DNA from: Yersinia thracica
GTDB taxonomy: Bacteria; Pseudomonadota; Gammaproteobacteria; Enterobacterales; Enterobacteriaceae
Length of the DNA: 64,000 nt
Direction: 5' to 3'
NCBI RefSeq assembly: GCF_902170565.1
Contig: NZ_CABHXX010000030.1
Location: 62,001 to 126,000 of the forward strand
A program made the translations under genes and the position numbers. The notes under the pieces are model-generated. The model was not told the origin of the DNA. It saw only the letters and a list, made by a program, of their open reading frames with translations, and did no database searches. Of the stretch, positions 1 through 64,000 are shown piece after piece. The first letter of the stretch is position 1; each line of letters opens with the position of its first letter.

Positions 1-506
1 TCGCCATCGTGCATATTGAGGTAGCTGGCGATAGTGACCGCCAGCCCGCTACCCGGAATATCACTGGCCTTGATGATAGCCGGTAGCCCGGCGATGGGTG
101 GCAAGGCTTCATTCACATAGGGATTATCTTTCAGAACGGGCGGGCCACCGGGCACGCTGGTTTTGACTCTCACGGTCAGCGGGAAAGAGCTGGCAGCACC
201 CAATGTATAGTAAAAATTGGCCGCTCCTGAGCGGAGACCGTCTGCGGAGACGGGCAGCAGCAAACTGCCGGTCTCCAGGTCAATAGCGGATAGTACCCGA
301 CGACTAACTTCGCGATAACCAATATCACCCGCCCCCTGCAGGAACAAAATAACCACATCATTGATATGCATATCGGCGTGGCCGGGGGTGAGTAGCACCG
401 GAATTTGCCCGCCAGCAGGATAGAATCCCAAACCGCCGCTGCGGGTGGCATCAGGAATTTGGGGCGCCGTTAAGGTAGGGTCTGAAGCAAATTGAACGAA
501 TGACAT
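1..506 (-). CDS. Hypothetical protein, C-terminus cut off by window edge
   Basis: An open frame begins at an ATG at 506 (minus strand) behind a good AGGAG ribosome site and runs off the left edge after about 168 residues. The protein starts MSFVQFASDPTLTAPQIPD and is rich in Gly, Pro and short beta-type stretches, with no signal peptide or membrane segment. The frame and start are clear, but I do not recognise the family. The 245 bases between it and the next gene carry only a hairpin at 704-742. Confidence 0.7.
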   Translation of the reverse strand, partial: MSFVQFASDPTLTAPQIPDATRSGGLGFYPAGGQIPVLLTPGHADMHINDVVILFLQGAGDIGYREVSRRVLSAIDLETGSLLLPVSADGLRSGAANFYYTLGAASSFPLTVRVKTSVPGGPPVLKDNPYVNEALPPIAGLPAIIKASDIPGSGLAVTIASYLNMHDG

Positions 507-703
507 TGCAGTGTACTCCTGTTATGGGGTTGTGGATCAGACAACCAGGTACTGTCGGTCACGGGGAACGACAGCCATTCTCCAAACAGAGCATAGAAAA
601 CTGCATCAAGGCTGTATAATGATATAAAGTGTTCAATCGATAACTGCAATCTCTGCGAAAAGATGAAGATTCGTGATGAATGAGTATCAGAGTTTATGCC
701 TAT

Positions 704-742
704 ATATTCAGGACGGGGCAGTAAACACCCCCGCCTGAATAT
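704..742 (-). terminator. Hairpin after ydfG
   Basis: A long stem (arms about 704-718 and 728-742, nine-base loop) lies 9 bp beyond the ydfG stop. It has no clear T tract, so it may stabilise the transcript end rather than act as a classical terminator. Confidence 0.5.
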
Positions 743-751
743 CAGCTACCT

Positions 752-1501
752 TTAACCTTCGCGGTGAATACTTAATCCAGCAAAAGATTGGCTCACCGGC
801 ATCATTTCCAGTGTGTTGATATTCACGCGAGCAGGTAATGTGGCCACCCAATATACTGCTTCAGCGACATCTTCAGGTGTCAACGGGTTAGCGCCATCAT
901 AGGTTTTATTGACTTTATCCCCGTCGCCTTTAAAACGAACGGCCGAGAATTCAGTGCCACCGACCATGCCTGGCTCAATATCCGTTACACGGATATGGGT
1001 ACCATGCAAATCGGCGCGCAGCCCCAGACTAAACTGCTTAACAAAAGCTTTGGTCGCACCATAAACATTGCCGCCGGCATAAGGCCAGCTAGCCGCGGTA
1101 GAGCCGATATTAATAATATGACCCACATCGCGCGCCACCATGGCAGGAAGCAAAGCTCGGGTCATATTCACCAAACCTTTGGTATTGGTGTCAATCATCG
1201 TGTCCCAATCTTCAACATTGGCTTTGTGAGCAGGCTCCAGCCCCAACGCCAAACCGGCATTATTGACCAGCACATCAATGTTTTTCAGCTCCGCAGGGAG
1301 TTCATCAATAACATGTTGAATAGCCGCGCGATTACGGACATCTAACCGCACAATATGCAGCGGTTCACCTAATTCGGCCTTTAATTCTTCCAACCGTTCC
1401 TGACGCCGCCCCGTTGCAATAACCTGATGACCGTGACTGATAAACTTGCGAGTGATAGCCTCACCAAACCCAGAGGTCGCGCCTGTGACGAAAACGATCA
1501 T
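752..1501 (-). CDS. ydfG: NADP-dependent 3-hydroxy acid / L-allo-threonine dehydrogenase YdfG
   Basis: A classical short-chain dehydrogenase of 249 residues, close to E. coli YdfG (248 aa) along its whole length. It shows the N-terminal TGATSGFG cofactor motif, the NNAGLALG motif and the Ser/Tyr-x-x-x-Lys catalytic set (IGSTAASWPYAGGNVYGATK). The family oxidises L-serine, L-allo-threonine and 3-hydroxy acids and also reduces malonic semialdehyde, in the cytoplasm. Two in-frame ATGs exist (1507 and 1501). The AAGGA ribosome site sits 6 bases from the second and touches the first, so 1501 is chosen; this also matches the E. coli N-terminus. It appears to be a single-gene unit. Confidence 0.95.
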   Translation of the reverse strand: MIVFVTGATSGFGEAITRKFISHGHQVIATGRRQERLEELKAELGEPLHIVRLDVRNRAAIQHVIDELPAELKNIDVLVNNAGLALGLEPAHKANVEDWDTMIDTNTKGLVNMTRALLPAMVARDVGHIINIGSTAASWPYAGGNVYGATKAFVKQFSLGLRADLHGTHIRVTDIEPGMVGGTEFSAVRFKGDGDKVNKTYDGANPLTPEDVAEAVYWVATLPARVNINTLEMMPVSQSFAGLSIHREG

Positions 1502-1886
1502 GTGCATTCCTTATTTTTCAGTGCCAATAATATAATTGATATGATTAACATACTCTTAAGTACAGCAGGATGCCATTGCCGTATCGCGTGGCTATCTAAA
1601 TAACTTATGATTTAAATCGATATAAATAAAAAATCTCAACCACTGAAATCACGTTTCAAATCCGGAAAATCGCTGACATATTTTGAGCATACTAGATTCT
1701 ACAGGGTTTAAAAAGAGCCGAGGTGTGTGACACTGTCACGATAATAAAGCTCATACAAGAATCTCGTTTAATCAGACTGGATTGGTCGCCCTGGGAAACG
1801 GAAAGATTGTTTGTCATTGCATTGTCATGTGAGGCTAATATATTAGAAAGCTGCCAACCCTACACCCTTAATTTTGAGCCAGAACC
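1502..1886. other. Intergenic region with matS
   Basis: 385 bases between divergent ydfG and the phytase-like gene. It holds a perfect matS (1727-1739) and a weak candidate sigma-70 promoter for the right-hand gene (TTGTCA at 1811-1816, TAATAT at 1836-1841, 19-bp spacer). No small gene with a credible ribosome site was seen. Confidence 0.5.
1727..1739. promoter_or_regulatory. matS site (MatP binding)
   Basis: GTGACACTGTCAC fits the MatP consensus GTGACRNYGTCAC exactly. MatP bound to matS condenses the Ter macrodomain and delays its segregation. It lies 1.6 kb left of dif and is one of five perfect copies in the window. Confidence 0.85.
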
Positions 1887-3251
1887 ATGAAAATAAAATC
1901 GGTTTCACTGTTAATCAGTTCGTTATTTCCTCTGTTGTCTTATGCCGCCACTGAGGTCGAAGTCGCACGCTATATTGTCAGTTTTCCCGGCGGTGAGCAT
2001 GTAAGTTATCAGGGCGCGTTCGCTAAGAACTTCCCGCAGGGATTACCGGTAGGCATCGGCTCGGGTCTGGTATTCAATGGTCGTGAAGGCGATGACCTGC
2101 TGTTGACCACAGTGACCGACCGTGGCCCCAATGCCGATGCGCCTGCGGTCGGTGAACAGGAAGCCAAAATTTTCGCCAACCCTGATTTCGTCCCGCTGTT
2201 GATGGATATTCGTGTCGGTGGTGGTAAGGCGGTTGCCAGCAATTCACGCCCACTGCATGACCAGCAAGGGCCTATTAGCGGGTTGCCACTACCGGCAGGT
2301 CTAATTGGTTCAACCAATGAAGTCGCGTTGAGTGATACGCTGAAAATCTTGCAGGGCGATCGGCGTGGACTGGATACCGAAGGTATTACGGCGGATGGCA
2401 AAGGCGGCTATTGGCTGTGTGACGAATATGGTCCGTTCCTGATCCATATCGACAGCCAAGGCAAGATCCTTGCCAAATACGGTCCGTCACCGGAGCAGGG
2501 CGAGCAGGCGGTGGCTGGCGGATTGCCGAATATTATCAAGTGGCGTCAACCTAATCGTGGTTTTGAAGGTATTACTCGCTTGCCGGACGGGCGCATTCTG
2601 GCTGCCGTGCAGAGCACGCTCGATGTTGAGGGCAAAAGCAAGAGCAAGGCACAGTTCACACGCCTGATCAGTTTTGATCCCACCACTGGCAAAACGGCAA
2701 TGTACGGTTATCCGATCGATATCGACAACTATAAAAAGGCCAAAGACGCCAAAGTGGGAGACATTGTGGCTGTAGACAACCAGCATATTTTGTTGGTTGA
2801 GCAGGGCAGTGATAAGGACAAACAGATGATCAACAAGATCTACCTGGTTGATCTCAGCCTGGCGACCGACCTGTCGGCTTTCGATGGCAAAGGCAAAGCA
2901 TTGGAATTTGATGATGCGAAAGAACTCGCCAAACGCGGCGTGAAGTTGGCGCAGAAACGGGAAGTGGTAGATCTGCGCAAGTTAGGTTGGCAACAGGAGA
3001 AGGTCGAAGGGTTGTCGCTGATCGACAATCGCACATTGGCGGTAATTAACGATAACGATTTTGGCCTGCAGGCCAGTTTGGTAGACGCGGAGCCAAAGGC
3101 GAAGAAAATTGGCGATTATAAGTTGAATAAACAGGGTAATCTGAGCCTGGACGGCAAAGCTGTGTCGACCCGTATTGAACTGCGCCCGCTGGAGAAACCG
3201 GAATCGCTCAGTGAACTGTGGGTCTTGACGCTGCCGCAACCGCTGAAGTAA
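1887..3251 (+). CDS. Exported esterase-like protein of the phytase-like family
   Basis: 454 residues with an N-terminal signal peptide (about 1-20, cleavage after LLSYA), so periplasmic or secreted. The body matches the phytase-like/esterase-like family (a beta-propeller type fold, PF13449): repeated strands with GLDTEGIT, GGYWLCDEYGPF, GFEGITRLPDGRI and EGLSLIDNRTLAVINDNDF. The characteristic E/D-rich metal-site motifs are present and the length is normal. Substrate is unknown; members are linked to phosphoester or ester hydrolysis. The gene is single, is divergent from ydfG, and its stop lies 70 bp before dif. Confidence 0.85.
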   Translation: MKIKSVSLLISSLFPLLSYAATEVEVARYIVSFPGGEHVSYQGAFAKNFPQGLPVGIGSGLVFNGREGDDLLLTTVTDRGPNADAPAVGEQEAKIFANPDFVPLLMDIRVGGGKAVASNSRPLHDQQGPISGLPLPAGLIGSTNEVALSDTLKILQGDRRGLDTEGITADGKGGYWLCDEYGPFLIHIDSQGKILAKYGPSPEQGEQAVAGGLPNIIKWRQPNRGFEGITRLPDGRILAAVQSTLDVEGKSKSKAQFTRLISFDPTTGKTAMYGYPIDIDNYKKAKDAKVGDIVAVDNQHILLVEQGSDKDKQMINKIYLVDLSLATDLSAFDGKGKALEFDDAKELAKRGVKLAQKREVVDLRKLGWQQEKVEGLSLIDNRTLAVINDNDFGLQASLVDAEPKAKKIGDYKLNKQGNLSLDGKAVSTRIELRPLEKPESLSELWVLTLPQPLK

Positions 3252-3321
3252 GCAATAGAGAAAGCTGAGCGACCTGAACATTCATGACTACAAAACCCCA
3301 GATTCTGCCCATTCTTACCAC

Positions 3322-3349
3322 GGTGCGCATAATGTATATTATGTTAAAT
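3322..3349 (+). other. dif: Chromosomal dif site
   Basis: 28 bp matching the E. coli dif sequence at every position as I recall it: XerC arm GGTGCGCATAA (3322-3332), central TGTATA (3333-3338), XerD arm TTATGTTAAAT (3339-3349). XerC and XerD resolve chromosome dimers here under FtsK control. It marks the replichore junction. Filamentous phages and other XerCD-dependent elements also use it as an attachment site. Confidence 0.97.
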
Positions 3350-3556
3350 TGAATATCTATGAGTGAACCGGCTTATGCGCTAAGGGTTTCTTCTACTAAC
3401 CCGCTCGTCACCCGTTAAGTAGCGTCATGCTCCGGTGCTCCATACTTTAGCGACAAATAGCAAAACGACAAATTAAAGCCCCTCCCTCATTCTTGTCCGA
3501 TAGCGCTACGTGAAATCTGTAGAACTGGCAGCATGATTGCCCGTCAGAAGTGGATT

Positions 3557-3580
3557 AAAAAAAGCCCGCGATGTGCGGGC
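3557..3580 (-). terminator. Rho-independent terminator of the broken gene
   Basis: On the minus strand a GCCCGC / GCGGGC stem (3575-3580 and 3564-3569) is followed by seven T. It lies 8 bp beyond the stop codon of the broken frame at 3588, which supports that frame having once been a gene. Confidence 0.75.
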
Positions 3581-3587
3581 ATGATTT

Positions 3588-3834
3588 TTATAATTGCGGT
3601 GCGGGTGTTGCCCTGATGCGTTCTATTTCTCTAATACTTTGCCGGTCTTTGTTGGCTTCATCCAGTAAACCTAATAACGGCTCAATCCACAAAACGGCCT
3701 GCGCATAAGTTAAGCGGCTGGCGGCCCTGCGCAGATGTTGAGTTGCGGCCTACGTCGTCAGAAATTGCCGGATAACCACATGTGGCCTTATGGCGCCTTC
3801 TATTTCACCGTCAAGAATGCGCTGACTAAGCAAA
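3588..3834 (-). pseudogene. Broken gene, phage-like remnant of unknown function
   Basis: A minus-strand frame reads about 80 codons to a TAA at 3588, interrupted by one in-frame TAG at about 3747. The C-terminal part reads like a helical protein (segments RRAASRLTYAQAVLWIEPLL and EANKDRQSIREIERIRA), and a terminator follows at once. There is no start codon with a ribosome site, and upstream the frame closes at 3842. I do not recognise the family; the style recalls small phage accessory proteins. It could be the 3' end of a gene carried by a dif-integrated element. Confidence 0.5.
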
Positions 3835-3841
3835 AATTGAG

Positions 3842-3870
3842 TTTAATATAATAATTAGCATTATATTAAA
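3842..3870. repeat. AT-rich perfect inverted repeat
   Basis: TTTAATATAAT (3842-3852) and its exact complement (3860-3870) flank a 7-base loop, about 180 bp upstream of the PAS/LuxR-type regulator. It may be an operator or the edge of a lost element. Confidence 0.5.
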
Positions 3871-4045
3871 TATAATATTCTTCTTGCAAAGAATACTTAG
3901 GCAGATAAATTAATTTATAAAAGGATTAATAAATGAAACTTTCTTGATGTTGTGAGTTTGCTGGAGTAGGATTTAAATAGTTAGAATCAATCGTCGAATT
4001 AATTTTTACTTTTAGTAAAGCAAAAGTTGAGAGGCTGAGTTAGTC

Positions 4046-4756
4046 ATGGATGAAAAAAATAAGCCACTGAATGCCAAAAAATTAATTGTAGAGTCCCTGA
4101 ATTCACTGCCGCTGATTTCTATTATGGAATACAGTAATGAACCTTGGGTTATAAGAGATTGCGAATCCCGTTATGTGTATGTAAATCAAGCGGGTCTGGA
4201 CTTTTTAAGTTTACCCGCTGACTTTGATATTGAGGGAAGATTAGATAACGAATGTCCTGCAGATTGGGCAGAATTTGCTGAACAATATCAAGCAAATGAT
4301 AGAAAAGCGGAAAAAAGTGGAAAACGAGTCGCCATTATTTCAACCAATTTTTATGGACGAAACAAAATATTAGAACCTTATTATTTACCCAGGTTTCCGA
4401 TTTACAATAAAGTTGGTGAATGTATAGGGACATTAACAAATGCCAGTAAATTAAATTTTATTTCTCTTTCCCAATATGTCGACCGCCGCACCCCCTCAGT
4501 ATTAACCCTGACTCCGCCCACAGATCTGTTCAACGAGAAAGAACTTGAGATAATTTTTTTCATATTACAGCCGATGACTTCTAAAATGGTTGCCAAAAGA
4601 CTGTCTTTATCGCATAGGACAATAGAAAACAAATTAAGACTGATATACGAAAAGTCCGGTGTTAGATCCATAAATATGTTTAGAGAATATTGTGGTCACT
4701 TAGGTTTAGATTTATATATCCCGCCTAAGTTTGTAAAACCTAGCGTTCAGAGCTAA
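4046..4756 (+). CDS. PAS-like sensor / LuxR-type HTH transcriptional regulator
   Basis: 236 residues. The N-terminal half (about 25-140) looks like a PAS fold (WVIRDCESRYVYVNQAGLDF, later YYLPRFPIYNKVGECIGTL). The C-terminal part (about 165-220) is a LuxR/GerE helix-turn-helix (FNEKELEIIFFILQPMTSKM, then AKRLSLSHRTIENKLRLIYE). This arrangement occurs in orphan enterobacterial regulators that sense a small molecule or redox state; ligand and targets are unknown. Codon use is clearly more AT-rich than in the housekeeping neighbours. The start has a GAGAGG site a little far upstream. There is no operon partner on either side. Confidence 0.8.
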   Translation: MDEKNKPLNAKKLIVESLNSLPLISIMEYSNEPWVIRDCESRYVYVNQAGLDFLSLPADFDIEGRLDNECPADWAEFAEQYQANDRKAEKSGKRVAIISTNFYGRNKILEPYYLPRFPIYNKVGECIGTLTNASKLNFISLSQYVDRRTPSVLTLTPPTDLFNEKELEIIFFILQPMTSKMVAKRLSLSHRTIENKLRLIYEKSGVRSINMFREYCGHLGLDLYIPPKFVKPSVQS

Positions 4757-5059
4757 CCCCATATTCAAATAAATAATATCAAGTAAAAAGAGCAGAACTT
4801 ACAAGTTCCCCCGCGGGGATCGCCACAGTGGAAGTACCCTATGATGCAGAATTCACGTAGCCGTGTTGGGAAATCGTCTCTCTCAGCCCTTTAGATTCAC
4901 TTTGATTTTGCCATCGACGCGTTGAATGTGATTTATCGCACATGCCCGCTTAACTATCTTATTATCAGGACAGGATCACTCCTCATTCATCTGGAACAAT
5001 GCGAAGCCGTTGTTTAGTATGTAGCTATCCTGTCTACGCTATCAGCAAATTCTATATTT
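4757..5059. other. Intergenic region, nothing coding
   Basis: 303 bases. The only structure seen is a small CCCCGCGGGG palindrome near 4810 and an inverted pair GACAGGAT / ATCCTGTC (near 4969 and 5026) that would enclose the leader of the next gene. No convincing terminator follows the regulator. Confidence 0.35.
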
Positions 5060-6241
5060 ATGAAAAAACTCATTAAACGGCTGGAGATCATTAAAAGCGG
5101 TATTGAGCTTGAAGATGACGACATTATTCGGCATCAACTCCCTTATCTTAAAAGTGAGACTCAGGATGCTGTGCTTGTTTTTATCGTCATAGCGATCGAA
5201 CAGGGAAAATTCACCCATGCTCTGGAGGCTATTTCAGCATGGTTGGGCAGTAAGCAAGGTGTCACGCAGTGGCAAGATATCGAATTGTCAGCTTGCAAGC
5301 TTGAGCTGAAAGCACTGGAAGAACAGCTAAGCGATTTAATTGATAAACGTAATGAACGCATTCAGTTGCTAGATGATTTTAATGACCTTTACCTGGTGCG
5401 CCTTGGCCCATTGATGAAGCAAATTCTCAATTTGCGCAAACAGTTGGCGGAAAGTACCTTGCGTAAAGCCGAGGCGGAAGCCCGTCGCAGAGAGCGCGAT
5501 TATCGCAACTGCCAACAGTATATTTCTCAAGCTATAGATGAGCTTGCTGCGCTAAAACAGCGCTGGCTGTCACTCTCCACCCTCTCGAATGAAACTATTG
5601 AGATTCGCAATCGGATTCAGCAACAAGCCGAGTTGATTACCGCATTGCTGGCGGAGCTCAAAGAATTGGAAGACAGTTTTTGCACCCGCAATACTGAGTC
5701 AACGCGCAAAGCCCGTGAAGAAGCCAAAGAAAAATACGAAAGTTATCAGGAAAAACAAACCGATGCCGAACAGCGGCTCCATAACGATAAGAAACTCTCT
5801 TCTGAACAACGTCAGGAACTCAAGCGATTGTGGCGGCAAGCTAGCCGGCTGTGCCATCCAGATTTAGTGGCGGATGAGTTTAAAGAAAAAGCCCATCAGC
5901 TGATGGTTCAGCTTAATCAAGCTCGCCAAAAAGGGGATTTCCCGACAATTCATGCTTTGCTGGAGAGTTTAAAGCAAGGGCTTGAGCCACTGATGGCCAG
6001 CGACCTTATTGATGACCTTGAACGGCTTCGCAGAAAAATTAATGATGTCAGGAAACAAATTGATGTGATATTGCACGAGCTGAACACACTTGAGGAAGAA
6101 GATTCATGGCGACTGGCCACTTCTTTACCCGATAAAGATAAGTGGTTCAGAGAGCAAGAGAATGTATTATCCACGACACTTAATCTTCTTGAAAGACAGG
6201 TTAAAGAAGCATCAAAAGTGCGGTATGAAGCAGGATATTGA
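5060..6241 (+). CDS. Coiled-coil protein with internal J-domain
   Basis: 393 residues, cytoplasmic, highly charged. Long heptad-type helices occupy about 75-240 and 310-390. Between them (about 248-300) lies a J-domain-like helical hairpin with the HPD triad at residues 266-268 (WRQASRLCHPDLV), the signature that stimulates Hsp70 ATPase. It lacks the Gly/Phe and zinc-finger parts of DnaJ, so it would be a specialised co-chaperone. The ATG has no good ribosome site, which may mean weak translation. A strong terminator follows directly. The client is unknown. Confidence 0.75.
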   Translation: MKKLIKRLEIIKSGIELEDDDIIRHQLPYLKSETQDAVLVFIVIAIEQGKFTHALEAISAWLGSKQGVTQWQDIELSACKLELKALEEQLSDLIDKRNERIQLLDDFNDLYLVRLGPLMKQILNLRKQLAESTLRKAEAEARRRERDYRNCQQYISQAIDELAALKQRWLSLSTLSNETIEIRNRIQQQAELITALLAELKELEDSFCTRNTESTRKAREEAKEKYESYQEKQTDAEQRLHNDKKLSSEQRQELKRLWRQASRLCHPDLVADEFKEKAHQLMVQLNQARQKGDFPTIHALLESLKQGLEPLMASDLIDDLERLRRKINDVRKQIDVILHELNTLEEEDSWRLATSLPDKDKWFREQENVLSTTLNLLERQVKEASKVRYEAGY

Positions 6242-6246
6242 AGAGT

Positions 6247-6278
6247 AAAAGCCCGCGCTATGAACTGCACGGGCTTTT
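6247..6278 (+). terminator. Terminator of the J-domain gene
   Basis: Stem AAAAGCCCG / CGGGCTTTT (6247-6255 and 6270-6278), 5 bp after the stop codon. Confidence 0.8.
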
Positions 6279-6514
6279 CAGGAGTAATTGAGTCAGTTAT
6301 TAGTTCAGTAATTCTGTTTGCTCCCACCATCGTGATAGCCTGACCCCGATGAAGTTTATCCAGGAAATCAGGGACGTTATTGAGCAACGGTTCACTGTTG
6401 CCGGCGCAAAATAGGATAAAGGGTGCTTGGCGTGTGTAAAGCGTCTGCAGGCGGAGACGGGAATCTATCGAGCGCTTACGGCTCTACCAGGAATGCAAAA
6501 AGGACAAATTAAAG

Positions 6515-7402
6515 TTGAAACAGAACAACTTAGATACCGCCATAGGATACATTAAATCAAACATTGGTTTTAGTCTGGCGGTTCAGATAGAAGCATTGAT
6601 ACATGGTCACGAATCAGGGATTAATCAGGATCTGAGCACATCGGCTAACTGGGGCTGCATTTCTTTACATTTAAGTCAGCAGGGTCCCCTGCAGTACCAT
6701 GCCCTGATGGCTTTACTCACCTGTCAATTCGTATTTAACTCTGGGTTATGGCCAAGTATGTCGGGGACAGCTTCGGTGTTAACACCAAAAAATCGTTTGC
6801 CCTCTAATTGGAAGGATTTGAGTCTCCGTTTTTGGAAAAACAAAGCAGAAGCGCAAATTCGCGACGGGCTAAGAATGTTCATTTCGACGACTAACAATCA
6901 AGATAATTTGGCAAATGCTGCTCAGCGTTGGAGACCATCATTCCCTGATACTGATGATTATTTGGCTGCGACCAGGCAAGATTTTGCGGGAAAACGCCTT
7001 ACGCCAACATGCTATGATGCTGTAATGCTATGGCTATTTAAGAGTGGTTTGGTGTCGTTGCCTTGGCTTCTGAAATACCGTAATGCAAATACCGAATCTG
7101 CATTAACTGCTGCTTTCGGTCGAGGTACTGTTATTTGGAATGGTGCCTTTAGTCCCACGAACAGACTTCCAATGATACCTCGCGGGCACATCGTCCATAT
7201 TTTTGAACATCAGCTTTCGTGGAATGGTCACTGGATGGTTAGCTTAGGTAATGGTCTGGCTGCTGGTGTTAACAACAATAATGAAGATCCTCCAGTGCCG
7301 AGAGACTATTGCACTCAATTGAATTTGAACAAACAACTTCTCGATTTTGGTGGCGGGACAGCGGTTGTCATTGATCCATTTCTCATACCGGGTCGCCTAT
7401 AA
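6515..7402 (+). CDS. Orphan protein, possible papain/NlpC-like cysteine hydrolase fold
   Basis: 295 residues if started at TTG 6515, which has an AGGA site 10 bases upstream; there is no nearby ATG. I do not recognise the family. The C-terminal half has the order expected of papain-like or NlpC/P60-type enzymes: a Cys at the start of a hydrophobic helix (TPTCYDAVMLWLFKSG, Cys166), then a strand-rich part with a His (SWNGHWMVSLGNG, His239) followed by an Asn run (253-256). The first 120 residues are helical and unassigned. There is no signal peptide or membrane segment. Neighbours give no operon. The catalytic reading is inference from pattern only. Confidence 0.7.
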   Translation: MKQNNLDTAIGYIKSNIGFSLAVQIEALIHGHESGINQDLSTSANWGCISLHLSQQGPLQYHALMALLTCQFVFNSGLWPSMSGTASVLTPKNRLPSNWKDLSLRFWKNKAEAQIRDGLRMFISTTNNQDNLANAAQRWRPSFPDTDDYLAATRQDFAGKRLTPTCYDAVMLWLFKSGLVSLPWLLKYRNANTESALTAAFGRGTVIWNGAFSPTNRLPMIPRGHIVHIFEHQLSWNGHWMVSLGNGLAAGVNNNNEDPPVPRDYCTQLNLNKQLLDFGGGTAVVIDPFLIPGRL

Positions 7403-7420
7403 CCGGAGCGGAGGGCATAG

Positions 7421-7440
7421 CGCCCCTATGGGCGAAATTT
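7421..7440 (+). terminator. Weak hairpin after the orphan gene
   Basis: CGCCC (7421-7425), loop CTAT, GGGCG (7430-7434), then a short AAATTT. A possible but weak terminator. Confidence 0.35.
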
Positions 7441-7547
7441 CACTATAGGGAGCTGGGGTGACAGAAATATTATCCCTGTTATTCTTTATGGATGATGCAT
7501 AATCACTGTGAATATTATTTTCGCCTTCATTCGCAAAAAGGTCATCC

Positions 7548-8405
7548 ATGATGAAAGATAACGAATATCAGCCACCGAAAGTCTGGACAGAAAACAACGC
7601 CAGCGGCGGTGTTTGGTCGAAGATCAACCGCCCGACGGCGGGCACCAGACATGAAGCTACCCTGCCGGTGGGTAAACACCCCTTGCAGCTGTATTCCATG
7701 GGGACGCCGAATGGTCAGAAGGTCACCATTCTGCTGGAGGAGTTGCTGGCTTTGGGCGAAAAAGACGCGGAATATGATGCTCATCTGATTCGTATCGGTG
7801 AGGGTGATCAGTTCTCGAGTGGTTTTGTTGCCGTCAATCCAAATTCAAAGATCCCAGCCTTGATGGACCATTCAACCACCCCGCCGGTCAGGGTATTTGA
7901 ATCTGGCGCCATTTTGCTTTATTTAGCGGATAAATTCGGTCATTTCCTGCCAAAATCCCCTGCGGCAAGAACCGAAGCGCTCAATTGGCTATTCTGGTTA
8001 CAGGGCGCAGCCCCCTATTTAGGCGGCGGGTTTGGTCATTTTTATCACTATGCACCGGTAAAAATCGAATACGCCATCGACCGTTTCACCATGGAAGCCA
8101 AACGTCAGCTTGATTTGCTCAATACCCAGCTCGCGACTCATGAATATATCGCCGGTGATGAGTATTCTATTGCGGATATTGCTATCTGGCCATGGTACGG
8201 CAACCTGGTATTGGGCTTGCAATATGAAGCGGGTGAATTCCTGGACGTGAAATCATACACTAACCTAATACGTTGGACTGAAGCTATTGCCAAGCGCCCT
8301 GCAGTACAGCGCGGCCGTATCGTCAATAAAACTTGGGGTGCACCAGAAGAACAGTTAGCTGAACGTCATGATGCATCCGATTTTGACCACTTATCACTGA
8401 TTTAG
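7548..8405 (+). CDS. yghU: Glutathione S-transferase-like disulfide-bond reductase YghU
   Basis: 285 residues, matching E. coli YghU (288 aa) throughout. The thioredoxin-like N-domain carries LYSMGTPNGQKVTILLEELL and the NPNSKIPAL cis-Pro loop; the helical C-domain carries LNWLFWLQGAAPYLGGGFGH. Family members use two glutathiones (a Nu-class GST) and reduce disulfides such as 2-hydroxyethyl disulfide in the cytoplasm. Two adjacent ATGs (7548, 7551) share an AAGG site; the first is used. Its TAG overlaps the stop of the convergent gene by four bases. Confidence 0.95.
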   Translation: MMKDNEYQPPKVWTENNASGGVWSKINRPTAGTRHEATLPVGKHPLQLYSMGTPNGQKVTILLEELLALGEKDAEYDAHLIRIGEGDQFSSGFVAVNPNSKIPALMDHSTTPPVRVFESGAILLYLADKFGHFLPKSPAARTEALNWLFWLQGAAPYLGGGFGHFYHYAPVKIEYAIDRFTMEAKRQLDLLNTQLATHEYIAGDEYSIADIAIWPWYGNLVLGLQYEAGEFLDVKSYTNLIRWTEAIAKRPAVQRGRIVNKTWGAPEEQLAERHDASDFDHLSLI

Positions 8406-9511
8406 GATGCTAACCCCCCACCGCCTGCGTAGGGGGTTTTTCCGGCAATTTTCATCACTTCAGCGCCCAAGGTCACAAAGGGCGCGCGTCTGCTGGCATA
8501 GATTATTCCGCCCGCTTTGGCCCGCACCGCTTTGACTGTATCCGTTATTGGGTCAATGATTTCAGCGACCACTTCATCCTTAGCAACCCATTCACCCGGC
8601 TGACGCAATAGCAACAGCAAGCCACTGGCAGGGGCATTAACTATCTCTCCCGCAGAGAACGGTAACATCACTACTTCACGTGGTGGGATCGCGGGTCGTT
8701 CGCCGACAATCGCACCACGATGCTGTAAATATTGATACAGGCGTTCGGCATCAGCACTGGCTAATGGGTGACTGACATCCTGCTGCCCGCGCAATTCAAC
8801 GGTCACCGCCATACAAGCTGGAACCAGGTCAGGATAATAGGCCGTTAAGCGGTGCCACGGCAAGCCGCAAGCCTCATCAAAAGAACCGCCGCCGCTGTCT
8901 TGTGACAGTAGCACGGTGTCGATATGCAAAAAACGCGCGAGAATATCCGCTGATTCTCGCCAGGCCGGGTCAGCGTACAGATGCAAAATAGCATTGTCGT
9001 CGCAGTGCAAATCCAGCACCAGATCGGCATCACAGGCCAACATTAGCAAGTGTTGGCGCAAGGCATCGACTTCACTCCGCGCCGGTAAATCTTGCAATGC
9101 CGCCACCATGGCACGGCGAATGGGTTGCCGCAGATTCTCTTTTTCGCTTAATACGGCCGCGCCCAATTGCTGATGGACTAACTGGGCCAGATTGGGAAAA
9201 TCACGATTAAAATTGCGGCCACTGACCAAATCAAAGCGGCCTATTCCACTGTTTAGTAGCACTTGCGCCATACCAACAGGGTTAGCGATTGGCACAATAA
9301 TTATTTCACTCTGAATTTCTCCGCGCCGTTCCGCCTGGCTCAGTAATCTTTTAAGATAATGTAATACCAGCATTCCGGGCAGTTCATCGGCATGTAGGCC
9401 AGCCTGTATGTAGATTTTCTCGCCCACACCCGGCTGGCCGAAATGAAAACTGGTTAATTGACGCTGCCCACTCAGGGCATGTTCAGGTAACTTATGGTTA
9501 TTGATTTTCAT
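8402..9511 (-). CDS. Succinylglutamate desuccinylase / aspartoacylase family zinc hydrolase
   Basis: 369 residues of the AstE/AspA branch of M14 metallo-carboxypeptidases. Zinc ligands are visible as His40 and Glu43 (QAGLHADELPG) and His170 (VLDLHCDDN). A C-terminal lipoyl-like beta-barrel (about 290-350, SGLLLLLRQPGEWVAKDEVV) is typical of this subfamily. The enzymes remove an acyl group from an N-acylated amino acid. The start abuts the divergent Lrp-type gene, and an ABC amino-acid transporter operon lies on the other side of that regulator, so an amino-acid catabolic role is likely. The exact substrate is not shown by the sequence. Confidence 0.85.
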   Translation of the reverse strand: MKINNHKLPEHALSGQRQLTSFHFGQPGVGEKIYIQAGLHADELPGMLVLHYLKRLLSQAERRGEIQSEIIIVPIANPVGMAQVLLNSGIGRFDLVSGRNFNRDFPNLAQLVHQQLGAAVLSEKENLRQPIRRAMVAALQDLPARSEVDALRQHLLMLACDADLVLDLHCDDNAILHLYADPAWRESADILARFLHIDTVLLSQDSGGGSFDEACGLPWHRLTAYYPDLVPACMAVTVELRGQQDVSHPLASADAERLYQYLQHRGAIVGERPAIPPREVVMLPFSAGEIVNAPASGLLLLLRQPGEWVAKDEVVAEIIDPITDTVKAVRAKAGGIIYASRRAPFVTLGAEVMKIAGKTPYAGGGGLAS

Positions 9512-9525
9512 TGGACGTCCTATCT

Positions 9526-9981
9526 GTGGAAAAGAAACCCCGGCTTGACCGAATTGACAAAAAAATCCTTGAAATCCTCAGCCAGGATGGCCGTATCTCT
9601 TATCAGAAGCTATCCGAGCAGGTCAATTTGACCGCCCGCCCCTGTCTGGAGCGGGTTCGGCTGCTGGAGCGTGCCGGTATTATCCGTGGCTACAGCGCGA
9701 TTATTGAGCTGCCGGAACCTGAGCATACCTTTGTTATCCAAGCACAAATTGCCTTGGCCGACCACGGACACTCACAGGCGGCTTTCGAGCAAGAAGTGCG
9801 TAAAACGCCCGAAGTGCTGGATTGCTGGTTGGTCGGCGGGAGTTTTGATTTTTTGGTGCGCATTGGCTGCCGCAATATGGAGCATTACCGACTATTGGCC
9901 GACACCTGGCTCACCAGCAAAAAATTCCGCGTCGATAAAATTGTCACCATCACTGAGTTACAAGCTATCAAACGCGCTTAA
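9526..9981 (+). CDS. Lrp/AsnC family transcriptional regulator
   Basis: About 151 residues. An N-terminal HTH (LDRIDKKILEILSQDGRISY, then the recognition helix around TARPCLERVRLLERAG) and a C-terminal RAM ligand domain (residues about 70-145) define the family. Members sense an amino acid and usually control adjacent transport or catabolism genes. The GTG at 9526 has a GGA eight bases upstream; a TTG at 9511 is the alternative and would overlap the divergent hydrolase start by one base. It sits between the hydrolase and the ABC operon and probably controls one or both. Confidence 0.85.
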   Translation: MEKKPRLDRIDKKILEILSQDGRISYQKLSEQVNLTARPCLERVRLLERAGIIRGYSAIIELPEPEHTFVIQAQIALADHGHSQAAFEQEVRKTPEVLDCWLVGGSFDFLVRIGCRNMEHYRLLADTWLTSKKFRVDKIVTITELQAIKRA

Positions 9982-10038
9982 CGCTGTTAAAAATGCTAAA
10001 GCTGTTAAAAATACTTAAAGCTGGGTTGCCCGCCGGAT

Positions 10039-10761
10039 TCAATCATGGCGGGCAAAGGCTAGCCAGCGCCGTTCTGCGCGCGAAAACAAGAAAATCAAGA
10101 TAAAGGTACAGAGTAAATAAAGCGCAGCCGCTATCAAAAACGGAATAAAGGGTGAATAAGTGGCGGCATAGAAAGCCCGTGCCACGCCAGTGATATCGAG
10201 CAAGGTGACGGTGCTGGCCAGAGAAGTGGCATGCAGCAAGAACACCATTTCGTTATTCAACGCCGGAATACCACGGCGTAATGTCGCCGGTAACACCAAA
10301 CGGCGAATGATTTGCCACTGACTCATACCAAACGCTTCACCCGCCACCCACTCCTGACGCGGGAAAGTCACCATCATGCCAGCCAATAACTCCGCGACAT
10401 AAGCACTGGTATTGAGCACCAAGGCCAGTGTGGCGCAGAAAGTGGCATCCCGAAATAGCAACCAAAAAGGTTGGTCGTCCTGCCAGCCCAACTGCACAAT
10501 ATCAAACTGCGACAAACCATAGTAAATAAGCATGAGTTGCAGGTAGAGCGGCGTGCTACGAAAGAAATAAGTCATACTGCGGATAAGCCAGGCCAGCGGG
10601 CGTGGGCCGAATGCTTGCCCGACCGCCATCACTAGCGCCAGCAATAAACCGGGGAACACCGAGAGTAAAAACAGTTTGGCCGTCATCGCCAGACCGGTAG
10701 TTTCAGAGCCGTCGCTGTAGAGAAATGTCGGCATGGCTTCCAGTAGGGTTGGCAGATTCAT
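10039..10761 (-). CDS. Polar amino acid ABC transporter permease (HisM/ArtM type)
   Basis: 240 residues with about five membrane helices and the EAA loop (AGEAFGMSQWQIIRRLVLPA) that contacts the ATPase. Similar to HisM and ArtM of the histidine/arginine/octopine class. Its ATG overlaps the TGA of the upstream permease gene (ATGA at 10758-10761), so the two are translationally coupled and would form a heterodimer. It is the last gene of the operon, and no ATPase gene follows. Confidence 0.9.
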   Translation of the reverse strand: MNLPTLLEAMPTFLYSDGSETTGLAMTAKLFLLSVFPGLLLALVMAVGQAFGPRPLAWLIRSMTYFFRSTPLYLQLMLIYYGLSQFDIVQLGWQDDQPFWLLFRDATFCATLALVLNTSAYVAELLAGMMVTFPRQEWVAGEAFGMSQWQIIRRLVLPATLRRGIPALNNEMVFLLHATSLASTVTLLDITGVARAFYAATYSPFIPFLIAAALYLLCTFILIFLFSRAERRWLAFARHD

Positions 10762-11453
10762 CAGCGCGCCCTCGCCGCCGTTGAAGTCGATAGCGCATAA
10801 CGCCGCGCCAACAGACTAAAGCCCCAACTGGACAACGCGGTAATGACCATATAAATCATCGCCACCAGGAAGTAAAACAGGAAAGGTTTTTGTGTCGCGC
10901 GCCCTGCCTGCTCGGCCAGCCACACCATATCTTCCAATCCCAGAATGGATATCAAGGCCGAGGCTTTCATCAGACCGAGCCAGTTATTATTGATGCCGGG
11001 AATGGCAAAACTGAGCATTTGCGGCAGCATAATGCGCCGGAATACCTGACTGGGGCGCATGCCGTAAGCCATTGCGGCTTCCAACTGACCACGATCGACG
11101 GTTTGAAAAGCACCACGGAAAGTTTCCGTGTAATAGGCGCCAAAGACAATGCCGATGGCCAGTACGCCGGAAATAAAAGTATTGAAGCGCACCGGCCCCA
11201 ATCCCAACAAGCCGAGAAAACCATTCACCAGCATTTCGCCACCAAAGAATAGCAGCAGCATAATTACCAGTTCAGGAATACCACGCACTAAGGTGGTGTA
11301 ACCGGTTGAGACCCAACGTAACCAGCGCGGGCCAAAAAGCTTGATAACCGCATTGATAAGGCCAAGTGTGAGCGCGACAGCCAGTGATAGCAGCATCACG
11401 CACAGTGATAACCCCGCCCCTTGTGCCAGTAACGGCAAATAGTCTGTGACCAT
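10761..11453 (-). CDS. Polar amino acid ABC transporter permease (HisQ/ArtQ type)
   Basis: 231 residues from ATG 11453, which has a strong GGGAGG site six bases upstream; the frame stays open for 21 codons further but without a ribosome site. It has about five membrane helices and an EAA loop (LEAAMAYGMRPSQVFRRIML). The C-terminus overlaps the start of the second permease. It lies 79 bp downstream of the binding-protein gene in the same operon. Confidence 0.9.
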   Translation of the reverse strand: MVTDYLPLLAQGAGLSLCVMLLSLAVALTLGLINAVIKLFGPRWLRWVSTGYTTLVRGIPELVIMLLLFFGGEMLVNGFLGLLGLGPVRFNTFISGVLAIGIVFGAYYTETFRGAFQTVDRGQLEAAMAYGMRPSQVFRRIMLPQMLSFAIPGINNNWLGLMKASALISILGLEDMVWLAEQAGRATQKPFLFYFLVAMIYMVITALSSWGFSLLARRYALSTSTAARAR

Positions 11454-11532
11454 TATCGACCTCCCGAGGCTAACCAACAGCAACCGGGCGTGGGTACCAT
11501 TGCCCGGTGCTCGCAAAAATCACGGCAAAAAA

Positions 11533-12309
11533 TTACTCGCCGTAAATATCGAAACTAAAATACTTTTTCTGAATGGCATCATAGGTGCCATCAGCACGAA
11601 TCGCCTTTATGGCCCCATTAAGCGCATCGCGCAAGGCCGGATTATCTTTACCGACGGCGATACCGACATCGGAGGAGATAGTTGCGTCTTGAATGACTGG
11701 CCCAGCAAAAGCAAATTTCTGCCCGCGCGGGGTGTCGATAAAGCTACTGGCGGCTTGAATATTATCTTGTAACGAGGCGTTGATGCGCCCTGACAGCAGA
11801 TCGAGATAGACATTGTCCTGATTGGCGTAAGAGACAATTTTGACCCCTTGCCCGCCCCAATGTTTTTTCGCGTAAGTTTCATGGATAGACCCGGTCTGAA
11901 CCCCGACGGTTTTTCCTTTCAGGCTGGCAACATCCGGTGATAATGGGCTGCCTTTGCGCGCGACTAATTGCGCGGCACTGCGGTAATAGCGGTCAGTGAA
12001 ATCGACTTCTTTTTTGCGCTCATCGGTAATACTTAGCGACGCAATAATGGCATCAAACTTACGCGCATTCAGGGCCGCAATCATGCTTTCAAAGGGTTGC
12101 TTGACGAAAACACACTTGGCATGCAGGTTGTCACACAAAGCATTCGCGATATCAATATCAAAACCGGTGATCTCGCCGCTAGGGGCCAGAACATCAAAAG
12201 GTGGGTATCCGCCATCCACACCAAAACTGATCGTTTCTATTGTTTGAGCCGCCACGGGCGCGGAAAGTATCAAGCCAGTCAATAATGCAGCTAATGTTTT
12301 TTTCATCAT
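11533..12309 (-). CDS. Periplasmic amino acid-binding protein (HisJ/ArtJ type)
   Basis: 258 residues with a Sec signal peptide (about 1-21, cleaved after APVAA). The mature part is a cluster-3 solute-binding protein: GVDGGYPPFDVLAPSGEITG at the start, then the conserved DAIIASLSITDERKKEVDFT segment that cradles the amino-acid backbone. Relatives bind Arg, Lys, His or derivatives. It is preceded by the dimethylargininase gene (23-bp gap) and followed by the two permeases, so a guanidino amino acid such as a methylated arginine is the likely ligand (inference). Confidence 0.9.
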   Translation of the reverse strand: MMKKTLAALLTGLILSAPVAAQTIETISFGVDGGYPPFDVLAPSGEITGFDIDIANALCDNLHAKCVFVKQPFESMIAALNARKFDAIIASLSITDERKKEVDFTDRYYRSAAQLVARKGSPLSPDVASLKGKTVGVQTGSIHETYAKKHWGGQGVKIVSYANQDNVYLDLLSGRINASLQDNIQAASSFIDTPRGQKFAFAGPVIQDATISSDVGIAVGKDNPALRDALNGAIKAIRADGTYDAIQKKYFSFDIYGE

Positions 12310-12332
12310 TAAAGTCCCAGTGTTGGCAAAGA

Positions 12333-13091
12333 TTAGAAACGAAGTGAGAGGCAGGTTAAGCCGCCATCCATTTTTTTAAATTCACTGGTATCAAGTTGAA
12401 TAATGGGCATCCCCAGTTTTTCAATTTGCGCCAAGGTATCAGGATAACCTCGCGGCGTAATCAGCGTATCATTGATCCATAAGGTATTACCGGCGTAAGA
12501 CTCCGCTTCGGGAATTACAATAGTAGTAAAGTCGGCAAAGGCAGGATGATGTTGGTAATCTTCGGTTAGCAGCAAGGTATTGCGGCCCACATAGTTAACA
12601 ATAGATTTTAGGTGCAGCCCGGCACTCACTTCAATGGCGGTCACGCGATAGCCATAGCGCTCCACCGCCGCAGTAAATTCGCTAATGCCCGCTTCATCAG
12701 TGCGCGATGTCAGCCCGATGAAAAACTGTTTATCCACCAATAACACATCACCGCCATCAAGGTGCCCGTGGTGACTCATGCGAAAAACCGGGCGGTCGGT
12801 AAACAGTGGCTCTATGGTGTCCACTTCGCCTTGCCGACTGGGCGCGCCGGGGTGAGTTATCACCGCCAGTTCCTGCATAACCACCGCGGTATCTTCGACA
12901 AAGTGGGCATCCGGGAAGGCCGGTGCCGCCGGTAAGATGGTCACTTTCAGACCCAGTCGCAGCAAAGTATCTACATAAGCCAGAAATTGTTGACCGGTGA
13001 CGGCAACATCCGGCGCGCCCAATTGGGAGGTGGTCTGGCCGTGACCACAAGTATCAGCAGGGAGTCTGGCAATAGCTTGAGTAAAGTGCAT
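12333..13091 (-). CDS. Dimethylarginine dimethylaminohydrolase-like enzyme
   Basis: 252 residues of the guanidino-group-modifying superfamily, DDAH branch. The visible active site is FVED (64-67), HLDGGDV (110-115), the general His160 (GLHLKS) and the nucleophile Cys247 near the C-terminus (GGLTCLSLRF). DDAH converts N-methylated arginines to citrulline plus methylamines; an arginine deiminase or related activity cannot be excluded. It is the first gene of an operon with a binding protein and two permeases, which suggests uptake followed by hydrolysis of the same compound. Confidence 0.88.
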   Translation of the reverse strand: MHFTQAIARLPADTCGHGQTTSQLGAPDVAVTGQQFLAYVDTLLRLGLKVTILPAAPAFPDAHFVEDTAVVMQELAVITHPGAPSRQGEVDTIEPLFTDRPVFRMSHHGHLDGGDVLLVDKQFFIGLTSRTDEAGISEFTAAVERYGYRVTAIEVSAGLHLKSIVNYVGRNTLLLTEDYQHHPAFADFTTIVIPEAESYAGNTLWINDTLITPRGYPDTLAQIEKLGMPIIQLDTSEFKKMDGGLTCLSLRF

Positions 13092-13255
13092 AAGCGATTC
13101 TCTCGATTAGGTGCAAAACAATGATCTGATTATTAAACAGATACCGTCACCAATCGGGTTGAATAAGCTTGGTGCAACTCACCATTTGCGCTGTATATCG
13201 CTGACAAGGCGACTTATTCCGCTGTCACTCAGTATGGAATTCGAGTCTCCATAGG

Positions 13256-13283
13256 CTGTCATTATGGACGGTAGTGATATAAT
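13256..13283 (+). promoter_or_regulatory. Candidate sigma-70 promoter of the small lipoprotein
   Basis: CTGTCA (13256-13261), 16-bp spacer, perfect TATAAT (13278-13283), 50 bp before the ATG. A second perfect TATAAT (13290-13295) lies just downstream. Confidence 0.6.
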
Positions 13284-13332
13284 GAATGTTATAATGCCAG
13301 GCGGCTTATATTTATCTAACTAAGGGCGTCAA

Positions 13333-13461
13333 ATGAAAAAATTAACTCTCGTGATGCTCACTTTATTACTGGTGGCCTGCGCCAATACCGGCCATGTAGG
13401 GGTGAGTGGCGGTTCGAGCGGCATATCCAGTATCAGTATTGGTACGGGAGTTCGCCGGTAG
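13333..13461 (+). CDS. Small 42-residue lipoprotein
   Basis: A short gene with promoter, AAGGG ribosome site and ATG at 13333. The product has a Lys-rich start, a hydrophobic segment and a lipobox (LLLVAC, Cys17), leaving a mature peptide of about 26 residues made largely of Gly, Ser and Ile (TGHVGVSGGSSGISSISIG). A GGCTGG/CCAGCC hairpin follows the stop. Such mini-lipoproteins are common in enterobacteria; function is unknown. Confidence 0.75.
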   Translation: MKKLTLVMLTLLLVACANTGHVGVSGGSSGISSISIGTGVRR

Positions 13462-13492
13462 GCTGGTTTCCCAGCCCCCTGTTGTTGTGAAT

Positions 13493-14482
13493 CTATTTAT
13501 TTTTTAGGTTAGGAATATCATCTGAAAAACGTGCTGAAATAGCATCGCGTTCGTAACCCTGCCGCTGAGTCAAAATAGAATACAAATCGGGCCGACGGCC
13601 ATAGATCCAGCGTCGTCCGGTGCTGAGTGGGATTAAAGACAGGTCCAACTCGGCACTGACCATGGTGTCAGCCGCTTGCCATGTTTCATTGATAATGCGG
13701 CCATAAGGGTCCAAGATCATGGCATTGCCGGTACGAACTTCATCATCATCCGCCCCAATCCCATTACTGAACAGAATAAACAGGCCATTATCATGCGCGC
13801 GGGCTGGTAACCAGCGCATCAGCCATTCCCTGCCATTGCTCCCGCGAATGGCTGCCGTCATTTCCTCTTTTCTTTCAGCACGTTGCTGCCACAGTTCGAG
13901 GGGAATTGGCTTCATACCATAAGGGCTGCGTGAATGCGTTCCGCCGGTTTGATGAGGCGCTAATAATATATCGGCCCCGAGCAAAGTGGTTGCGCGAACA
14001 TTCTCCACCAGATTGTTATCCCAGCAGATAAGAATGCCCACTTTTACCCCCCACGGCGTATCAAAGACCGTGTAAGAATCACCGCTACTGATAGCTTGGT
14101 GCTCAAAAGCATGCAATTTACGATGAGTATGCCAAGATCCATCCGGCATGCATGCGACATACGCATTATAGAGACGCCCGTCATTTGCCTGTTCAATCAG
14201 GCCGACGCCAATCAACATTTGATGTTTCACCGCTAATGCCCGCACTAAGGCAATGGATGGGCTGCTTTCGATTGGCTCAGCTAAGGCCTTAACCTGTGCT
14301 GCGGTCAATTTAGGCACATGCCAATACCCCGTAATGCACATCTCTGGAAAAGCCAATATTTTGATATTTTTCAGAGCCGCCTGCTCAATAAATTTTTCAA
14401 TGATCCACAAGTTATATTGCTTGTTATTGGCCTGATGTTGGAATTGTACCGTTGCAGCTGTTATCAATACAGATTCGGTCAC
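13493..14482 (-). CDS. Carbon-nitrogen hydrolase (nitrilase superfamily)
   Basis: 329 residues with the full Glu-Lys-Cys triad: Glu47 (LAFPEMCITGYW), Lys122 (HRKLHAF) and Cys153 (GILICWDNN). The superfamily hydrolyses amides, nitriles or carbamoyl groups. The long insertion around 175-225 (GGTHSRSPYG and following) resembles the branch often annotated as aliphatic amidase-like or nitrilase; the substrate is not evident. It is divergent from a LysR-type regulator 113 bp away, its probable controller. Confidence 0.88.
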   Translation of the reverse strand: MTESVLITAATVQFQHQANNKQYNLWIIEKFIEQAALKNIKILAFPEMCITGYWHVPKLTAAQVKALAEPIESSPSIALVRALAVKHQMLIGVGLIEQANDGRLYNAYVACMPDGSWHTHRKLHAFEHQAISSGDSYTVFDTPWGVKVGILICWDNNLVENVRATTLLGADILLAPHQTGGTHSRSPYGMKPIPLELWQQRAERKEEMTAAIRGSNGREWLMRWLPARAHDNGLFILFSNGIGADDDEVRTGNAMILDPYGRIINETWQAADTMVSAELDLSLIPLSTGRRWIYGRRPDLYSILTQRQGYERDAISARFSDDIPNLKNK

Positions 14483-14595
14483 TTTATCCTCCTCGGATAT
14501 CCATTGCTGATTTTTATCATTGCTATTACAGCAGCAGTATTGATAACTTTATAATGAATGATTTTCCTTTTTTGATTACCAATAGGAATGAAAAA

Positions 14596-15450
14596 GTGAA
14601 TATAAAGTTGCTAAAAGCCTTTGTTATGCTCGCGCAAAAAGGCAACTACGGGGAGGCTGCGCAAGCCCTTTGCGTGACACAACCAGCACTAACCAAGCAG
14701 ATTAACCTATTGGAATCTATGTTGAATATCCCCTTATTTACCCGTGGACGACATGGCGCAGCACTCACCCCCAGTGGGCAACAGTTGCTCGCGGAGGCAG
14801 AGAAAACGGTCAGTCAATCTGAGTTTTTTCTGCAACATGCCGCCCGAGTGGCTCAGGGTATTGAGGGGTTTATTGCGATAGGATTTGGCTTATCGACGTT
14901 CTATACCGCGCCGCACTATATCGCGAAATTCAGACAGCAATTCCCCGCGATTTCCGTCACATTGGAAGATATTCCCTCAGCGGAACAATATGCATTATTA
15001 ACTCGCGGTGAACTGCAAATAGGCTTTGTTCGCGTACCGCCAAAAGCGCCATTAGATTTTCACCCTTTATTTGAAGACCGCTTGGTGCTGGTCGTGCCGC
15101 AAGATAAAACACGCGGTCTCGATGAGTGGTTAAAATACCTGCCATTACTGCGTTTATATACTGAACGTGGCCGTGGGTTAAATGCACAAATTGATCTATT
15201 TTTGCAATCAAATCAATTGTATGCGTCCGCCATGCAAGAAGTTGAGGATATTCAGACCATATTGGCGCTGGTGATTGCTGGTATCGGCGTTGCGCTATTA
15301 CCACAGAGTGTGGTGCATATCGCGCCGCCAACCATGAATATCATTCCACTCAGTGGAAATCATCTCAGTTGGCAAGTGGGTATCGCCTGGAATAATACAA
15401 TGGCAGATTTAGTGCGCGATAATTTTATTAAGATGGTGGCAAGTGAATAG
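14596..15450 (+). CDS. LysR family transcriptional regulator
   Basis: 284 residues starting at GTG 14596, which has an AGGA site eight bases upstream; ATG 14554 and a longer frame from 14452 lack one. The winged HTH is at residues about 1-60 (VNIKLLKAFVMLAQKGNYGE, then ALCVTQPALTKQINLLESML) and the effector domain at about 90-280. It diverges from the nitrilase-family gene, the usual arrangement for a LysR regulator and its target. Confidence 0.88.
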   Translation: MNIKLLKAFVMLAQKGNYGEAAQALCVTQPALTKQINLLESMLNIPLFTRGRHGAALTPSGQQLLAEAEKTVSQSEFFLQHAARVAQGIEGFIAIGFGLSTFYTAPHYIAKFRQQFPAISVTLEDIPSAEQYALLTRGELQIGFVRVPPKAPLDFHPLFEDRLVLVVPQDKTRGLDEWLKYLPLLRLYTERGRGLNAQIDLFLQSNQLYASAMQEVEDIQTILALVIAGIGVALLPQSVVHIAPPTMNIIPLSGNHLSWQVGIAWNNTMADLVRDNFIKMVASE

Positions 15451-15495
15451 CGAGCAGAATATCAATGGATATCTTGCCCGCGATCACACAGGATA

Positions 15496-16971
15496 TTAAC
15501 GGAACGGCGGCTCGTTAAAGGTGCGCAACTTACGCGAATGCAGTTGATCACCTTCCGCCCGCAGTAAATCTATGGCCCGAATACCAATCTGCAAATGTTC
15601 GGAAATAGCGCCCTCATAAAAATGATTCGCTTGCCCCGGCAGTTTGATTTCGCCATGCAAAGGTTTGTCCGAGACACAGAGTAATGTGCCGTAAGGCACC
15701 CTGAACCGATAACCTTGCGCCGCGATCGTGGCACTTTCCATATCAACCGCGACCGCCCGACTGAGATTAAAACGCAAGGCAGAGGCAGAAAAACGCAGTT
15801 CCCAGTTGCGATCGTCGGAAGTGACCACGGTCCCAGTACGCAGCCGTTGTTTGACTTCAACGCCCGGCATACCACTCACCGCTTTGGTGGCGTCATATAA
15901 TGCCCGCTGAACTTCAGCAATGCTGGGGATCGGAATATCCGGTGGCAACACTGCATCCAGCACATGGTCGTCGCGCAAATAAGCATGGGCCAGGACATAA
16001 TCGCCAATCGCCTGACTTTCACGTAAACCACCACAATGCCCAATCATCAGCCACGCGTGTGGCCGCATCACCGCCAGATGGTCGCAAATGGTTTTGGCGT
16101 TGGATGGGCCAACGCCAATATTCACCAAGGTGATGCCATGCCCGCTTTCAGCGATTAAATGATAGGCAGGCATTTGATATTTTTTCCACGCCAGATCGGA
16201 GGTTGTCTTCTCCGGGTCCGCGTTTTCGGCGGTTATGTAGCTCCCGCCAGCGCAGGATAACGCTTTATAGGGGCTGGCGGGATCAAGAATTTGCTCACAA
16301 GCCCAGCTGACAAATTCATCAACATAGCGGCTGTAATTGGTAAACAGAATATAGGGCTGAATATGTTCTGCCGGTGTGCCGGTATAGTGTTTGAGCCGCG
16401 CCAGTGAAAAATCGGTGCGCAGCGCATCAAAATGCGATAGCGGGAAATCAGCGCCAGCAATATCAATACCATCAGTGATGGCATCGCCGATTTTAGCCAG
16501 ATCGGTGGTTGGAAAGTGCTGAGCCAGCCCTGCCGTCATCGAGCGGTCGAGAATAAGGTCGGAGCCATCAATAACAAAGGGATAAGGCATCTCTTGTTGT
16601 GACGGTGTCACTTCGAATACTGCACCATACTCAGCTTCCAGCAATGTGAGTTGCTCAGTCAGGTACTCCCTGAATAACGCAGGCCGAGTGACGGTGGTGC
16701 TGTATTGGCCGGTGCGTGAGAAGCGCCCGTAAGCTCGGGTGCGTTGATGGTCACGGAAGCGGCCATCCCAACTGACACTCAGTTGCGGATACGAAAAGAA
16801 GCCCTTCGCCCGGTCACCCACATCAGGCAAAGCGCCATCACGAATATATGCGCTGATAGCATCACGCAATGCGCTCAGCGCCGCCTCGTATAACGTCTCC
16901 AGTCTCTCTATCGCCTCAGTGGCCGAGAGATGAGTTGTAGCTTGTGATTGATTCAAGGTATCTCCTTTCAA
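15496..16971 (-). CDS. amn: AMP nucleosidase
   Basis: 491 residues, closely matching E. coli Amn (484 aa). It hydrolyses AMP to adenine and ribose-5-phosphate and controls adenylate pools. The N-terminal Amn-specific domain (about 15-180) precedes a purine nucleoside phosphorylase-type domain (NIGVGPSNAKTICDHLAVMR, then GHCGGLRESQAIGDY and the DMESATIAAQGY motif). In E. coli amn responds to PhoB; no clear Pho box was seen here. A matS site lies inside the gene (16599-16611). Confidence 0.97.
   Translation of the reverse strand: MKGDTLNQSQATTHLSATEAIERLETLYEAALSALRDAISAYIRDGALPDVGDRAKGFFSYPQLSVSWDGRFRDHQRTRAYGRFSRTGQYSTTVTRPALFREYLTEQLTLLEAEYGAVFEVTPSQQEMPYPFVIDGSDLILDRSMTAGLAQHFPTTDLAKIGDAITDGIDIAGADFPLSHFDALRTDFSLARLKHYTGTPAEHIQPYILFTNYSRYVDEFVSWACEQILDPASPYKALSCAGGSYITAENADPEKTTSDLAWKKYQMPAYHLIAESGHGITLVNIGVGPSNAKTICDHLAVMRPHAWLMIGHCGGLRESQAIGDYVLAHAYLRDDHVLDAVLPPDIPIPSIAEVQRALYDATKAVSGMPGVEVKQRLRTGTVVTSDDRNWELRFSASALRFNLSRAVAVDMESATIAAQGYRFRVPYGTLLCVSDKPLHGEIKLPGQANHFYEGAISEHLQIGIRAIDLLRAEGDQLHSRKLRTFNEPPFR
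16599..16611. promoter_or_regulatory. matS site inside amn
   Basis: GTGACGGTGTCAC fits GTGACRNYGTCAC exactly. Confidence 0.85.
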
Positions 16972-17245
16972 TACGCGTAAAGGCGGTGTTTAGCTTACTC
17001 AATAAAGTTGGGCAGCAATAGAAATATGAGGATTAATAGAGTGACTGTATCAATTCTACCCGGCAATTTCTGTCATGTATGACAAACAGCTTTGATGTAT
17101 CCCTTCTTTTTGTCCTCCACGCTTTTCTTATAAACAACGCCCTATTTTGCCACTTATTCCTGCGTTTGATTCCCCCTCATCCACCTTAAAATAGTGACTG
17201 TCGCAGATAACACTTTATTTTCTGCTTTGAAAAGGTCTCTTTTGC

Positions 17246-18571
17246 GTGGCGAAATCATTTTTACGCAGTGGTAGTTTGGACGATATTCTGGCGTTGGGCG
17301 AAAACGGACAACCAGTTTATGCTTCTGCGTTTCAGATTAGAGAGGCATTACGCCTTAAAAAACAGCAAGCTATTGCTGATTGCCTGGCGATTCCTCAGCT
17401 CAATGAGCGTGGGGATCGCATTGATTGGTATGCCCCTATTGAGGGTAAAGTCACCTCATGGGTTGCGGCCAGTACCACTGAGCGAAAATCCGCCATAAAG
17501 CAATTGTCAGCCTGTCTGTCTAGCGCCAATGATTTATGCCAGCGCGCACAACAATCAGATAAAGCCGCCCACCGATTATTAGGGGTGTTGTTGGCGAAAA
17601 CCATGCAATTCCCTGATCAGAATCATGTTTATCTGGTGGCGGGCAAGCCGGTGTTGACCTTTTGGGGCTTTGTCAGCCGGGATCAGAAAACACGGACGGA
17701 CCCACTTGATTGCTTACGGCAAACCGCTGAAGCCATTGAGCCAACGATTATCCCCCTAAGTGCTGCGCCCTCTGCGCCGATAACGTCACCGGTTGCCGCT
17801 GCCGAATTACCACCGCCGACCGATATTGCTCCCGTGATACAACCGGCCCCAGCCATAGAACCCACTCCGCTATCCACACCAGAGAAAAAACTGACCCGCT
17901 GGTTGCGGTTCAGTTGGCTATTGCCAGTGCTGGCCTTAATCATTGCCTTAATTGTGCAATTTAGTGGCGGTATGCCAGAGAGCGTTTCGCCAGCGGTGGC
18001 TGAGGATAAAATTGTGGCCGATGTAACGGCTGAGGAGAAGAGCGCACCAGAGGTCAGTGCCCCGGCCATCAAGATTATCCAGCCCGCCCTTGAGCCGCAA
18101 CTTCCGCTGGATAATGCCACCATTTTTCCCCCGCAACCGGTGGTAGCAGAACCTGTTGCAGTGCCAGAGTTAACTGCGGCACAGAGCAAAAGCGCATTGA
18201 TACTCCCCTTCGAGGCGGTCAAAGTGGGGTCAACGGCATTTCTTAATGGCAATTGGCGCGTCAGCCCCGATATTAAAGCGGCCCAAACCGGTAAAGCGCC
18301 CAGCTTGAGATATCAGATTAAAAATGGCAAAGGCACGGTAAGAATTACCCACGGTGACAATGTCACCTGCCAGGCTAATATTACCGCCGGGTTAATGAAA
18401 TCGGGCAATTTGGTGATCAACAGCCGTTATAAGGCGCAGTGTAGTGATGGTTCAAAATATCAAATCCCTGAGATCGTCTGTAAGCAAGGCATTACCGGCA
18501 TTGCCGATTGCAAAGGCCGTTATGATGCCAATACCACACTTCCAATGACGATGAAGCGCGAGACTAAATAA
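17246..18571 (+). CDS. srfA: SrfA-like membrane protein of the srfABC operon
   Basis: 441 residues from GTG 17246 with an AAGG site ten bases upstream. The N-terminal 160 residues are a soluble helical domain, followed by a Pro/Ala-rich linker (165-212), one strong membrane helix (about 222-240) and a C-terminal part (about 310-440) with four Cys in SrfA-typical spacing. Orientation suggests a cytoplasmic N-domain and an exported C-domain. The name comes from Salmonella srfA (SsrB-regulated factor); molecular function is unknown. It is the first gene of the operon and contains a matS site (18354-18366). Confidence 0.8.
   Translation: MAKSFLRSGSLDDILALGENGQPVYASAFQIREALRLKKQQAIADCLAIPQLNERGDRIDWYAPIEGKVTSWVAASTTERKSAIKQLSACLSSANDLCQRAQQSDKAAHRLLGVLLAKTMQFPDQNHVYLVAGKPVLTFWGFVSRDQKTRTDPLDCLRQTAEAIEPTIIPLSAAPSAPITSPVAAAELPPPTDIAPVIQPAPAIEPTPLSTPEKKLTRWLRFSWLLPVLALIIALIVQFSGGMPESVSPAVAEDKIVADVTAEEKSAPEVSAPAIKIIQPALEPQLPLDNATIFPPQPVVAEPVAVPELTAAQSKSALILPFEAVKVGSTAFLNGNWRVSPDIKAAQTGKAPSLRYQIKNGKGTVRITHGDNVTCQANITAGLMKSGNLVINSRYKAQCSDGSKYQIPEIVCKQGITGIADCKGRYDANTTLPMTMKRETK
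18354..18366. promoter_or_regulatory. matS site inside srfA
   Basis: GTGACAATGTCAC fits GTGACRNYGTCAC exactly. Confidence 0.85.
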
Positions 18572-18575
18572 TATT

Positions 18576-21500
18576 ATGCTGGCAACGATCACTGACTATA
18601 AACAGAAAATTTCGCTGATTCAGAATAGTGGTATCCAGTTTTTGGACTTCGCCTTAAAACCTGAATGTAATAGCGAACTGCCGAATAAATTTGTGCGTAA
18701 AAGTGCCAATGGCCCGCTACTGCGCCTGAATTATCATGAGCATAATGGCAAGTATTCGCTGATGGTGCCGGGGGCGGCCCCTGAGATTGTTAAACCTGAA
18801 TTTAGTTTCCCGCTAGAACAATCATTGAAGCTGCTGAATAAAATTTGGCTCCCCCTGCCTTTCCTGCGTTTTAATCCGCCGCGCACTTTCGTCAGTGGGC
18901 CGGATAATTGGGCCAGAGTGCAAATTTTAGTGTTGGATAGCCCGGATCAGGATGGCAATACATTACGGATCACGCTGGCCTTTGATACCAAAGTTTATCC
19001 TGAAGGCCATGCCAACGAATATTTGGCCCCCAACGAAAACGATATTAAAACAGGATTGAGTTTTGCGCTGGCTTACCATAATGAAGAATTAGCCGAATTC
19101 CTTGATTTGACCTGGGTTGATGGTTGGTTGCGGGAAGTCTTTATTCAGCAAGCCTCTGAACAGGAAGAACGCACCGCTCGCCATATTAGTGCATCATTAC
19201 GCGAGTTTGAATATCAAGCCCACTACCTTAACTTATTAGAATTACTGGGTAGCCAGGTCGGTGTACCCGAAATTAAAATCAATACCAGTACCCTGCAAGA
19301 ACCCGCCGTGAGCGTCGACCTTATTCTTGATGTCGGTAATTCACATACCTGCGGTATTTTAGTGGAAGAAAGTAGCGATGAAAGTCATGGTTTGAAACAA
19401 ACCTATGAATTACAAATCCGCGATTTGAGTGAGCCTCACCATCTGTATAACGAATTGTTTGAAAGCCGAGTTGAATTTTCACCAGCAAAATTCGGCAAGC
19501 AGAACTTTTCAGTGGAAAGTGGCCGTGATGACGCTTTTATTTGGCCGTCAATTACCCGTGTTGGCAGCGAAGCCAGCCGCATGGCGCTACACCGCTTGGG
19601 CACCGAGGGTTCTACTGGTATTTCCAGCCCACGCCGCTACCTGTGGGATGAAGAAACCTATACCCCAGGTTGGCGATTTAATGAAACGCCCATTATACAA
19701 CCATCATCTACACAACCACCATCGACACAACCCTCCGAGCCGCTGGCGACCGCACTGCCGCTGATTAACTTGGTTAATGATGACGGCCAGCCCCTGTATA
19801 GCATGCCGATGGATGATCGGCTGCCGGTATTCTCGCCACATTATAGCCGCAGTTCATTGATGACTTTTATGTTATCTGAATTGCTAACACAGGCGTTGAT
19901 GCACATGAATAGCGCCGCCCAACGTTTGAAAATGACCCATGCCAATGCCCCACGGCAGTTACGGGCCATTATTCTGACGTTGCCGTCAGCCATGCCCAAA
20001 CCTGAGCGAGAAATTTTCCGCCGTCGGATGAATGAAGCTATTGCTCTGGTCTGGAAATCAATGGGTTGGCATCCGGCAGATGATAACTTTGTCTCCGAAC
20101 AAGACCGCGCCAAAAGCCAAGTCCCGGTACCGACTGTCCAGATGGAGTGGGATGAAGCCACCTGTGGCCAGATGGTTTATCTGTATAACGAAACCCAGGT
20201 TAACTTCGGTGGCCGGACTGCGGCCTTTTTTGCCAGTATGGCGCGGCCAGACAAGCAACTTGAAGCCGGAGAAACGGCGGGAAAAACCTTACGCATCGCC
20301 TCAATTGATATTGGTGGCGGCACCACTGATCTGGCCATCACACAATACTGGTTAGACGATGGCATCGGTAATAATGTTAAAATCAGCCCCCGCCTGCTGT
20401 TCCGTGAAGGTTTTAAAGTCGCTGGTGACGATATTTTGCTGGATGTTATTCAGCTGTATATTTTACCGGCACTTCAAGCGCGGCTTAAGAAAGCAGCGGT
20501 TATCAATACTGATGCCCTGATGGATAAATTGTTCGGCAATGATGGCCGGATGGATGGGCAATCGGCACTGCGCCAACAAGCTACGTTACAAATATTTATG
20601 CCAGTCGGGCGAGCAATTCTTGAAGCTTATGAAAGCTTTGACCCACTGGAGACTAATGCAGAAATTGACGCCAGCTTTGGTGAGTTATTATCCCAGTACC
20701 CGACATCGAAAGTATTGGAATACATTAACAGTGAAGTTCAGCGTGAATTGCCCGCCGATGCCGGGGAATTTGATATCTTGCACGTCCCGCTGGTATTAAA
20801 ATTAAGTAAATTGCACGGCGAGTTTTTGTCTAACCGGATGAGTATTACGCAAAACCTGCGTTCGCTGTCCGAAGTGGTGTCGCTCTATAGTTGTGACGTG
20901 CTGCTATTGACTGGTCGCCCTTCGCGCTTCCCCGGTATTCAGGCTTTATTCCGCCATCTACAACCGCTGCCCAATAATCGTATTCTTTCGCTGGATGGAT
21001 ACCATACCAGCGATTGGTATCCGTTTAACAAACAGGGCCGAATCGATAACCCGAAATCCACTGCCGCGGTGGGTGCGATGCTGTGTTTGCTGGCACTCGA
21101 TTTACGGCTGGCGGGTTTTTACTTTAAAGCCGGCGATTTCCAACCTTATTCGACCATCCGCTACCTTGGTATGCTGGGCAGTAACGATACCCTGACGGAT
21201 GAAAATGTTTACTATCGTGATATCGATCTAGATAGTGCTGATTTTGCCTTGCCATCCGACACTTATTTTCAGGTGAGAGGCACATTATGCCTTGGATTCC
21301 GCCAGCTTGATAATGACCGTTGGCCGCCATCCCCCCTCTATATTTTGTCAATTGTGGATCAAGAATTGGCTCGCAAAATCGCCGGTGATAGCGTGCTGCA
21401 TGTCAGATTGAAACTCACTAAAGGTGATAAGCCACTTACTGATAAAAATGGTGGCCCGGAACGTTTTGAGATAGCTGACGCCGTACTGCAAGATGGCAGC

Positions 21501-21605
21501 CGTGTCCCGTTGCATCATCTGCGTCTCAAGCTAAACACACTCGCCAGCAATGGCTCAGCATCAACCCATTATTGGATTGATAGTGGGAGCGTATTTAAAA
21601 AATGA
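18576..21605 (+). CDS. srfB: SrfB, large actin/Hsp70-fold ATPase-like protein
   Basis: 1009 residues, the usual SrfB length. Three elements of the actin/Hsp70/sugar-kinase ATPase fold are visible: phosphate-1 loop DVGNSHTCG (252-260), phosphate-2 loop IDIGGGTTD (577-585) and an adenosine-type motif LLTGRPSRFPG (about 777-787). A Pro/Ser/Thr-rich spacer sits at 375-388. There is no signal peptide or membrane helix, so it is cytoplasmic. The gene starts 4 bp after srfA and overlaps srfC. The family is called virulence factor SrfB, and srfABC is under SsrB and also flagellar (FlhDC) control in Salmonella; its mechanism is unsettled. Confidence 0.9.
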   Translation: MLATITDYKQKISLIQNSGIQFLDFALKPECNSELPNKFVRKSANGPLLRLNYHEHNGKYSLMVPGAAPEIVKPEFSFPLEQSLKLLNKIWLPLPFLRFNPPRTFVSGPDNWARVQILVLDSPDQDGNTLRITLAFDTKVYPEGHANEYLAPNENDIKTGLSFALAYHNEELAEFLDLTWVDGWLREVFIQQASEQEERTARHISASLREFEYQAHYLNLLELLGSQVGVPEIKINTSTLQEPAVSVDLILDVGNSHTCGILVEESSDESHGLKQTYELQIRDLSEPHHLYNELFESRVEFSPAKFGKQNFSVESGRDDAFIWPSITRVGSEASRMALHRLGTEGSTGISSPRRYLWDEETYTPGWRFNETPIIQPSSTQPPSTQPSEPLATALPLINLVNDDGQPLYSMPMDDRLPVFSPHYSRSSLMTFMLSELLTQALMHMNSAAQRLKMTHANAPRQLRAIILTLPSAMPKPEREIFRRRMNEAIALVWKSMGWHPADDNFVSEQDRAKSQVPVPTVQMEWDEATCGQMVYLYNETQVNFGGRTAAFFASMARPDKQLEAGETAGKTLRIASIDIGGGTTDLAITQYWLDDGIGNNVKISPRLLFREGFKVAGDDILLDVIQLYILPALQARLKKAAVINTDALMDKLFGNDGRMDGQSALRQQATLQIFMPVGRAILEAYESFDPLETNAEIDASFGELLSQYPTSKVLEYINSEVQRELPADAGEFDILHVPLVLKLSKLHGEFLSNRMSITQNLRSLSEVVSLYSCDVLLLTGRPSRFPGIQALFRHLQPLPNNRILSLDGYHTSDWYPFNKQGRIDNPKSTAAVGAMLCLLALDLRLAGFYFKAGDFQPYSTIRYLGMLGSNDTLTDENVYYRDIDLDSADFALPSDTYFQVRGTLCLGFRQLDNDRWPPSPLYILSIVDQELARKIAGDSVLHVRLKLTKGDKPLTDKNGGPERFEIADAVLQDGSRVPLHHLRLKLNTLASNGSASTHYWIDSGSVFKK

Positions 21606-24100
21606 AATCATTAACCAACCAGCAGCTCAAGAGCCAGCTTAAGCAGGTGACTCAAGGCATTGATCAGGCGATTGATTGGATTAACAATACGCGCCAACAT
21701 GCCATTCGTCTGGACATAGAAGCTGATCAGTTGGCGGTTAAACTGCGCCGCCACCGTAACAAAGCACACCATCTGTCTGAAATGGCGCTAGCCCCTATGA
21801 GCATTGGCTTTTTCGGGCAATCTACTGCCGGGAAGCAGCACCTAATTTCTGCATTGATTGCGGGTGAAAATGGCCAATTGGAAACGACTCTCGCGGGGAA
21901 GACACTCAACTTTTGGCAACAAATTAAACCCGGATATCAGTCTAGTGGATTGGTGACTCGCTTTAGCCATCAAGCCGTTATTAGCCATTCAGTTGTCCAT
22001 GATTCAGTCAATAATCATGAAAACTATCCAGTGCACCTTTCACTACTCAATGAAATGGATCTTGCCAAAATAGTGGCAAGTGCGTTTCTGCGAGATAAAC
22101 AGCAAGAAATGCGCATGTATTCACTGGATGAACAACATATTAGCGATCATCTACAACAATTGGTGATGCGTAGGCAACCGTTAGCCATCGCAGGTATTAC
22201 CCGTGATGAAGTCATTAGTCTTTGGGATTATTTGATTCGCCATGACGCATTACGCCAGAAGACATTAGACACGCATTTTTGGCCCATCGCGATTGAATTA
22301 GCACCTTATTTAAGTATTGATGATCGGGCTATTTTATTCTCATTGCTGTGGGCCGAATCACCACCGCTGACTGATGCTTATCGCCATTTTGCCTATACCT
22401 TGCAGCACGTGGGTGGCGCGTCGCAATTATTGGCCCCACTCAGTGTATTAGTGGACGATACATTGTTACCTGCCAACGGCATCATGAATGTTGCCGCACT
22501 CAACTACCTGAACACCCCGGCGGACACTCAGATTCAAGTTTTGCCACTGAAAGACGCTGTTGTAGAGAATGCTGTTGCAAAGAGTATTATTGCAAAAGAC
22601 GCCGTGACAGTGTCACTCGCGGAGCTAACTCTGTTGTCAGTTGAGCTACAGATCCCGCTACGCAGGTCTGCGGCCAGCCATTCACTTAATTCAGATAAGG
22701 TGTTTGAATCCGTCGACTTATTGGAGTTCCCCGATTATAGCGACGTATTCGATGTCCAAACTCATGTTGAGCACACACTCTATCCGCTAGCGGCTTCGCT
22801 ATCACAGGCTAAGAATACCTACCTGCTTGAGCGCTACACGGATAAACAACAAATAAACCTGTTATTGGTCTGTACTGCTGCAAACAACCGTCCCGAAGTA
22901 AAAGTTGTGGGTAAGGCGCTGGACTATTGGGTTAAACAGTCTCAGGGCGAAAATAAAAGCGTTCGTTCGCGCAGGAATCCGGGACTTATCTGGGCGCTGA
23001 CGCCTTTTGATCAACGCGTTTCCTCGGCTGGCGCGAAAAACCATGACGAAGCTGTGCAACGCTATGTCGGAAACCCCGGTGATAGCTGGGGCACGATGCT
23101 GGCATTGGATACCCGCGGTATTGAGCGCATGGTGACTTATCTGGCACAAGAAATTCGTCGTGATATTAAGGCCGAGCGTATTACCGAGCAACTCCATGAA
23201 CTCCAGCGAGAGCTGACAGAGAATTTGTTGGTCGGTTGGGCCCAACCTGCAACCAGCGAATTACAACAAAAGCAGCGTATCGCCGAAACATTGCTTAAAG
23301 CACTACAAACCCGGACTGGCTTACACGGCGAGTTACTGGAGCGGTTATTGCCTTCGCGTGATGAGTTGCGCGCCCTCTATCTGCGACAACAAAATCGTGC
23401 TGTTGAGCTGATCACCCCAGTCGTCAGTCGTCACGAGCCGTTCAGTATTGGCATTGATATCGATTTATTCAGCGACCCACCTTTAGCGCCTGAACTGCCG
23501 ACGTCAGCAGCAACGCAATCAAGTGGCGATTATGAAACAGAATATGCCAAAAATGTACAACGTTACTGGATCAATCACCTGAGGCAGTTGCCAGATAATG
23601 CCCCCCTCATTGAGTTATTGGGCATCGCCAAACCGACTATTGAACTGCTGGCTACAGAGCTAATAACGACCAGTATCCGATTAAATATCACCGGACAATT
23701 AGTCAAAATACTGGCTGATAATGAACAGGTTGGCTTACATCGTGATACTAAGGCGGATCGCCAAGTGTCTCGAGCCCTTACCCTATTAGGTGATTTCGTC
23801 GCCTGGCTTGGTTTTTTACAAATCAATGAATCCCTACGACCAGATAGCCGTATTAATAGAGGCTATAAGATTTTCGCTCAATCTCCTCAATCATCATCAC
23901 CATTGGGTCCATCACAAAGGCTGACTAAATTGGCCCTGACACCGACTAATAATACCGCGTTTTATATTTATGATTGGTTGGTCGGTTTAGGTGAAATGAT
24001 TATTCACAATGAGGGTTACTCTGCCAGCAGTGAAATCAGTGATCAGCATCGTGAGCAGTTGGCGGCTATCTTAATATTGGTCAAACAAAACCAGCATTAA
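21602..24100 (+). CDS. srfC: SrfC, P-loop protein of the srfABC operon
   Basis: 832 residues. A Walker A-like P-loop lies at 72-79 (GFFGQSTAGKQ) after an N-terminal helical region, fitting a GTPase or dynamin-like NTPase core. Long helical regions follow (about 520-600 and 650-830). Switch and NKxD motifs were not securely placed. The start is coupled to srfB by an ATGA overlap. Named virulence effector SrfC in Salmonella; members also occur as a tripartite toxin locus in Xenorhabdus. A matS site lies inside (22604-22616). Confidence 0.88.
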   Translation: MKSLTNQQLKSQLKQVTQGIDQAIDWINNTRQHAIRLDIEADQLAVKLRRHRNKAHHLSEMALAPMSIGFFGQSTAGKQHLISALIAGENGQLETTLAGKTLNFWQQIKPGYQSSGLVTRFSHQAVISHSVVHDSVNNHENYPVHLSLLNEMDLAKIVASAFLRDKQQEMRMYSLDEQHISDHLQQLVMRRQPLAIAGITRDEVISLWDYLIRHDALRQKTLDTHFWPIAIELAPYLSIDDRAILFSLLWAESPPLTDAYRHFAYTLQHVGGASQLLAPLSVLVDDTLLPANGIMNVAALNYLNTPADTQIQVLPLKDAVVENAVAKSIIAKDAVTVSLAELTLLSVELQIPLRRSAASHSLNSDKVFESVDLLEFPDYSDVFDVQTHVEHTLYPLAASLSQAKNTYLLERYTDKQQINLLLVCTAANNRPEVKVVGKALDYWVKQSQGENKSVRSRRNPGLIWALTPFDQRVSSAGAKNHDEAVQRYVGNPGDSWGTMLALDTRGIERMVTYLAQEIRRDIKAERITEQLHELQRELTENLLVGWAQPATSELQQKQRIAETLLKALQTRTGLHGELLERLLPSRDELRALYLRQQNRAVELITPVVSRHEPFSIGIDIDLFSDPPLAPELPTSAATQSSGDYETEYAKNVQRYWINHLRQLPDNAPLIELLGIAKPTIELLATELITTSIRLNITGQLVKILADNEQVGLHRDTKADRQVSRALTLLGDFVAWLGFLQINESLRPDSRINRGYKIFAQSPQSSSPLGPSQRLTKLALTPTNNTAFYIYDWLVGLGEMIIHNEGYSASSEISDQHREQLAAILILVKQNQH
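22604..22616. promoter_or_regulatory. matS site inside srfC
   Basis: GTGACAGTGTCAC fits GTGACRNYGTCAC exactly. Confidence 0.85.
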
Positions 24101-24137
24101 TTAATCCCATAGCGAGTAAAAATCATCACTATAATAA

Positions 24138-24164
24138 CTCCCTCCCGTATTCAGCAGGAGGGGG
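24138..24164. terminator. Hairpin between srfC and the convergent amidase gene
   Basis: CTCCCTCC and GGAGGGGG arms with a loop of about ten bases lie between two convergent genes. The T tract is poor in both directions, so a bidirectional role is likely but not certain. Confidence 0.5.
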
Positions 24165-24194
24165 CATCGTCATTAATGCGTTAAATACTCACTA

Positions 24195-24968
24195 TCAAGA
24201 CGCCGGAAAATATTTTTCCACTAAAGCATATAAAATAGCGGCTGTTTCAATATCAATATTGCCTTGGTCATTATCGGGTCTAAAGTGCAATTGAAATGCG
24301 CGTATCAGATGCTGATATCCATCATCATTGCTGGCAATAGAAACATCGTAGCCATAAGTACTAAAATGACTCAGTAAGTCAGCTTTAGCCGGTAACCCGT
24401 GCTGGGTAAATTGCTGAGTGAATTTTTCCTTAGTATCCGGATCATACCAGGCACCAATGCCATCGTTATATAGCTCTTGCCAAGGAAACTTTGGCCCTGG
24501 GTCACTTTTGCGAGTGGGAGCAATATCAGAGTGGGCAACAACATTTACCGGAGAAATATCTGGGTAACGTTGTAAAATATTCGCCGCCAATTGTTTTACT
24601 GCTGCAATTTGGTTTTCCGGATAAGGCGGGAAGTTAAAAATGCCGCCATGTTCAGTGGCTAAATTGACAATTTCAATCCCAATAGAAGTGTCATTGAGAT
24701 TAGTGCGCCCTGCCCAACTACTGACCCCGGCATGCCAGGCTCGCGCATTTTCATCTACCAGGTTAAATATCCGCATGTCATTAAACCCAGCTTTCTTATA
24801 ACTTTCATCGTTAAGGTCAGGTACCAAATAGTGAACACTGACGTTATTACCCGTTAGGGATTTCATGGAGTTTTCAAAATTCTCAGCGGTGTAGTGCAAA
24901 ACCAAGAATCGCACACGGGAATTAAATGATTTGATAGCGCGAAAATTATTATAGTCAATCATATACAT
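24195..24968 (-). CDS. N-acetylmuramoyl-L-alanine amidase (AmiD-like, Amidase_2) without signal peptide
   Basis: 257 residues. Zinc and catalytic residues of the Amidase_2/PGRP fold are visible: His25 (VLHYTAEN), Glu99 (SIGIEIVN), His146 (VVAHSDIAP) and Asp156 (KSDPGPKFPW). A C-terminal helical peptidoglycan-binding-like region (about 190-255) resembles AmiD. E. coli AmiD is an outer-membrane lipoprotein; this protein starts MYMIDYNNF and has no signal or lipobox, so it acts in the cytosol (muropeptide recycling) or needs another export route. ATG 24968 has AAGGAG six bases upstream. It is 87 bp after the DUF1460 lipoprotein gene on the same strand. Confidence 0.88.
   Translation of the reverse strand: MYMIDYNNFRAIKSFNSRVRFLVLHYTAENFENSMKSLTGNNVSVHYLVPDLNDESYKKAGFNDMRIFNLVDENARAWHAGVSSWAGRTNLNDTSIGIEIVNLATEHGGIFNFPPYPENQIAAVKQLAANILQRYPDISPVNVVAHSDIAPTRKSDPGPKFPWQELYNDGIGAWYDPDTKEKFTQQFTQHGLPAKADLLSHFSTYGYDVSIASNDDGYQHLIRAFQLHFRPDNDQGNIDIETAAILYALVEKYFPAS
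24708..24715 (-). promoter_or_regulatory. KOPS motif pointing toward dif
   Basis: CCCTGCCC on the plus strand is GGGCAGGG on the minus strand, the FtsK-orienting polar sequence (GGGNAGGG), directed leftward to dif. Confidence 0.6.
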
Positions 24969-25055
24969 ATTAAACTCCTTGTAATTTGAATTTCAGTCAA
25001 TATATATTAATTAATACTATTTCCTCTTTTTATACATATAAAATTAATGTCAACT

Positions 25056-25850
25056 TTATAGTGCTCTGAGGACAACTATCCCTGGCTTATTTTTAACGTA
25101 TTGAATAAAAGGTGAATCAACAACTTTCATATTACTTTTAAGTGAAGATGCATTACGCAGCATTGGCCCATCAGGGGTCATGATAAAAATACCCGTGTGC
25201 GTCACATCCAATCCATTGATTTTTGTATAAATACCAATATAATCACCGGTTTTTAACTGACTAACAACAGATTCATTAATAAACTCAGCAGGAATATAAA
25301 CAACATCGCGCTTAACCGTACTCAATGTCGGAATAAACTCCCCGCCATCCTTTTTTTGATTCAAATATTTAACCACGGTAACAGCATGTGAACTTATTTT
25401 TGCAGTAATATCTTGTGCGTTTAATGGTTGCTGATGAGACCAATCAGTGAAGAAATGCTTTCGATTTTTATAGCTGATATCACTATCAATATAGCGAGTG
25501 GCAATAAGCTGCTGAACAAAATCTGCTGTATTCTTAGACTTACGTAACGAGTTAACATAATCGAGGTAAGTAAAACAATCCAGCCCTCTGAAATCAATCA
25601 CTAACTCTTCAGGTTTTGTCGGTGAGCCAATAAGCATATTCGCCTTATAAGGTGTTCCCAGAAAATTAGCAGAGACTTTATTAATAATCTCTCCGGGTTG
25701 GCGGCTATCGGTTGTTTTTACTTGTGTTTCTATAATAGCAGTTATGCGATTAGCCGTGTAATTATCAATATCAACTTTTTCTTGAGGGTTATTTTTCGCG
25801 CCACAACCCGCTAAAACGACAATTACAGCCAAAGATAATGATTTATACAT
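25056..25850 (-). CDS. DUF1460 lipoprotein, NlpC/P60-fold amidase-like
   Basis: 264 residues with a lipoprotein signal (lipobox LAGC, Cys16). The DUF1460 domain (about 60-260) has an NlpC/P60-like Cys-His pair: Cys92 (FRGLDCFTYLDYV) and His218 (LDVTHTGIFIM). Solved members behave as N-acetylmuramoyl-L-alanine amidases, so this is probably an envelope peptidoglycan hydrolase. Asn at position 20 and no Asp at +2 suggest outer-membrane sorting. It is probably co-transcribed with the amidase gene that follows. AT-rich codon use relative to srfABC suggests separate origin. Confidence 0.82.
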   Translation of the reverse strand: MYKSLSLAVIVVLAGCGAKNNPQEKVDIDNYTANRITAIIETQVKTTDSRQPGEIINKVSANFLGTPYKANMLIGSPTKPEELVIDFRGLDCFTYLDYVNSLRKSKNTADFVQQLIATRYIDSDISYKNRKHFFTDWSHQQPLNAQDITAKISSHAVTVVKYLNQKKDGGEFIPTLSTVKRDVVYIPAEFINESVVSQLKTGDYIGIYTKINGLDVTHTGIFIMTPDGPMLRNASSLKSNMKVVDSPFIQYVKNKPGIVVLRAL

Positions 25851-26091
25851 AAGTCCCTTTTGCGTCTTATCCAGTTATTCCATACAAGCTAAGAATTGCC
25901 ACCTTACTGTTTGAAATTTAAACAAGGCATCAACAAGACGCCATTCAATGGAATGGATTAATCATGACAAGCCAGTAACCAGACTTTTTTTGACAATTCT
26001 CCCGCCACGATAATTGTCAGAAAAGTGCGGATAATTCTTTTTTTTCAATGAATTAACTAATTCTTATTTTAGCCTCATATCGAGTCACTTT

Positions 26092-27054
26092 GTGATCAAT
26101 CTTGGATTTTGGCATTCTTTTCATCCATTATCTTTGGGCATGTTGGGTATGCACGCCGCGCGCTCAACCAATCTCATCATGCAACAAGCTGATTTATTGA
26201 TTGTGTTAGGTGCGCGATTTGATGATCGTGCTATCGGCAAAGCTGAACAGTTCTGCCCAGATGCCAGTATCATTCATATTGATATTGACCCCGCTGAACT
26301 GGGCAAAATTCGCCGCCCACATCTGGCGATGAATGCCGATATCAAGCAGGTATTGACCCACTTGCTGCCCTTAGTTGACAGGCAAACGCGCGATGAATGG
26401 CGCGGCATGGTCAGTGATATACAGCGCGAATTTCCGTTCAATCAGCCCAATAGCGGTAACCCATTGTGCCACTATGGTTTGATTCGTGTGGCCGCCGTTG
26501 CGTTGGATGACGACACTATCATTACCACTGATGTTGGCCAGCATCAGATGTGGGTGGCGCAAGCATACCCTCTGCATCGCCCTCAGCAGTGGTTGACCTC
26601 CAGTGGGCTGGGCACCATGGGGTTTGGGCTGCCCGCTGCAATTGGCGCCGCGCTGGCCAAGCCGCAAGCAAAAGTGGTGTGTTTTTCGGGTGATGGTAGC
26701 CTGATGATGAATATTCAAGAAATGGCGACAGCAGCAGAGCAACAGCTGAACGTTAAGATTATTTTGATGAACAACCAGTCATTAGGTTTAGTCCATCAAC
26801 AGCAAGAACTGTTCTTCGGCAAACGAATTTTTGCTGCGGATTACCCTTATCGCACTAATTTTATTCATATTGCTGAAGGGTTTGGCTTCTCGACCTGTGA
26901 CCTCAATACGGCCAGCGATCCTTATGCTGCTTTACATGAGGCTTTAAACCGCCCTGGCCCGGTACTGATTCACGCACTGATTGATGTGGATGAAAAAGTG
27001 TACCCAATGGTGCCCCCGGGCGCGGCAAATATCGATATGATTGGAGGTGAATAA
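26092..27054 (+). pseudogene. ilvB: 5'-truncated acetolactate synthase I large subunit
   Basis: The frame matches E. coli IlvB from the HPLSLGMLGMH motif (about residue 258 of 562) to the end; everything upstream is missing. Lost are the whole N-terminal TPP-pyrimidine domain with the catalytic Glu and part of the middle domain. Kept are the middle-domain end (LLIVLGARFDDRAIGK) and the TPP-binding C-domain (CFSGDGSLMMNIQEM). The first ten codons from GTG 26092 are not IlvB-like, so the break lies near 26120-26130. No start has a ribosome site. No frameshift or stop has accumulated in about 305 codons, which suggests a recent deletion. It cannot be an active synthase. Confidence 0.85.
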
Positions 27055-27055
27055 T

Positions 27056-27376
27056 ATGACAGCTCAGCCAATAGCCCCGCAGCAAGTCATTTCTGCGCGC
27101 GTCACGCTACGACTCACCGTGCGCAACCATCCTGGAGTCATGTCCCATATTTGTGGGTTATTTGCCCGCCGCGCATTTAACGTCGATGGAATATTATGTA
27201 TGCCGCTGGCCGGTGGAGAAGAGAGCCGCATCTGGTTGCAGGTCTTAGATGATCAGCGCTTACAACAAATGATAAGCCAACTAGAAAAACTCGAAGATGT
27301 GCTTCAGGTTTGCCGCTTTGATTCTGAAATGCCGATTTTTGATCAGGTTGAAGACTTAGTCGCCAATCAACGGTGA
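27056..27376 (+). CDS. ilvN: Acetolactate synthase I regulatory small subunit
   Basis: 106 residues from ATG 27056, with GGAGG eight bases upstream inside the ilvB end; an ATG at 27041 lies before that site. An ACT domain is clear ([20 protein letters not shown]), matching E. coli IlvN (96 aa). It binds valine and feedback-inhibits the IlvBN enzyme, and IlvN also activates the catalytic subunit. Because ilvB is truncated here, this intact gene has no local partner; it could only act on another acetolactate synthase or be decaying. Confidence 0.9.
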
Positions 27377-27382
27377 CATAAA

Positions 27383-27422
27383 AGGGGCTGTTATCGAGAC
27401 TATATCGTCAACAGCCCTTATT
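27383..27422 (+). terminator. Terminator of the ilvBN remnant
   Basis: Stem GGGCTGTT (27385-27392) / AACAGCCC (27410-27417) with a short T-rich tail, 8 bp after the ilvN stop. Confidence 0.75.
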
Positions 27423-27440
27423 TCATGAAATATAACTCAA

Positions 27441-28115
27441 TTACGCCAGCAGTAATTTTTGTAACTCGGCCAGTGAACTGACTTGATAACGCGGCGCAAT
27501 ATTTTCATCCGCCACAGCGCCATGAATATTAAGCCAGCAAGTATCAATACCTGCATTGATACCACCTTGAATATCCGAATGGAGGTTATCTCCCACCATC
27601 AAAATATCTTCTTTCGCCGGGTTATTCATTAAATTGAAAGCATGCTCAAATATCGCAACATCGGGCTTAGCCGCCCCCACTTGCTCCGAAATAATCAGCG
27701 GAGAAAAGACATTTTTTAACCCGGTGCGCTCCAATCGGATGGTCTGCAATTCGGTGAAACCATTCGTAATGATGCCCATATTGACTTTGCCACTCAAAGC
27801 ATCGACTAACTCGCGCGCACCAGGTAACAATGCACAGATATCCGCCATGGCAATTAAAAACTCACTGTTCAGGCGATTCGCTGTTACGCCCAGCTTCTCG
27901 GCCCACATTTCAAAACGAGTACTTTGTAATTCGGCCGCTGATATTTTTCCGTCTTGATAATCAACCCAAAGCGGTTTATTAACCAACTGATAATGGTCGA
28001 AATCTTGTGCAGAGAAATCTACATTAAAGCGGGAAAACATGAGCTTTAACCCTTGATAAGCATCAAAGTGAAATAGAGTTTCATCTGCATCGAACAGTAT
28101 CCATTGGTATTTCAT
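27441..28115 (-). CDS. yjjG: Pyrimidine 5'-nucleotidase YjjG
   Basis: 224 residues, HAD superfamily, matching E. coli YjjG (225 aa). HAD motif 1 is FDADETLF (Asp9, Asp11), motif 2 IITNGF, and motifs 3-4 AKPDVAIFEHA and MVGDNLHSD. It dephosphorylates pyrimidine nucleotides, including non-canonical ones, as house-cleaning. The frame is open upstream to 28289, but homology and a GAGAGA site place the start at 28115. It ends convergently to ilvN. Confidence 0.92.
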   Translation of the reverse strand: MKYQWILFDADETLFHFDAYQGLKLMFSRFNVDFSAQDFDHYQLVNKPLWVDYQDGKISAAELQSTRFEMWAEKLGVTANRLNSEFLIAMADICALLPGARELVDALSGKVNMGIITNGFTELQTIRLERTGLKNVFSPLIISEQVGAAKPDVAIFEHAFNLMNNPAKEDILMVGDNLHSDIQGGINAGIDTCWLNIHGAVADENIAPRYQVSSLAELQKLLLA

Positions 28116-28236
28116 CACGATTATCTCTCTGACATTTGGCATTATTAGGCGCGCTATGGTAGCGAGTATTGTGGCCCAGCTCAAGTTACGCCCTCCATCC
28201 CTAACGCATCCTTTTTCTTTCAAATAACTTTTTCTT

Positions 28237-30600
28237 TCAAATAAGGAGTGCCGCGGATATATCACGGTTGATCGTGATAGTGGCATCACCGGTGATTAAT
28301 GGAGCATCAAACGCGGCTAATATTTTCCGGTTAATTTCAATCAAAGCGTCATCAAGTTTAATTTCCATATCCGCAGTGATATCCACTAATTTCTCACGAT
28401 CCCAACAATCACGTGAAATCAGTAACTTCAAGAATGTCACAATGCTATCAGGTAAATGAGCCGTGATGGCTGCCAGAGATTGCGGATTAATCTCTGGCGT
28501 AGTCGCTGCCACGACAGTGGCCGTGACAAATAAATTCTCCAATAATTTGGCTAATTCTTGGCTTTCTTTTTTCAGCAGGTTCACAGGGTCGATATCTGTC
28601 ACCACTTCAACAGCCGCCGATGGTAAACTCAATGTCATTGGGGTTGCACGGCTATCCAAATCGGCATAAACCCATTTACTGTCCAGAGCGAAACGTTTAT
28701 ATACCCGTTCAAGGAACTTCACTTCTTGAGGTGTAATTGTCCCTTCAACTTGCAGTAGATGTGCGAGGAAACGCGCAATAACACGACGATTCTCCAACGA
28801 GAGTGGCTCCAGATTATTTTTCAGTGCCAACAATGTATTATTTTTTCGTATACCCGGTTGCAGGTAGGCTTTTAAGCGCATACGTTGGCCGGGACTAAGA
28901 AAGCCCCATGCATCAATGTGCCGGGTCAATATTATGGATTCAGGTTCGCCGATACGCCCATCAAACATCACCGCAGCACAAGCCAATTCGACGGTAAGCA
29001 TAGTGACACGATAGGCATCAAAGGTAGCCGATTCTGCAACCAGCGATTCAATAGGAAACAATGCAACAGTGTCTTGCAATACCGGCGTGCGGTTATCCGC
29101 TCTGACATCAGGTTCGATACCCACTTGCAAAGAAGCTAGTGCATAGGTTAATGCCATTACATGGCTGCGCGACAAGCGCTCTAGTGGTTTGGTGCCACAA
29201 GCGGTACTGAGCTGAAGAAACAATTCACCCAAAGTGACCATTAGCAAACCATAACCCACTCGGGTTTTGATATTCTCTAATTCGGTTTTTAATGCCACCG
29301 ACCATAATGCCACCGGCATTAATAACTGCCCTTCCAATGACATTTTTTTCTTCGGGTTGATGCTGGCAAAACGATTGTAAATATCAAGTTCCTGCTGACA
29401 TACCTCAAATATTGCTCGTAGTTTATCGCGATGAGTTTTGCACACAGCAACATTGGGTAGATCAGTAATTTGCTGAAAGAATTCTTGCCCCATTAAGCCC
29501 GCAGATGCTGGACGATAGAATATTTGTAATTTTGTTTTATTAACGGGTAATAAAAATCCATCGCCATACTGTTCTTGATAACGCTGACGGAATAATGTGG
29601 CAAAAACATCGGCACAATGTGCCATTGATATATTTTGGTTAATAGCGGGGTCGGCCTCCCCCCACGCGAGCGCCCACTCAACCGGCAAGGGTTTCTGGTC
29701 AAGAGCTAATTGCCCCAATCCAACTAATAATGTCAGCGGCAGTTCGGTTGAAGCTTCGCGGGTTGCCGGGGGGGCAGAAAGATAGAGTTTCTCATCTATA
29801 TTTACCCTGGTGATATAAACTAATAAGTTTTGCGCATAATGATTGAATGCGTTATTTTTCCCGTATATTTTTAGCAAACGATTAATTTCAGATTCAAGAA
29901 TAGGCAGTTCTTTTTTTGCTATCGGATCTATAGCTGCATCAATGAGTATTCTATGTTCTAGTCCATAAAAAAATAAGAAAACATAGCTAATATCTGCGCT
30001 GGGTGATTTGCGGCCCTCTGATAACCATTGTAAATATCCTTTCCGCGCCTCTGGTGAGCAGGTTGAATAATCAGGTGTACTATCAATCAGAGGCAATGAA
30101 ATATCTATTTCTTCTGACGCAACATCCATTGATGGATTAATAAAGGCGGGTTCCGCGCCAGTACGGTTACTTTTGTATTTATTACCAATGTAAACCATAC
30201 CGTCAGGTAAATTTATTCCCGCAACCACGGCCAGTTCACCAGGACGCAGCCAGGATGCACGGGCGAGAGAACCCCGTGATATATCGGGTTGTTTTACTTT
30301 AGGTTCAGCGGCAGGCTTCTTATTCACCTCATCGGGTGCAGTAGTTTGTTCTGGTTCCAACTGTGACGGGGCTATTTGATAATTGCCCAGATCCGGTATC
30401 ACCGCAATCTCTGGCCGATTATGCTGAACCGGTTGGCCCCTATGCACCTTAGTCTTGCGGATATTTTGCCAGACAAAATACATGCATAAGATAGCCGCAC
30501 TCAGTGCAATCCACGCCTCTCTCGGGATACCGGTGATCAGCCCTAAAACGACTATCAGCAGGATAACCCAGCCGGTACCGGTAGACTTTCTTTTCGCCAC
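28237..30600 (-). CDS. Membrane-anchored TerB-N / TerB-C domain protein
   Basis: 787 residues. Two membrane helices lie at about 11-46 (WVILLIVVLGLITGIPREAW and the following segment), then a polar linker. The TerB-N domain is at about 105-300 (RASWLRPGELAVVAGINLPD), and a tellurite-resistance TerB-type helical bundle with a C-terminal TerB-C region fills the rest (ACAAVMFDGRIGEPESIILT; FLAHLLQVEGTITPQEVKFL). TerB-like domains bind divalent metals at the membrane and occur in stress or defence loci. No ter cluster partner lies nearby. It is 121 bp upstream of yjjG on the same strand. Confidence 0.75.
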   Translation of the reverse strand: MAKRKSTGTGWVILLIVVLGLITGIPREAWIALSAAILCMYFVWQNIRKTKVHRGQPVQHNRPEIAVIPDLGNYQIAPSQLEPEQTTAPDEVNKKPAAEPKVKQPDISRGSLARASWLRPGELAVVAGINLPDGMVYIGNKYKSNRTGAEPAFINPSMDVASEEIDISLPLIDSTPDYSTCSPEARKGYLQWLSEGRKSPSADISYVFLFFYGLEHRILIDAAIDPIAKKELPILESEINRLLKIYGKNNAFNHYAQNLLVYITRVNIDEKLYLSAPPATREASTELPLTLLVGLGQLALDQKPLPVEWALAWGEADPAINQNISMAHCADVFATLFRQRYQEQYGDGFLLPVNKTKLQIFYRPASAGLMGQEFFQQITDLPNVAVCKTHRDKLRAIFEVCQQELDIYNRFASINPKKKMSLEGQLLMPVALWSVALKTELENIKTRVGYGLLMVTLGELFLQLSTACGTKPLERLSRSHVMALTYALASLQVGIEPDVRADNRTPVLQDTVALFPIESLVAESATFDAYRVTMLTVELACAAVMFDGRIGEPESIILTRHIDAWGFLSPGQRMRLKAYLQPGIRKNNTLLALKNNLEPLSLENRRVIARFLAHLLQVEGTITPQEVKFLERVYKRFALDSKWVYADLDSRATPMTLSLPSAAVEVVTDIDPVNLLKKESQELAKLLENLFVTATVVAATTPEINPQSLAAITAHLPDSIVTFLKLLISRDCWDREKLVDITADMEIKLDDALIEINRKILAAFDAPLITGDATITINRDISAALLI

Positions 30601-31082
30601 GATGATTTATATGCCCCTATCCTAAAATAATAATTTTTATTCTGCCTTTAATCTCAATTTTTAATAAAAAATTCTTTTTACACCAGAAAAATGCAGCATA
30701 AAACCATAGAGATAACCGATAAATTTAACTTAAGTCGAATTTATATATTAAATAGTAAGTCAATATTTTATGTTAATAACAGTTTGCCTGGCACAACAGC
30801 ATGACAAAACCTTCAATAAATCAATTATGCCAGTTCATTATGCAATCAGCTAGTAAAGACTCTGCAGCCACAGGATAAACCCCATAGTTTCGGCTTGTCT
30901 CGTGTCTGATTAGAATAAATTAAATTAAAAAATAAGGCTGGGGGTGGGTAATTTGTGTTCAGATGATAGAATTGAATTTTTATCGTTGATTTTTTAATCA
31001 AAGCATCCGCATCAATTATCTGCTGATAAACGCCAATTCTACAATAGCGGTTGAAAAACACGATGGATATATAACAGAAACG
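30601..31082. other. AT-rich intergenic region
   Basis: About 480 bases between the TerB-domain gene start and the phoA terminator. It is AT-rich in 30600-30800 and probably holds the TerB-domain gene promoter. A 91-codon minus-strand frame (30846-31121) overlaps the phoA terminator and is judged spurious. Nothing else was seen. Confidence 0.45.
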
Positions 31083-31111
31083 AAAAATCCCAGCCATTAC
31101 TGCACTGGGAT
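31083..31111 (-). terminator. phoA terminator
   Basis: On the minus strand ATCCCAG and CTGGGAT arms (31105-31111 and 31087-31093) are followed by five T, about 22 bp after the phoA stop. Confidence 0.85.
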
Positions 31112-31132
31112 CTGCTGCCAATAGGCCGGTAT

Positions 31133-32563
31133 TTATTTAAGGGCCATCGCATCGCGCATGGTAAAGAACAAATCTGTTTGGTCGGTTAGGCCAACAACAT
31201 TTGCCGCATGTGGGCCATAAGCGGCGATGCGTAATTGTGTGCCGGTATGGCCTTGAGAATCATCTTCAGAGTTGCCATAGCTGATAGCCATTACCGCACC
31301 GTCTTTGGTGGTTAATGCCTGTGTCAAACCCGGAGCTTTAGCATCCGCTTCAATGATTTGGCTGGAATGGGCATGGTCTGCAGTCACAATGACCAGTGTA
31401 TTGCCATCAGCGCGGGCAAATTCCAATGCTTTTTGAACCGCTTCGTCCAGATCGACGGTTTCGCCAAACTGGCCACAAGGGTTAGCCGCGTGATCTTGTT
31501 TATCAATGGATGCCCCTTCAACTTGCAAGAAGAAACCATTTTTATTGGTTTTCAGCAGGTCGATAGCCTTTTCCGTCATCACGGCTAAGGTCGGTGTGCC
31601 TTTAGTTCGTTCAGCATTGTTTTCACAAACCACGGGTGGTTTATCTATATTGCCGTGATAAGAGGCTTTTGGCCCCTGCCAGCGAACCGGCATATTACCT
31701 GGGCTGAATAGCCCCAACAGCGGTTTTTGTTGGTCGGCCTGTTTGATTGCATTTAGATCATCAAGATTTTCGACAATTACATAACCGCGAGCCAGAGCTT
31801 GATCACGCAAAGATTTGTCTTTCCATTCACCCGCTTTAGCAAGTTGGCTGAATGATTTAGAACCTCCGCCCAATGTCACATCTGCGCGCCCTTCAATCAT
31901 TTGCTCAGTAATAGAGCCACGGCCGCCATTCTCTAGCGCGTTGGTGCTGCATTTTTCGCTAGTTTCTTCCGGGCCATAACATTTACGGCCAGTGACATGA
32001 GCAAATTGTGCCGCAGGAGTGGCATCTTGCAGTTCAGCCGTTGAAACGTTGCCGGTGGCTTTACCTGCTTTTTTAGCCAGTTCCAATAGCGTGACATGAT
32101 CTTTCCCAAATACATCAACACCCAGTGCGCCATTATAGGTTTTCACACCTGAAGACCAGGCGGTAGCTGAAGCTGCTGAGTCAGTCACGTAATCAGGTTT
32201 CTGCGTTTTTTTATCTAATGAATAGTGCGTGTACTGCCCGGTCAGCGGTAATGCATCAATGCCTTTAAAGAAACCGCCCGCGCCCATGGCATAATTACGC
32301 GCCGAAGTAATCTCTGAGTCCCCCATCCCATCGCCAATCAGCAAAATGACATTTTTTACTGTTTTGTTAGACAGCGAATCACGAAGAGCCTGAGTTTGAT
32401 CTTCGGTCAAACGGCGAGCGCCACCAAATTGGGTGATATCACCGTGGGCGCTGCGGTCATATAAACCGGTGGCGGCCGCGACAGCATTGGGTGCAAATAG
32501 AGAGCTGCTCAGCATCAGGGTAGATAGCGCTATGCCGGACAAAGTGGATACGCGGTTCTGCAT
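31133..32563 (-). CDS. phoA: Alkaline phosphatase
   Basis: 476 residues with a signal peptide (about 1-29). The active-site Ser129 lies in [11 protein letters not shown]; metal ligands are seen at GDGMGDSE (Asp78) and at TADHAHSSQ and EDDSQGHTG near the C-terminus. It is a periplasmic homodimer that releases phosphate from phosphomonoesters, normally induced by PhoB on phosphate limitation; a Pho box and a repeat array lie directly upstream. Start ATG 32563 has an AAGGAA site. Confidence 0.97.
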
Positions 32564-32632
32564 CAGTAGAGTTCCTTGTTGTAAAACAGTAATACAAATT
32601 GTATTTATTGGTTACAACGGATACTAGAACAG

Positions 32633-32654
32633 GCAAATGACGCTTTTATGACAA
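32633..32654 (-). promoter_or_regulatory. Candidate Pho box of phoA
   Basis: On the minus strand two 11-base half-sites lie in tandem: TTGTCATAAAA and GCGTCATTTGC, compared with the PhoB half-site CTGTCATAWAW. A TAGTAT -10 candidate (32621-32626) follows six bases later. The box overlaps the first unit of the 18-bp repeat array. Confidence 0.7.
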
Positions 32655-32745
32655 CCACCGTTTTTATGGCAATCCACGTATTTATACAATCAATGCTTTT
32701 ATAACAATTAATGCCTTCATAACAATCAATGCTTTTATAATAACC
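32639..32745 (-). repeat. Six-copy 18-bp imperfect tandem array upstream of phoA
   Basis: Units start at 32639, 32657, 32675 (17 bp), 32692, 32710 and 32728. Plus-strand consensus is AATGCTTTTATAACAATC. Read toward phoA each unit contains TTGTYATAAAA or a variant, close to a PhoB half-site, but with an 18-base instead of an 11-base period. The array fills most of the gap between phoA and the next gene. Confidence 0.85.
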
Positions 32746-32816
32746 GCGGTTGATTATTATCCCTTATCTTTCAGAGCTATCCCCCTGAACTTTCGCCCCC
32801 ATTTCACAGAATGGCG

Positions 32817-33557
32817 CTAAATCAGGCCACCATTAGCGCGCAGCACTTGCCCATTAATCCAGCCACCGTCTTTACCCACCAAAAATGCCACTGCCGCAGC
32901 AATGTCTTCTGGTGTACCCAATCTTTCTAACGGTGCCATTTTTGCCATTTTTTCAATGAGTTCTGCTGATTTTCCATTAAGGAAAAGGTCAGTTGCAGTG
33001 GGCCCCGGTGCCACGGCATTGACGGTAATATTGCGGCCTCGCAATTCTTTCGCCAGGATTGCCGTCATTGTTTCAACCGCAGCTTTGGTCGCAGCATAAA
33101 CAGCGTATTTTTCCAATTTTAAACCCACCACACTGGTTGAGAAATTAACAATTCGCCCACCCTCTCTAAGGCGTTTTGCGGCTTCCCGCATCCCGTTAAA
33201 GCTCCCTTTCAGATTAATTGCAATCTGGCGGTCAAAGTGTTCATCATCACTATCGGCAATCGCGCTGAGTGACATGATGCCGGCATTATTGACCAAGACA
33301 TCAACGCCACCAAAAGCGGCCTCTGCTTTAGCAAATAATTGAGCGACAGCGGCAGAATCACTGATATCCCCTTTGGCACTCAATGCATTTCCGCCCGCTT
33401 GTTGAATTTTATGCACTAAAGCTTCGGCTTCCTCATCAGCCCGAGAGTAATTGATAAAAACGGTATAACCTTCATGGGCTAAACGCTCGGCTATTGCTGC
33501 ACCAATACCCCGTGATGCTCCTGTGATAATGGCAACCTGCTGAGTGGTATTCGTCAT
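32817..33557 (-). CDS. SDR family oxidoreductase (FabG-like)
   Basis: 246 residues. It has the cofactor motif TGASRGIGAAIAERL, NNAGIM, the catalytic Ser and Tyr-x-x-x-Lys (YAVYAATKAAV) and the C-terminal GGWINGQVLRANGG typical of classical SDRs. Arg following the Gly motif favours NADP(H). The substrate is unknown, and it is not in a fatty-acid operon. It is divergent from a LysR-type gene 171 bp away, which likely regulates it. Confidence 0.88.
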   Translation of the reverse strand: MTNTTQQVAIITGASRGIGAAIAERLAHEGYTVFINYSRADEEAEALVHKIQQAGGNALSAKGDISDSAAVAQLFAKAEAAFGGVDVLVNNAGIMSLSAIADSDDEHFDRQIAINLKGSFNGMREAAKRLREGGRIVNFSTSVVGLKLEKYAVYAATKAAVETMTAILAKELRGRNITVNAVAPGPTATDLFLNGKSAELIEKMAKMAPLERLGTPEDIAAAVAFLVGKDGGWINGQVLRANGGLI

Positions 33558-33728
33558 AATATTCTCCTGAATATGTATTTCATTATTTGTACTGGGTTAT
33601 GGGCAGTTCTCAATCCATGTTTTCAAAAACTGCACCCACTGAAACCGGTACACAGAGCATGCCACTTTTACTCATTCGGATAATCACCTATTATTCGTTA
33701 ACACTATCCGAAAAAGCCGAACAATAGT

Positions 33729-34700
33729 ATGGACAGAATTGATGCAATGCGTGTGTTTATCAGAGTAGTGGAACAGCGCAGTTTTACCCAAACCGCACAA
33801 GACTTAAATTTACCTCGCTCTAGTGTGACGGATGCCGTTAAGCAGCTTGAAAAACGGTTAAATGTCCGCTTATTGCAACGCACCACCCGGCATGTCAGCC
33901 CGACACTGGATGGGGAAGCTTACTACCAGCGTTGCCTGCGAATTATTGCTGATATAGAAGATGCTGAAATGGCGTTCGCTAATGCTAAACCACGGGGTTT
34001 ACTGAGAATCGATGTACAAGGCACCTTGGCTCGTCATTTTGTATTACCTCAACTTACTGATTTTATAGCAAAATATCCCGATATAGAATTATTTATCAGC
34101 GAAGGTGATAGGCTGGTTGATTTGATTCGTGAAGGCTTTGACGGGGTATTGCGTGTCGGCAATTTGCAAGACAGTGATATGGTCGCCCGCCGCGTGGCAC
34201 TGCTACCACAGGTAACTTGTGCTGCACCGCGCTATTTGCAGCAACATGGAACACCACTCACACCTAATGAATTAGCCGGGCATCAGATGGTAGGGTTTCG
34301 TTCCAGTGCAACTGGCGGATTAATGCCATTAGAATTTTGTATCGGTACACAATTTCAGCCCTCCGCCAGAAAAGAGCTTTCATATCAACGGCTACAACCC
34401 TATTCATCAGCTGAAATTCAAAATATGAAAATTCAAAATGTAAAATTACCGGCTGTTCTATCCGTTAGTGGTGCAGAAAGTTTCGTGACTGCCGCACGGC
34501 TAGCATTAGGAATTATTCAAGTGCCACGTTATCACATCGAGTCAGATTTACGTGCCGGAACACTAATTGATATTCTCCCAGAATATGCCCCGCCCCCAAT
34601 GCCGGTTTCTTTTCTGTATCCACGCAATCGACAATTGTCACCTCGGGTGCGTATTTTCAGTGACTGGCTGAGCCAAGTATTCCTGACAGCATGTTCCTGA
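33729..34700 (+). CDS. LysR family transcriptional regulator
   Basis: 323 residues. The HTH is at the N-terminus (MDRIDAMRVFIRVVEQRSFT, then LPRSSVTDAVKQLEKRLNVR), followed by an effector domain (about 90-300) of the large subgroup that controls divergent oxidoreductases. An unusual near-repeat IQNMKIQNVK occurs around 233-242. It is divergent from the SDR gene, its probable target. The ribosome site is weak. Confidence 0.9.
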   Translation: MDRIDAMRVFIRVVEQRSFTQTAQDLNLPRSSVTDAVKQLEKRLNVRLLQRTTRHVSPTLDGEAYYQRCLRIIADIEDAEMAFANAKPRGLLRIDVQGTLARHFVLPQLTDFIAKYPDIELFISEGDRLVDLIREGFDGVLRVGNLQDSDMVARRVALLPQVTCAAPRYLQQHGTPLTPNELAGHQMVGFRSSATGGLMPLEFCIGTQFQPSARKELSYQRLQPYSSAEIQNMKIQNVKLPAVLSVSGAESFVTAARLALGIIQVPRYHIESDLRAGTLIDILPEYAPPPMPVSFLYPRNRQLSPRVRIFSDWLSQVFLTACS

Positions 34701-34743
34701 CAATGATATAACGTTGAAATGCAATGCCGCGAACACCATAAGC

Positions 34744-34765
34744 AGCCGAGCTAGCCAGCTCGGCT
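34744..34765. terminator. Hairpin between convergent genes
   Basis: AGCCGAGCT (34744-34752), loop AGCC, AGCTCGGCT (34757-34765). A perfect stem between the LysR-type gene and sbmC; T tracts are lacking, so termination strength is doubtful. Confidence 0.5.
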
Positions 34766-34776
34766 ACAACCCACTT

Positions 34777-35256
34777 TTATTGGTCTTTTTCAACGGATTG
34801 ATAGATATCGATATCAAAATAGCCGTCACTTCTGCCGTCATTGAGGTAAACCTCATAACAAGCGCCCTCGGCTGGGCGATAGCCACTTTGTGGCAGATGC
34901 TGGTGATACAATTCCCCCCAAGCTTTGGCATAGCCATCATCATCATCTGTTACTCGGGTGTGATACACCGCATATAAACCCGCGGGAATTACCTGTAACT
35001 CTAGCTGGCCACGAAGTTCTACTGGCAAGGTATAGTCATCAGCGACGGATAAGGAGACATCAGCCCGTAATTCAGCCGGTGGATTGGTTTCTGGGTTATC
35101 CCAGTAAAGTGCTAACCAATCTTTTCCTGGAATTTGGTGCTGGGTATAAAGTGATAATAGTTGGTCAAATCCTTTTGGAATGGTCTCGTGATAAGGCCCT
35201 ACAACTCGGATACCCACAATCTTTTTCGCTTTTTTTTCGACTATCTTAAATGTCAT
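34777..35256 (-). CDS. sbmC: DNA gyrase inhibitor SbmC/GyrI-like protein
   Basis: 159 residues from ATG 35256 (AGGT site six bases upstream); six further codons are open upstream. It aligns with E. coli SbmC (157 aa) over its length: KGFDQLLSLY, WLALYWDNPETNPPAELRAD, GLYAVYHTRV and CYEVYLNDGRSDGYFDIDIY. The fold is the AraC effector-binding/SOUL type. E. coli SbmC counteracts gyrase poisons such as microcin B17 and is SOS-induced; no LexA box was confirmed here. Confidence 0.88.
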   Translation of the reverse strand: MTFKIVEKKAKKIVGIRVVGPYHETIPKGFDQLLSLYTQHQIPGKDWLALYWDNPETNPPAELRADVSLSVADDYTLPVELRGQLELQVIPAGLYAVYHTRVTDDDDGYAKAWGELYHQHLPQSGYRPAEGACYEVYLNDGRSDGYFDIDIYQSVEKDQ

Positions 35257-35363
35257 ATCGCTACCTCGACTCAATGGTTTTAATAAAAATTAAGTGACTA
35301 AAGATACGATCTCACACCTGAACTGTACATTCATACAGTATAGCGGGATTTTATGACATATGA

Positions 35364-35882
35364 TTAATTTTCAACCTTGATTTGCGAACTGCTTCGCAAA
35401 AAATCATCAGCTTGTTCAAGTTGAAGATGACTGAATACCTTGATCCCGTGGCGGCGCAGTAAAGCTGTTGTTACTCCCTGTCCTGCACGTTGAGTGCCAT
35501 TAAAATGACCATCATAGATACGGCTACTGCCACAAGATGGGCTACCTTCCGTCAGGATGGCCAATGTGCACTGATGTTTTCGAGCCAATTCCAAGGCTTG
35601 ATAAGCCCCTTGCAGAAATTCCCGGCTGACATCATTGCCCCATTGCTCAATCACCCGCGCCTGCCCCTGTAATACCGCCTCGCCATTACCTTGCTGAATT
35701 TCTGCTGGTGGGCGTGGCACCGGCATTCCCGCAGCCAGTTCTGGACAAACTAGCACCAGCCGCCCTTCATCCTGCCAGCGCTGAATAATTTCATCATGGA
35801 CAGACAGAGCGCTGCCGTTATAACGAACAGGTTTCCCCATCAAACAGGCACTGATCAGGATACGCGCAGGTTTGGATTCCAC
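35364..35882 (-). CDS. DUF523 family protein
   Basis: 172 residues if started at GTG 35882 (AAGG site 11 bases upstream); the frame is open to 35948 with no better site, so the start is uncertain. It carries the DUF523 signature: ISACLMGKPVRYNG, VCPELAAGMPVPRPPAEI and SPSCGSSRIYDG, with conserved Cys residues that could hold a metal or [Fe-S] cluster. Function is unknown. The gene is single. Confidence 0.82.
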   Translation of the reverse strand: MESKPARILISACLMGKPVRYNGSALSVHDEIIQRWQDEGRLVLVCPELAAGMPVPRPPAEIQQGNGEAVLQGQARVIEQWGNDVSREFLQGAYQALELARKHQCTLAILTEGSPSCGSSRIYDGHFNGTQRAGQGVTTALLRRHGIKVFSHLQLEQADDFLRSSSQIKVEN

Positions 35883-36040
35883 GAGATTTTCAACCTTACT
35901 ATTGTGTGATAAATGAATTAGTGATGAATTAAAAATAACTATAGCCACCGATAATAACCAATTAATAGTGGCCAGTCATAAACTCAGAAAAATAATTAAC
36001 GCACAACAGATATTTCTTGGGTTGATAAATGGATCGCGGC

Positions 36041-36829
36041 TTATTTTGAATGGTTATAGGCGGATAACACTTGTGGTAACAATCTCGCCAGTCGCTTTGC
36101 CCACTGTTCCTGCCCATCGGGTTGAGCAATAAAATCCTGACGAATTTCTATTCCTACATAAGGTAAATGGCGCTGTTCTGCATGAAATGGCAAAGTGAAA
36201 TCGGTGGCATCTGTCATGGCGTAAGGTTGGTTAACGCCGACATTTAAGGCACCATCTTGCTGTAAAAATGCCACTAACTGCAAAGAAAACTCAGGATTAC
36301 GGTTAAACAAAGTTCCAATTTGCCACGGGCGTGAAATGTTTTTAAACGACGGGGTAAAGCTGTGCATGGAAATAATGACACTGGCCTGGCCGCTATCATG
36401 GCGCTGATTAAGTGTCTGTGTAATTAAGTCATGATAAGGCTGGAATACCTCCGTTCGACGGGCTTGCGCCTCTTCCACCGTGACACCAATATTGCGTGGG
36501 ACTCGCGTATTTTCCGAAATTTCAGGAATAGAACTGGCAATACCGGGCGTGCGGTTACAATCAATCACTAAGCGCGAGTAACGCTGATGAATCAATGTTG
36601 CATCCAAATATTGGCTAAGTAATTTCGCGGTAGCCAATGAGCCTATATCCCAGCCAATATGGCGGTCAATTTCCCCGGCAGGTAATCCCAAATCCCCAAG
36701 TTGAGCGGGAATACGCTGCCCGGCATGGTCTGCCAGCAAGATAAAAGGTGAGCAGCCCTCTGGGCGTTCAATGGCCGCTGCCGGAGGTTCGCCATCACGT
36801 AATAAAGGAATCAAAGTAACATTGGACAT
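36041..36829 (-). CDS. N-formylglutamate amidohydrolase family protein
   Basis: 262 residues. The family motifs are ILLADHAGQRIP, HIGWDIGS, SRLVIDCNR and SMHSFTP, with the His/Asp/Glu residues of a zinc hydrolase. Named activity is formylglutamate to glutamate plus formate, the last step of one histidine degradation route, but no hut genes are nearby and many stand-alone members have no tested substrate. It is divergent from ogt. Confidence 0.85.
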   Translation of the reverse strand: MSNVTLIPLLRDGEPPAAAIERPEGCSPFILLADHAGQRIPAQLGDLGLPAGEIDRHIGWDIGSLATAKLLSQYLDATLIHQRYSRLVIDCNRTPGIASSIPEISENTRVPRNIGVTVEEAQARRTEVFQPYHDLITQTLNQRHDSGQASVIISMHSFTPSFKNISRPWQIGTLFNRNPEFSLQLVAFLQQDGALNVGVNQPYAMTDATDFTLPFHAEQRHLPYVGIEIRQDFIAQPDGQEQWAKRLARLLPQVLSAYNHSK

Positions 36830-37071
36830 GAATTGAATACCTGATATGAATGGATTTCGTAAATAACAGACTTTTATCCTAGCGGCTTATGCTCACTTCG
36901 CCCACCCCGACCTTATACCTAAACTTTATGGTTTATGCGATTAGCCCCGCAATAACAGCAGGTTTTTACTTTTCGTTCCTGATAGTCCTCTATTGATGTT
37001 ATTTTTCATGTAATAATCTTCGGCAAATTTTTATTTGTACTTAAGCCGTGGTCGCAAAGTCGTGGAGAACT

Positions 37072-37590
37072 ATGGAAACGTTTTTAATTGATCGGATGGC
37101 AACCCCACAGGGTGAACTGTTATTAATTGCAGACGAAGAAAACCGGCTACGCGCCATTGATTGGACGGATCATTATGAGCGCCTGATGAAACTGCTGCGC
37201 AATCATTACGGCACCCATACCTTTACCCTAGTGGAGAAACGTAATCCCGGAGGGTTAAGTGACTGCATGCAGCGCTATTTTGCCGGTGAGCTGAGTGTTA
37301 TAGATAATTTACCCGTGAAAACAGCCGGTACTGACTTCCAGCGTCAGGTGTGGGAGCAACTGCGTAAAATCCCCTGCGGTGAAACCATGACTTATGGCGA
37401 ATTAGCAAAACGCATTAACCGCCCCACAGCTTCGCGGGCTGTCGGGATGGCTAATGGCTTGAATCCCATCTCAATTGTTGTCCCTTGCCATAGGGTCATT
37501 GGGCAGCAAGGTGCATTGACTGGCTATGCCGGTGGTATCGAGCGAAAACGCTGGCTATTAATGCATGAGGGCTATCTTTTAGCACGCTAA
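37072..37590 (+). CDS. ogt: Methylated-DNA-[protein]-cysteine S-methyltransferase Ogt
   Basis: 172 residues from ATG 37072 (GGAG site), matching E. coli Ogt (171 aa). The methyl-acceptor Cys139 is in NPISIVVPCHRVIG; the DNA-binding helix lies in YGELAKRINRPTASRAVG. It repairs O6-alkylguanine and O4-alkylthymine by suicide transfer. An eight-codon upstream extension exists but lacks support. It lies 72 bp upstream of fnr on the same strand, as in E. coli. Confidence 0.95.
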   Translation: METFLIDRMATPQGELLLIADEENRLRAIDWTDHYERLMKLLRNHYGTHTFTLVEKRNPGGLSDCMQRYFAGELSVIDNLPVKTAGTDFQRQVWEQLRKIPCGETMTYGELAKRINRPTASRAVGMANGLNPISIVVPCHRVIGQQGALTGYAGGIERKRWLLMHEGYLLAR

Positions 37591-37630
37591 CTATTCTTGC
37601 TCTTATCAGACGCAAGAAAAGATGTTAAAA

Positions 37631-37644
37631 TTGACGCATATCAA
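37631..37644. promoter_or_regulatory. FNR box in the fnr leader
   Basis: TTGACGCATATCAA matches the FNR consensus TTGAY-N4-ATCAA. It lies 18 bp before the fnr ATG, consistent with the negative autoregulation known in E. coli. Confidence 0.8.
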
Positions 37645-37662
37645 TATTATTGGGAATACCCT

Positions 37663-38415
37663 ATGATCCCGGAAAAACGCGTAATCCGACGTATTCAGTC
37701 TGGTGGTTGTGCAATCCATTGTCAGGATTGCAGTATCAGCCAGCTCTGTATTCCTTTTACTTTGAATGAAAACGAGCTGGACCAGCTCGACAATATCATT
37801 GAAAGAAAAAAACCTATTCAGAAAGGACAGGCGCTGTTTAAAGCAGGTGATGAGCTTAAATCACTGTATGCCATCCGTTCCGGGACCATCAAAAGCTACA
37901 CCATTACCGAAGAAGGTGATGAGCAAATTACCGGTTTCCATTTGGCGGGTGATTTAGTCGGTTTTGATGCCATCAGTAACCTACAGCATCCAAGCTTTGC
38001 GCAAGCCCTCGAAACATCAATGGTTTGCGAAATCCCGTTTGATACACTGGATGACTTATCCGGCAAAATGCCAAATCTGCGCCAACAAATGATGCGTCTA
38101 ATGAGTGGTGAGATTAAAGGTGATCAAGACATGATTTTACTGCTTTCTAAAAAGAATGCAGAAGAGCGTCTGGCGGCCTTTATTTATAATCTCTCTCGCC
38201 GTTTTGCTCAGCGCGGTTTCTCACCACGTGAATTCCGTCTCACTATGACTCGTGGCGATATCGGCAACTATTTGGGTCTGACGGTAGAAACTATCAGCCG
38301 CTTGTTGGGCCGTTTCCAGAAAAGCGATATTCTGAGTGTGAAAGGTAAATATATTACTATCGAGAATACCGAAGCACTGGCTAAGCTGGCGGGTAACCCA
38401 AGACCTGGTCTTTAA
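37663..38415 (+). CDS. fnr: FNR, anaerobic global regulator
   Basis: 250 residues, nearly identical to E. coli FNR. The N-terminal [4Fe-4S] cysteines are Cys20, Cys23 and Cys29 ([14 protein letters not shown]) with Cys122 (SMVCEIPF). The cyclic-nucleotide-like barrel, dimer helix and C-terminal HTH ([20 protein letters not shown]) follow. It switches on anaerobic respiration and fermentation genes when oxygen is absent. The start is set by homology at ATG 37663; 22 open codons upstream contain the FNR box. Confidence 0.98.
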
Positions 38416-38423
38416 TTTCAAGC

Positions 38424-38575
38424 ATACCCACCAAGTTCCAATATGTAGAGTGAGTCTCAAGGATGAGGCTCATCAATCCCGGTGAGCTGACTTATATTGT
38501 AAGGTCAAGGCCCGTCAGTGATTCGGAGGATTAAGGGCAACCAATACACTACAACTTTAAAGCTGACAGATATAT
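38424..38575. repeat. Degenerate ERIC element between fnr and uspE
   Basis: The stretch shares TGAGTCTCAAGGATGAGGCT (38451-38470), GAGCTGACTTATATT and the right part CCAAYACA...ACTT-AA with the ERIC unit at 63235. The ends read ATACCC and a weak GATATA. Several arms no longer pair, so this is an old copy. Confidence 0.65.
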
Positions 38576-38670
38576 TATTGCTCTGGTTCATTCTCTCGCC
38601 TGTCCTCTTTCACTTTCATGGTTTACTCTTTAACTAACATACTGTTAATTCACGGTTGTAAGGAGACTCT

Positions 38671-39627
38671 ATGGCAAAGTATCAGAATATTCTGGTTGCT
38701 ATTGACCCCAATCAGGATGATCAACCTGCATTAAGACGTGCAGTCTATCTTGTGCGGCGCAACGGCGGCACAATCAAAGCATTTTTAGCTATTTATGATT
38801 TGTCTTATGATATGACCACCCTGCTGTCACCCGATGAGCGCACCGCTATGCGCAAAGGGGTTATCAGCCAACGCTCAGCTTGGATAAACGAGCAGTGCCG
38901 GTTTTATCTTGATGAAGGGATACCGATTGAAATCAAAGTGGTATGGCACAATCGGCCCTACGAAGCCATGATTCAGGAAGTCCTGAAATTTAAGCACGAT
39001 TTATTGCTAAAAATGGCGCACCAACATGACCGTCTGGAGTCGATTATCTTCACCCCGACTGACTGGCATTTATTGCGTAAATGTCCCTGCCCGGTGTGGA
39101 TGGTAAAAGACCAACCTTGGCCGGAAGGTGGCACGGCACTGGTGGCCGTCAACCTTTCAAGCGAAGACCCGCTGCATGACCCACTCAATTTACGTTTAGT
39201 GAAAGAAACCCGAGAACTTGCTGAAAGTCTCAACCAAACTCAAGTGCATTTGATAAGCGCCTATCCGGTCACCCCCATTAATATCGCCATCGAATTACCT
39301 GATTTTGATCCGAGTGTCTATAACGATGCTATTCGCGGTCAGCATTTGGTCGCAATGAAAGCACTGCGCCAACAGTTTGGTATTGATGAAAAATTCACTC
39401 ATGTAGAAAAAGGTTTGCCCGAAGAAGTTATTCCTGATCTCGCTGAACATTTACGGGCTGGAGTAGTGGTTTTGGGGACTTTGGGGCGTACAGGACTATC
39501 TGCCGCCTTTATTGGGAATACAACAGAGCATGTGATCGATCATCTTAAATGTGATTTGTTAGCGATTAAACCGGATGGTTTTACTTGCCCGGTGGAAAAT
39601 AATGAAGGCCAAGAAGATATCGAATAA
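38671..39627 (+). CDS. uspE: Tandem universal stress protein UspE
   Basis: 318 residues made of two Usp domains (about 1-150 and 155-305), matching E. coli UspE (316 aa). The first starts [16 protein letters not shown]; the second ends [20 protein letters not shown], with the G-2x-G-9x-G(S/T)-type nucleotide loop. UspE affects motility, adhesion and oxidative stress survival. Its place beside fnr is conserved in enterobacteria. A KOPS motif lies inside (39085-39092). Confidence 0.96.
39085..39092 (-). promoter_or_regulatory. KOPS motif pointing toward dif
   Basis: CCCTGCCC on the plus strand, i.e. GGGCAGGG directed leftward to dif. Confidence 0.6.
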
Positions 39628-39666
39628 CTCCTTTCTCACACGCTCCTCTGATTAAATCCAAAAAAA

Positions 39667-39686
39667 AGGGCCACCACGGTGGCCCT
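39667..39686 (-). terminator. pntB terminator, distal copy
   Basis: Perfect stem AGGGCCACCACGGTGGCCCT. On the minus strand it is followed by TTTTTTT (39660-39666), so this copy terminates pntAB; it may also stop uspE transcripts on the other strand. An identical 20-base copy lies at 39852-39871. Confidence 0.85.
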
Positions 39687-39871
39687 GAGGTTATTGACAA
39701 AGTGCCTGCAGCGGTGAAAACAGGCAGATCGTAAAGACGCCGTCAATACATCCATGTAGGCTCGAGCCGCGCCATCCCTGGCGCGGACGCTTTACTCTTC
39801 TGCCCGTCCTCACCACCCGAGATCGAGTCATTGGGGTTTGTCAGCAGTCTGAGGGCCACCACGGTGGCCCT
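39667..39871. repeat. YPAL element with duplicated terminator target
   Basis: A 165-bp core (39687-39851) is bounded by two identical 20-base copies of the pntB terminator stem (39667-39686 and 39852-39871). Its ends are imperfect inverted repeats (GAGGTTATTGACAAA and TTTGTCAGCAGTCTG). The core is itself foldable, with a central GCGCCATCCCTGGCGC stem. A second core of the same length and near-identical sequence is at 44513-44677. Size, terminator targeting and target duplication match the published YPAL miniature insertions of yersiniae. Confidence 0.85.
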
Positions 39872-39892
39872 TAATCAAAGACTACAGCGCCA

Positions 39893-41284
39893 TTACAACG
39901 CGCGTAAAATTGCCTCTACGCTGTCTTTGGCATCGCCAAATAACATTTGAGTATTGTCTTTGAAGAACAATGGGTTTTGTACGCCAGCATAGCCGGTGTT
40001 CATTGACCGTTTAAAGGCGATAACATTTTGCGCTTTCCATACTTCCAGCACTGGCATACCTGCAATCGGGCTGCGAGGATCTTCAAGTGCTGCAGGGTTT
40101 ACCGTGTCGTTAGCACCAATAACCAGTACGACGTCAGTGCTTGGGAAATCATCATTGATTTCATCCATTTCCAGCACCACATCATAAGGCACTTTGGCTT
40201 CAGCCAATAACACGTTCATATGGCCTGGTAAGCGCCCTGCTACTGGGTGAATACCAAAACGCACTTTGATACCCCGTGCTTGCAGTTTTGCTGTAATGTC
40301 AGCCACCGGATATTGTGCCTGTGCCACCGCCATACCATATCCAGGGGTGATGATGACCGAGCTGGCATTTTTCAGCAGCTCGGCCACTTCTTCCGCGTTA
40401 GTTTCACGGTATTCACCCATTTCTTCAGCATCACCGGTGGAAGAACCATCGGTACCGAAGCCACCGGCAATCACGCTGATGAACGAACGGTTCATCGCTT
40501 TACACATGATGTACGACAGGATAGCACCGGAAGAACCCACTAACGCACCGGTCACAATCAGCAAGTCATTGCTGAGCATGAAACCTGCGGCCGCCGCGGC
40601 CCAACCGGAGTAGGAGTTCAGCATCGAAACCACAACCGGCATATCAGCACCACCGATGGATGCCACCAGATGCCAACCGAAGCCCAAAGCAATCACGGTC
40701 ATCAATAGTAATGCAACCACTTGCAGGGCCACGCTATCTGTCTTGACGAACATAATCATCAGCAGGAATGAAACAACCAGCGCCACCAGATTTAACTTAT
40801 GGCGTTGTGGCAGCATCAGCGGTTTGGATGAGATAATTCCACGTAATTTACCGAAGGCAACAATTGAACCAGTAAATGTTACCGCCCCGATAAAGATACC
40901 CAGGAACACTTCGGTTAGATGGATATTCACCATCACCGCATCCATGACCTCGGCACCATGATCCAGATAGCTGTTAAAGCCAACCAGAACGGCTGCCAGA
41001 CCCACGAAGCTGTGCAGAATCGCTACCAGTTCCGGCATTTCGGTCATTTCGACTTTCTTCGCCAGATAAATACCCATCGCCCCACCAATTACCATGGCAA
41101 TGATAATCCAGGCAACATTCCCTGAATCTGGCCCCAGAATGGTCGCGATAAGTGCGATGGCCATACCGGTTACACCGAAAGTGTTACCTTGTTTGGATGT
41201 TTCGTGGCGCGACAGCCCAGCCAAACTGAAAATAAATAAAATCGCAGCAACTATGTACGCAGCTGTAACGAGACCACTAGACAT
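39893..41284 (-). CDS. pntB: NAD(P) transhydrogenase beta subunit
   Basis: 463 residues, matching E. coli PntB (462 aa). About nine membrane helices fill residues 1-260; the C-terminal dIII domain (about 285-463) binds NADP(H), seen as [18 protein letters not shown] and [10 protein letters not shown]. With PntA it forms the proton-driven transhydrogenase making NADPH from NADH in the inner membrane. It follows pntA by 61 bp, longer than usual. Confidence 0.97.
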
Positions 41285-41345
41285 CAGTTACCCCTTCATT
41301 CTTATAAGTCATGGTGTTATACCCACTGAGTTTTCACCGGGAAAA

Positions 41346-42929
<1,584 letters not shown>

Positions 42930-42951
42930 TTATGGGTGTTAGCGGCGCTCA

Positions 42952-42965
42952 TTGACTCACATCAA
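42952..42965. promoter_or_regulatory. FNR-type site upstream of pntA
   Basis: TTGACTCACATCAA fits TTGAY-N4-ATCAA. It lies 80 bp from the pntA ATG, a position suited to activation or repression. Confidence 0.6.
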
Positions 42966-43214
42966 TGATTTATGTCAGTGCATCGGGAGCGACCTACCTG
43001 TAACGCCAATTAATTCGGATATGCTCAGTTCTTTTGGTTACTGACAAACCTGCTTAGTTACGGCTCCCTATAACCTACTGAAAATGTGACTTATGATCCA
43101 TATCTGTATGCAGTTCTGAAGCAGTTTTTGCACTAAAACTGGCAGGCGGAAAGAACTCTGTATAATTCACTATAAAAATAATATTTACTAGCGGCTTGTC
43201 CTGCAAGTTTGAGC

Positions 43215-43233
43215 CAAAATAATAATCATTAGT
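43215..43233. promoter_or_regulatory. Fur-box-like sequence
   Basis: CAAAATAATAATCATTAGT agrees with the 19-bp Fur consensus at 14 positions. It is almost 300 bp from ydgH, so its target is unclear. Confidence 0.3.
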
Positions 43234-43515
43234 ATAATAAGGCAACCCAGTGATGGTACGGCATCAGGTTAGAATAATGTAAATAATCCGTGCTTATGAC
43301 GTTAAAGCCATTATTCGTAAAGCTTATCTCTATTCTTCATGTAAAGTGCTAGCCGGTCTAACTTCGGAGTTCATATATTTAGTCATATAAATTATTTAGT
43401 CATATAAATTGCGGAGACACCCGCCATTATTACATGTAATAATCATCTGCTATTCTGTTACACATCAATTGTTCCGCATGTATCAACGTTAATGCGCAAG
43501 GCGAAAGGATTTTTT

Positions 43516-44469
43516 ATGAAGCTGAAATACACGATCATCGCGTCGGCATTGCTATCACTCTCGGCGCTTTCTGCTGCACATGCGGCAAAAGAGCTCACAC
43601 CAGAGCAAGCAGCAGCCATTAAGCCATTTGATCGTATTACTATTACCGGCAGATTTAATGCAATCAATGAAGCCGCCGATGCAGTATCCCGTCGTGCTGA
43701 TAAGTTGGGCGCTGATTCGTTCTATATTCAAGATCTCAACAGCAACGGCAATGGTGGCAACTGGCGTGTAACGGCCGATGTTTATCATAAAGATGCCGAG
43801 GAAGTGAGCAAAGAGACTCAGTATCGTATCTTTAATGGCATCAAAGAATTACCAAAAACAGAAGCCTACATTTTGCAACCTTATGACACCGTCTCTGTCA
43901 GTGGTTTCTTCCGTAGCCAGCCAGATATTAACGATGCTATTTCCAAAGCAGCAAAAGAGAAAGGCGCATACTCCTTCTTCATCGTGCGCCAGGTTGATGC
44001 TAACCAAGGTGGCAACCAGTTCGTGACGGCGTATGTTTATAAAGAAGATGCGGCCAAACGCACAGTGCAAAGCCCAGATGTGATTCCTGCAGATTCAGAT
44101 GCTGGCCGCGCAGCACTGGCGGCTGGTGGCGCTGCTGCGGCAAATGTTGAAATTCCGGGCGTCGCCTCTTCAGGTACACCAAGTGCTGATGTGGGCCGTT
44201 TCTTTGAGACGCAATCATCCACAGGTAAGCGTTACACCGTCACGCTGAATGATGGTACTCAGATTCAGGAATTAAACAATACCACTGCCGCGCAGATGGT
44301 GCCGTTTGACTCTATTACCTTCAGCGGTCACTACAACAGCATGACCGACGTTTCCCATGAAGTGGCTAAGCGCGCTGCGGCTAAAGGAGCGAAGTATTAT
44401 CATGTTACTCGCCAGTGGCAGAACCAAAGCGGTGGTAACCTGAGTATTAGCGCTGACTTGTTTAAATAA
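43516..44469 (+). CDS. ydgH: YdgH, periplasmic protein with three DUF1471 repeats
   Basis: 317 residues from ATG 43516 (AAGGA site seven bases upstream), matching E. coli YdgH (314 aa). A signal peptide (about 1-22) is followed by three DUF1471/YdgH-BhsA-McbA domains: FDRITITGRFNAINEA, YDTVSVSGFFRSQPDI and FDSITFSGHYNSMTDV. Single-domain relatives act in stress, biofilm and envelope responses. It is divergent from pntA. YPAL elements are inserted in its terminator. Confidence 0.95.
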   Translation: MKLKYTIIASALLSLSALSAAHAAKELTPEQAAAIKPFDRITITGRFNAINEAADAVSRRADKLGADSFYIQDLNSNGNGGNWRVTADVYHKDAEEVSKETQYRIFNGIKELPKTEAYILQPYDTVSVSGFFRSQPDINDAISKAAKEKGAYSFFIVRQVDANQGGNQFVTAYVYKEDAAKRTVQSPDVIPADSDAGRAALAAGGAAAANVEIPGVASSGTPSADVGRFFETQSSTGKRYTVTLNDGTQIQELNNTTAAQMVPFDSITFSGHYNSMTDVSHEVAKRAAAKGAKYYHVTRQWQNQSGGNLSISADLFK

Positions 44470-44491
44470 GTTTGCGGCGATCGTCATCCTA

Positions 44492-44698
44492 AGGGCAGCC
44501 ATTGGCTGTCCTGAGGTTATTGACAAAGTGCCCGCAGCGGTGAAAACAGGCAGATCGTAAAGACGCCGTCAATACATCCATGTAGGCTCGAGCCGCGCCA
44601 TCCCTGGCGCGGACGCTTTACTCTTCTGCCCGTTCTCACCACCCGAGATCGAGTCATCGGGGTTCGTCATCAGTCTGAGGGTAGCCATTAGCTACCCT
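44492..44698. repeat. YPAL element in the ydgH terminator
   Basis: A 165-bp core (44513-44677), almost the same as the core at 39687, lies between 21-base stems AGGGCAGCC-ATT-GGCTGTCCT (44492-44512) and AGGGTAGCCATTAGCTACCCT (44678-44698). The flanking stems are related but diverged from each other. Relative to its upstream gene the core is in the opposite orientation to the pntB copy. Confidence 0.82.
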
Positions 44699-44849
44699 CA
44701 GGTTAATGACAAAGCTCTGGATAACTCAGTGATTTAAGGGTTTACCGCACCTAGGGGCGCTTCGGTCGCTTACGCGACTACGACCCCAACGGCACGATTC
44801 CCCTTCATTTGATTTTGTCAGCAGTCTGAGGGTAGCCATTAGCTACCCT
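44678..44849. repeat. Short YPAL-like variant in tandem
   Basis: A 130-bp core (44699-44828) has YPAL-type ends (CAGGTTAATGACAAA and TTTGTCAGCAGTCTG) but an unrelated centre with a foldable GGGGCGCTTCGGTCGC region. It lies between identical 21-base stems (44678-44698 and 44829-44849), the first shared with the preceding YPAL. Confidence 0.75.
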
Positions 44850-44857
44850 TTTTTTAT
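44829..44857 (+). terminator. Distal ydgH terminator
   Basis: AGGGTAGC-CATTA-GCTACCCT followed by a run of T. It is the only one of the three stems after ydgH with a proper T tract, so ydgH transcripts may extend about 380 bases past the stop. Confidence 0.85.
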
Positions 44858-45069
44858 CTGTCAGCGCGGGCGATTTACCTGATGAATGCCGACTGAATAA
44901 TTTTTTGCCCAAATCGCATAACCAATCATTGCATGATCGCCTCCCACTCCGTAAAATCGCCCGAAAATTATAGGGCTATTATCTGTCAATTATTGATAAA
45001 TTAGCCTCATATAATGCTACTTACAAGCCATTAACCATTCATTAATACTCTAAAAACCAGGATTCATAA

Positions 45070-46461
45070 TTGGAAAGAAAACTCGGCCTGACGGCGCTCA
45101 CCGCGCTGGTTCTCAGTTCAATGCTGGGTGCAGGTGTCTTCAGTTTGCCACAAAATATGGCTGAAGTTGCCAGCCCAGCGGCCTTGCTCATTGGCTGGGG
45201 TATTACCGGGGTGGGGATCGTTTTTTTGGCTTTTGCCATGTTACTGTTAACGCGCCTGCGCCCAGATCTGGATGGCGGAATATTCACCTATGCCAAAGAA
45301 GGCTTTGGTGATCTTATTGGCTTTTTCTCCGCGTGGGGTTACTGGTTGTGCGCCGTCATTGCCAATGTCTCTTACTTGGTGATTGTTTTTGCCGCATTGA
45401 GCTTTTTTACCGATAAGTCTGGCAGCATTGTCTTTGGCGAGGGAAATACCTGGCAGGCGCTACTGGGCGCATCTTTCCTGTTGTGGATGGTTCATGCATT
45501 GGTATTGCGTGGCGTTCAAACTGCCGCCAGTATCAACCTGGCCGCGACACTGGCAAAACTGTTGCCCATCGGCGGCTTTATTGTTTTAGCCGGCATGGCG
45601 TTCAGTCTCGATACCTTTAGCGTTGATTTTACGGGTATTGCCCTACACACCCCGGTTTGGCAGCAAGTGAAAGACACTATGCTAATCACATTATGGGTCT
45701 TTATTGGTGTGGAAGGCGCTGTTGTTGTTTCTGCCAGAGCGCGCAATAAAAAAGATGTTGGCCGGGCGACAATGCTGGCGGTTATCTCAGCTTTATGTGT
45801 TTATCTGCTAATCACTTTATTGTCTCTTGGGGTGGTGCCGCGCGCTGAATTAGCGGGTATGCGGAACCCATCCATGGCGGGCATTATGGTGGAGATGATC
45901 GGGCCTTGGGGGGAAGTGATTATTGCCACCGGGCTGATTATTTCGGTGTGCGGCGCTTATCTTAGCTGGACCATTATGGCCGCAGAAGTCCCTATGGTGG
46001 CGGCTAAACATGGGGCATTTCCTAAAATATTCCGACAGCAGAATAAACACAATGCCCCCGCGAAATCACTATGGCTGACTAACTGTGCCGTGCAAGTGGC
46101 GCTGATTCTTATCTGGCTGACGGGCAGTAACTACAACACCTTGCTGACCATTGCATCAGAGATGATTTTAGTGCCCTATTTCCTGGTGGGTGCATTCTTA
46201 TTTAAAGTGGCCCTGAAACGTCAGGACTGGCGATTGATTATTGCCGCCAGTGGCGCCTGTTTGTATGGATTGTGGCTGATTTATGCGGCTGGCTTGCTGT
46301 ATTTGCTGTTATCCGCCCTATTATATGCCCCCGGTTTACTGGTATTTATTTATGCACGTAAAGGGCATGAAGGTCTTCGGCTACTCAATACAGTGGAACG
46401 CGCGGCGATTGGCCTGGTGCTGATTGCGACCATTCCAGCAACCTGGATGGTAATGCATTAA
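45070..46461 (+). CDS. ydgI: YdgI, APC-family basic amino acid antiporter
   Basis: 463 residues with about twelve membrane helices, matching E. coli YdgI (460 aa). It belongs to the APC superfamily, arginine:ornithine antiporter (ArcD-type) group; the first helix carries the backbone-binding GxG break (SSMLGAGVFSLPQNM). The start is TTG 45070 with an AGGA site seven bases upstream; the protein begins ERKLGLTALTALVLSS. The exchanged substrates are not proven. Confidence 0.93.
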   Translation: MERKLGLTALTALVLSSMLGAGVFSLPQNMAEVASPAALLIGWGITGVGIVFLAFAMLLLTRLRPDLDGGIFTYAKEGFGDLIGFFSAWGYWLCAVIANVSYLVIVFAALSFFTDKSGSIVFGEGNTWQALLGASFLLWMVHALVLRGVQTAASINLAATLAKLLPIGGFIVLAGMAFSLDTFSVDFTGIALHTPVWQQVKDTMLITLWVFIGVEGAVVVSARARNKKDVGRATMLAVISALCVYLLITLLSLGVVPRAELAGMRNPSMAGIMVEMIGPWGEVIIATGLIISVCGAYLSWTIMAAEVPMVAAKHGAFPKIFRQQNKHNAPAKSLWLTNCAVQVALILIWLTGSNYNTLLTIASEMILVPYFLVGAFLFKVALKRQDWRLIIAASGACLYGLWLIYAAGLLYLLLSALLYAPGLLVFIYARKGHEGLRLLNTVERAAIGLVLIATIPATWMVMH

Positions 46462-46550
46462 GTCGGAAACACCCGAAAATGGCACGCCAGTGACACTGGC
46501 TGTCCATTTGAATATTGGTTGCAGATAAACTCATCATCTACAAAGACGAT

Positions 46551-46958
46551 TTATTCTCCCGATATGTCCACCGATAAGCATTCGCCCATCTGACTTAGCC
46601 GCATCGACAGCGGGAATTTTTGTTTAATTTCACCGAGTTGTGCAGTTTCCAGAGGGTAAGGTAATTGGATCTCCAATACAGTTATCCCCTGCTGTTCAGC
46701 GAGACGAATCAATCGAATAATATTCGTTTCATCGCTAAGTTGGGTCGATAATACCTGTAGCGCTAAGGCCGTCAGCCGCTCCTGAGGCGTTTTCTCCAAT
46801 GCGGTTTGCGACTTTACCACCATACCAAAAATCGGCATGACGCCATAAATAGCATCAATAAAACCCCACCGTTTCTTGCAAGAAACCGCTAAAAATTCCG
46901 TGTAATCGAAGCAGACTTTTTCATTGTGCGCTGGCACACCAATGTGTTCGCCACTCAT
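46551..46958 (-). CDS. Hypothetical protein
   Basis: 135 residues from ATG 46958 with AAGGA seven bases upstream. It has a moderately hydrophobic N-terminal half with two Cys and a mixed alpha/beta C-terminal half (LEIQLPYPLETAQLGEIKQK). No signal peptide or known motif is visible. In E. coli the equivalent interval between ydgI and rstA holds folM and ydgC; neither is present, and this protein is unrelated to both. Confidence 0.65.
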   Translation of the reverse strand: MSGEHIGVPAHNEKVCFDYTEFLAVSCKKRWGFIDAIYGVMPIFGMVVKSQTALEKTPQERLTALALQVLSTQLSDETNIIRLIRLAEQQGITVLEIQLPYPLETAQLGEIKQKFPLSMRLSQMGECLSVDISGE

Positions 46959-47206
46959 CCCTCAGTCCTTAGCTGATTGACACAGCTATTCATTAATCAT
47001 AAATATTGATATATAAACGATAGGCGCAACTAAATAGAGATGACGATACAATCACTCCCATTAATATAATGAAATGCTTTGCCGGTTGTCTACCAATCAG
47101 TCATAGGCATTGATAACTCATTGGCATTAATAATCAAGTAACGTGCATAGTATTGCTACCAACAGCGCGCTATGCTGAATTCCGGCACTTTTATAAACTG
47201 AAAAAC

Positions 47207-47935
47207 ATGACCAAAATTGTTTTTGTAGAAGACGACCCGGAGGTCGGAAAACTGATCGCAGCCTACCTTGGCAAACATGACATTGATGTGTTTGTTGAAC
47301 CGCGAGGTGATACTGCACAAGCCGTTATTGAACAGCAACAACCTGACCTGGTGTTGCTCGATATCATGCTGCCAGGGAAAGATGGGATGACGCTGTGCCG
47401 TGACCTGCGGCCAAGCTATGAAGGCCCTATCGTGCTGTTGACCTCGCTTGACAGTGATATGAACCATATCCTTTCCCTGGAAATGGGGGCGAATGATTAT
47501 ATCCTGAAAACAACGCCCCCTGCGGTGTTGTTGGCGCGGTTACGTTTGCATTTACGCCAGCATAATCAACAACAAACCAAAGAAACCATCAACCCGCCAC
47601 TCACTGGGTATAATGCAATTCACTTCGGTTTGCTCTGCATTGATCCTGTTAATCGACAAGTTAATCTCAGTGATGAAGAAATTACTTTATCAACTTCAGA
47701 TTTTGACTTGCTGTGGGAGCTGGCAACCCATGCCGGGATGATCATGGACCGGGAAGCATTATTGAAGAATTTACGTGGCGTCAGCTATGACGGGATGGAC
47801 CGCAGTATCGATGTTGCGATATCGCGCTTGCGTCGCAAACTTTACGACAATGCCCTCGAACCTTTCAGAATCAAAACCGTCCGCAATAAAGGTTACCTGT
47901 TCGCCCCGAATGCCTGGGAGTCTGTGCAGCAATGA
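47207..47935 (+). CDS. rstA: Response regulator RstA
   Basis: 242 residues, OmpR/PhoB family, matching E. coli RstA. The phosphoacceptor is Asp52 (LVLLDIMLPGKDG); the winged-helix DNA-binding domain occupies about 135-235 (MDREALLKNLRGVSYDGMDR). It controls acid-stress and biofilm genes, including asr. The start at 47207 follows homology; there is little ribosome site. Its TGA overlaps the rstB ATG. Confidence 0.95.
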   Translation: MTKIVFVEDDPEVGKLIAAYLGKHDIDVFVEPRGDTAQAVIEQQQPDLVLLDIMLPGKDGMTLCRDLRPSYEGPIVLLTSLDSDMNHILSLEMGANDYILKTTPPAVLLARLRLHLRQHNQQQTKETINPPLTGYNAIHFGLLCIDPVNRQVNLSDEEITLSTSDFDLLWELATHAGMIMDREALLKNLRGVSYDGMDRSIDVAISRLRRKLYDNALEPFRIKTVRNKGYLFAPNAWESVQQ

Positions 47936-49245
47936 GGAAGCTATTTATTCAGTTTTTCTTATTACTGTTCGTCTGCTTTATGGTGATGGCGATGTTGGTT
48001 GGGCTGGTTTATAAAGTGACAGCTGAACGCGCTGGTCGCCAGTCATTAGATGATTTGATGAAAAGCTCGCTTTCATTGATGCGCAGTGAGCTGCGGGAAA
48101 TTCCACTGAAAGATTGGAATAAAACCATTGCCACTTTAGATTTAAACCTTTCATTTCAATTACATATCGAACCTCTCGATAAGCGAGATCTCGGTAATCG
48201 CTTGAATAAGCGCCTGCGTGCCGGTGAAATTATTGCTTTGGATGATGAATATACTTTCCTGCAACGAATCCCCCGCAGCCACTATGTCCTTGCTGTTGGT
48301 CCAGTCCCCTATTTATTTTATTTGCATCAAATGCGGCTGCTTGATTTGGCCTTACTTATCCTGATTGGCCTCTCTTTGGCTCTACCGGTATTTCTTTGGA
48401 TGCGCCCCCATTGGAAAGATTTGCTTAAATTGGAGAATGCCGCCCAGCGGCTAGGGTCGGGCCATCTGGACGAGCGCACGCATTTTGACCCCACTTCAAG
48501 TTTAAGCCGCTTAGGTGTCGCGTTTAACCAAATGGCTGACAACATCAGCACCTTGATTGTCAGCAAGAAACTGCTTATTGATGGAATTGCTCACGAGCTG
48601 CGCACCCCACTGGTTCGTCTGCGCTATCGATTAGCCATGAGTGATAACCTGACTGAAAGTGAGCAACTGGCTTTGAATCGCGATATTGGCCAGTTGGAAG
48701 CATTGATTGACGAACTGCTGACCTATGCGCGGCTAGACCGTCCGCAAGTCTCACTCAATCTGGAACCTATCGACTTACCGGCCTGGCTCACTGCAAAAGT
48801 TATGGATATGCGCTTAATTCATAGTGAGCGCGTGATAGAACTCGATATTCCTCATTGTGGCGATTTCGGCGCAGTTGACTTACGCCTGATGGAGCGAGTA
48901 TTGGATAATTTGGTCAATAATGCCCTGCGCTATTCGACCCAACGGCTGCGAATTGGGCTGTGGTTTGATGGCGATAATGCTTGTTTACAAGTTGAAGATG
49001 ACGGGCCGGGGATTCCATTAGAAGAACGCGCCCGAGTATTTGAGCCTTTTGTCCGGCTGGACCCTAGCCGGGATCGCGCCACCGGGGGCTGTGGATTGGG
49101 CCTGGCAATCGTTCACTCCATTGCATTGGCTTATCAGGGGAGTATTTCCGTTGATGCCAGTTCGTTAGGAGGCGCGAGTTTCCGATTTTGTTGGCCAGTA
49201 AAAGATCTTTACTCACTCACTATCGACCAAGATGACTCTAAATAA
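47932..49245 (+). CDS. rstB: Sensor histidine kinase RstB
   Basis: 437 residues. Membrane helices at about 8-28 and 136-156 flank a short periplasmic sensor; a HAMP linker follows. The phosphorylated His221 is in the H-box (DGIAHELRTPLVRLRYRLAM), and the N, G1 and G2 boxes are intact (DNLVNNALRYS, DDGPGIP, GGCGLGLAIV). It is coupled to rstA by an ATGA overlap. In E. coli rstAB is PhoP-activated; no clear PhoP box was found upstream here. Confidence 0.95.
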   Translation: MRKLFIQFFLLLFVCFMVMAMLVGLVYKVTAERAGRQSLDDLMKSSLSLMRSELREIPLKDWNKTIATLDLNLSFQLHIEPLDKRDLGNRLNKRLRAGEIIALDDEYTFLQRIPRSHYVLAVGPVPYLFYLHQMRLLDLALLILIGLSLALPVFLWMRPHWKDLLKLENAAQRLGSGHLDERTHFDPTSSLSRLGVAFNQMADNISTLIVSKKLLIDGIAHELRTPLVRLRYRLAMSDNLTESEQLALNRDIGQLEALIDELLTYARLDRPQVSLNLEPIDLPAWLTAKVMDMRLIHSERVIELDIPHCGDFGAVDLRLMERVLDNLVNNALRYSTQRLRIGLWFDGDNACLQVEDDGPGIPLEERARVFEPFVRLDPSRDRATGGCGLGLAIVHSIALAYQGSISVDASSLGGASFRFCWPVKDLYSLTIDQDDSK

Positions 49246-49325
49246 TGGTTTTGCCTACACAATGATTTTGCTCAAATATTAGCCTTAATAAAACAAGTCG
49301 GCCTATAAGTTTAATGGAGTTTTTT

Positions 49326-50807
49326 ATGACCACAGCTTATCAACACCTGCGCGCTACGTTTACACGCCTTTCTCGCTTTGAGCATTTGTCGGCCATTGCC
49401 GGATGGGATATGCAAACTATGATGCCGCCAAAAGGTAATCTTGCCCGCTCAGAGGCGATGGCGGAGCTGAATGTATTGCAACATCAAATACTAACGGCCA
49501 ACGATGTTGGTGAATGGTTGAAGCAAGCGGAACAAGAAACTCTGGATGATGTCGAGCAAGCAAATTTGCGTGAAATGCGCCGGCACTACAATAATGCCGT
49601 GTTGCTGCCGGAAGCATTGGTTGAGGCGAAATCACTAGCAGGTGCCCGCTGCGAACATGCCTGGCGACAGCAGCGCATCGCAAATGACTGGAATGGTTTT
49701 GCTGAAAATCTACGTGAAGTGGTCACTCTCAGCCGCGAAGAGGCGGCAATTCGTGCTCAAGCCGCCGGAACATCGCGCTATGACGCATTGCTGAACTTAT
49801 ATGAACCGGGAACCAATAGTGCCGATTTGGACCGTATATTTGGCGATCTTAAACAGTGGTTACCTGATCTCTTGCAAAAAGTGACAGCTAAGCAAGCGGA
49901 TGAACCCTGCCTGATACCACAGGGGCCATTTGACCAGGAAAACCAGCGCCAACTTGGACTCAATGTGATGAAAGTGCTCGGTTTCGACTTTGATGGCGGC
50001 CGGGTCGATGTTAGTGTCCATCCATTCTGCGGTGGTATACCGCAAGATGTACGCATTACTACACGTTATAATGAACAAGAATTTCTCAGTGCATTAATGG
50101 GGATTATTCATGAAACAGGTCATGCACGTTATGAGCAAAATTTGCCGCGTGAATGGCTGGGCCAGCCAATATCACATGCACGCTCAACGGCAATTCATGA
50201 ATCTCAAAGCCTACTGTTTGAAATGCAATTAGCCCGCAGCAAAGAATTCTTGCAAGTCATTCGCCCATTGGTCATACAGCAATTTGGTGAACAACCCGCA
50301 TTAGCAGAACAAAATTTCATTGCTCTGAATCAACGTGTTAAAACCGGTTTTATCCGAGTTGATGCCGATGAAGTCAGCTACCCTGCCCATGTGATTTTGC
50401 GCTACGAGATCGAAAAAGCATTAATTAGCGGGGAAATCGAGGTCGATGACATCCCGGCCTTATGGAATGAAAAAATGCAGCAATATCTTGGGATTAACAC
50501 CGAAGGTAATTACCGTAATGGCTGTATGCAAGATATTCACTGGACCGACGGTGCCTTTGGTTATTTCCCGACATATACACTGGGTGCTATGTATGCTGCC
50601 CAGCTTTTCCAAACGGCGCGAAGTGCTATCCCTGGATTAGATAAGAATATTGCCAATGGTGACCTTAGTGCCCTATTCAATTGGTTGCAGCAAAATATCT
50701 GGCAACAGGGTAGCCGTTATTCAACCGCAGAGCTGATCACCAAAGCGACAGGTGAACCACTTAATCCTCGCTTTTTCCACGAGCATTTAGAGCGCCGCTA
50801 TTTATAA
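49326..50807 (+). CDS. M32 family metallocarboxypeptidase
   Basis: 493 residues from ATG 49326 (TGGAG site seven bases upstream; ATG 49314 precedes that site). It is a thermostable-carboxypeptidase-1-type enzyme with the zinc motif HETGH at 262-266 (GIIHETGHARYEQN), the HESQS motif (STAIHESQSLLFEM) and a family-typical C-terminus (YRNGCMQDIHWTDGAFGYFP). It removes C-terminal residues in the cytoplasm. It occupies the interval where E. coli has tus. Confidence 0.92.
   Translation: MTTAYQHLRATFTRLSRFEHLSAIAGWDMQTMMPPKGNLARSEAMAELNVLQHQILTANDVGEWLKQAEQETLDDVEQANLREMRRHYNNAVLLPEALVEAKSLAGARCEHAWRQQRIANDWNGFAENLREVVTLSREEAAIRAQAAGTSRYDALLNLYEPGTNSADLDRIFGDLKQWLPDLLQKVTAKQADEPCLIPQGPFDQENQRQLGLNVMKVLGFDFDGGRVDVSVHPFCGGIPQDVRITTRYNEQEFLSALMGIIHETGHARYEQNLPREWLGQPISHARSTAIHESQSLLFEMQLARSKEFLQVIRPLVIQQFGEQPALAEQNFIALNQRVKTGFIRVDADEVSYPAHVILRYEIEKALISGEIEVDDIPALWNEKMQQYLGINTEGNYRNGCMQDIHWTDGAFGYFPTYTLGAMYAAQLFQTARSAIPGLDKNIANGDLSALFNWLQQNIWQQGSRYSTAELITKATGEPLNPRFFHEHLERRYL
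50381..50388 (-). promoter_or_regulatory. KOPS motif pointing toward dif
   Basis: CCCTGCCC on the plus strand, GGGCAGGG directed leftward to dif. Confidence 0.6.
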
Positions 50808-50838
50808 TCCCTTTCAGTATCCGATTGCCCCTATTGCC

Positions 50839-50859
50839 AGCCTCTCGCTCTGAGAGGCT
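50839..50859 (+). terminator. Hairpin after the M32 gene
   Basis: AGCCTCTC-GCTCT-GAGAGGCT, 31 bp past the stop; T tract absent. Confidence 0.5.
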
Positions 50860-50936
50860 GTATTACCTGCCAAACATAAATTTTGGTTTAGCTGCAAATT
50901 TGCAGTTAGTTTCATGAGGCTCAGCTCTTTACCCTT

Positions 50937-50959
50937 TAAGTGTATGTTGTAACTAAAGT
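50937..50959 (+). other. Ter replication fork arrest site
   Basis: The 18 bases GTATGTTGTAACTAAAGT (50942-50959) equal the core of E. coli TerB, including the conserved G:C pair at the non-permissive end. Tus bound here blocks a fork from the left side. With dif at 3322-3349 to the left, the site stops forks that have passed dif and try to leave rightward, as expected of a fork trap. In E. coli TerB lies between rstB and tus; this is the equivalent place, but no tus gene is in the window. Confidence 0.88.
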
Positions 50960-51078
50960 GAGAAATTAGCGGTTTTCTCTGACGGTTTCATTCCTTTGAA
51001 TATCCACCATAAACGGTGCTCATACGCACGTGATAATTTGCATACTGAGTGGTCTATTCGTCATAACAATCAGCCCTG

Positions 51079-51092
51079 TACAATCGGTTACA
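51079..51092 (+). promoter_or_regulatory. Candidate RstA box upstream of asr
   Basis: TACAATCGGTTACA compared with the RstA consensus TACATNTNGTTACA has two mismatches at defined positions. It lies about 100 bp before asr, a known RstA target in E. coli. Confidence 0.6.
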
Positions 51093-51193
51093 TGCCGAAA
51101 CCAATGACTCACGGAAGCCATTAATCATTTCCTCTACTCTCATTACAACGACCCAACGGGTCGATATACAAACAGAACACTGAGGAATAAATC

Positions 51194-51472
51194 ATGAAAA
51201 CAGTATTAGCTCTGATTGTTGCTGCAACTTTGGGTATGTCTTCCATAGCATTCGCTGCCGACACAGTTGCCCCGCCAGCAGCTCCAATGGCTACTGCACC
51301 CGTAGCCCATAGCGCTCCAGTCACCAAAAACATGCATCACAAAAAAGTGAAGAAAGAGGTGAAGAAAGCAGATAAAACTGCCCCGGTACAAAAAGCGCAA
51401 GCGGCTAAAAAACACCACAAAAAAGCGGCGCATACTAAGTCTGCCCCAGCAGCAGTACCGGCCGTAAAATAG
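51194..51472 (+). CDS. asr: Acid shock protein Asr
   Basis: 92 residues: signal peptide (1-21, cleaved after IAFA) and a mature part of almost only Lys, His, Ala, Pro, Val and Thr, with short repeats such as [12 protein letters not shown]. coli Asr (102 aa) has the same make-up, is periplasmic and intrinsically disordered, and protects proteins at low pH. GAGGA lies eight bases before the ATG. An RstA-type box upstream and rstAB 3 kb away fit the known control. Confidence 0.93.
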
Positions 51473-51518
51473 CGGCTAAAAAAGCTGAAGCCAGCTCTTC
51501 AAACAGCTGAATTCACTC

Positions 51519-51544
51519 AACACCCGGTCCTCCGGGTGTTTTTT
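51519..51544 (+). terminator. Terminator between asr and ydgU
   Basis: AACACCCGG-TCCT-CCGGGTGTT with a T6 tail. A strong terminator that must be read through if ydgU shares the asr promoter. Confidence 0.9.
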
Positions 51545-51560
51545 ATCGGGAGTGCTGATA

Positions 51561-51641
51561 ATGCTGCGCCGTTATTTATTTGAAATCACTCTGTCTACAT
51601 TAATTATTTGCGGGCTGATTACATTGTTTTTTTATTTATAA
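51561..51641 (+). CDS. ydgU: YdgU-type 26-residue membrane peptide
   Basis: A micro-gene 88 bp after asr with a GGAG site eight bases before ATG 51561. The product is two to three basic residues (MLRRYLFE) followed by one membrane helix (about 8-26) and a TAA. E. coli has ydgU, a 27-residue inner-membrane protein, at this place in an acid-induced asr-ydgU unit. Size, topology and position agree; sequence identity is assigned from memory only. Function is unknown. Confidence 0.78.
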   Translation: MLRRYLFEITLSTLIICGLITLFFYL

Positions 51642-51817
51642 CAACAATGCCTATTTCGCTCTAAAATTATTGAAAAATCAAATGTTGGCAACACAATATA
51701 TCACTAATTATGTCTATAGTTAGCGGTAAGGACATTCATGATGAACAGTTTAATCAGTCGAACTCAGGTTTGTGAATAGATAACCCTCTAGGGAATAATA
51801 AGGCAGGCTAACTATTT

Positions 51818-52651
51818 ATGCGTTTATCTTCATTATTACTATTAAGTCTGTTACCTCTTTCTGCGGCTCTAGCCCACCCACCGACAGACACGCAAAATGA
51901 TGACGCCAGTATTGCAGATCAAACAACTCTGTTCTTCGGTAAAGATGACCGTACAGCGGTAACTGATAGCCTCGAATGGCCATGGCAAGCTATTGGCCAA
52001 GTTGAAACGGCCAGCGGCAACCTTTGTACTGCAACATTAATCTCCCCTCGCCTGGCTCTGACAGCAGGTCATTGTGTATTGGCCCCTCCGGGTAAAATTG
52101 ACCGGGCCGTGGCCTTACGATTTATTTCTCAAAATGGTCATTGGAAGTACCAAACAACCAGCCTGGAAACACTGGTTGATGCTAAATTGGGTAAAAAACT
52201 CAAGCCTGATGGTGATGGTTGGATAGTTCCACCCGCCGCCGCAGCTTATGACTATGCACTTATTCGATTAACGAGTAAAAAAACTATTCCAATCAAACCA
52301 CTGCCACTGTGGGATGGAACTGCGAGCGAATTAACTCAAGCACTTAAACAAGTTGATCGTAAAATCACTCAAGCAGGCTACCCCCTGGATCACCTGGACA
52401 CACTTTATCGCCATGAAGATTGTCTGATTACAGGGTGGGCACAGCAAGGCGTGCTTTCTCATCAGTGTGATACATTACCCGGTGACAGCGGCTCGCCCCT
52501 ACTGTTGAAAAATGGCGAAAAGTGGTCTTTGATTGCGATTCAAAGTTCCGCTCCCGCCGCTAAAGACCGTTATCTCGCGGATAACCGAGCTTTGGCAGTC
52601 ACTGCCATAAAAGGCCGGTTAAAAACACTCGCAAATAAAGCAGCCAAATAA
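51818..52651 (+). CDS. ydgD: Trypsin-like periplasmic serine protease YdgD
   Basis: 277 residues, matching E. coli YdgD (273 aa). A signal peptide (about 1-19) precedes a chymotrypsin-fold domain with His85 (LTAGHC), Asp145 ([10 protein letters not shown]) and Ser224 (PGDSGSPLL), so the triad is complete. Four further Cys (CTATL, HC, EDC, HQCD) could form two disulfides. Natural substrate is unknown. It follows asr-ydgU as in E. coli. Confidence 0.93.
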
Positions 52652-52707
52652 TACAGGTTATTTCTGCGAAATAGATTAATGGGCTAATAGAGGGACTTTA
52701 TTACCCA

Positions 52708-53031
52708 TTATTTCTTATCTGCACTATGGGGCTTTTGATTAAATTTGAAAACAAAAGTCCCCCCTAATGCTGCGGCATATCGACTTAACGTTGTCAGGTT
52801 CGGCGAAATAATGCCTTTCTCCATCCGGCTAATATTTTGTTTTCTCAGCCCTGCTCTCTGAGCAACCTCTTGTTGGGTCAGCTTACATTGCTGACGGGCT
52901 GCTTTCAGCTCCGTCATCATGGTTTGTCTAATCAGTAAGTCTGAGTATGCTTCATTTACCTGAGGATGATGTAAAGCCGCTGCTTTAACCTCAGAAAAAG
53001 GAATAATATCGAAATCATCTTGTTTTTTCAT
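52708..53031 (-). CDS. HigA-like XRE family antitoxin
   Basis: 107 residues with a central Cro/cI-type HTH (about 55-95: CKLTQQEVAQRAGLRKQNIS, then RMEKGIISPNLTTLSRYAAA). The N-terminal 40 residues would contact the toxin. Its ATG overlaps the toxin stop (ATGA), giving the toxin-first order of HigBA and related modules. It would neutralise the toxin and repress the operon. Confidence 0.82.
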   Translation of the reverse strand: MKKQDDFDIIPFSEVKAAALHHPQVNEAYSDLLIRQTMMTELKAARQQCKLTQQEVAQRAGLRKQNISRMEKGIISPNLTTLSRYAAALGGTFVFKFNQKPHSADKK

Positions 53032-53357
53032 GGCTGCAATCTCCGTTTGAGTTCCTTCATACGCTGATAAGCCAACATCAGTGTCCTTCTGGGAGTCTTT
53101 TGTGTTTTCTTCTGCAAAATATGAATGATATAAACCTGCCGGTCAGCCTGATAAAAGAAAAAGCCACGCCCGGCACCCTCCTTTGCACTGACCCTCAGTT
53201 CTTTCAATCCCTTTCCTAAATCCCGAACTACAGGCTCCCGTAACTCGTGACCATAAGCCTCTAACTCATCCAAAGCTTTGATCAGCGCCGCCTGTATTCC
53301 TGGCGGCAATTTAAACAACTCCCTCTGTGCCAACCCCAATAAATTAATCATATACAT
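53028..53357 (-). CDS. RelE/HigB-type toxin (Gp49-like)
   Basis: 109 residues from ATG 53357 (AGGGA site seven bases upstream); the frame is open to 53459 without support. It fits the phage Gp49-like/HigB-2 branch of the RelE superfamily (ELFKLPPGIQAALIKALDEL; LGKGLKELRVSAKEGAGRGF, then IHILQKKTQKTPRRTLMLA). Such toxins are usually ribosome-dependent mRNA endonucleases. Conserved basic residues are present, so it looks intact. The pair sits between ydgD and hrpA, which have no such genes in E. coli. Confidence 0.82.
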   Translation of the reverse strand: MYMINLLGLAQRELFKLPPGIQAALIKALDELEAYGHELREPVVRDLGKGLKELRVSAKEGAGRGFFFYQADRQVYIIHILQKKTQKTPRRTLMLAYQRMKELKRRLQP

Positions 53358-53636
53358 AAGCAATCCCTGCTCCCGAAAAACTCTATCAAACTCACCGAAT
53401 GTAATCAAACATGGTGACCCGGAATCAGACAAACTTTGAACAAGCCGCCTCATTGCCAAGGCAGATATAGCCGTAGTTAAAGGCCATAGGCAATAACACC
53501 GATGCTCAATAAGGGACTTAATTGACAGTTTTCGAGGGGCTTCGCAGGAAAATTAGCAGCTTTCATCAATTACATATTTAAGATGCAAATGAGGATGTTT
53601 AACACATATAAATACTGAGTTTGTCAGTGGGGAAAA

Positions 53637-53670
53637 GCTCCGCGCCAAAAAAATCAGGCCAGGCGCGGAG
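53637..53670 (-). terminator. hrpA terminator
   Basis: On the minus strand CTCCGCGCC and GGCGCGGAG arms followed by CTTTT, about 17 bp after the hrpA stop. Confidence 0.65.
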
Positions 53671-53686
53671 TGATATTAATTAACCC

Positions 53687-56600
53687 TTAAGCAGAGAGTT
53701 GGTCGATAGTTTGCAAAATACGTTTGTCCGAAATGGGATATGCTGTCCCCAATTGCTGGGCAAATAAGCTCACCCGCAGTTCTTCAATCATCCAACGAAC
53801 TTCTTTAACATCTTCATCTTGCTGGCGTTTAGGCGGTAACTTATTGAGCCATTGCTGCCACATTTGCTGGACATGTTCTATGCGCAACATTTGGGCGCGA
53901 TCACGATGAGGGTCGACAGCTAACTTCTCCAGACGGCGCTCAATTGCGTGTAAATAGCGTAATGTATCAGGTAAACGTTTCCAGCCATTATTAGTGACAA
54001 AGCCTCGGTAAATCAGGCCGCCAAGCTGTGCTTTAATGTCTGAAAGTGCCAATGCTTGCGCAATATCGACGCGGCCTTTTAGGCGCTTATTAATACTAAA
54101 CGCCGTGGTTAGGATCTGCTCAACTTGCCTGGCAATATCCACGACTGTTTCATTTAACTCAGCTCGCACTTTTTCTTGTAACTGAGCAAAATCAGCCTCT
54201 TGCCATACCGGGCCACCATATTGCGCCACCAGTTTATCCACCCCACAAGCAATGCAATCATCAATCAGATCCATCACTTTGCCATAAGTATTGAAGTAAA
54301 GGCCGAGTTTGGATTTATTCGGCAGTTTTTCATGTAAATACTTAATGGGTGAGGGAATATTTAGCAGCAATAACCGCCGTGTACCTTGCCACATTGCTTG
54401 CTGTTGCTGAGATTCTGTATCAAACAAGCGGATCGCCACACTGTCTTTCTCATCCACCAGTGCGGGATAAGCTTTGACTTCGTATCCCCCGCGGCGTTGT
54501 TCATAGCACACCGGAAGTGAGCCGAAGCTCCAGATATGTAGGCCATTTTGTTCAATACCGTCATCCGCCACGGCAGAAAGGGTTTCCTGCACTTTTTCTT
54601 GAAGTTGTAGTTTCAAAGCCGCAAGATCTTTGCCCTCACGTAGCGTCCGATTTTTATCGTCCAGTACGCGGAATGTCATTTTCAGATGGTCGGGAACTTG
54701 CTCCCATTGCCAACTTTCACGTGACACCGTCACACCCGTCATGCGGCGTAATTCGCGCTCTAATGCCTCCAGTAAACTGGTTTCCAGCGGTGTTGCTCGG
54801 GCCAAAAAGGCTTCAGCATAATTAGGTGCGGGGACAAAGTTACGGCGAACAGGTTTAGGTAATGACTTGATAAGCGCCACCACCAACTCACGGCGAATCC
54901 CGGGGATTTGCCAGTCAAACCCCTCCTCCTTAACCTGATTCAGGATCGGAAGCGGGATATGGACAGTGACGCCATCGGCGTCAGTGCCCGGCTCAAATTG
55001 ATAAGAAAGCCGCAATTTGAGCGACCCTTGATACCAAAAATTCGGGTAATCCAGCGGGTTAACTTTATTCGCCCCATCCTTGATAAGCATGGTTTTTTCA
55101 AAGTTGAGTAACTCGGGCTGTGTCTGGCTGATTTTCTTCCACCAGCTATCAAAATGGCGCGCAGAAATAACATCGCGACCAATACGCTGGTCATAGAAGT
55201 TAAACAGTGTCTCATCATCAACCAGAATGTCGCGGCGGCGAGATTTGTGCTCCAGTTCTTCAACTTCAGCCAATAATTTTAAATTAGTCCGGAAGAAAGC
55301 ATGGCGCGTTTGCCAATCCCCCTCGACCAGACCGTGACGGATAAACAGCTCGCGGCACAGTGGCGGGTCAATGGGGCCATAGTTTATCTTGCGCTCAGTC
55401 ACGATAGGTAAGCCGAATAAGGTCACTTTCTCGCTCGCCATCACCGCCCCTTGCGCTTTTTCCCAATGCGGGTCGCTATAATGGTGTTTAACCAAATGTT
55501 GCGCTAAGGGTTCAATCCACTCTGGCTCAATGCGGGCAGCAATACGGCCCCATAAGCGGCTGGTCTCGACTAACTCAGCGACCATGCTCCATTTAGGCGG
55601 TTTTTTGAATAAACCGGAGCCGGGAAAAATGGCAAAGCGGGCATTACGTGCGCCGGTATACTCTTGCTTTTCAACGTCTTTTTGGCCGATATGTGACAAC
55701 AAACCGGTCAGAATAGCAGTATGGACGCTGCGATAATCCGCCGCGACGCTATTGACCGGGATACCCAATTCTTTCACTACCTGGCGCAGTTGGGTATAAA
55801 TATCCTGCCATTCACGTACCCGCAGATAATTCAGGAAATCGCTGCGGCATAATTTACGAAATTGCGCCGATGACAGCTCTTTTTGCTGCTCTTTCAGATA
55901 ATCCCACAAATTAACAAACGCAAGGAAATCAGAGTCTTTATCAGCAAAACGCCGGTGTTTTTCATCGGAGGCTTGCTGTTTATCCATCGGGCGCTCACGT
56001 GGATCCTGGATAGACAACGCCGAGGTAATAATCATCAATTCGCGCACACTGCCGCTTTTCTGAGCTTCCAGCACCATTCGAGCCAGGCGAGGATCGACCG
56101 GTAATTGGGCCAATTGGCGACCTAGCGGTGTCAGTTGCTGATGGCCGTTACTGGCCGTTTGGATCGCCCCCAGTTCTTCCAGCAGGCGCACGCCATCTTG
56201 AATATTGCGTTTATCCGGCGCTTCCACAAAGGGGAAGGCCGCGATATCCCCTAGCCCCAATGAGGTCATTTGCAGGATAACGGACGCCAAATTGGTGCGC
56301 AGAATTTCCGGATCAGTAAATTCAGGGCGAGACAGGAAATCCTGTTCGGAATAAAGACGAATACAAATACCGTCAGATACACGGCCACAGCGGCCTTTGC
56401 GCTGATTAGCAGAAGCTTGAGAAACCGGCTCGATCGGCAACCGCTGTACTTTGGTGCGGAAACTGTAGCGGCTAATCCGCGCGGTGCCGGGGTCAATCAC
56501 ATACTTAATGCCGGGCACTGTCAGTGACGTTTCCGCCACGTTGGTCGCCAGTACAATTCGCCGCCCATGATGCGACTGAAACACCCTATTCTGCTCGCTA

Positions 56601-57580
56601 TTTGATAAGCGGGCATACAGCGGCAGCACTTCCGTATGGGGCAAATTCTGTTTCATCAGCGCATCAGCGGTATCACGGATTTCCCGTTCGCCACTCATAA
56701 AGATCAGAATATCGCCGGGACTTTCGCGACCCAGTTCATCGACGGCATCAAAAATAGCTTGTAGCTGATCGCGCTCAACATCATCGGCATCATCCACAAT
56801 CGGCCGATAGCGCACTTCCACCGGATAGGTGCGGCCAGAGACTTCAATAATGGGCGCATTATTGAAATGATGAGAAAAGCGCTGCGGATCAATAGTCGCC
56901 GAGGTGATAATGACTTTCAGATCAGGGCGTTTTGGCAATAACTCGCGCAAATAGCCCAAGATGAAATCAATGTTCAGGCTACGTTCATGGGCCTCATCAA
57001 TAATCAGGGTGTCATACTGCATCAGCAGACGGTCTTGCTGAATTTCAGCCAGTAAAATACCGTCGGTCATTAACTTAACCAGCGTATTTTCGCCCACTTG
57101 ATCATTAAACCGCACTTTATAACCGACACAGCCGCCAAGGGAGGTGTCTAGCTCATCGGCAATACGGTTCGCCACGGTACGGGCAGCAAGACGACGCGGC
57201 TGAGTATGGCCGATAACGCCTTTGACACCGCGCCCCAATTCCAGACAGATTTTCGGCAACTGCGTGGTTTTACCGGAACCGGTCTCACCGGCGACAATGA
57301 CCACCTGATGATCGCGGATAGCATGATAAATATCCTGCTTTTTCTGACTGACCGGCAAATTTTCAGGATAAGTGATAGCCGGACAGGCCGCCCGACGGCT
57401 GGCAACCCGCTGCATTGCAGTAGCAAATTCGGCCTCTATTTCACGGGTAATCGCCTCTACGGCCTCTGGATTATGGACTTTTCGTGCGCCTTGCAGCCGA
57501 CGCCGCATGCGCTGTTGGTCACGGAGCATCAACTCCCCGAGTTGGGAGGATAATGCTGCGAGCGAAGATTTCACGTTCAA
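53687..57580 (-). CDS. hrpA: ATP-dependent RNA helicase HrpA
   Basis: 1297 residues (E. coli 1300), DEAH-box superfamily 2. Walker A is GETGSGKT (98-105), the DEAH box is at 194-197 (LIIDEAHERS), motif III is TSATID and motif VI QRKGRCGR. Helicase-associated and OB domains and a long HrpA-specific C-terminus follow. It helps rescue stalled ribosomes and processes mRNA. It is divergent from azoR as in E. coli. A matS site lies inside (54721-54733). Confidence 0.97.
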   Translation of the reverse strand: MNVKSSLAALSSQLGELMLRDQQRMRRRLQGARKVHNPEAVEAITREIEAEFATAMQRVASRRAACPAITYPENLPVSQKKQDIYHAIRDHQVVIVAGETGSGKTTQLPKICLELGRGVKGVIGHTQPRRLAARTVANRIADELDTSLGGCVGYKVRFNDQVGENTLVKLMTDGILLAEIQQDRLLMQYDTLIIDEAHERSLNIDFILGYLRELLPKRPDLKVIITSATIDPQRFSHHFNNAPIIEVSGRTYPVEVRYRPIVDDADDVERDQLQAIFDAVDELGRESPGDILIFMSGEREIRDTADALMKQNLPHTEVLPLYARLSNSEQNRVFQSHHGRRIVLATNVAETSLTVPGIKYVIDPGTARISRYSFRTKVQRLPIEPVSQASANQRKGRCGRVSDGICIRLYSEQDFLSRPEFTDPEILRTNLASVILQMTSLGLGDIAAFPFVEAPDKRNIQDGVRLLEELGAIQTASNGHQQLTPLGRQLAQLPVDPRLARMVLEAQKSGSVRELMIITSALSIQDPRERPMDKQQASDEKHRRFADKDSDFLAFVNLWDYLKEQQKELSSAQFRKLCRSDFLNYLRVREWQDIYTQLRQVVKELGIPVNSVAADYRSVHTAILTGLLSHIGQKDVEKQEYTGARNARFAIFPGSGLFKKPPKWSMVAELVETSRLWGRIAARIEPEWIEPLAQHLVKHHYSDPHWEKAQGAVMASEKVTLFGLPIVTERKINYGPIDPPLCRELFIRHGLVEGDWQTRHAFFRTNLKLLAEVEELEHKSRRRDILVDDETLFNFYDQRIGRDVISARHFDSWWKKISQTQPELLNFEKTMLIKDGANKVNPLDYPNFWYQGSLKLRLSYQFEPGTDADGVTVHIPLPILNQVKEEGFDWQIPGIRRELVVALIKSLPKPVRRNFVPAPNYAEAFLARATPLETSLLEALERELRRMTGVTVSRESWQWEQVPDHLKMTFRVLDDKNRTLREGKDLAALKLQLQEKVQETLSAVADDGIEQNGLHIWSFGSLPVCYEQRRGGYEVKAYPALVDEKDSVAIRLFDTESQQQQAMWQGTRRLLLLNIPSPIKYLHEKLPNKSKLGLYFNTYGKVMDLIDDCIACGVDKLVAQYGGPVWQEADFAQLQEKVRAELNETVVDIARQVEQILTTAFSINKRLKGRVDIAQALALSDIKAQLGGLIYRGFVTNNGWKRLPDTLRYLHAIERRLEKLAVDPHRDRAQMLRIEHVQQMWQQWLNKLPPKRQQDEDVKEVRWMIEELRVSLFAQQLGTAYPISDKRILQTIDQLSA
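54721..54733. promoter_or_regulatory. matS site inside hrpA
   Basis: GTGACACCGTCAC fits GTGACRNYGTCAC exactly. Confidence 0.85.
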
Positions 57581-58539
<959 letters not shown>

Positions 58540-58654
58540 TAACTTAGTTAGTGCTTAATGAAGAACTTTCGTGCAGAGGCGAGTGTCTGCGTTAATGCAC
58601 GACAGAAATGACCTTGTATTGCCCTCGTTTTACCCAGTAGTCAATTTCATCATT

Positions 58655-58678
58655 GCGCGCCTTCGGGCGCGCTTTTTT
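58655..58678 (+). terminator. azoR terminator
   Basis: GCGCGCC-TTCG-GGCGCGC with a T6 tail: a classical UUCG-tetraloop terminator. It may also serve ydbL from the other side. Confidence 0.92.
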
Positions 58679-58695
58679 ATACCTTGGGTTATAAC

Positions 58696-59067
58696 CTAGC
58701 GCTGCATCCATTGGCCATTAATGCCGCGCACATATTCCCCCGCCGCCGCACGGTTGACTAATTTTTGCCCCGCCAACTTGGCGACATCCTCGGTTGAAAT
58801 ATGATTTTTCTGCGCCACTTCCTCATATTTCTGGGTTCTGGCGATATTAATTTGTTCCACCAGCGCCAGTGTTTCTGCATCTTTCTTCACCGGTGCCAAA
58901 TAACCACTGAGGGTTTCACCCACGCGGCCTTGTTGCTTGGCCTGCTCCAACGTCAGTGCAAAAGCCCCGGTACTAAACACTAAACTGCCGCTTAACATCA
59001 CGCAGCTCACTATCACGCGCAGCAACTTTTGTGTATCCCCAATCCAGCCGGATGTTTGCTTGTTCAT
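58696..59067 (-). CDS. ydbL: YdbL, DUF1318 periplasmic protein
   Basis: 123 residues with a signal peptide (about 1-37, longer n-region than E. coli YdbL of 108 aa). The mature DUF1318 domain has ALTLEQAKQQGRVGETLSGY and a conserved C-terminus (AGEYVRGINGQWMQR). It is the third gene of ydbH-ynbE-ydbL; in E. coli YdbL helps YnbE assembly in the YdbH-YnbE bridge. The gap to ynbE is nine bases. Confidence 0.9.
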   Translation of the reverse strand: MNKQTSGWIGDTQKLLRVIVSCVMLSGSLVFSTGAFALTLEQAKQQGRVGETLSGYLAPVKKDAETLALVEQINIARTQKYEEVAQKNHISTEDVAKLAGQKLVNRAAAGEYVRGINGQWMQR

Positions 59068-59076
59068 AATGGCCTC

Positions 59077-59271
59077 TTAGAATAGATTGGATTGATTCTT
59101 AAGCAGATTTTCTACGTCTTTATCCACTCTAATCTGGATTTCATGCTCAATTTTGACATTCATATTGATAGTGATAGGTTTTTCCGGGGTTGCCACTTCC
59201 AGGCGTAAACAGCCGCTAAGCATAAAAATACCCAGCACTATTGCCATAGGTTCCCATGTCAAAATCTTCAT
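59077..59271 (-). CDS. ynbE: YnbE, small outer-membrane lipoprotein
   Basis: 64 residues from ATG 59271, which overlaps the ydbH TGA (ATGA) and has GAGGG seven bases upstream. The lipobox is LSGC (Cys21); the rest (EKPITINMNVKIEHEIQIRV) is close to E. coli YnbE (61 aa). It multimerises onto the C-terminus of YdbH to complete a periplasmic bridge for phospholipid transport. Confidence 0.92.
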   Translation of the reverse strand: MKILTWEPMAIVLGIFMLSGCLRLEVATPEKPITINMNVKIEHEIQIRVDKDVENLLKNQSNLF

Positions 59272-61946
59272 TCCTTCGCCCTCGCCGGTATGGATGCTGT
59301 TGGTCGTAACGAAACGGGTGGCCGCAACGAAATATTTTGCTGCAACCACTCTTGTAAATTGTCACCAAAACGTAGGCTGCGCCAGAGTTGGAAGATATTT
59401 TCCTCATGCTGATAGTTCAGCACTATCTCTCGTTTGGCGTTTTTCTGTGTATTAACACCATGAATCTTTGAACGCAATGTCAATTGACCCAAGTTATCGA
59501 GACTGACAGTGGCATAAGATTGGTAAATCTCCATGTAACGCAGCCAATCAATCGCCGCCCCCGCCACAAAATTACTCTCACTGATTGAATTCGCCAGTTC
59601 CGGGTCAAGGCGCAGTGTCACCGCGCCGTCATTTGCTATCCAACCATTGCGCACCAACCACTGTGGATTATTAAGATAAAGCGGCAATTCGCCATTGACT
59701 TTACCCGACATAGCCAGTTGCTTCGGTTGCAGCACGGTAAATAGTTCACTTAAATCAATGCCTTTTAATTTTAGCACTGCCGCGTCATGTTGGGGTAAAC
59801 GCAAAGCAGACAAACTCAGATGCCCTTTCAGAATATCCATGCCAACATTGCTCAAGGTCAATGGGGCTTGCTCTGAATAGGGATAAGTTCCTTGCAAGTC
59901 AGCGGTGATATTCTGCATTTCAAATAAGTTGTTTATCGAGGCAATGCGTAGCATGACCGGCTCTTTCGGCCCCAACTGCCAGTGGTGATTTTCTAAACGA
60001 TAAGACATAACAAAATCCAAGCCGCTCAGTTCACCCTCTGCCAGCCACATCCCGCCATTCTTCACCACCCAATGTCCACCGGCGGTAAAACCTTGTTCTC
60101 GGGCCGCAGAAAAAGCCGCCTGTGCATAAAGCTCGCCATCGCGCAATTTAATCCCTAACTCTTCAGATAGCAGTGGTTGGAATACCTTCAGCGATTGTTT
60201 TGGCCACCAGCCCTCGCCGCGTAACCGCTCGCCATCCCAACGGCCACCTAGCGCAATCGGCCCAATGGCTTGCGCTTGTAAATCCCCTTGCCACAGAAAA
60301 TCATCGGGGGCGCGGCCATTAAGTTGTAGCGATAACACCGCAGGAGGCAAGTAGCCGCCGCCATCACTGAACGCCACTTTTTTAGCGCTCAGCTCAAACC
60401 CGGCAATAAAAGCAGGATGATGGTTATCCCGCTGCCAGGTCAGGGGTTTGGCTAAGGTCAGCCGTGGAGCATCAACCTTAACTAATCCATATTGCAGCCG
60501 ATCAAAACCGGTTGAGAGTTTATCGACAGTTATCAGTGTTCCCTGCCAACTCCCCTTGCCGCCCATATCCCAACGCGCAGCCAACGGTGGCAGCTGACCA
60601 TTCCCCCAGTAGCGCCACTGCCAATTGCCCTTATCGGGCCAAAACTCTTGCGCCTGACCATCCAGATGCAGATTAAAATTGCCCCAAAAACTGTCCTGCG
60701 CATTCACAATCGCCTGTAGCCGCCCTGTCACGCCGGCGGCAGTGACCTTAACGCCCGCCAGTGGCCAACGCGCATCTTTTATCCGCAACTCCGGTGTGAC
60801 ATTACCCTGAGCACGCAGTAAAGCGCCGGGATGTAGCACCCAGGTCGGGTTTAGTATGGAGCCACTGAGCAAGCCGGGAATAGTGGCATTCAATACCATT
60901 TTTTCCAGATTAGCTTGCCCGCTGAGTTGGAATTTCAAATCACTGTTGACGAGACTCAAGTTGCCCGGCCCAAGGGTCAGGACGGCATTGCCTTTGCCAC
61001 TTTTCCCCGCCGTGATGACATTAATTCGCGCCTCAATAGCGGTTTGGTCCAACCCCTGATCCCAGTCATACAATGTCAGATTCACCCCCCCGCTGAGGGG
61101 TTGTTGTGCATAGGGCCACTGCCATTGGCCGTTGATTATCTCAATTTTTTTCGGGGATAAGCGCCATGGCAACCGCGCCAGCGGAGTATCATCGCCGCGC
61201 TCAGTCAGGGTTAAAACCCCCTGTTGCTGTTGCCAGCTCAGATTCAATAATAACGGTTTAGACAGATAGCCCGTCGTCAATACCCCGTCGAGCGCACCTT
61301 GCTTTGGCCAATCATCCAGCGACAGTGGAATTTTAATTTTACCACTCAGTTCGAAAGGTTGCGGGGTGCCGGGAACGGCAATAGAGAATTGATGCAGACT
61401 AAGTTGCTGTTCTTCATCCAGTGTGGCGGCGAAGCTCAATTGTGGGCCTTGATAACGCAACTCTTGAGTCAATTTTTTATTGTCGGGCGATGTGAGTGGC
61501 GTTTTGCCGGAGAAAGTCAGTTTACCGGCGTATTGCTGCCACGGCGTAATCTGCAAATTGTTGATATTTAAGTCAAGCATGGAGAGCTGCTGCTGCCAAT
61601 AGGCTAAATCTTGCGGCGCACTCTCGCCACTGCTCGGTAATTGACTCAAGCAGGCGGTATCCACCGCGACGGTATTGGCTCCAAGCTGCCAACGGCCTTG
61701 GTGATAGCCGACACTCAATTGCCCAATATGAGTCAGGGTGCAGCCCTGTATCTGGTAACTCAACTGTGAAACACGCAATGCGCTATCATGCCAAACTGGC
61801 GGGCTGGCCAAGACCAGTTGGCTACCCGCAGGCAGCCAGTATTGTGCAACTTTCGGTAGCCACTGCGGCAAGGTTTTCCATAATATCCCTAAAGAAATTG
61901 CGCTGATTAACAACAACCAACCCATTATTTTTGCGCATTTAGTCAT
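59268..61946 (-). CDS. ydbH: YdbH, AsmA-like intermembrane lipid transporter
   Basis: 892 residues (E. coli 879). One N-terminal membrane helix (about 7-25, IMGWLLLISAISLGILWKTL) anchors it in the inner membrane; the remainder is a long beta-rich domain of the AsmA-like/TamB superfamily ending in the YnbE-docking region. Together with TamB and YhdP it carries phospholipids to the outer membrane, redundantly. It is first in the operon with ynbE and ydbL and divergent from ldhA. Confidence 0.93.
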   Translation of the reverse strand: MTKCAKIMGWLLLISAISLGILWKTLPQWLPKVAQYWLPAGSQLVLASPPVWHDSALRVSQLSYQIQGCTLTHIGQLSVGYHQGRWQLGANTVAVDTACLSQLPSSGESAPQDLAYWQQQLSMLDLNINNLQITPWQQYAGKLTFSGKTPLTSPDNKKLTQELRYQGPQLSFAATLDEEQQLSLHQFSIAVPGTPQPFELSGKIKIPLSLDDWPKQGALDGVLTTGYLSKPLLLNLSWQQQQGVLTLTERGDDTPLARLPWRLSPKKIEIINGQWQWPYAQQPLSGGVNLTLYDWDQGLDQTAIEARINVITAGKSGKGNAVLTLGPGNLSLVNSDLKFQLSGQANLEKMVLNATIPGLLSGSILNPTWVLHPGALLRAQGNVTPELRIKDARWPLAGVKVTAAGVTGRLQAIVNAQDSFWGNFNLHLDGQAQEFWPDKGNWQWRYWGNGQLPPLAARWDMGGKGSWQGTLITVDKLSTGFDRLQYGLVKVDAPRLTLAKPLTWQRDNHHPAFIAGFELSAKKVAFSDGGGYLPPAVLSLQLNGRAPDDFLWQGDLQAQAIGPIALGGRWDGERLRGEGWWPKQSLKVFQPLLSEELGIKLRDGELYAQAAFSAAREQGFTAGGHWVVKNGGMWLAEGELSGLDFVMSYRLENHHWQLGPKEPVMLRIASINNLFEMQNITADLQGTYPYSEQAPLTLSNVGMDILKGHLSLSALRLPQHDAAVLKLKGIDLSELFTVLQPKQLAMSGKVNGELPLYLNNPQWLVRNGWIANDGAVTLRLDPELANSISESNFVAGAAIDWLRYMEIYQSYATVSLDNLGQLTLRSKIHGVNTQKNAKREIVLNYQHEENIFQLWRSLRFGDNLQEWLQQNISLRPPVSLRPTASIPARAKE

Positions 61947-62115
61947 GACTTGCCTTGTTTAATCACTCACCCGTCGTCCGGTGTGCTTTAATCAATCTAC
62001 TGCCTACTGCAATCATTCTAGATAACTCTACCCTTGTAGATTAAACAGAACTGTTGCCATTGAAAGTCGGAATAAAAACCTTACTTCATTGGTATGAGAA
62101 AGTTACATGCTCTCT

Positions 62116-62175
62116 ATTTAACTTATTACCGTGCCATTTAACTTATTACCATGCTATTTAACTTATTATTATGCC
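62116..62175. repeat. Three-copy 20-bp tandem repeat upstream of ldhA
   Basis: Units 62116-62135, 62136-62155 and 62156-62175 read ATTTAACTTATTACCRTGCY with few changes. They lie 61-121 bp before the ldhA ATG in the ydbH/ldhA divergent region. Confidence 0.88.
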
Positions 62176-62236
62176 AAATTGTATGATTTATTCAAATCTG
62201 TTAAATTGATCACAATATTTTGGCGGAGACATCACA

Positions 62237-63229
62237 ATGAAATTAGCCGTTTACAGTACTAAACAGTATGACCGCAAATACCTCGAATTGGTCAACAAAG
62301 ATTTTGGCTTTGAATTAGAGTTTTTCGATTTTCTGTTATCCCCCAAAACGGCGAAGATGGCTGCGGGCTGTGACGCGGTTTGTCTTTTCGTCAACGACGA
62401 TGCCTGTCGCACAACATTGGAAGAATTGAAAGATGCCGGTGTGAAGATTCTGGCTTTGCGCTGTGCGGGCTTTAATAATGTGGATTTGGTGGCTGCGAAA
62501 GAGCTGGGTATTCAGGTGGTTCGCGTGCCGGCCTATTCTCCTGAAGCTGTGGCTGAACATACAATCGGCATGATGATGAGCCTCAACCGCCGTATTCACC
62601 GGGCTTATCAACGTACGCGTGATGCCAACTTCTCGTTGGAAGGTCTGATAGGTTTCAATATGCATGGCCGCACGGCGGGGATTATTGGTACCGGTAAAAT
62701 TGGTGTCGCCACCATGCGCATCTTAAAAGGCTTTGGTATGCGGTTGCTAGCCTATGACCCCTACCCAAGCCAGGCGGCTCTGGATTTGGGCGCGGAATAT
62801 GTTGACCTAAAAACCCTGTATGCCGAATCTGATGTTATTTCACTGCATTGCCCGATGACCCCAGAAAACCATCACTTGCTCAATAAACAATCATTTGAAC
62901 AAATGAAAGACGGCGTGATGATCATCAATACCAGCCGCGGTGGCCTGATTGACTCAACAGCGGCGATTGATGCACTGAAGCAACAGAAAATCGGCTCGCT
63001 CGGCATGGATGTCTATGAAAATGAACGTGATTTATTCTTTGAAGACAAATCCAACGACGTGATTCAGGATGATGTTTTCCGCCGTCTGTCTTCTTGCCAC
63101 AATGTATTATTTACTGGGCATCAAGCTTTCCTGACAGAAGAAGCTCTGACCAGTATTTCTACCACTACCATGCAGAATATTGCCCAATTGAAAAACGGCG
63201 AACATTGCCCGAATATTATTACTGCCTGA
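62237..63229 (+). CDS. ldhA: Fermentative D-lactate dehydrogenase
   Basis: 330 residues (E. coli 329). A D-2-hydroxyacid dehydrogenase with the NAD loop GIIGTGKIGVATMRILKG and the catalytic Arg/Glu/His set (NTSRGG, DVYENERD, FTGHQAFLT). It reduces pyruvate to D-lactate with NADH during anaerobic growth. GGAG lies eight bases before the ATG. Confidence 0.97.
   Translation: MKLAVYSTKQYDRKYLELVNKDFGFELEFFDFLLSPKTAKMAAGCDAVCLFVNDDACRTTLEELKDAGVKILALRCAGFNNVDLVAAKELGIQVVRVPAYSPEAVAEHTIGMMMSLNRRIHRAYQRTRDANFSLEGLIGFNMHGRTAGIIGTGKIGVATMRILKGFGMRLLAYDPYPSQAALDLGAEYVDLKTLYAESDVISLHCPMTPENHHLLNKQSFEQMKDGVMIINTSRGGLIDSTAAIDALKQQKIGSLGMDVYENERDLFFEDKSNDVIQDDVFRRLSSCHNVLFTGHQAFLTEEALTSISTTTMQNIAQLKNGEHCPNIITA
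62759..62766 (-). promoter_or_regulatory. KOPS motif pointing toward dif
   Basis: CCCTACCC on the plus strand, GGGTAGGG directed leftward to dif. Confidence 0.55.
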
Positions 63230-63234
63230 TAGAG

Positions 63235-63373
63235 ATATACCCAGAAAGCCCGCAGGGTGAGTCTCAAGGATGAGGCTCATTTATCCCGATAAGCTGACTT
63301 ATATTTTATAAGTCATTCGGGTAATTGAGTACGGCCAACACATCTGCGACTTGAAAGAAGGCGACAGGTATAT
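63235..63373. repeat. ERIC element, variant copy
   Basis: ATATACCC at the left end, AAGCTGACTTAT...ATAAGTCATTCGGGTAATTGAG in the centre and CCAACACATCTGCGACTTGAA on the right match the ERIC plan, though the left half differs from the standard unit. Its right end merges with the next ERIC. Confidence 0.75.
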
Positions 63374-63499
63374 ACCCAATAGATTTCGAGGTGCAGGAAG
63401 GCGGCAAACGAAAGCATCCCGATGAGCTTACACTGGTAAGTGATTCGGGTAATTGAGTACGGCCAACACATCTGCGACTTGAATAGATGAAGGGTATAT
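63370..63499. repeat. ERIC (IRU) element
   Basis: 130 bp bounded by ATATACCC (63370-63377) and GGGTATAT (63492-63499). The centre carries GAGCTTAC...GTAAGTGATTCGGGT, the ERIC core recognised by the classic ERIC1R/ERIC2 sequences. The last 48 bases repeat those of the preceding unit. The right end abuts the ydbJ stop codon. Confidence 0.85.
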
Positions 63500-63819
63500 C
63501 AGCGAGCCGGGCAAGCACCGCGCATTAATGCCGACTCTTCACAACGTTTGCCATCCGGTAACTGACACATTCCTACACTGCCGCCATTGAGTTGCTTCGC
63601 CACCATCAATATACCGCCCGCATTTGCACAATTAACGGCCGCAGGATTAGACATATTCAGATTATGATGAAGATTGGCACTGGTGGCTTGTTGCACCGGC
63701 TCATTGGTCTCATTGCTGTTTAAAAATCGAGAATTTGAAACGGTATCTGTTGGGTCATTGCTGCTGCAAGCGGCTAAAAAGAACACAGCTCCGCCCACAA
63801 ACCAAGATAATGCATTCAT
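63499..63819 (-). CDS. ydbJ: YdbJ-like DUF333 lipoprotein
   Basis: 106 residues. The lipobox LAAC (Cys18) is followed by a Ser/Asn/Thr-rich linker and a C-terminal DUF333 domain (about 56-104: NPAAVNCANAGGILMVAKQL, then GMCQLPDGKRCEESALMRG). E. coli YdbJ (88 aa) lies near ldhA and hslJ; here hslJ is missing. The TGA overlaps the ERIC edge by one base. Function is unknown. Confidence 0.85.
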   Translation of the reverse strand: MNALSWFVGGAVFFLAACSSNDPTDTVSNSRFLNSNETNEPVQQATSANLHHNLNMSNPAAVNCANAGGILMVAKQLNGGSVGMCQLPDGKRCEESALMRGACPAR

Positions 63820-64000
63820 TCTTTTGCTCCGGCATGAATAATATATAGCGCTATAATAGATTCATATAATAACTGTTATAATTAAAACACAACATAAATA
63901 AACAGAATTCGCTAATTTAATTTCGTGTCGAACAATGCTGATATAACAATCAGAGAAAGAATCAAACACCTACAGTGGGTAAAAAATAAAATGGGAGCCA
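63820..64000. other. Right edge, upstream of ydbJ
   Basis: 181 AT-rich bases with several TATAAT-like sequences on the minus strand suited to a ydbJ promoter. No coding frame was seen. Confidence 0.4.

Follow-up and report, generated by a model that had tools for sequence, protein, structure and literature searches.

Ter2 of Yersinia thracica as a probable second arm of a two-site Tus-dependent replication fork trap in an older gene order

The Ter site near rstAB of Yersinia thracica, here named Ter2, is very probably the second arm of a two-site (type I) Tus-dependent fork trap that has kept an older gene order, and the different joints seen in E. coli-like genomes would have arisen by a reciprocal exchange. 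Ter2 lies in a window of 64,000 nucleotides (C30:62001-126000), within a 260 kb contig. The original prediction described it as a fork-trap site with no tus beside it, using as its reference the E. coli gene order, which is probably a derived one; our comparison indicates that the E. coli tus neighbourhood, although often used as a reference, is not the older state. Ter2 is an ordinary, conserved second arm of a trap type that has already been described. In a type I trap, the second arm is expected to stand apart from tus, and the apparent oddity of a Ter site without tus is thereby removed.

Ter2 reads TAAGTGTATGTTGTAACTAAAGT and holds the sole exact 14-base Ter core in the window (Table 1). 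The stretch 50942-50959 is identical to the final 18 bases of what we take to be the E. coli TerB sequence, confirming the match reported originally. This is the only match to the TerB 18-mer at up to three mismatches in the window, as compared with 0.04 expected from shuffles. The low expectation, together with a core that is invariant in Yersinia spacers otherwise poorly conserved, ruled out chance as an explanation of the 18-base identity. In the whole genome (an assembly of 140 contigs), we found two exact cores and no third, no core with one mismatch, and eight with two mismatches, as compared with 44 for a reversed control pattern. Promoter and terminator scans around Ter2 gave three and two hits, respectively, with shuffled sequence giving 1.7 and 1.2 on average. 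The G of the locking C6 pair is present, at 50942. The Tus-Ter lock has a known polarity, which gives the direction of the fork block, and by this polarity Ter2 is predicted to stop forks leaving dif, supporting the orientation proposed in the original prediction. The neighbouring genes named there, M32 carboxypeptidase between rstB and Ter2 and asr after it, were confirmed by Pfam.

Table 1. Features of the window that bear on Ter2, in window coordinates
Feature	Position	Strand	Evidence or remark
dif, between Ter1 and Ter2	3322..3349	+	exact match
pntB + pntA, rstB-side landmarks	39896..42872	-	87% / 85% identity to E. coli PntB / PntA
rstA	47153..47935	+	same gene order in relatives
rstB, sensor kinase; borders the putative ancient break on the Ter2 side	47932..49245	+	Pfam HATPase_c, HAMP, HisKA
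M32 carboxypeptidase; marks the putative old break (beside rstB here, beside ynfM in the E. coli-like clade)	49314..50807	+	PF02074, 553 bits
Ter2, 23-base Ter site	50937..50959	+	core 50942-50955; conserved in Yersinia; predicted to stop rightward (outgoing) forks
RstA-box-like sequence between Ter2 and asr, close to rstAB	51079..51092	+	two mismatches to what we take to be the consensus; weak
asr, acid shock protein	51194..51472	+	PF06392
ydgD-like trypsin-family protease	51818..52651	+	Pfam Trypsin; 62% identity to E. coli YdgD
hrpA-like helicase (presumably hrpA), outer neighbour of the Ter2 interval	53687..57580	-	gene order in relatives

The genome encodes the Tus homologue on which the original prediction depended. 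The tus gene (PF05472, 441 bits) was found on the same contig, 10.6 kb beyond the left end of the window (C30:50498-51388, minus strand), and the genome search gave one more exact core, Ter1 (C30:51437-51450, minus strand), about 25 bases from the tus ATG. The genome thus has a resident tus gene with a Ter site within the ~50 bases in front of it, as described for type I traps. Ter1 and Ter2 are on opposite strands, 61.5 kb apart, with dif lying between them at a distance of 13.9 kb from Ter1 and 47.6 kb from Ter2; given the known polarity, this fits an arrangement in which each site would face so as to stop forks leaving the dif region. By the genome-wide core counts, Ter1 is the innermost site on its side, and the hallmark of a type II trap, a Ter beside tus that is not innermost, was not seen at the level of exact or one-mismatch cores. 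Tus shows 53% identity to E. coli Tus, and I79, F140, H144 and G149, which have known roles as Tus contact residues, are invariant in all six aligned proteins; both the C6 pair and the contact residues expected of a type I trap are therefore present.

The original prediction had regarded Ter2 as the same site as TerB, parted from tus. This identity did not hold: a TerB orthologue would occupy the tus promoter, within the rstB-tus interval, whereas Ter2 lies in the M32-asr interval, and the counterpart of TerB is Ter1, which still fronts tus. It was right that tus is not beside Ter2, and what it had said of the Ter sequence, of a direction that fits a block of forks leaving dif, and of Ter2 being unable to autoregulate tus is supported; the gene lies 61.5 kb away, beside Ter1.

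We infer that Tus, made from the distant tus beside Ter1, would bind Ter2, that the Tus-Ter2 complex would stop a fork that had run past dif from the left, and that forks coming from the right would pass; at Ter1, Tus presumably represses its own gene. GC skew over the 82 kb examined peaks 4.5 kb to the right of dif, seven of eight octamers of the known KOPS motif point to dif, and the skew of the stretch from Ter1 to dif is near zero (0.0009). The position of the skew maximum and the KOPS direction suggest that Ter2 is, as a rule, probably crossed in the permissive direction.

The type I trap has been described for Yersinia pestis, Edwardsiella tarda, Dickeya paradisiaca and others, and Y. 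pestis is listed among the genomes whose innermost Ter is the one adjacent to tus (Toft et al. 2021, PMC8707476). The Y. thracica arrangement shares with the traps of that article the innermost position of the Ter belonging to tus, an oppositely oriented Ter on the second arm with dif lying between, and a narrow trap, here of 61.5 kb. It differs in that it comes from another Yersinia, and in that the main-text parts of the article that were compared do not say between which genes the second site lies; the name rstB is absent from its main text. In work cited by Goodall et al. (2021, PMC8347550), tus genes of Y. pestis and others that were expressed in E. coli gave functional complexes, with weaker blocking. 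The likeness to the E. coli TerB-tus pair consists of the 18 identical bases and of a homologous Tus; unlike in the type II trap of E. coli, which has extra inner sites such as TerC, the Y. thracica genome has only the two exact cores, and TerB corresponds to Ter1 rather than to Ter2.

A Tus scan of relatives gave 80 named loci; a Ter core stands in front of tus in 79, and the stretch examined upstream of tus contains ynfM in 57 loci, rstB in none, and neither recognised in 23, mainly from Rahnella and Photorhabdus. Further Ter sites were sought in 37 genomes (L105 left out), and 40 regions, representing a subset of the Ter matches, were read, 37 around matches away from tus and three around tus. 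Of the 37 sites away from tus, 20 follow rstB or M32 and, where the contig continues, precede ydgD; the remaining 17 are located elsewhere, in Rahnella, Ewingella, Dickeya, Pectobacterium and others. All 11 other Yersinia species with the interval in view have Ter2 between rstB/M32 and ydgD (10 exact and one variant). In the 11 Yersinia regions read, Ter2 follows rstB in every case, with M32 between them in 10, and the contig continues to ydgD and hrpA in 10. The variant is that of Y. frederiksenii, which has the core GGATGTTGTAACTA instead of GTATGTTGTAACTA at the same place. The interval likewise carries Ter2 in all seven Serratia genomes examined, in Hafnia, and at one of two Rouxiella sites. 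The 23-base Ter2 window showed a pairwise identity of 0.82 among 11 Yersinia, ranking second of 492 windows with a median of 0.49, in an alignment that leaves out ruckeri, does not include frederiksenii, and was built from pieces cut around the core, which favours the alignment of the core.

Of 30 older-order loci, 26 carry an exact Ter in the interval from rstB or M32 to ydgD and one more carries the variant, as compared with none of 17 E. coli-like loci. The 30 are those of 33 older-order loci with ydgD in view (thus without L124, L223 and L225), and comprise the locus of the window itself, 19 picked via a Ter match, the Y. frederiksenii locus, which was picked by position because its Ter had previously been missed, and nine picked by gene position (L214-L222), although for eight of these genomes the Ter list was already known. 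Gene position was also the basis for picking the 17 E. coli-like loci. Among the nine position-picked older-order loci, six have an exact core and three lack Ter2 in the interval.

The gene order of the window differs from that of E. coli K-12, which runs ynfM-asr-ydgD-mdtIJ-tqsA-pntBA-ydgH-ydgI-folM-ydgC-rstAB-tus-fumC, with a Ter core starting 28 bases ahead of tus; its joints rstB-tus and ynfM-asr are both unlike the order seen in the window. We mapped the marker positions in the 71 tus-bearing genomes among 119 searched in the family, counting genes within 20 kb as near. The tus gene was near ynfM only in 30 genomes, near pntA in 30 (six of them near both), and near neither in 11, mostly owing to contig breaks or missing markers. 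The ynfM-ydgD distance was at most 13 kb in 25 of the 30 pntA-near genomes, as compared with none of the 30 ynfM-only genomes, of which 16 were measurable on one contig with a smallest distance of 54 kb. In the other five pntA-near genomes, ynfM was not within that distance of ydgD, which counts against a coupling of the joints. For the most part, however, the rstB-Ter-tus and ynfM-M32-asr joints occur together, as one reciprocal exchange would produce. Of the 17 E. coli-like loci, 14 have M32 in the ynfM-ydgD interval and three, E. coli's among them, lack it; none of the eight rstB-tus loci read showed it beside rstB. This placement of M32 suggests that the breaks occurred at rstB|M32 and ynfM|Ter1, on the dif side of both Ter sites; the rstB|M32 point is about 1.7 kb from Ter2 in the Y. 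thracica genome.

In Tus trees of 116 and 120 rows, the rows with rstB before tus, together with one unassigned row, formed one group, with SH-aLRT values of 96 and 97, respectively. These are gene trees from a short search, with several long branches, and the support was read after re-rooting on Photorhabdus. Only one change between the ynfM and rstB neighbourhoods is required among rows in which either was recognised; when the 28 rows with neither recognised, some of them from short loci, are treated as a third state, there are two changes for the rstB group and 11 in total. The layout with rstB beside Ter-tus is that of one clade, which is E. coli's. Since the ynfM order is widespread, the change probably ran from the ynfM to the rstB neighbourhood, and the position of Ter2 near rstB without tus in Y. 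thracica is best understood as the older, widespread gene order retained. One genome (G213) has only two cores, at 3001 and 3565 kb, with dif at 3424 kb, which are the values published for Cedecea neteri (PMC8707476). This genome has a two-site trap of 564 kb, already with tus near pntA and M32 next to ynfM; in a figure legend of the article by Toft et al. (2021, PMC8707476), the transition of type I traps into type II is assigned to Cedecea.

Based on these gene orders, we infer that an ancestor of the E. coli-like clade underwent a single reciprocal exchange; breakage at ynfM|Ter1 and rstB|M32 would have joined rstB to Ter-tus and ynfM to M32-asr. In its simplest form, this would be an inversion of the trap interior around dif, followed by further rearrangements of the terminus; the choice of an inversion is a preference, not a proof. 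Four genomes (G159, G161, G207 and G247) have the layout expected after one inversion: tus is near pntA, and ynfM lies by ydgD in opposite orientation, 209-354 kb away, with dif between. Against a simple inversion, ydgD is followed by mdtI, and not by hrpA, in all four. The junction of pntB with a gene that we take to be uspE, as in the window, is kept in three of them (G159, G207 and G247) and also in G213. The expected flip of dif relative to tus was seen in G161 and G247 and not in G159 and G207. Among 13 older-order genomes in which tus and dif were mapped, the two are on opposite strands in 11 and on the same strand in two (G164 and G136), and dif orientation was dropped as an inversion marker because of this mixed result. 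In the Tus tree of 120 rows, the four genomes are spread within the rstB group and are not basal, although G207 belongs to the first-branching pair, suggesting that they may be later rearrangements rather than relics. Their value as clean intermediates is weakened by this position and by the loss of the ydgD-hrpA junction.

The proposed exchange resembles the terminus inversions of E. coli and Shigella, which span dif and Ter sites while the trap keeps working (Goodall et al. 2021, PMC8347550). The inversions described in that article differ between strains, whereas the proposed exchange would be characteristic of an entire clade, and both of its joints fall on the side of the Ter sites that faces dif. 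It gives the change from type I to type II a concrete gene-order history, in which a single clade would have undergone a reciprocal exchange with joints immediately inside the Ter sites. No report of such a history was found among the literature matches listed, by titles and starts of abstracts, which is not proof that none exists.

The same joints can be derived in other ways. Circular permutation of the window's block gives the E. coli order ynfM-asr-ydgD-mdtIJ-tqsA-pntBA-...-rstB-tus, and excision of pntBA-...-rstB-M32-asr-ydgD as a circle, opened between rstB and M32 and inserted between ynfM and Ter1-tus, would give both joints and this order in one step. Such a block move would agree with the location of both joints on one side of tus and in the same orientation in most E. 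coli-like genomes, and with the scattering of the four single-inversion layouts in the tree. However, the pntB-uspE junction kept in G159, G207, G247 and G213 means that the circle must exceed the block, and inversions centred on dif are a frequent finding in termini (PMC8347550); we regard the block move as unlikely. A homologous crossover between the two Ter cores, which are identical inverted repeats in Y. thracica, would also place both new joints near Ter sites, but it would leave M32 with rstB. As M32 travels with ynfM instead, this crossover was ruled out and retains hardly any probability. A distinctly improbable extension of the preferred reciprocal exchange is that the trap interior inverted with breaks on the fork-stalling faces, that Tus-Ter stalling caused these breaks, and that a later loss of Ter2 from its interval initiated the conversion of type I into the many-site type II. 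The comparison makes the question of whether stalled forks cause such breaks more tractable.

As to Ter2 itself, forks probably meet near dif, judging from the skew maximum, so that Ter2 may rarely be used, and its absence from three of nine position-picked loci might also speak for a functionless relic or a chance match. The number of matches expected by chance, the invariance of the core, the expected orientation and the cognate tus in the genome make this reading extremely improbable. Tus blocks transcription in a polar manner, and Ter2 might, besides or instead of stopping forks, act as a roadblock insulating asr from read-through out of rstAB-M32. Transcription out of M32 would meet the blocking face of Ter2, an RstA-like box lies between Ter2 and asr, and the terminator scan gave no hit between M32 and Ter2, although there is a hairpin without a T run near 50838. 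Such a role appears very unlikely in view of the variable M32-ydgD spacer (786 to 3762 bases) and of six of 19 such loci with ydgD in view in which asr was not detected, with a short, low-complexity query. A further explanation, somewhat unlikely in our judgement, is that Ter2 arrived in this interval only in a lineage including Yersiniaceae and Hafniaceae, and that the E. coli lineage never lost it. No Ter-like site at up to two mismatches was found in the 17 E. coli-like intervals, and three older-order genomes are likewise without Ter2, whereas a Ter between ydgI-like and hrpA genes in Photorhabdus (L143) and another between rstB and ydgD (G154) hint at an older site. Because of the three loci lacking Ter2 and the 17 of 37 sites located elsewhere, the presence of Ter2 in this interval in the ancestor of the E. 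coli-like clade is not proven.

Several minor observations were made on Ter sites in the genomes searched. The tus of Serratia rubidaea (L063) is the sole one of the 80 loci without a preceding core matching GYRTGTTGTAACWA, and one locus (L007) has tandem Ter cores, at 2424 and 2478, 54 bases apart, before a single tus. Chimaeribacter arupi (G141, the genome of L067) has eight Ter-like cores on eight contigs, the most among the 37 genomes. Ter-like sites occur as opposite-strand pairs, spaced 120-190 bases, on secondary contigs of three genomes (G247:C2:73425/73613, G247:C4:11686/11874, G170:C2:41087/41209 and G227:C2:22685/22812); these contigs are perhaps plasmids, and the pairs are reminiscent of plasmid replication termini.
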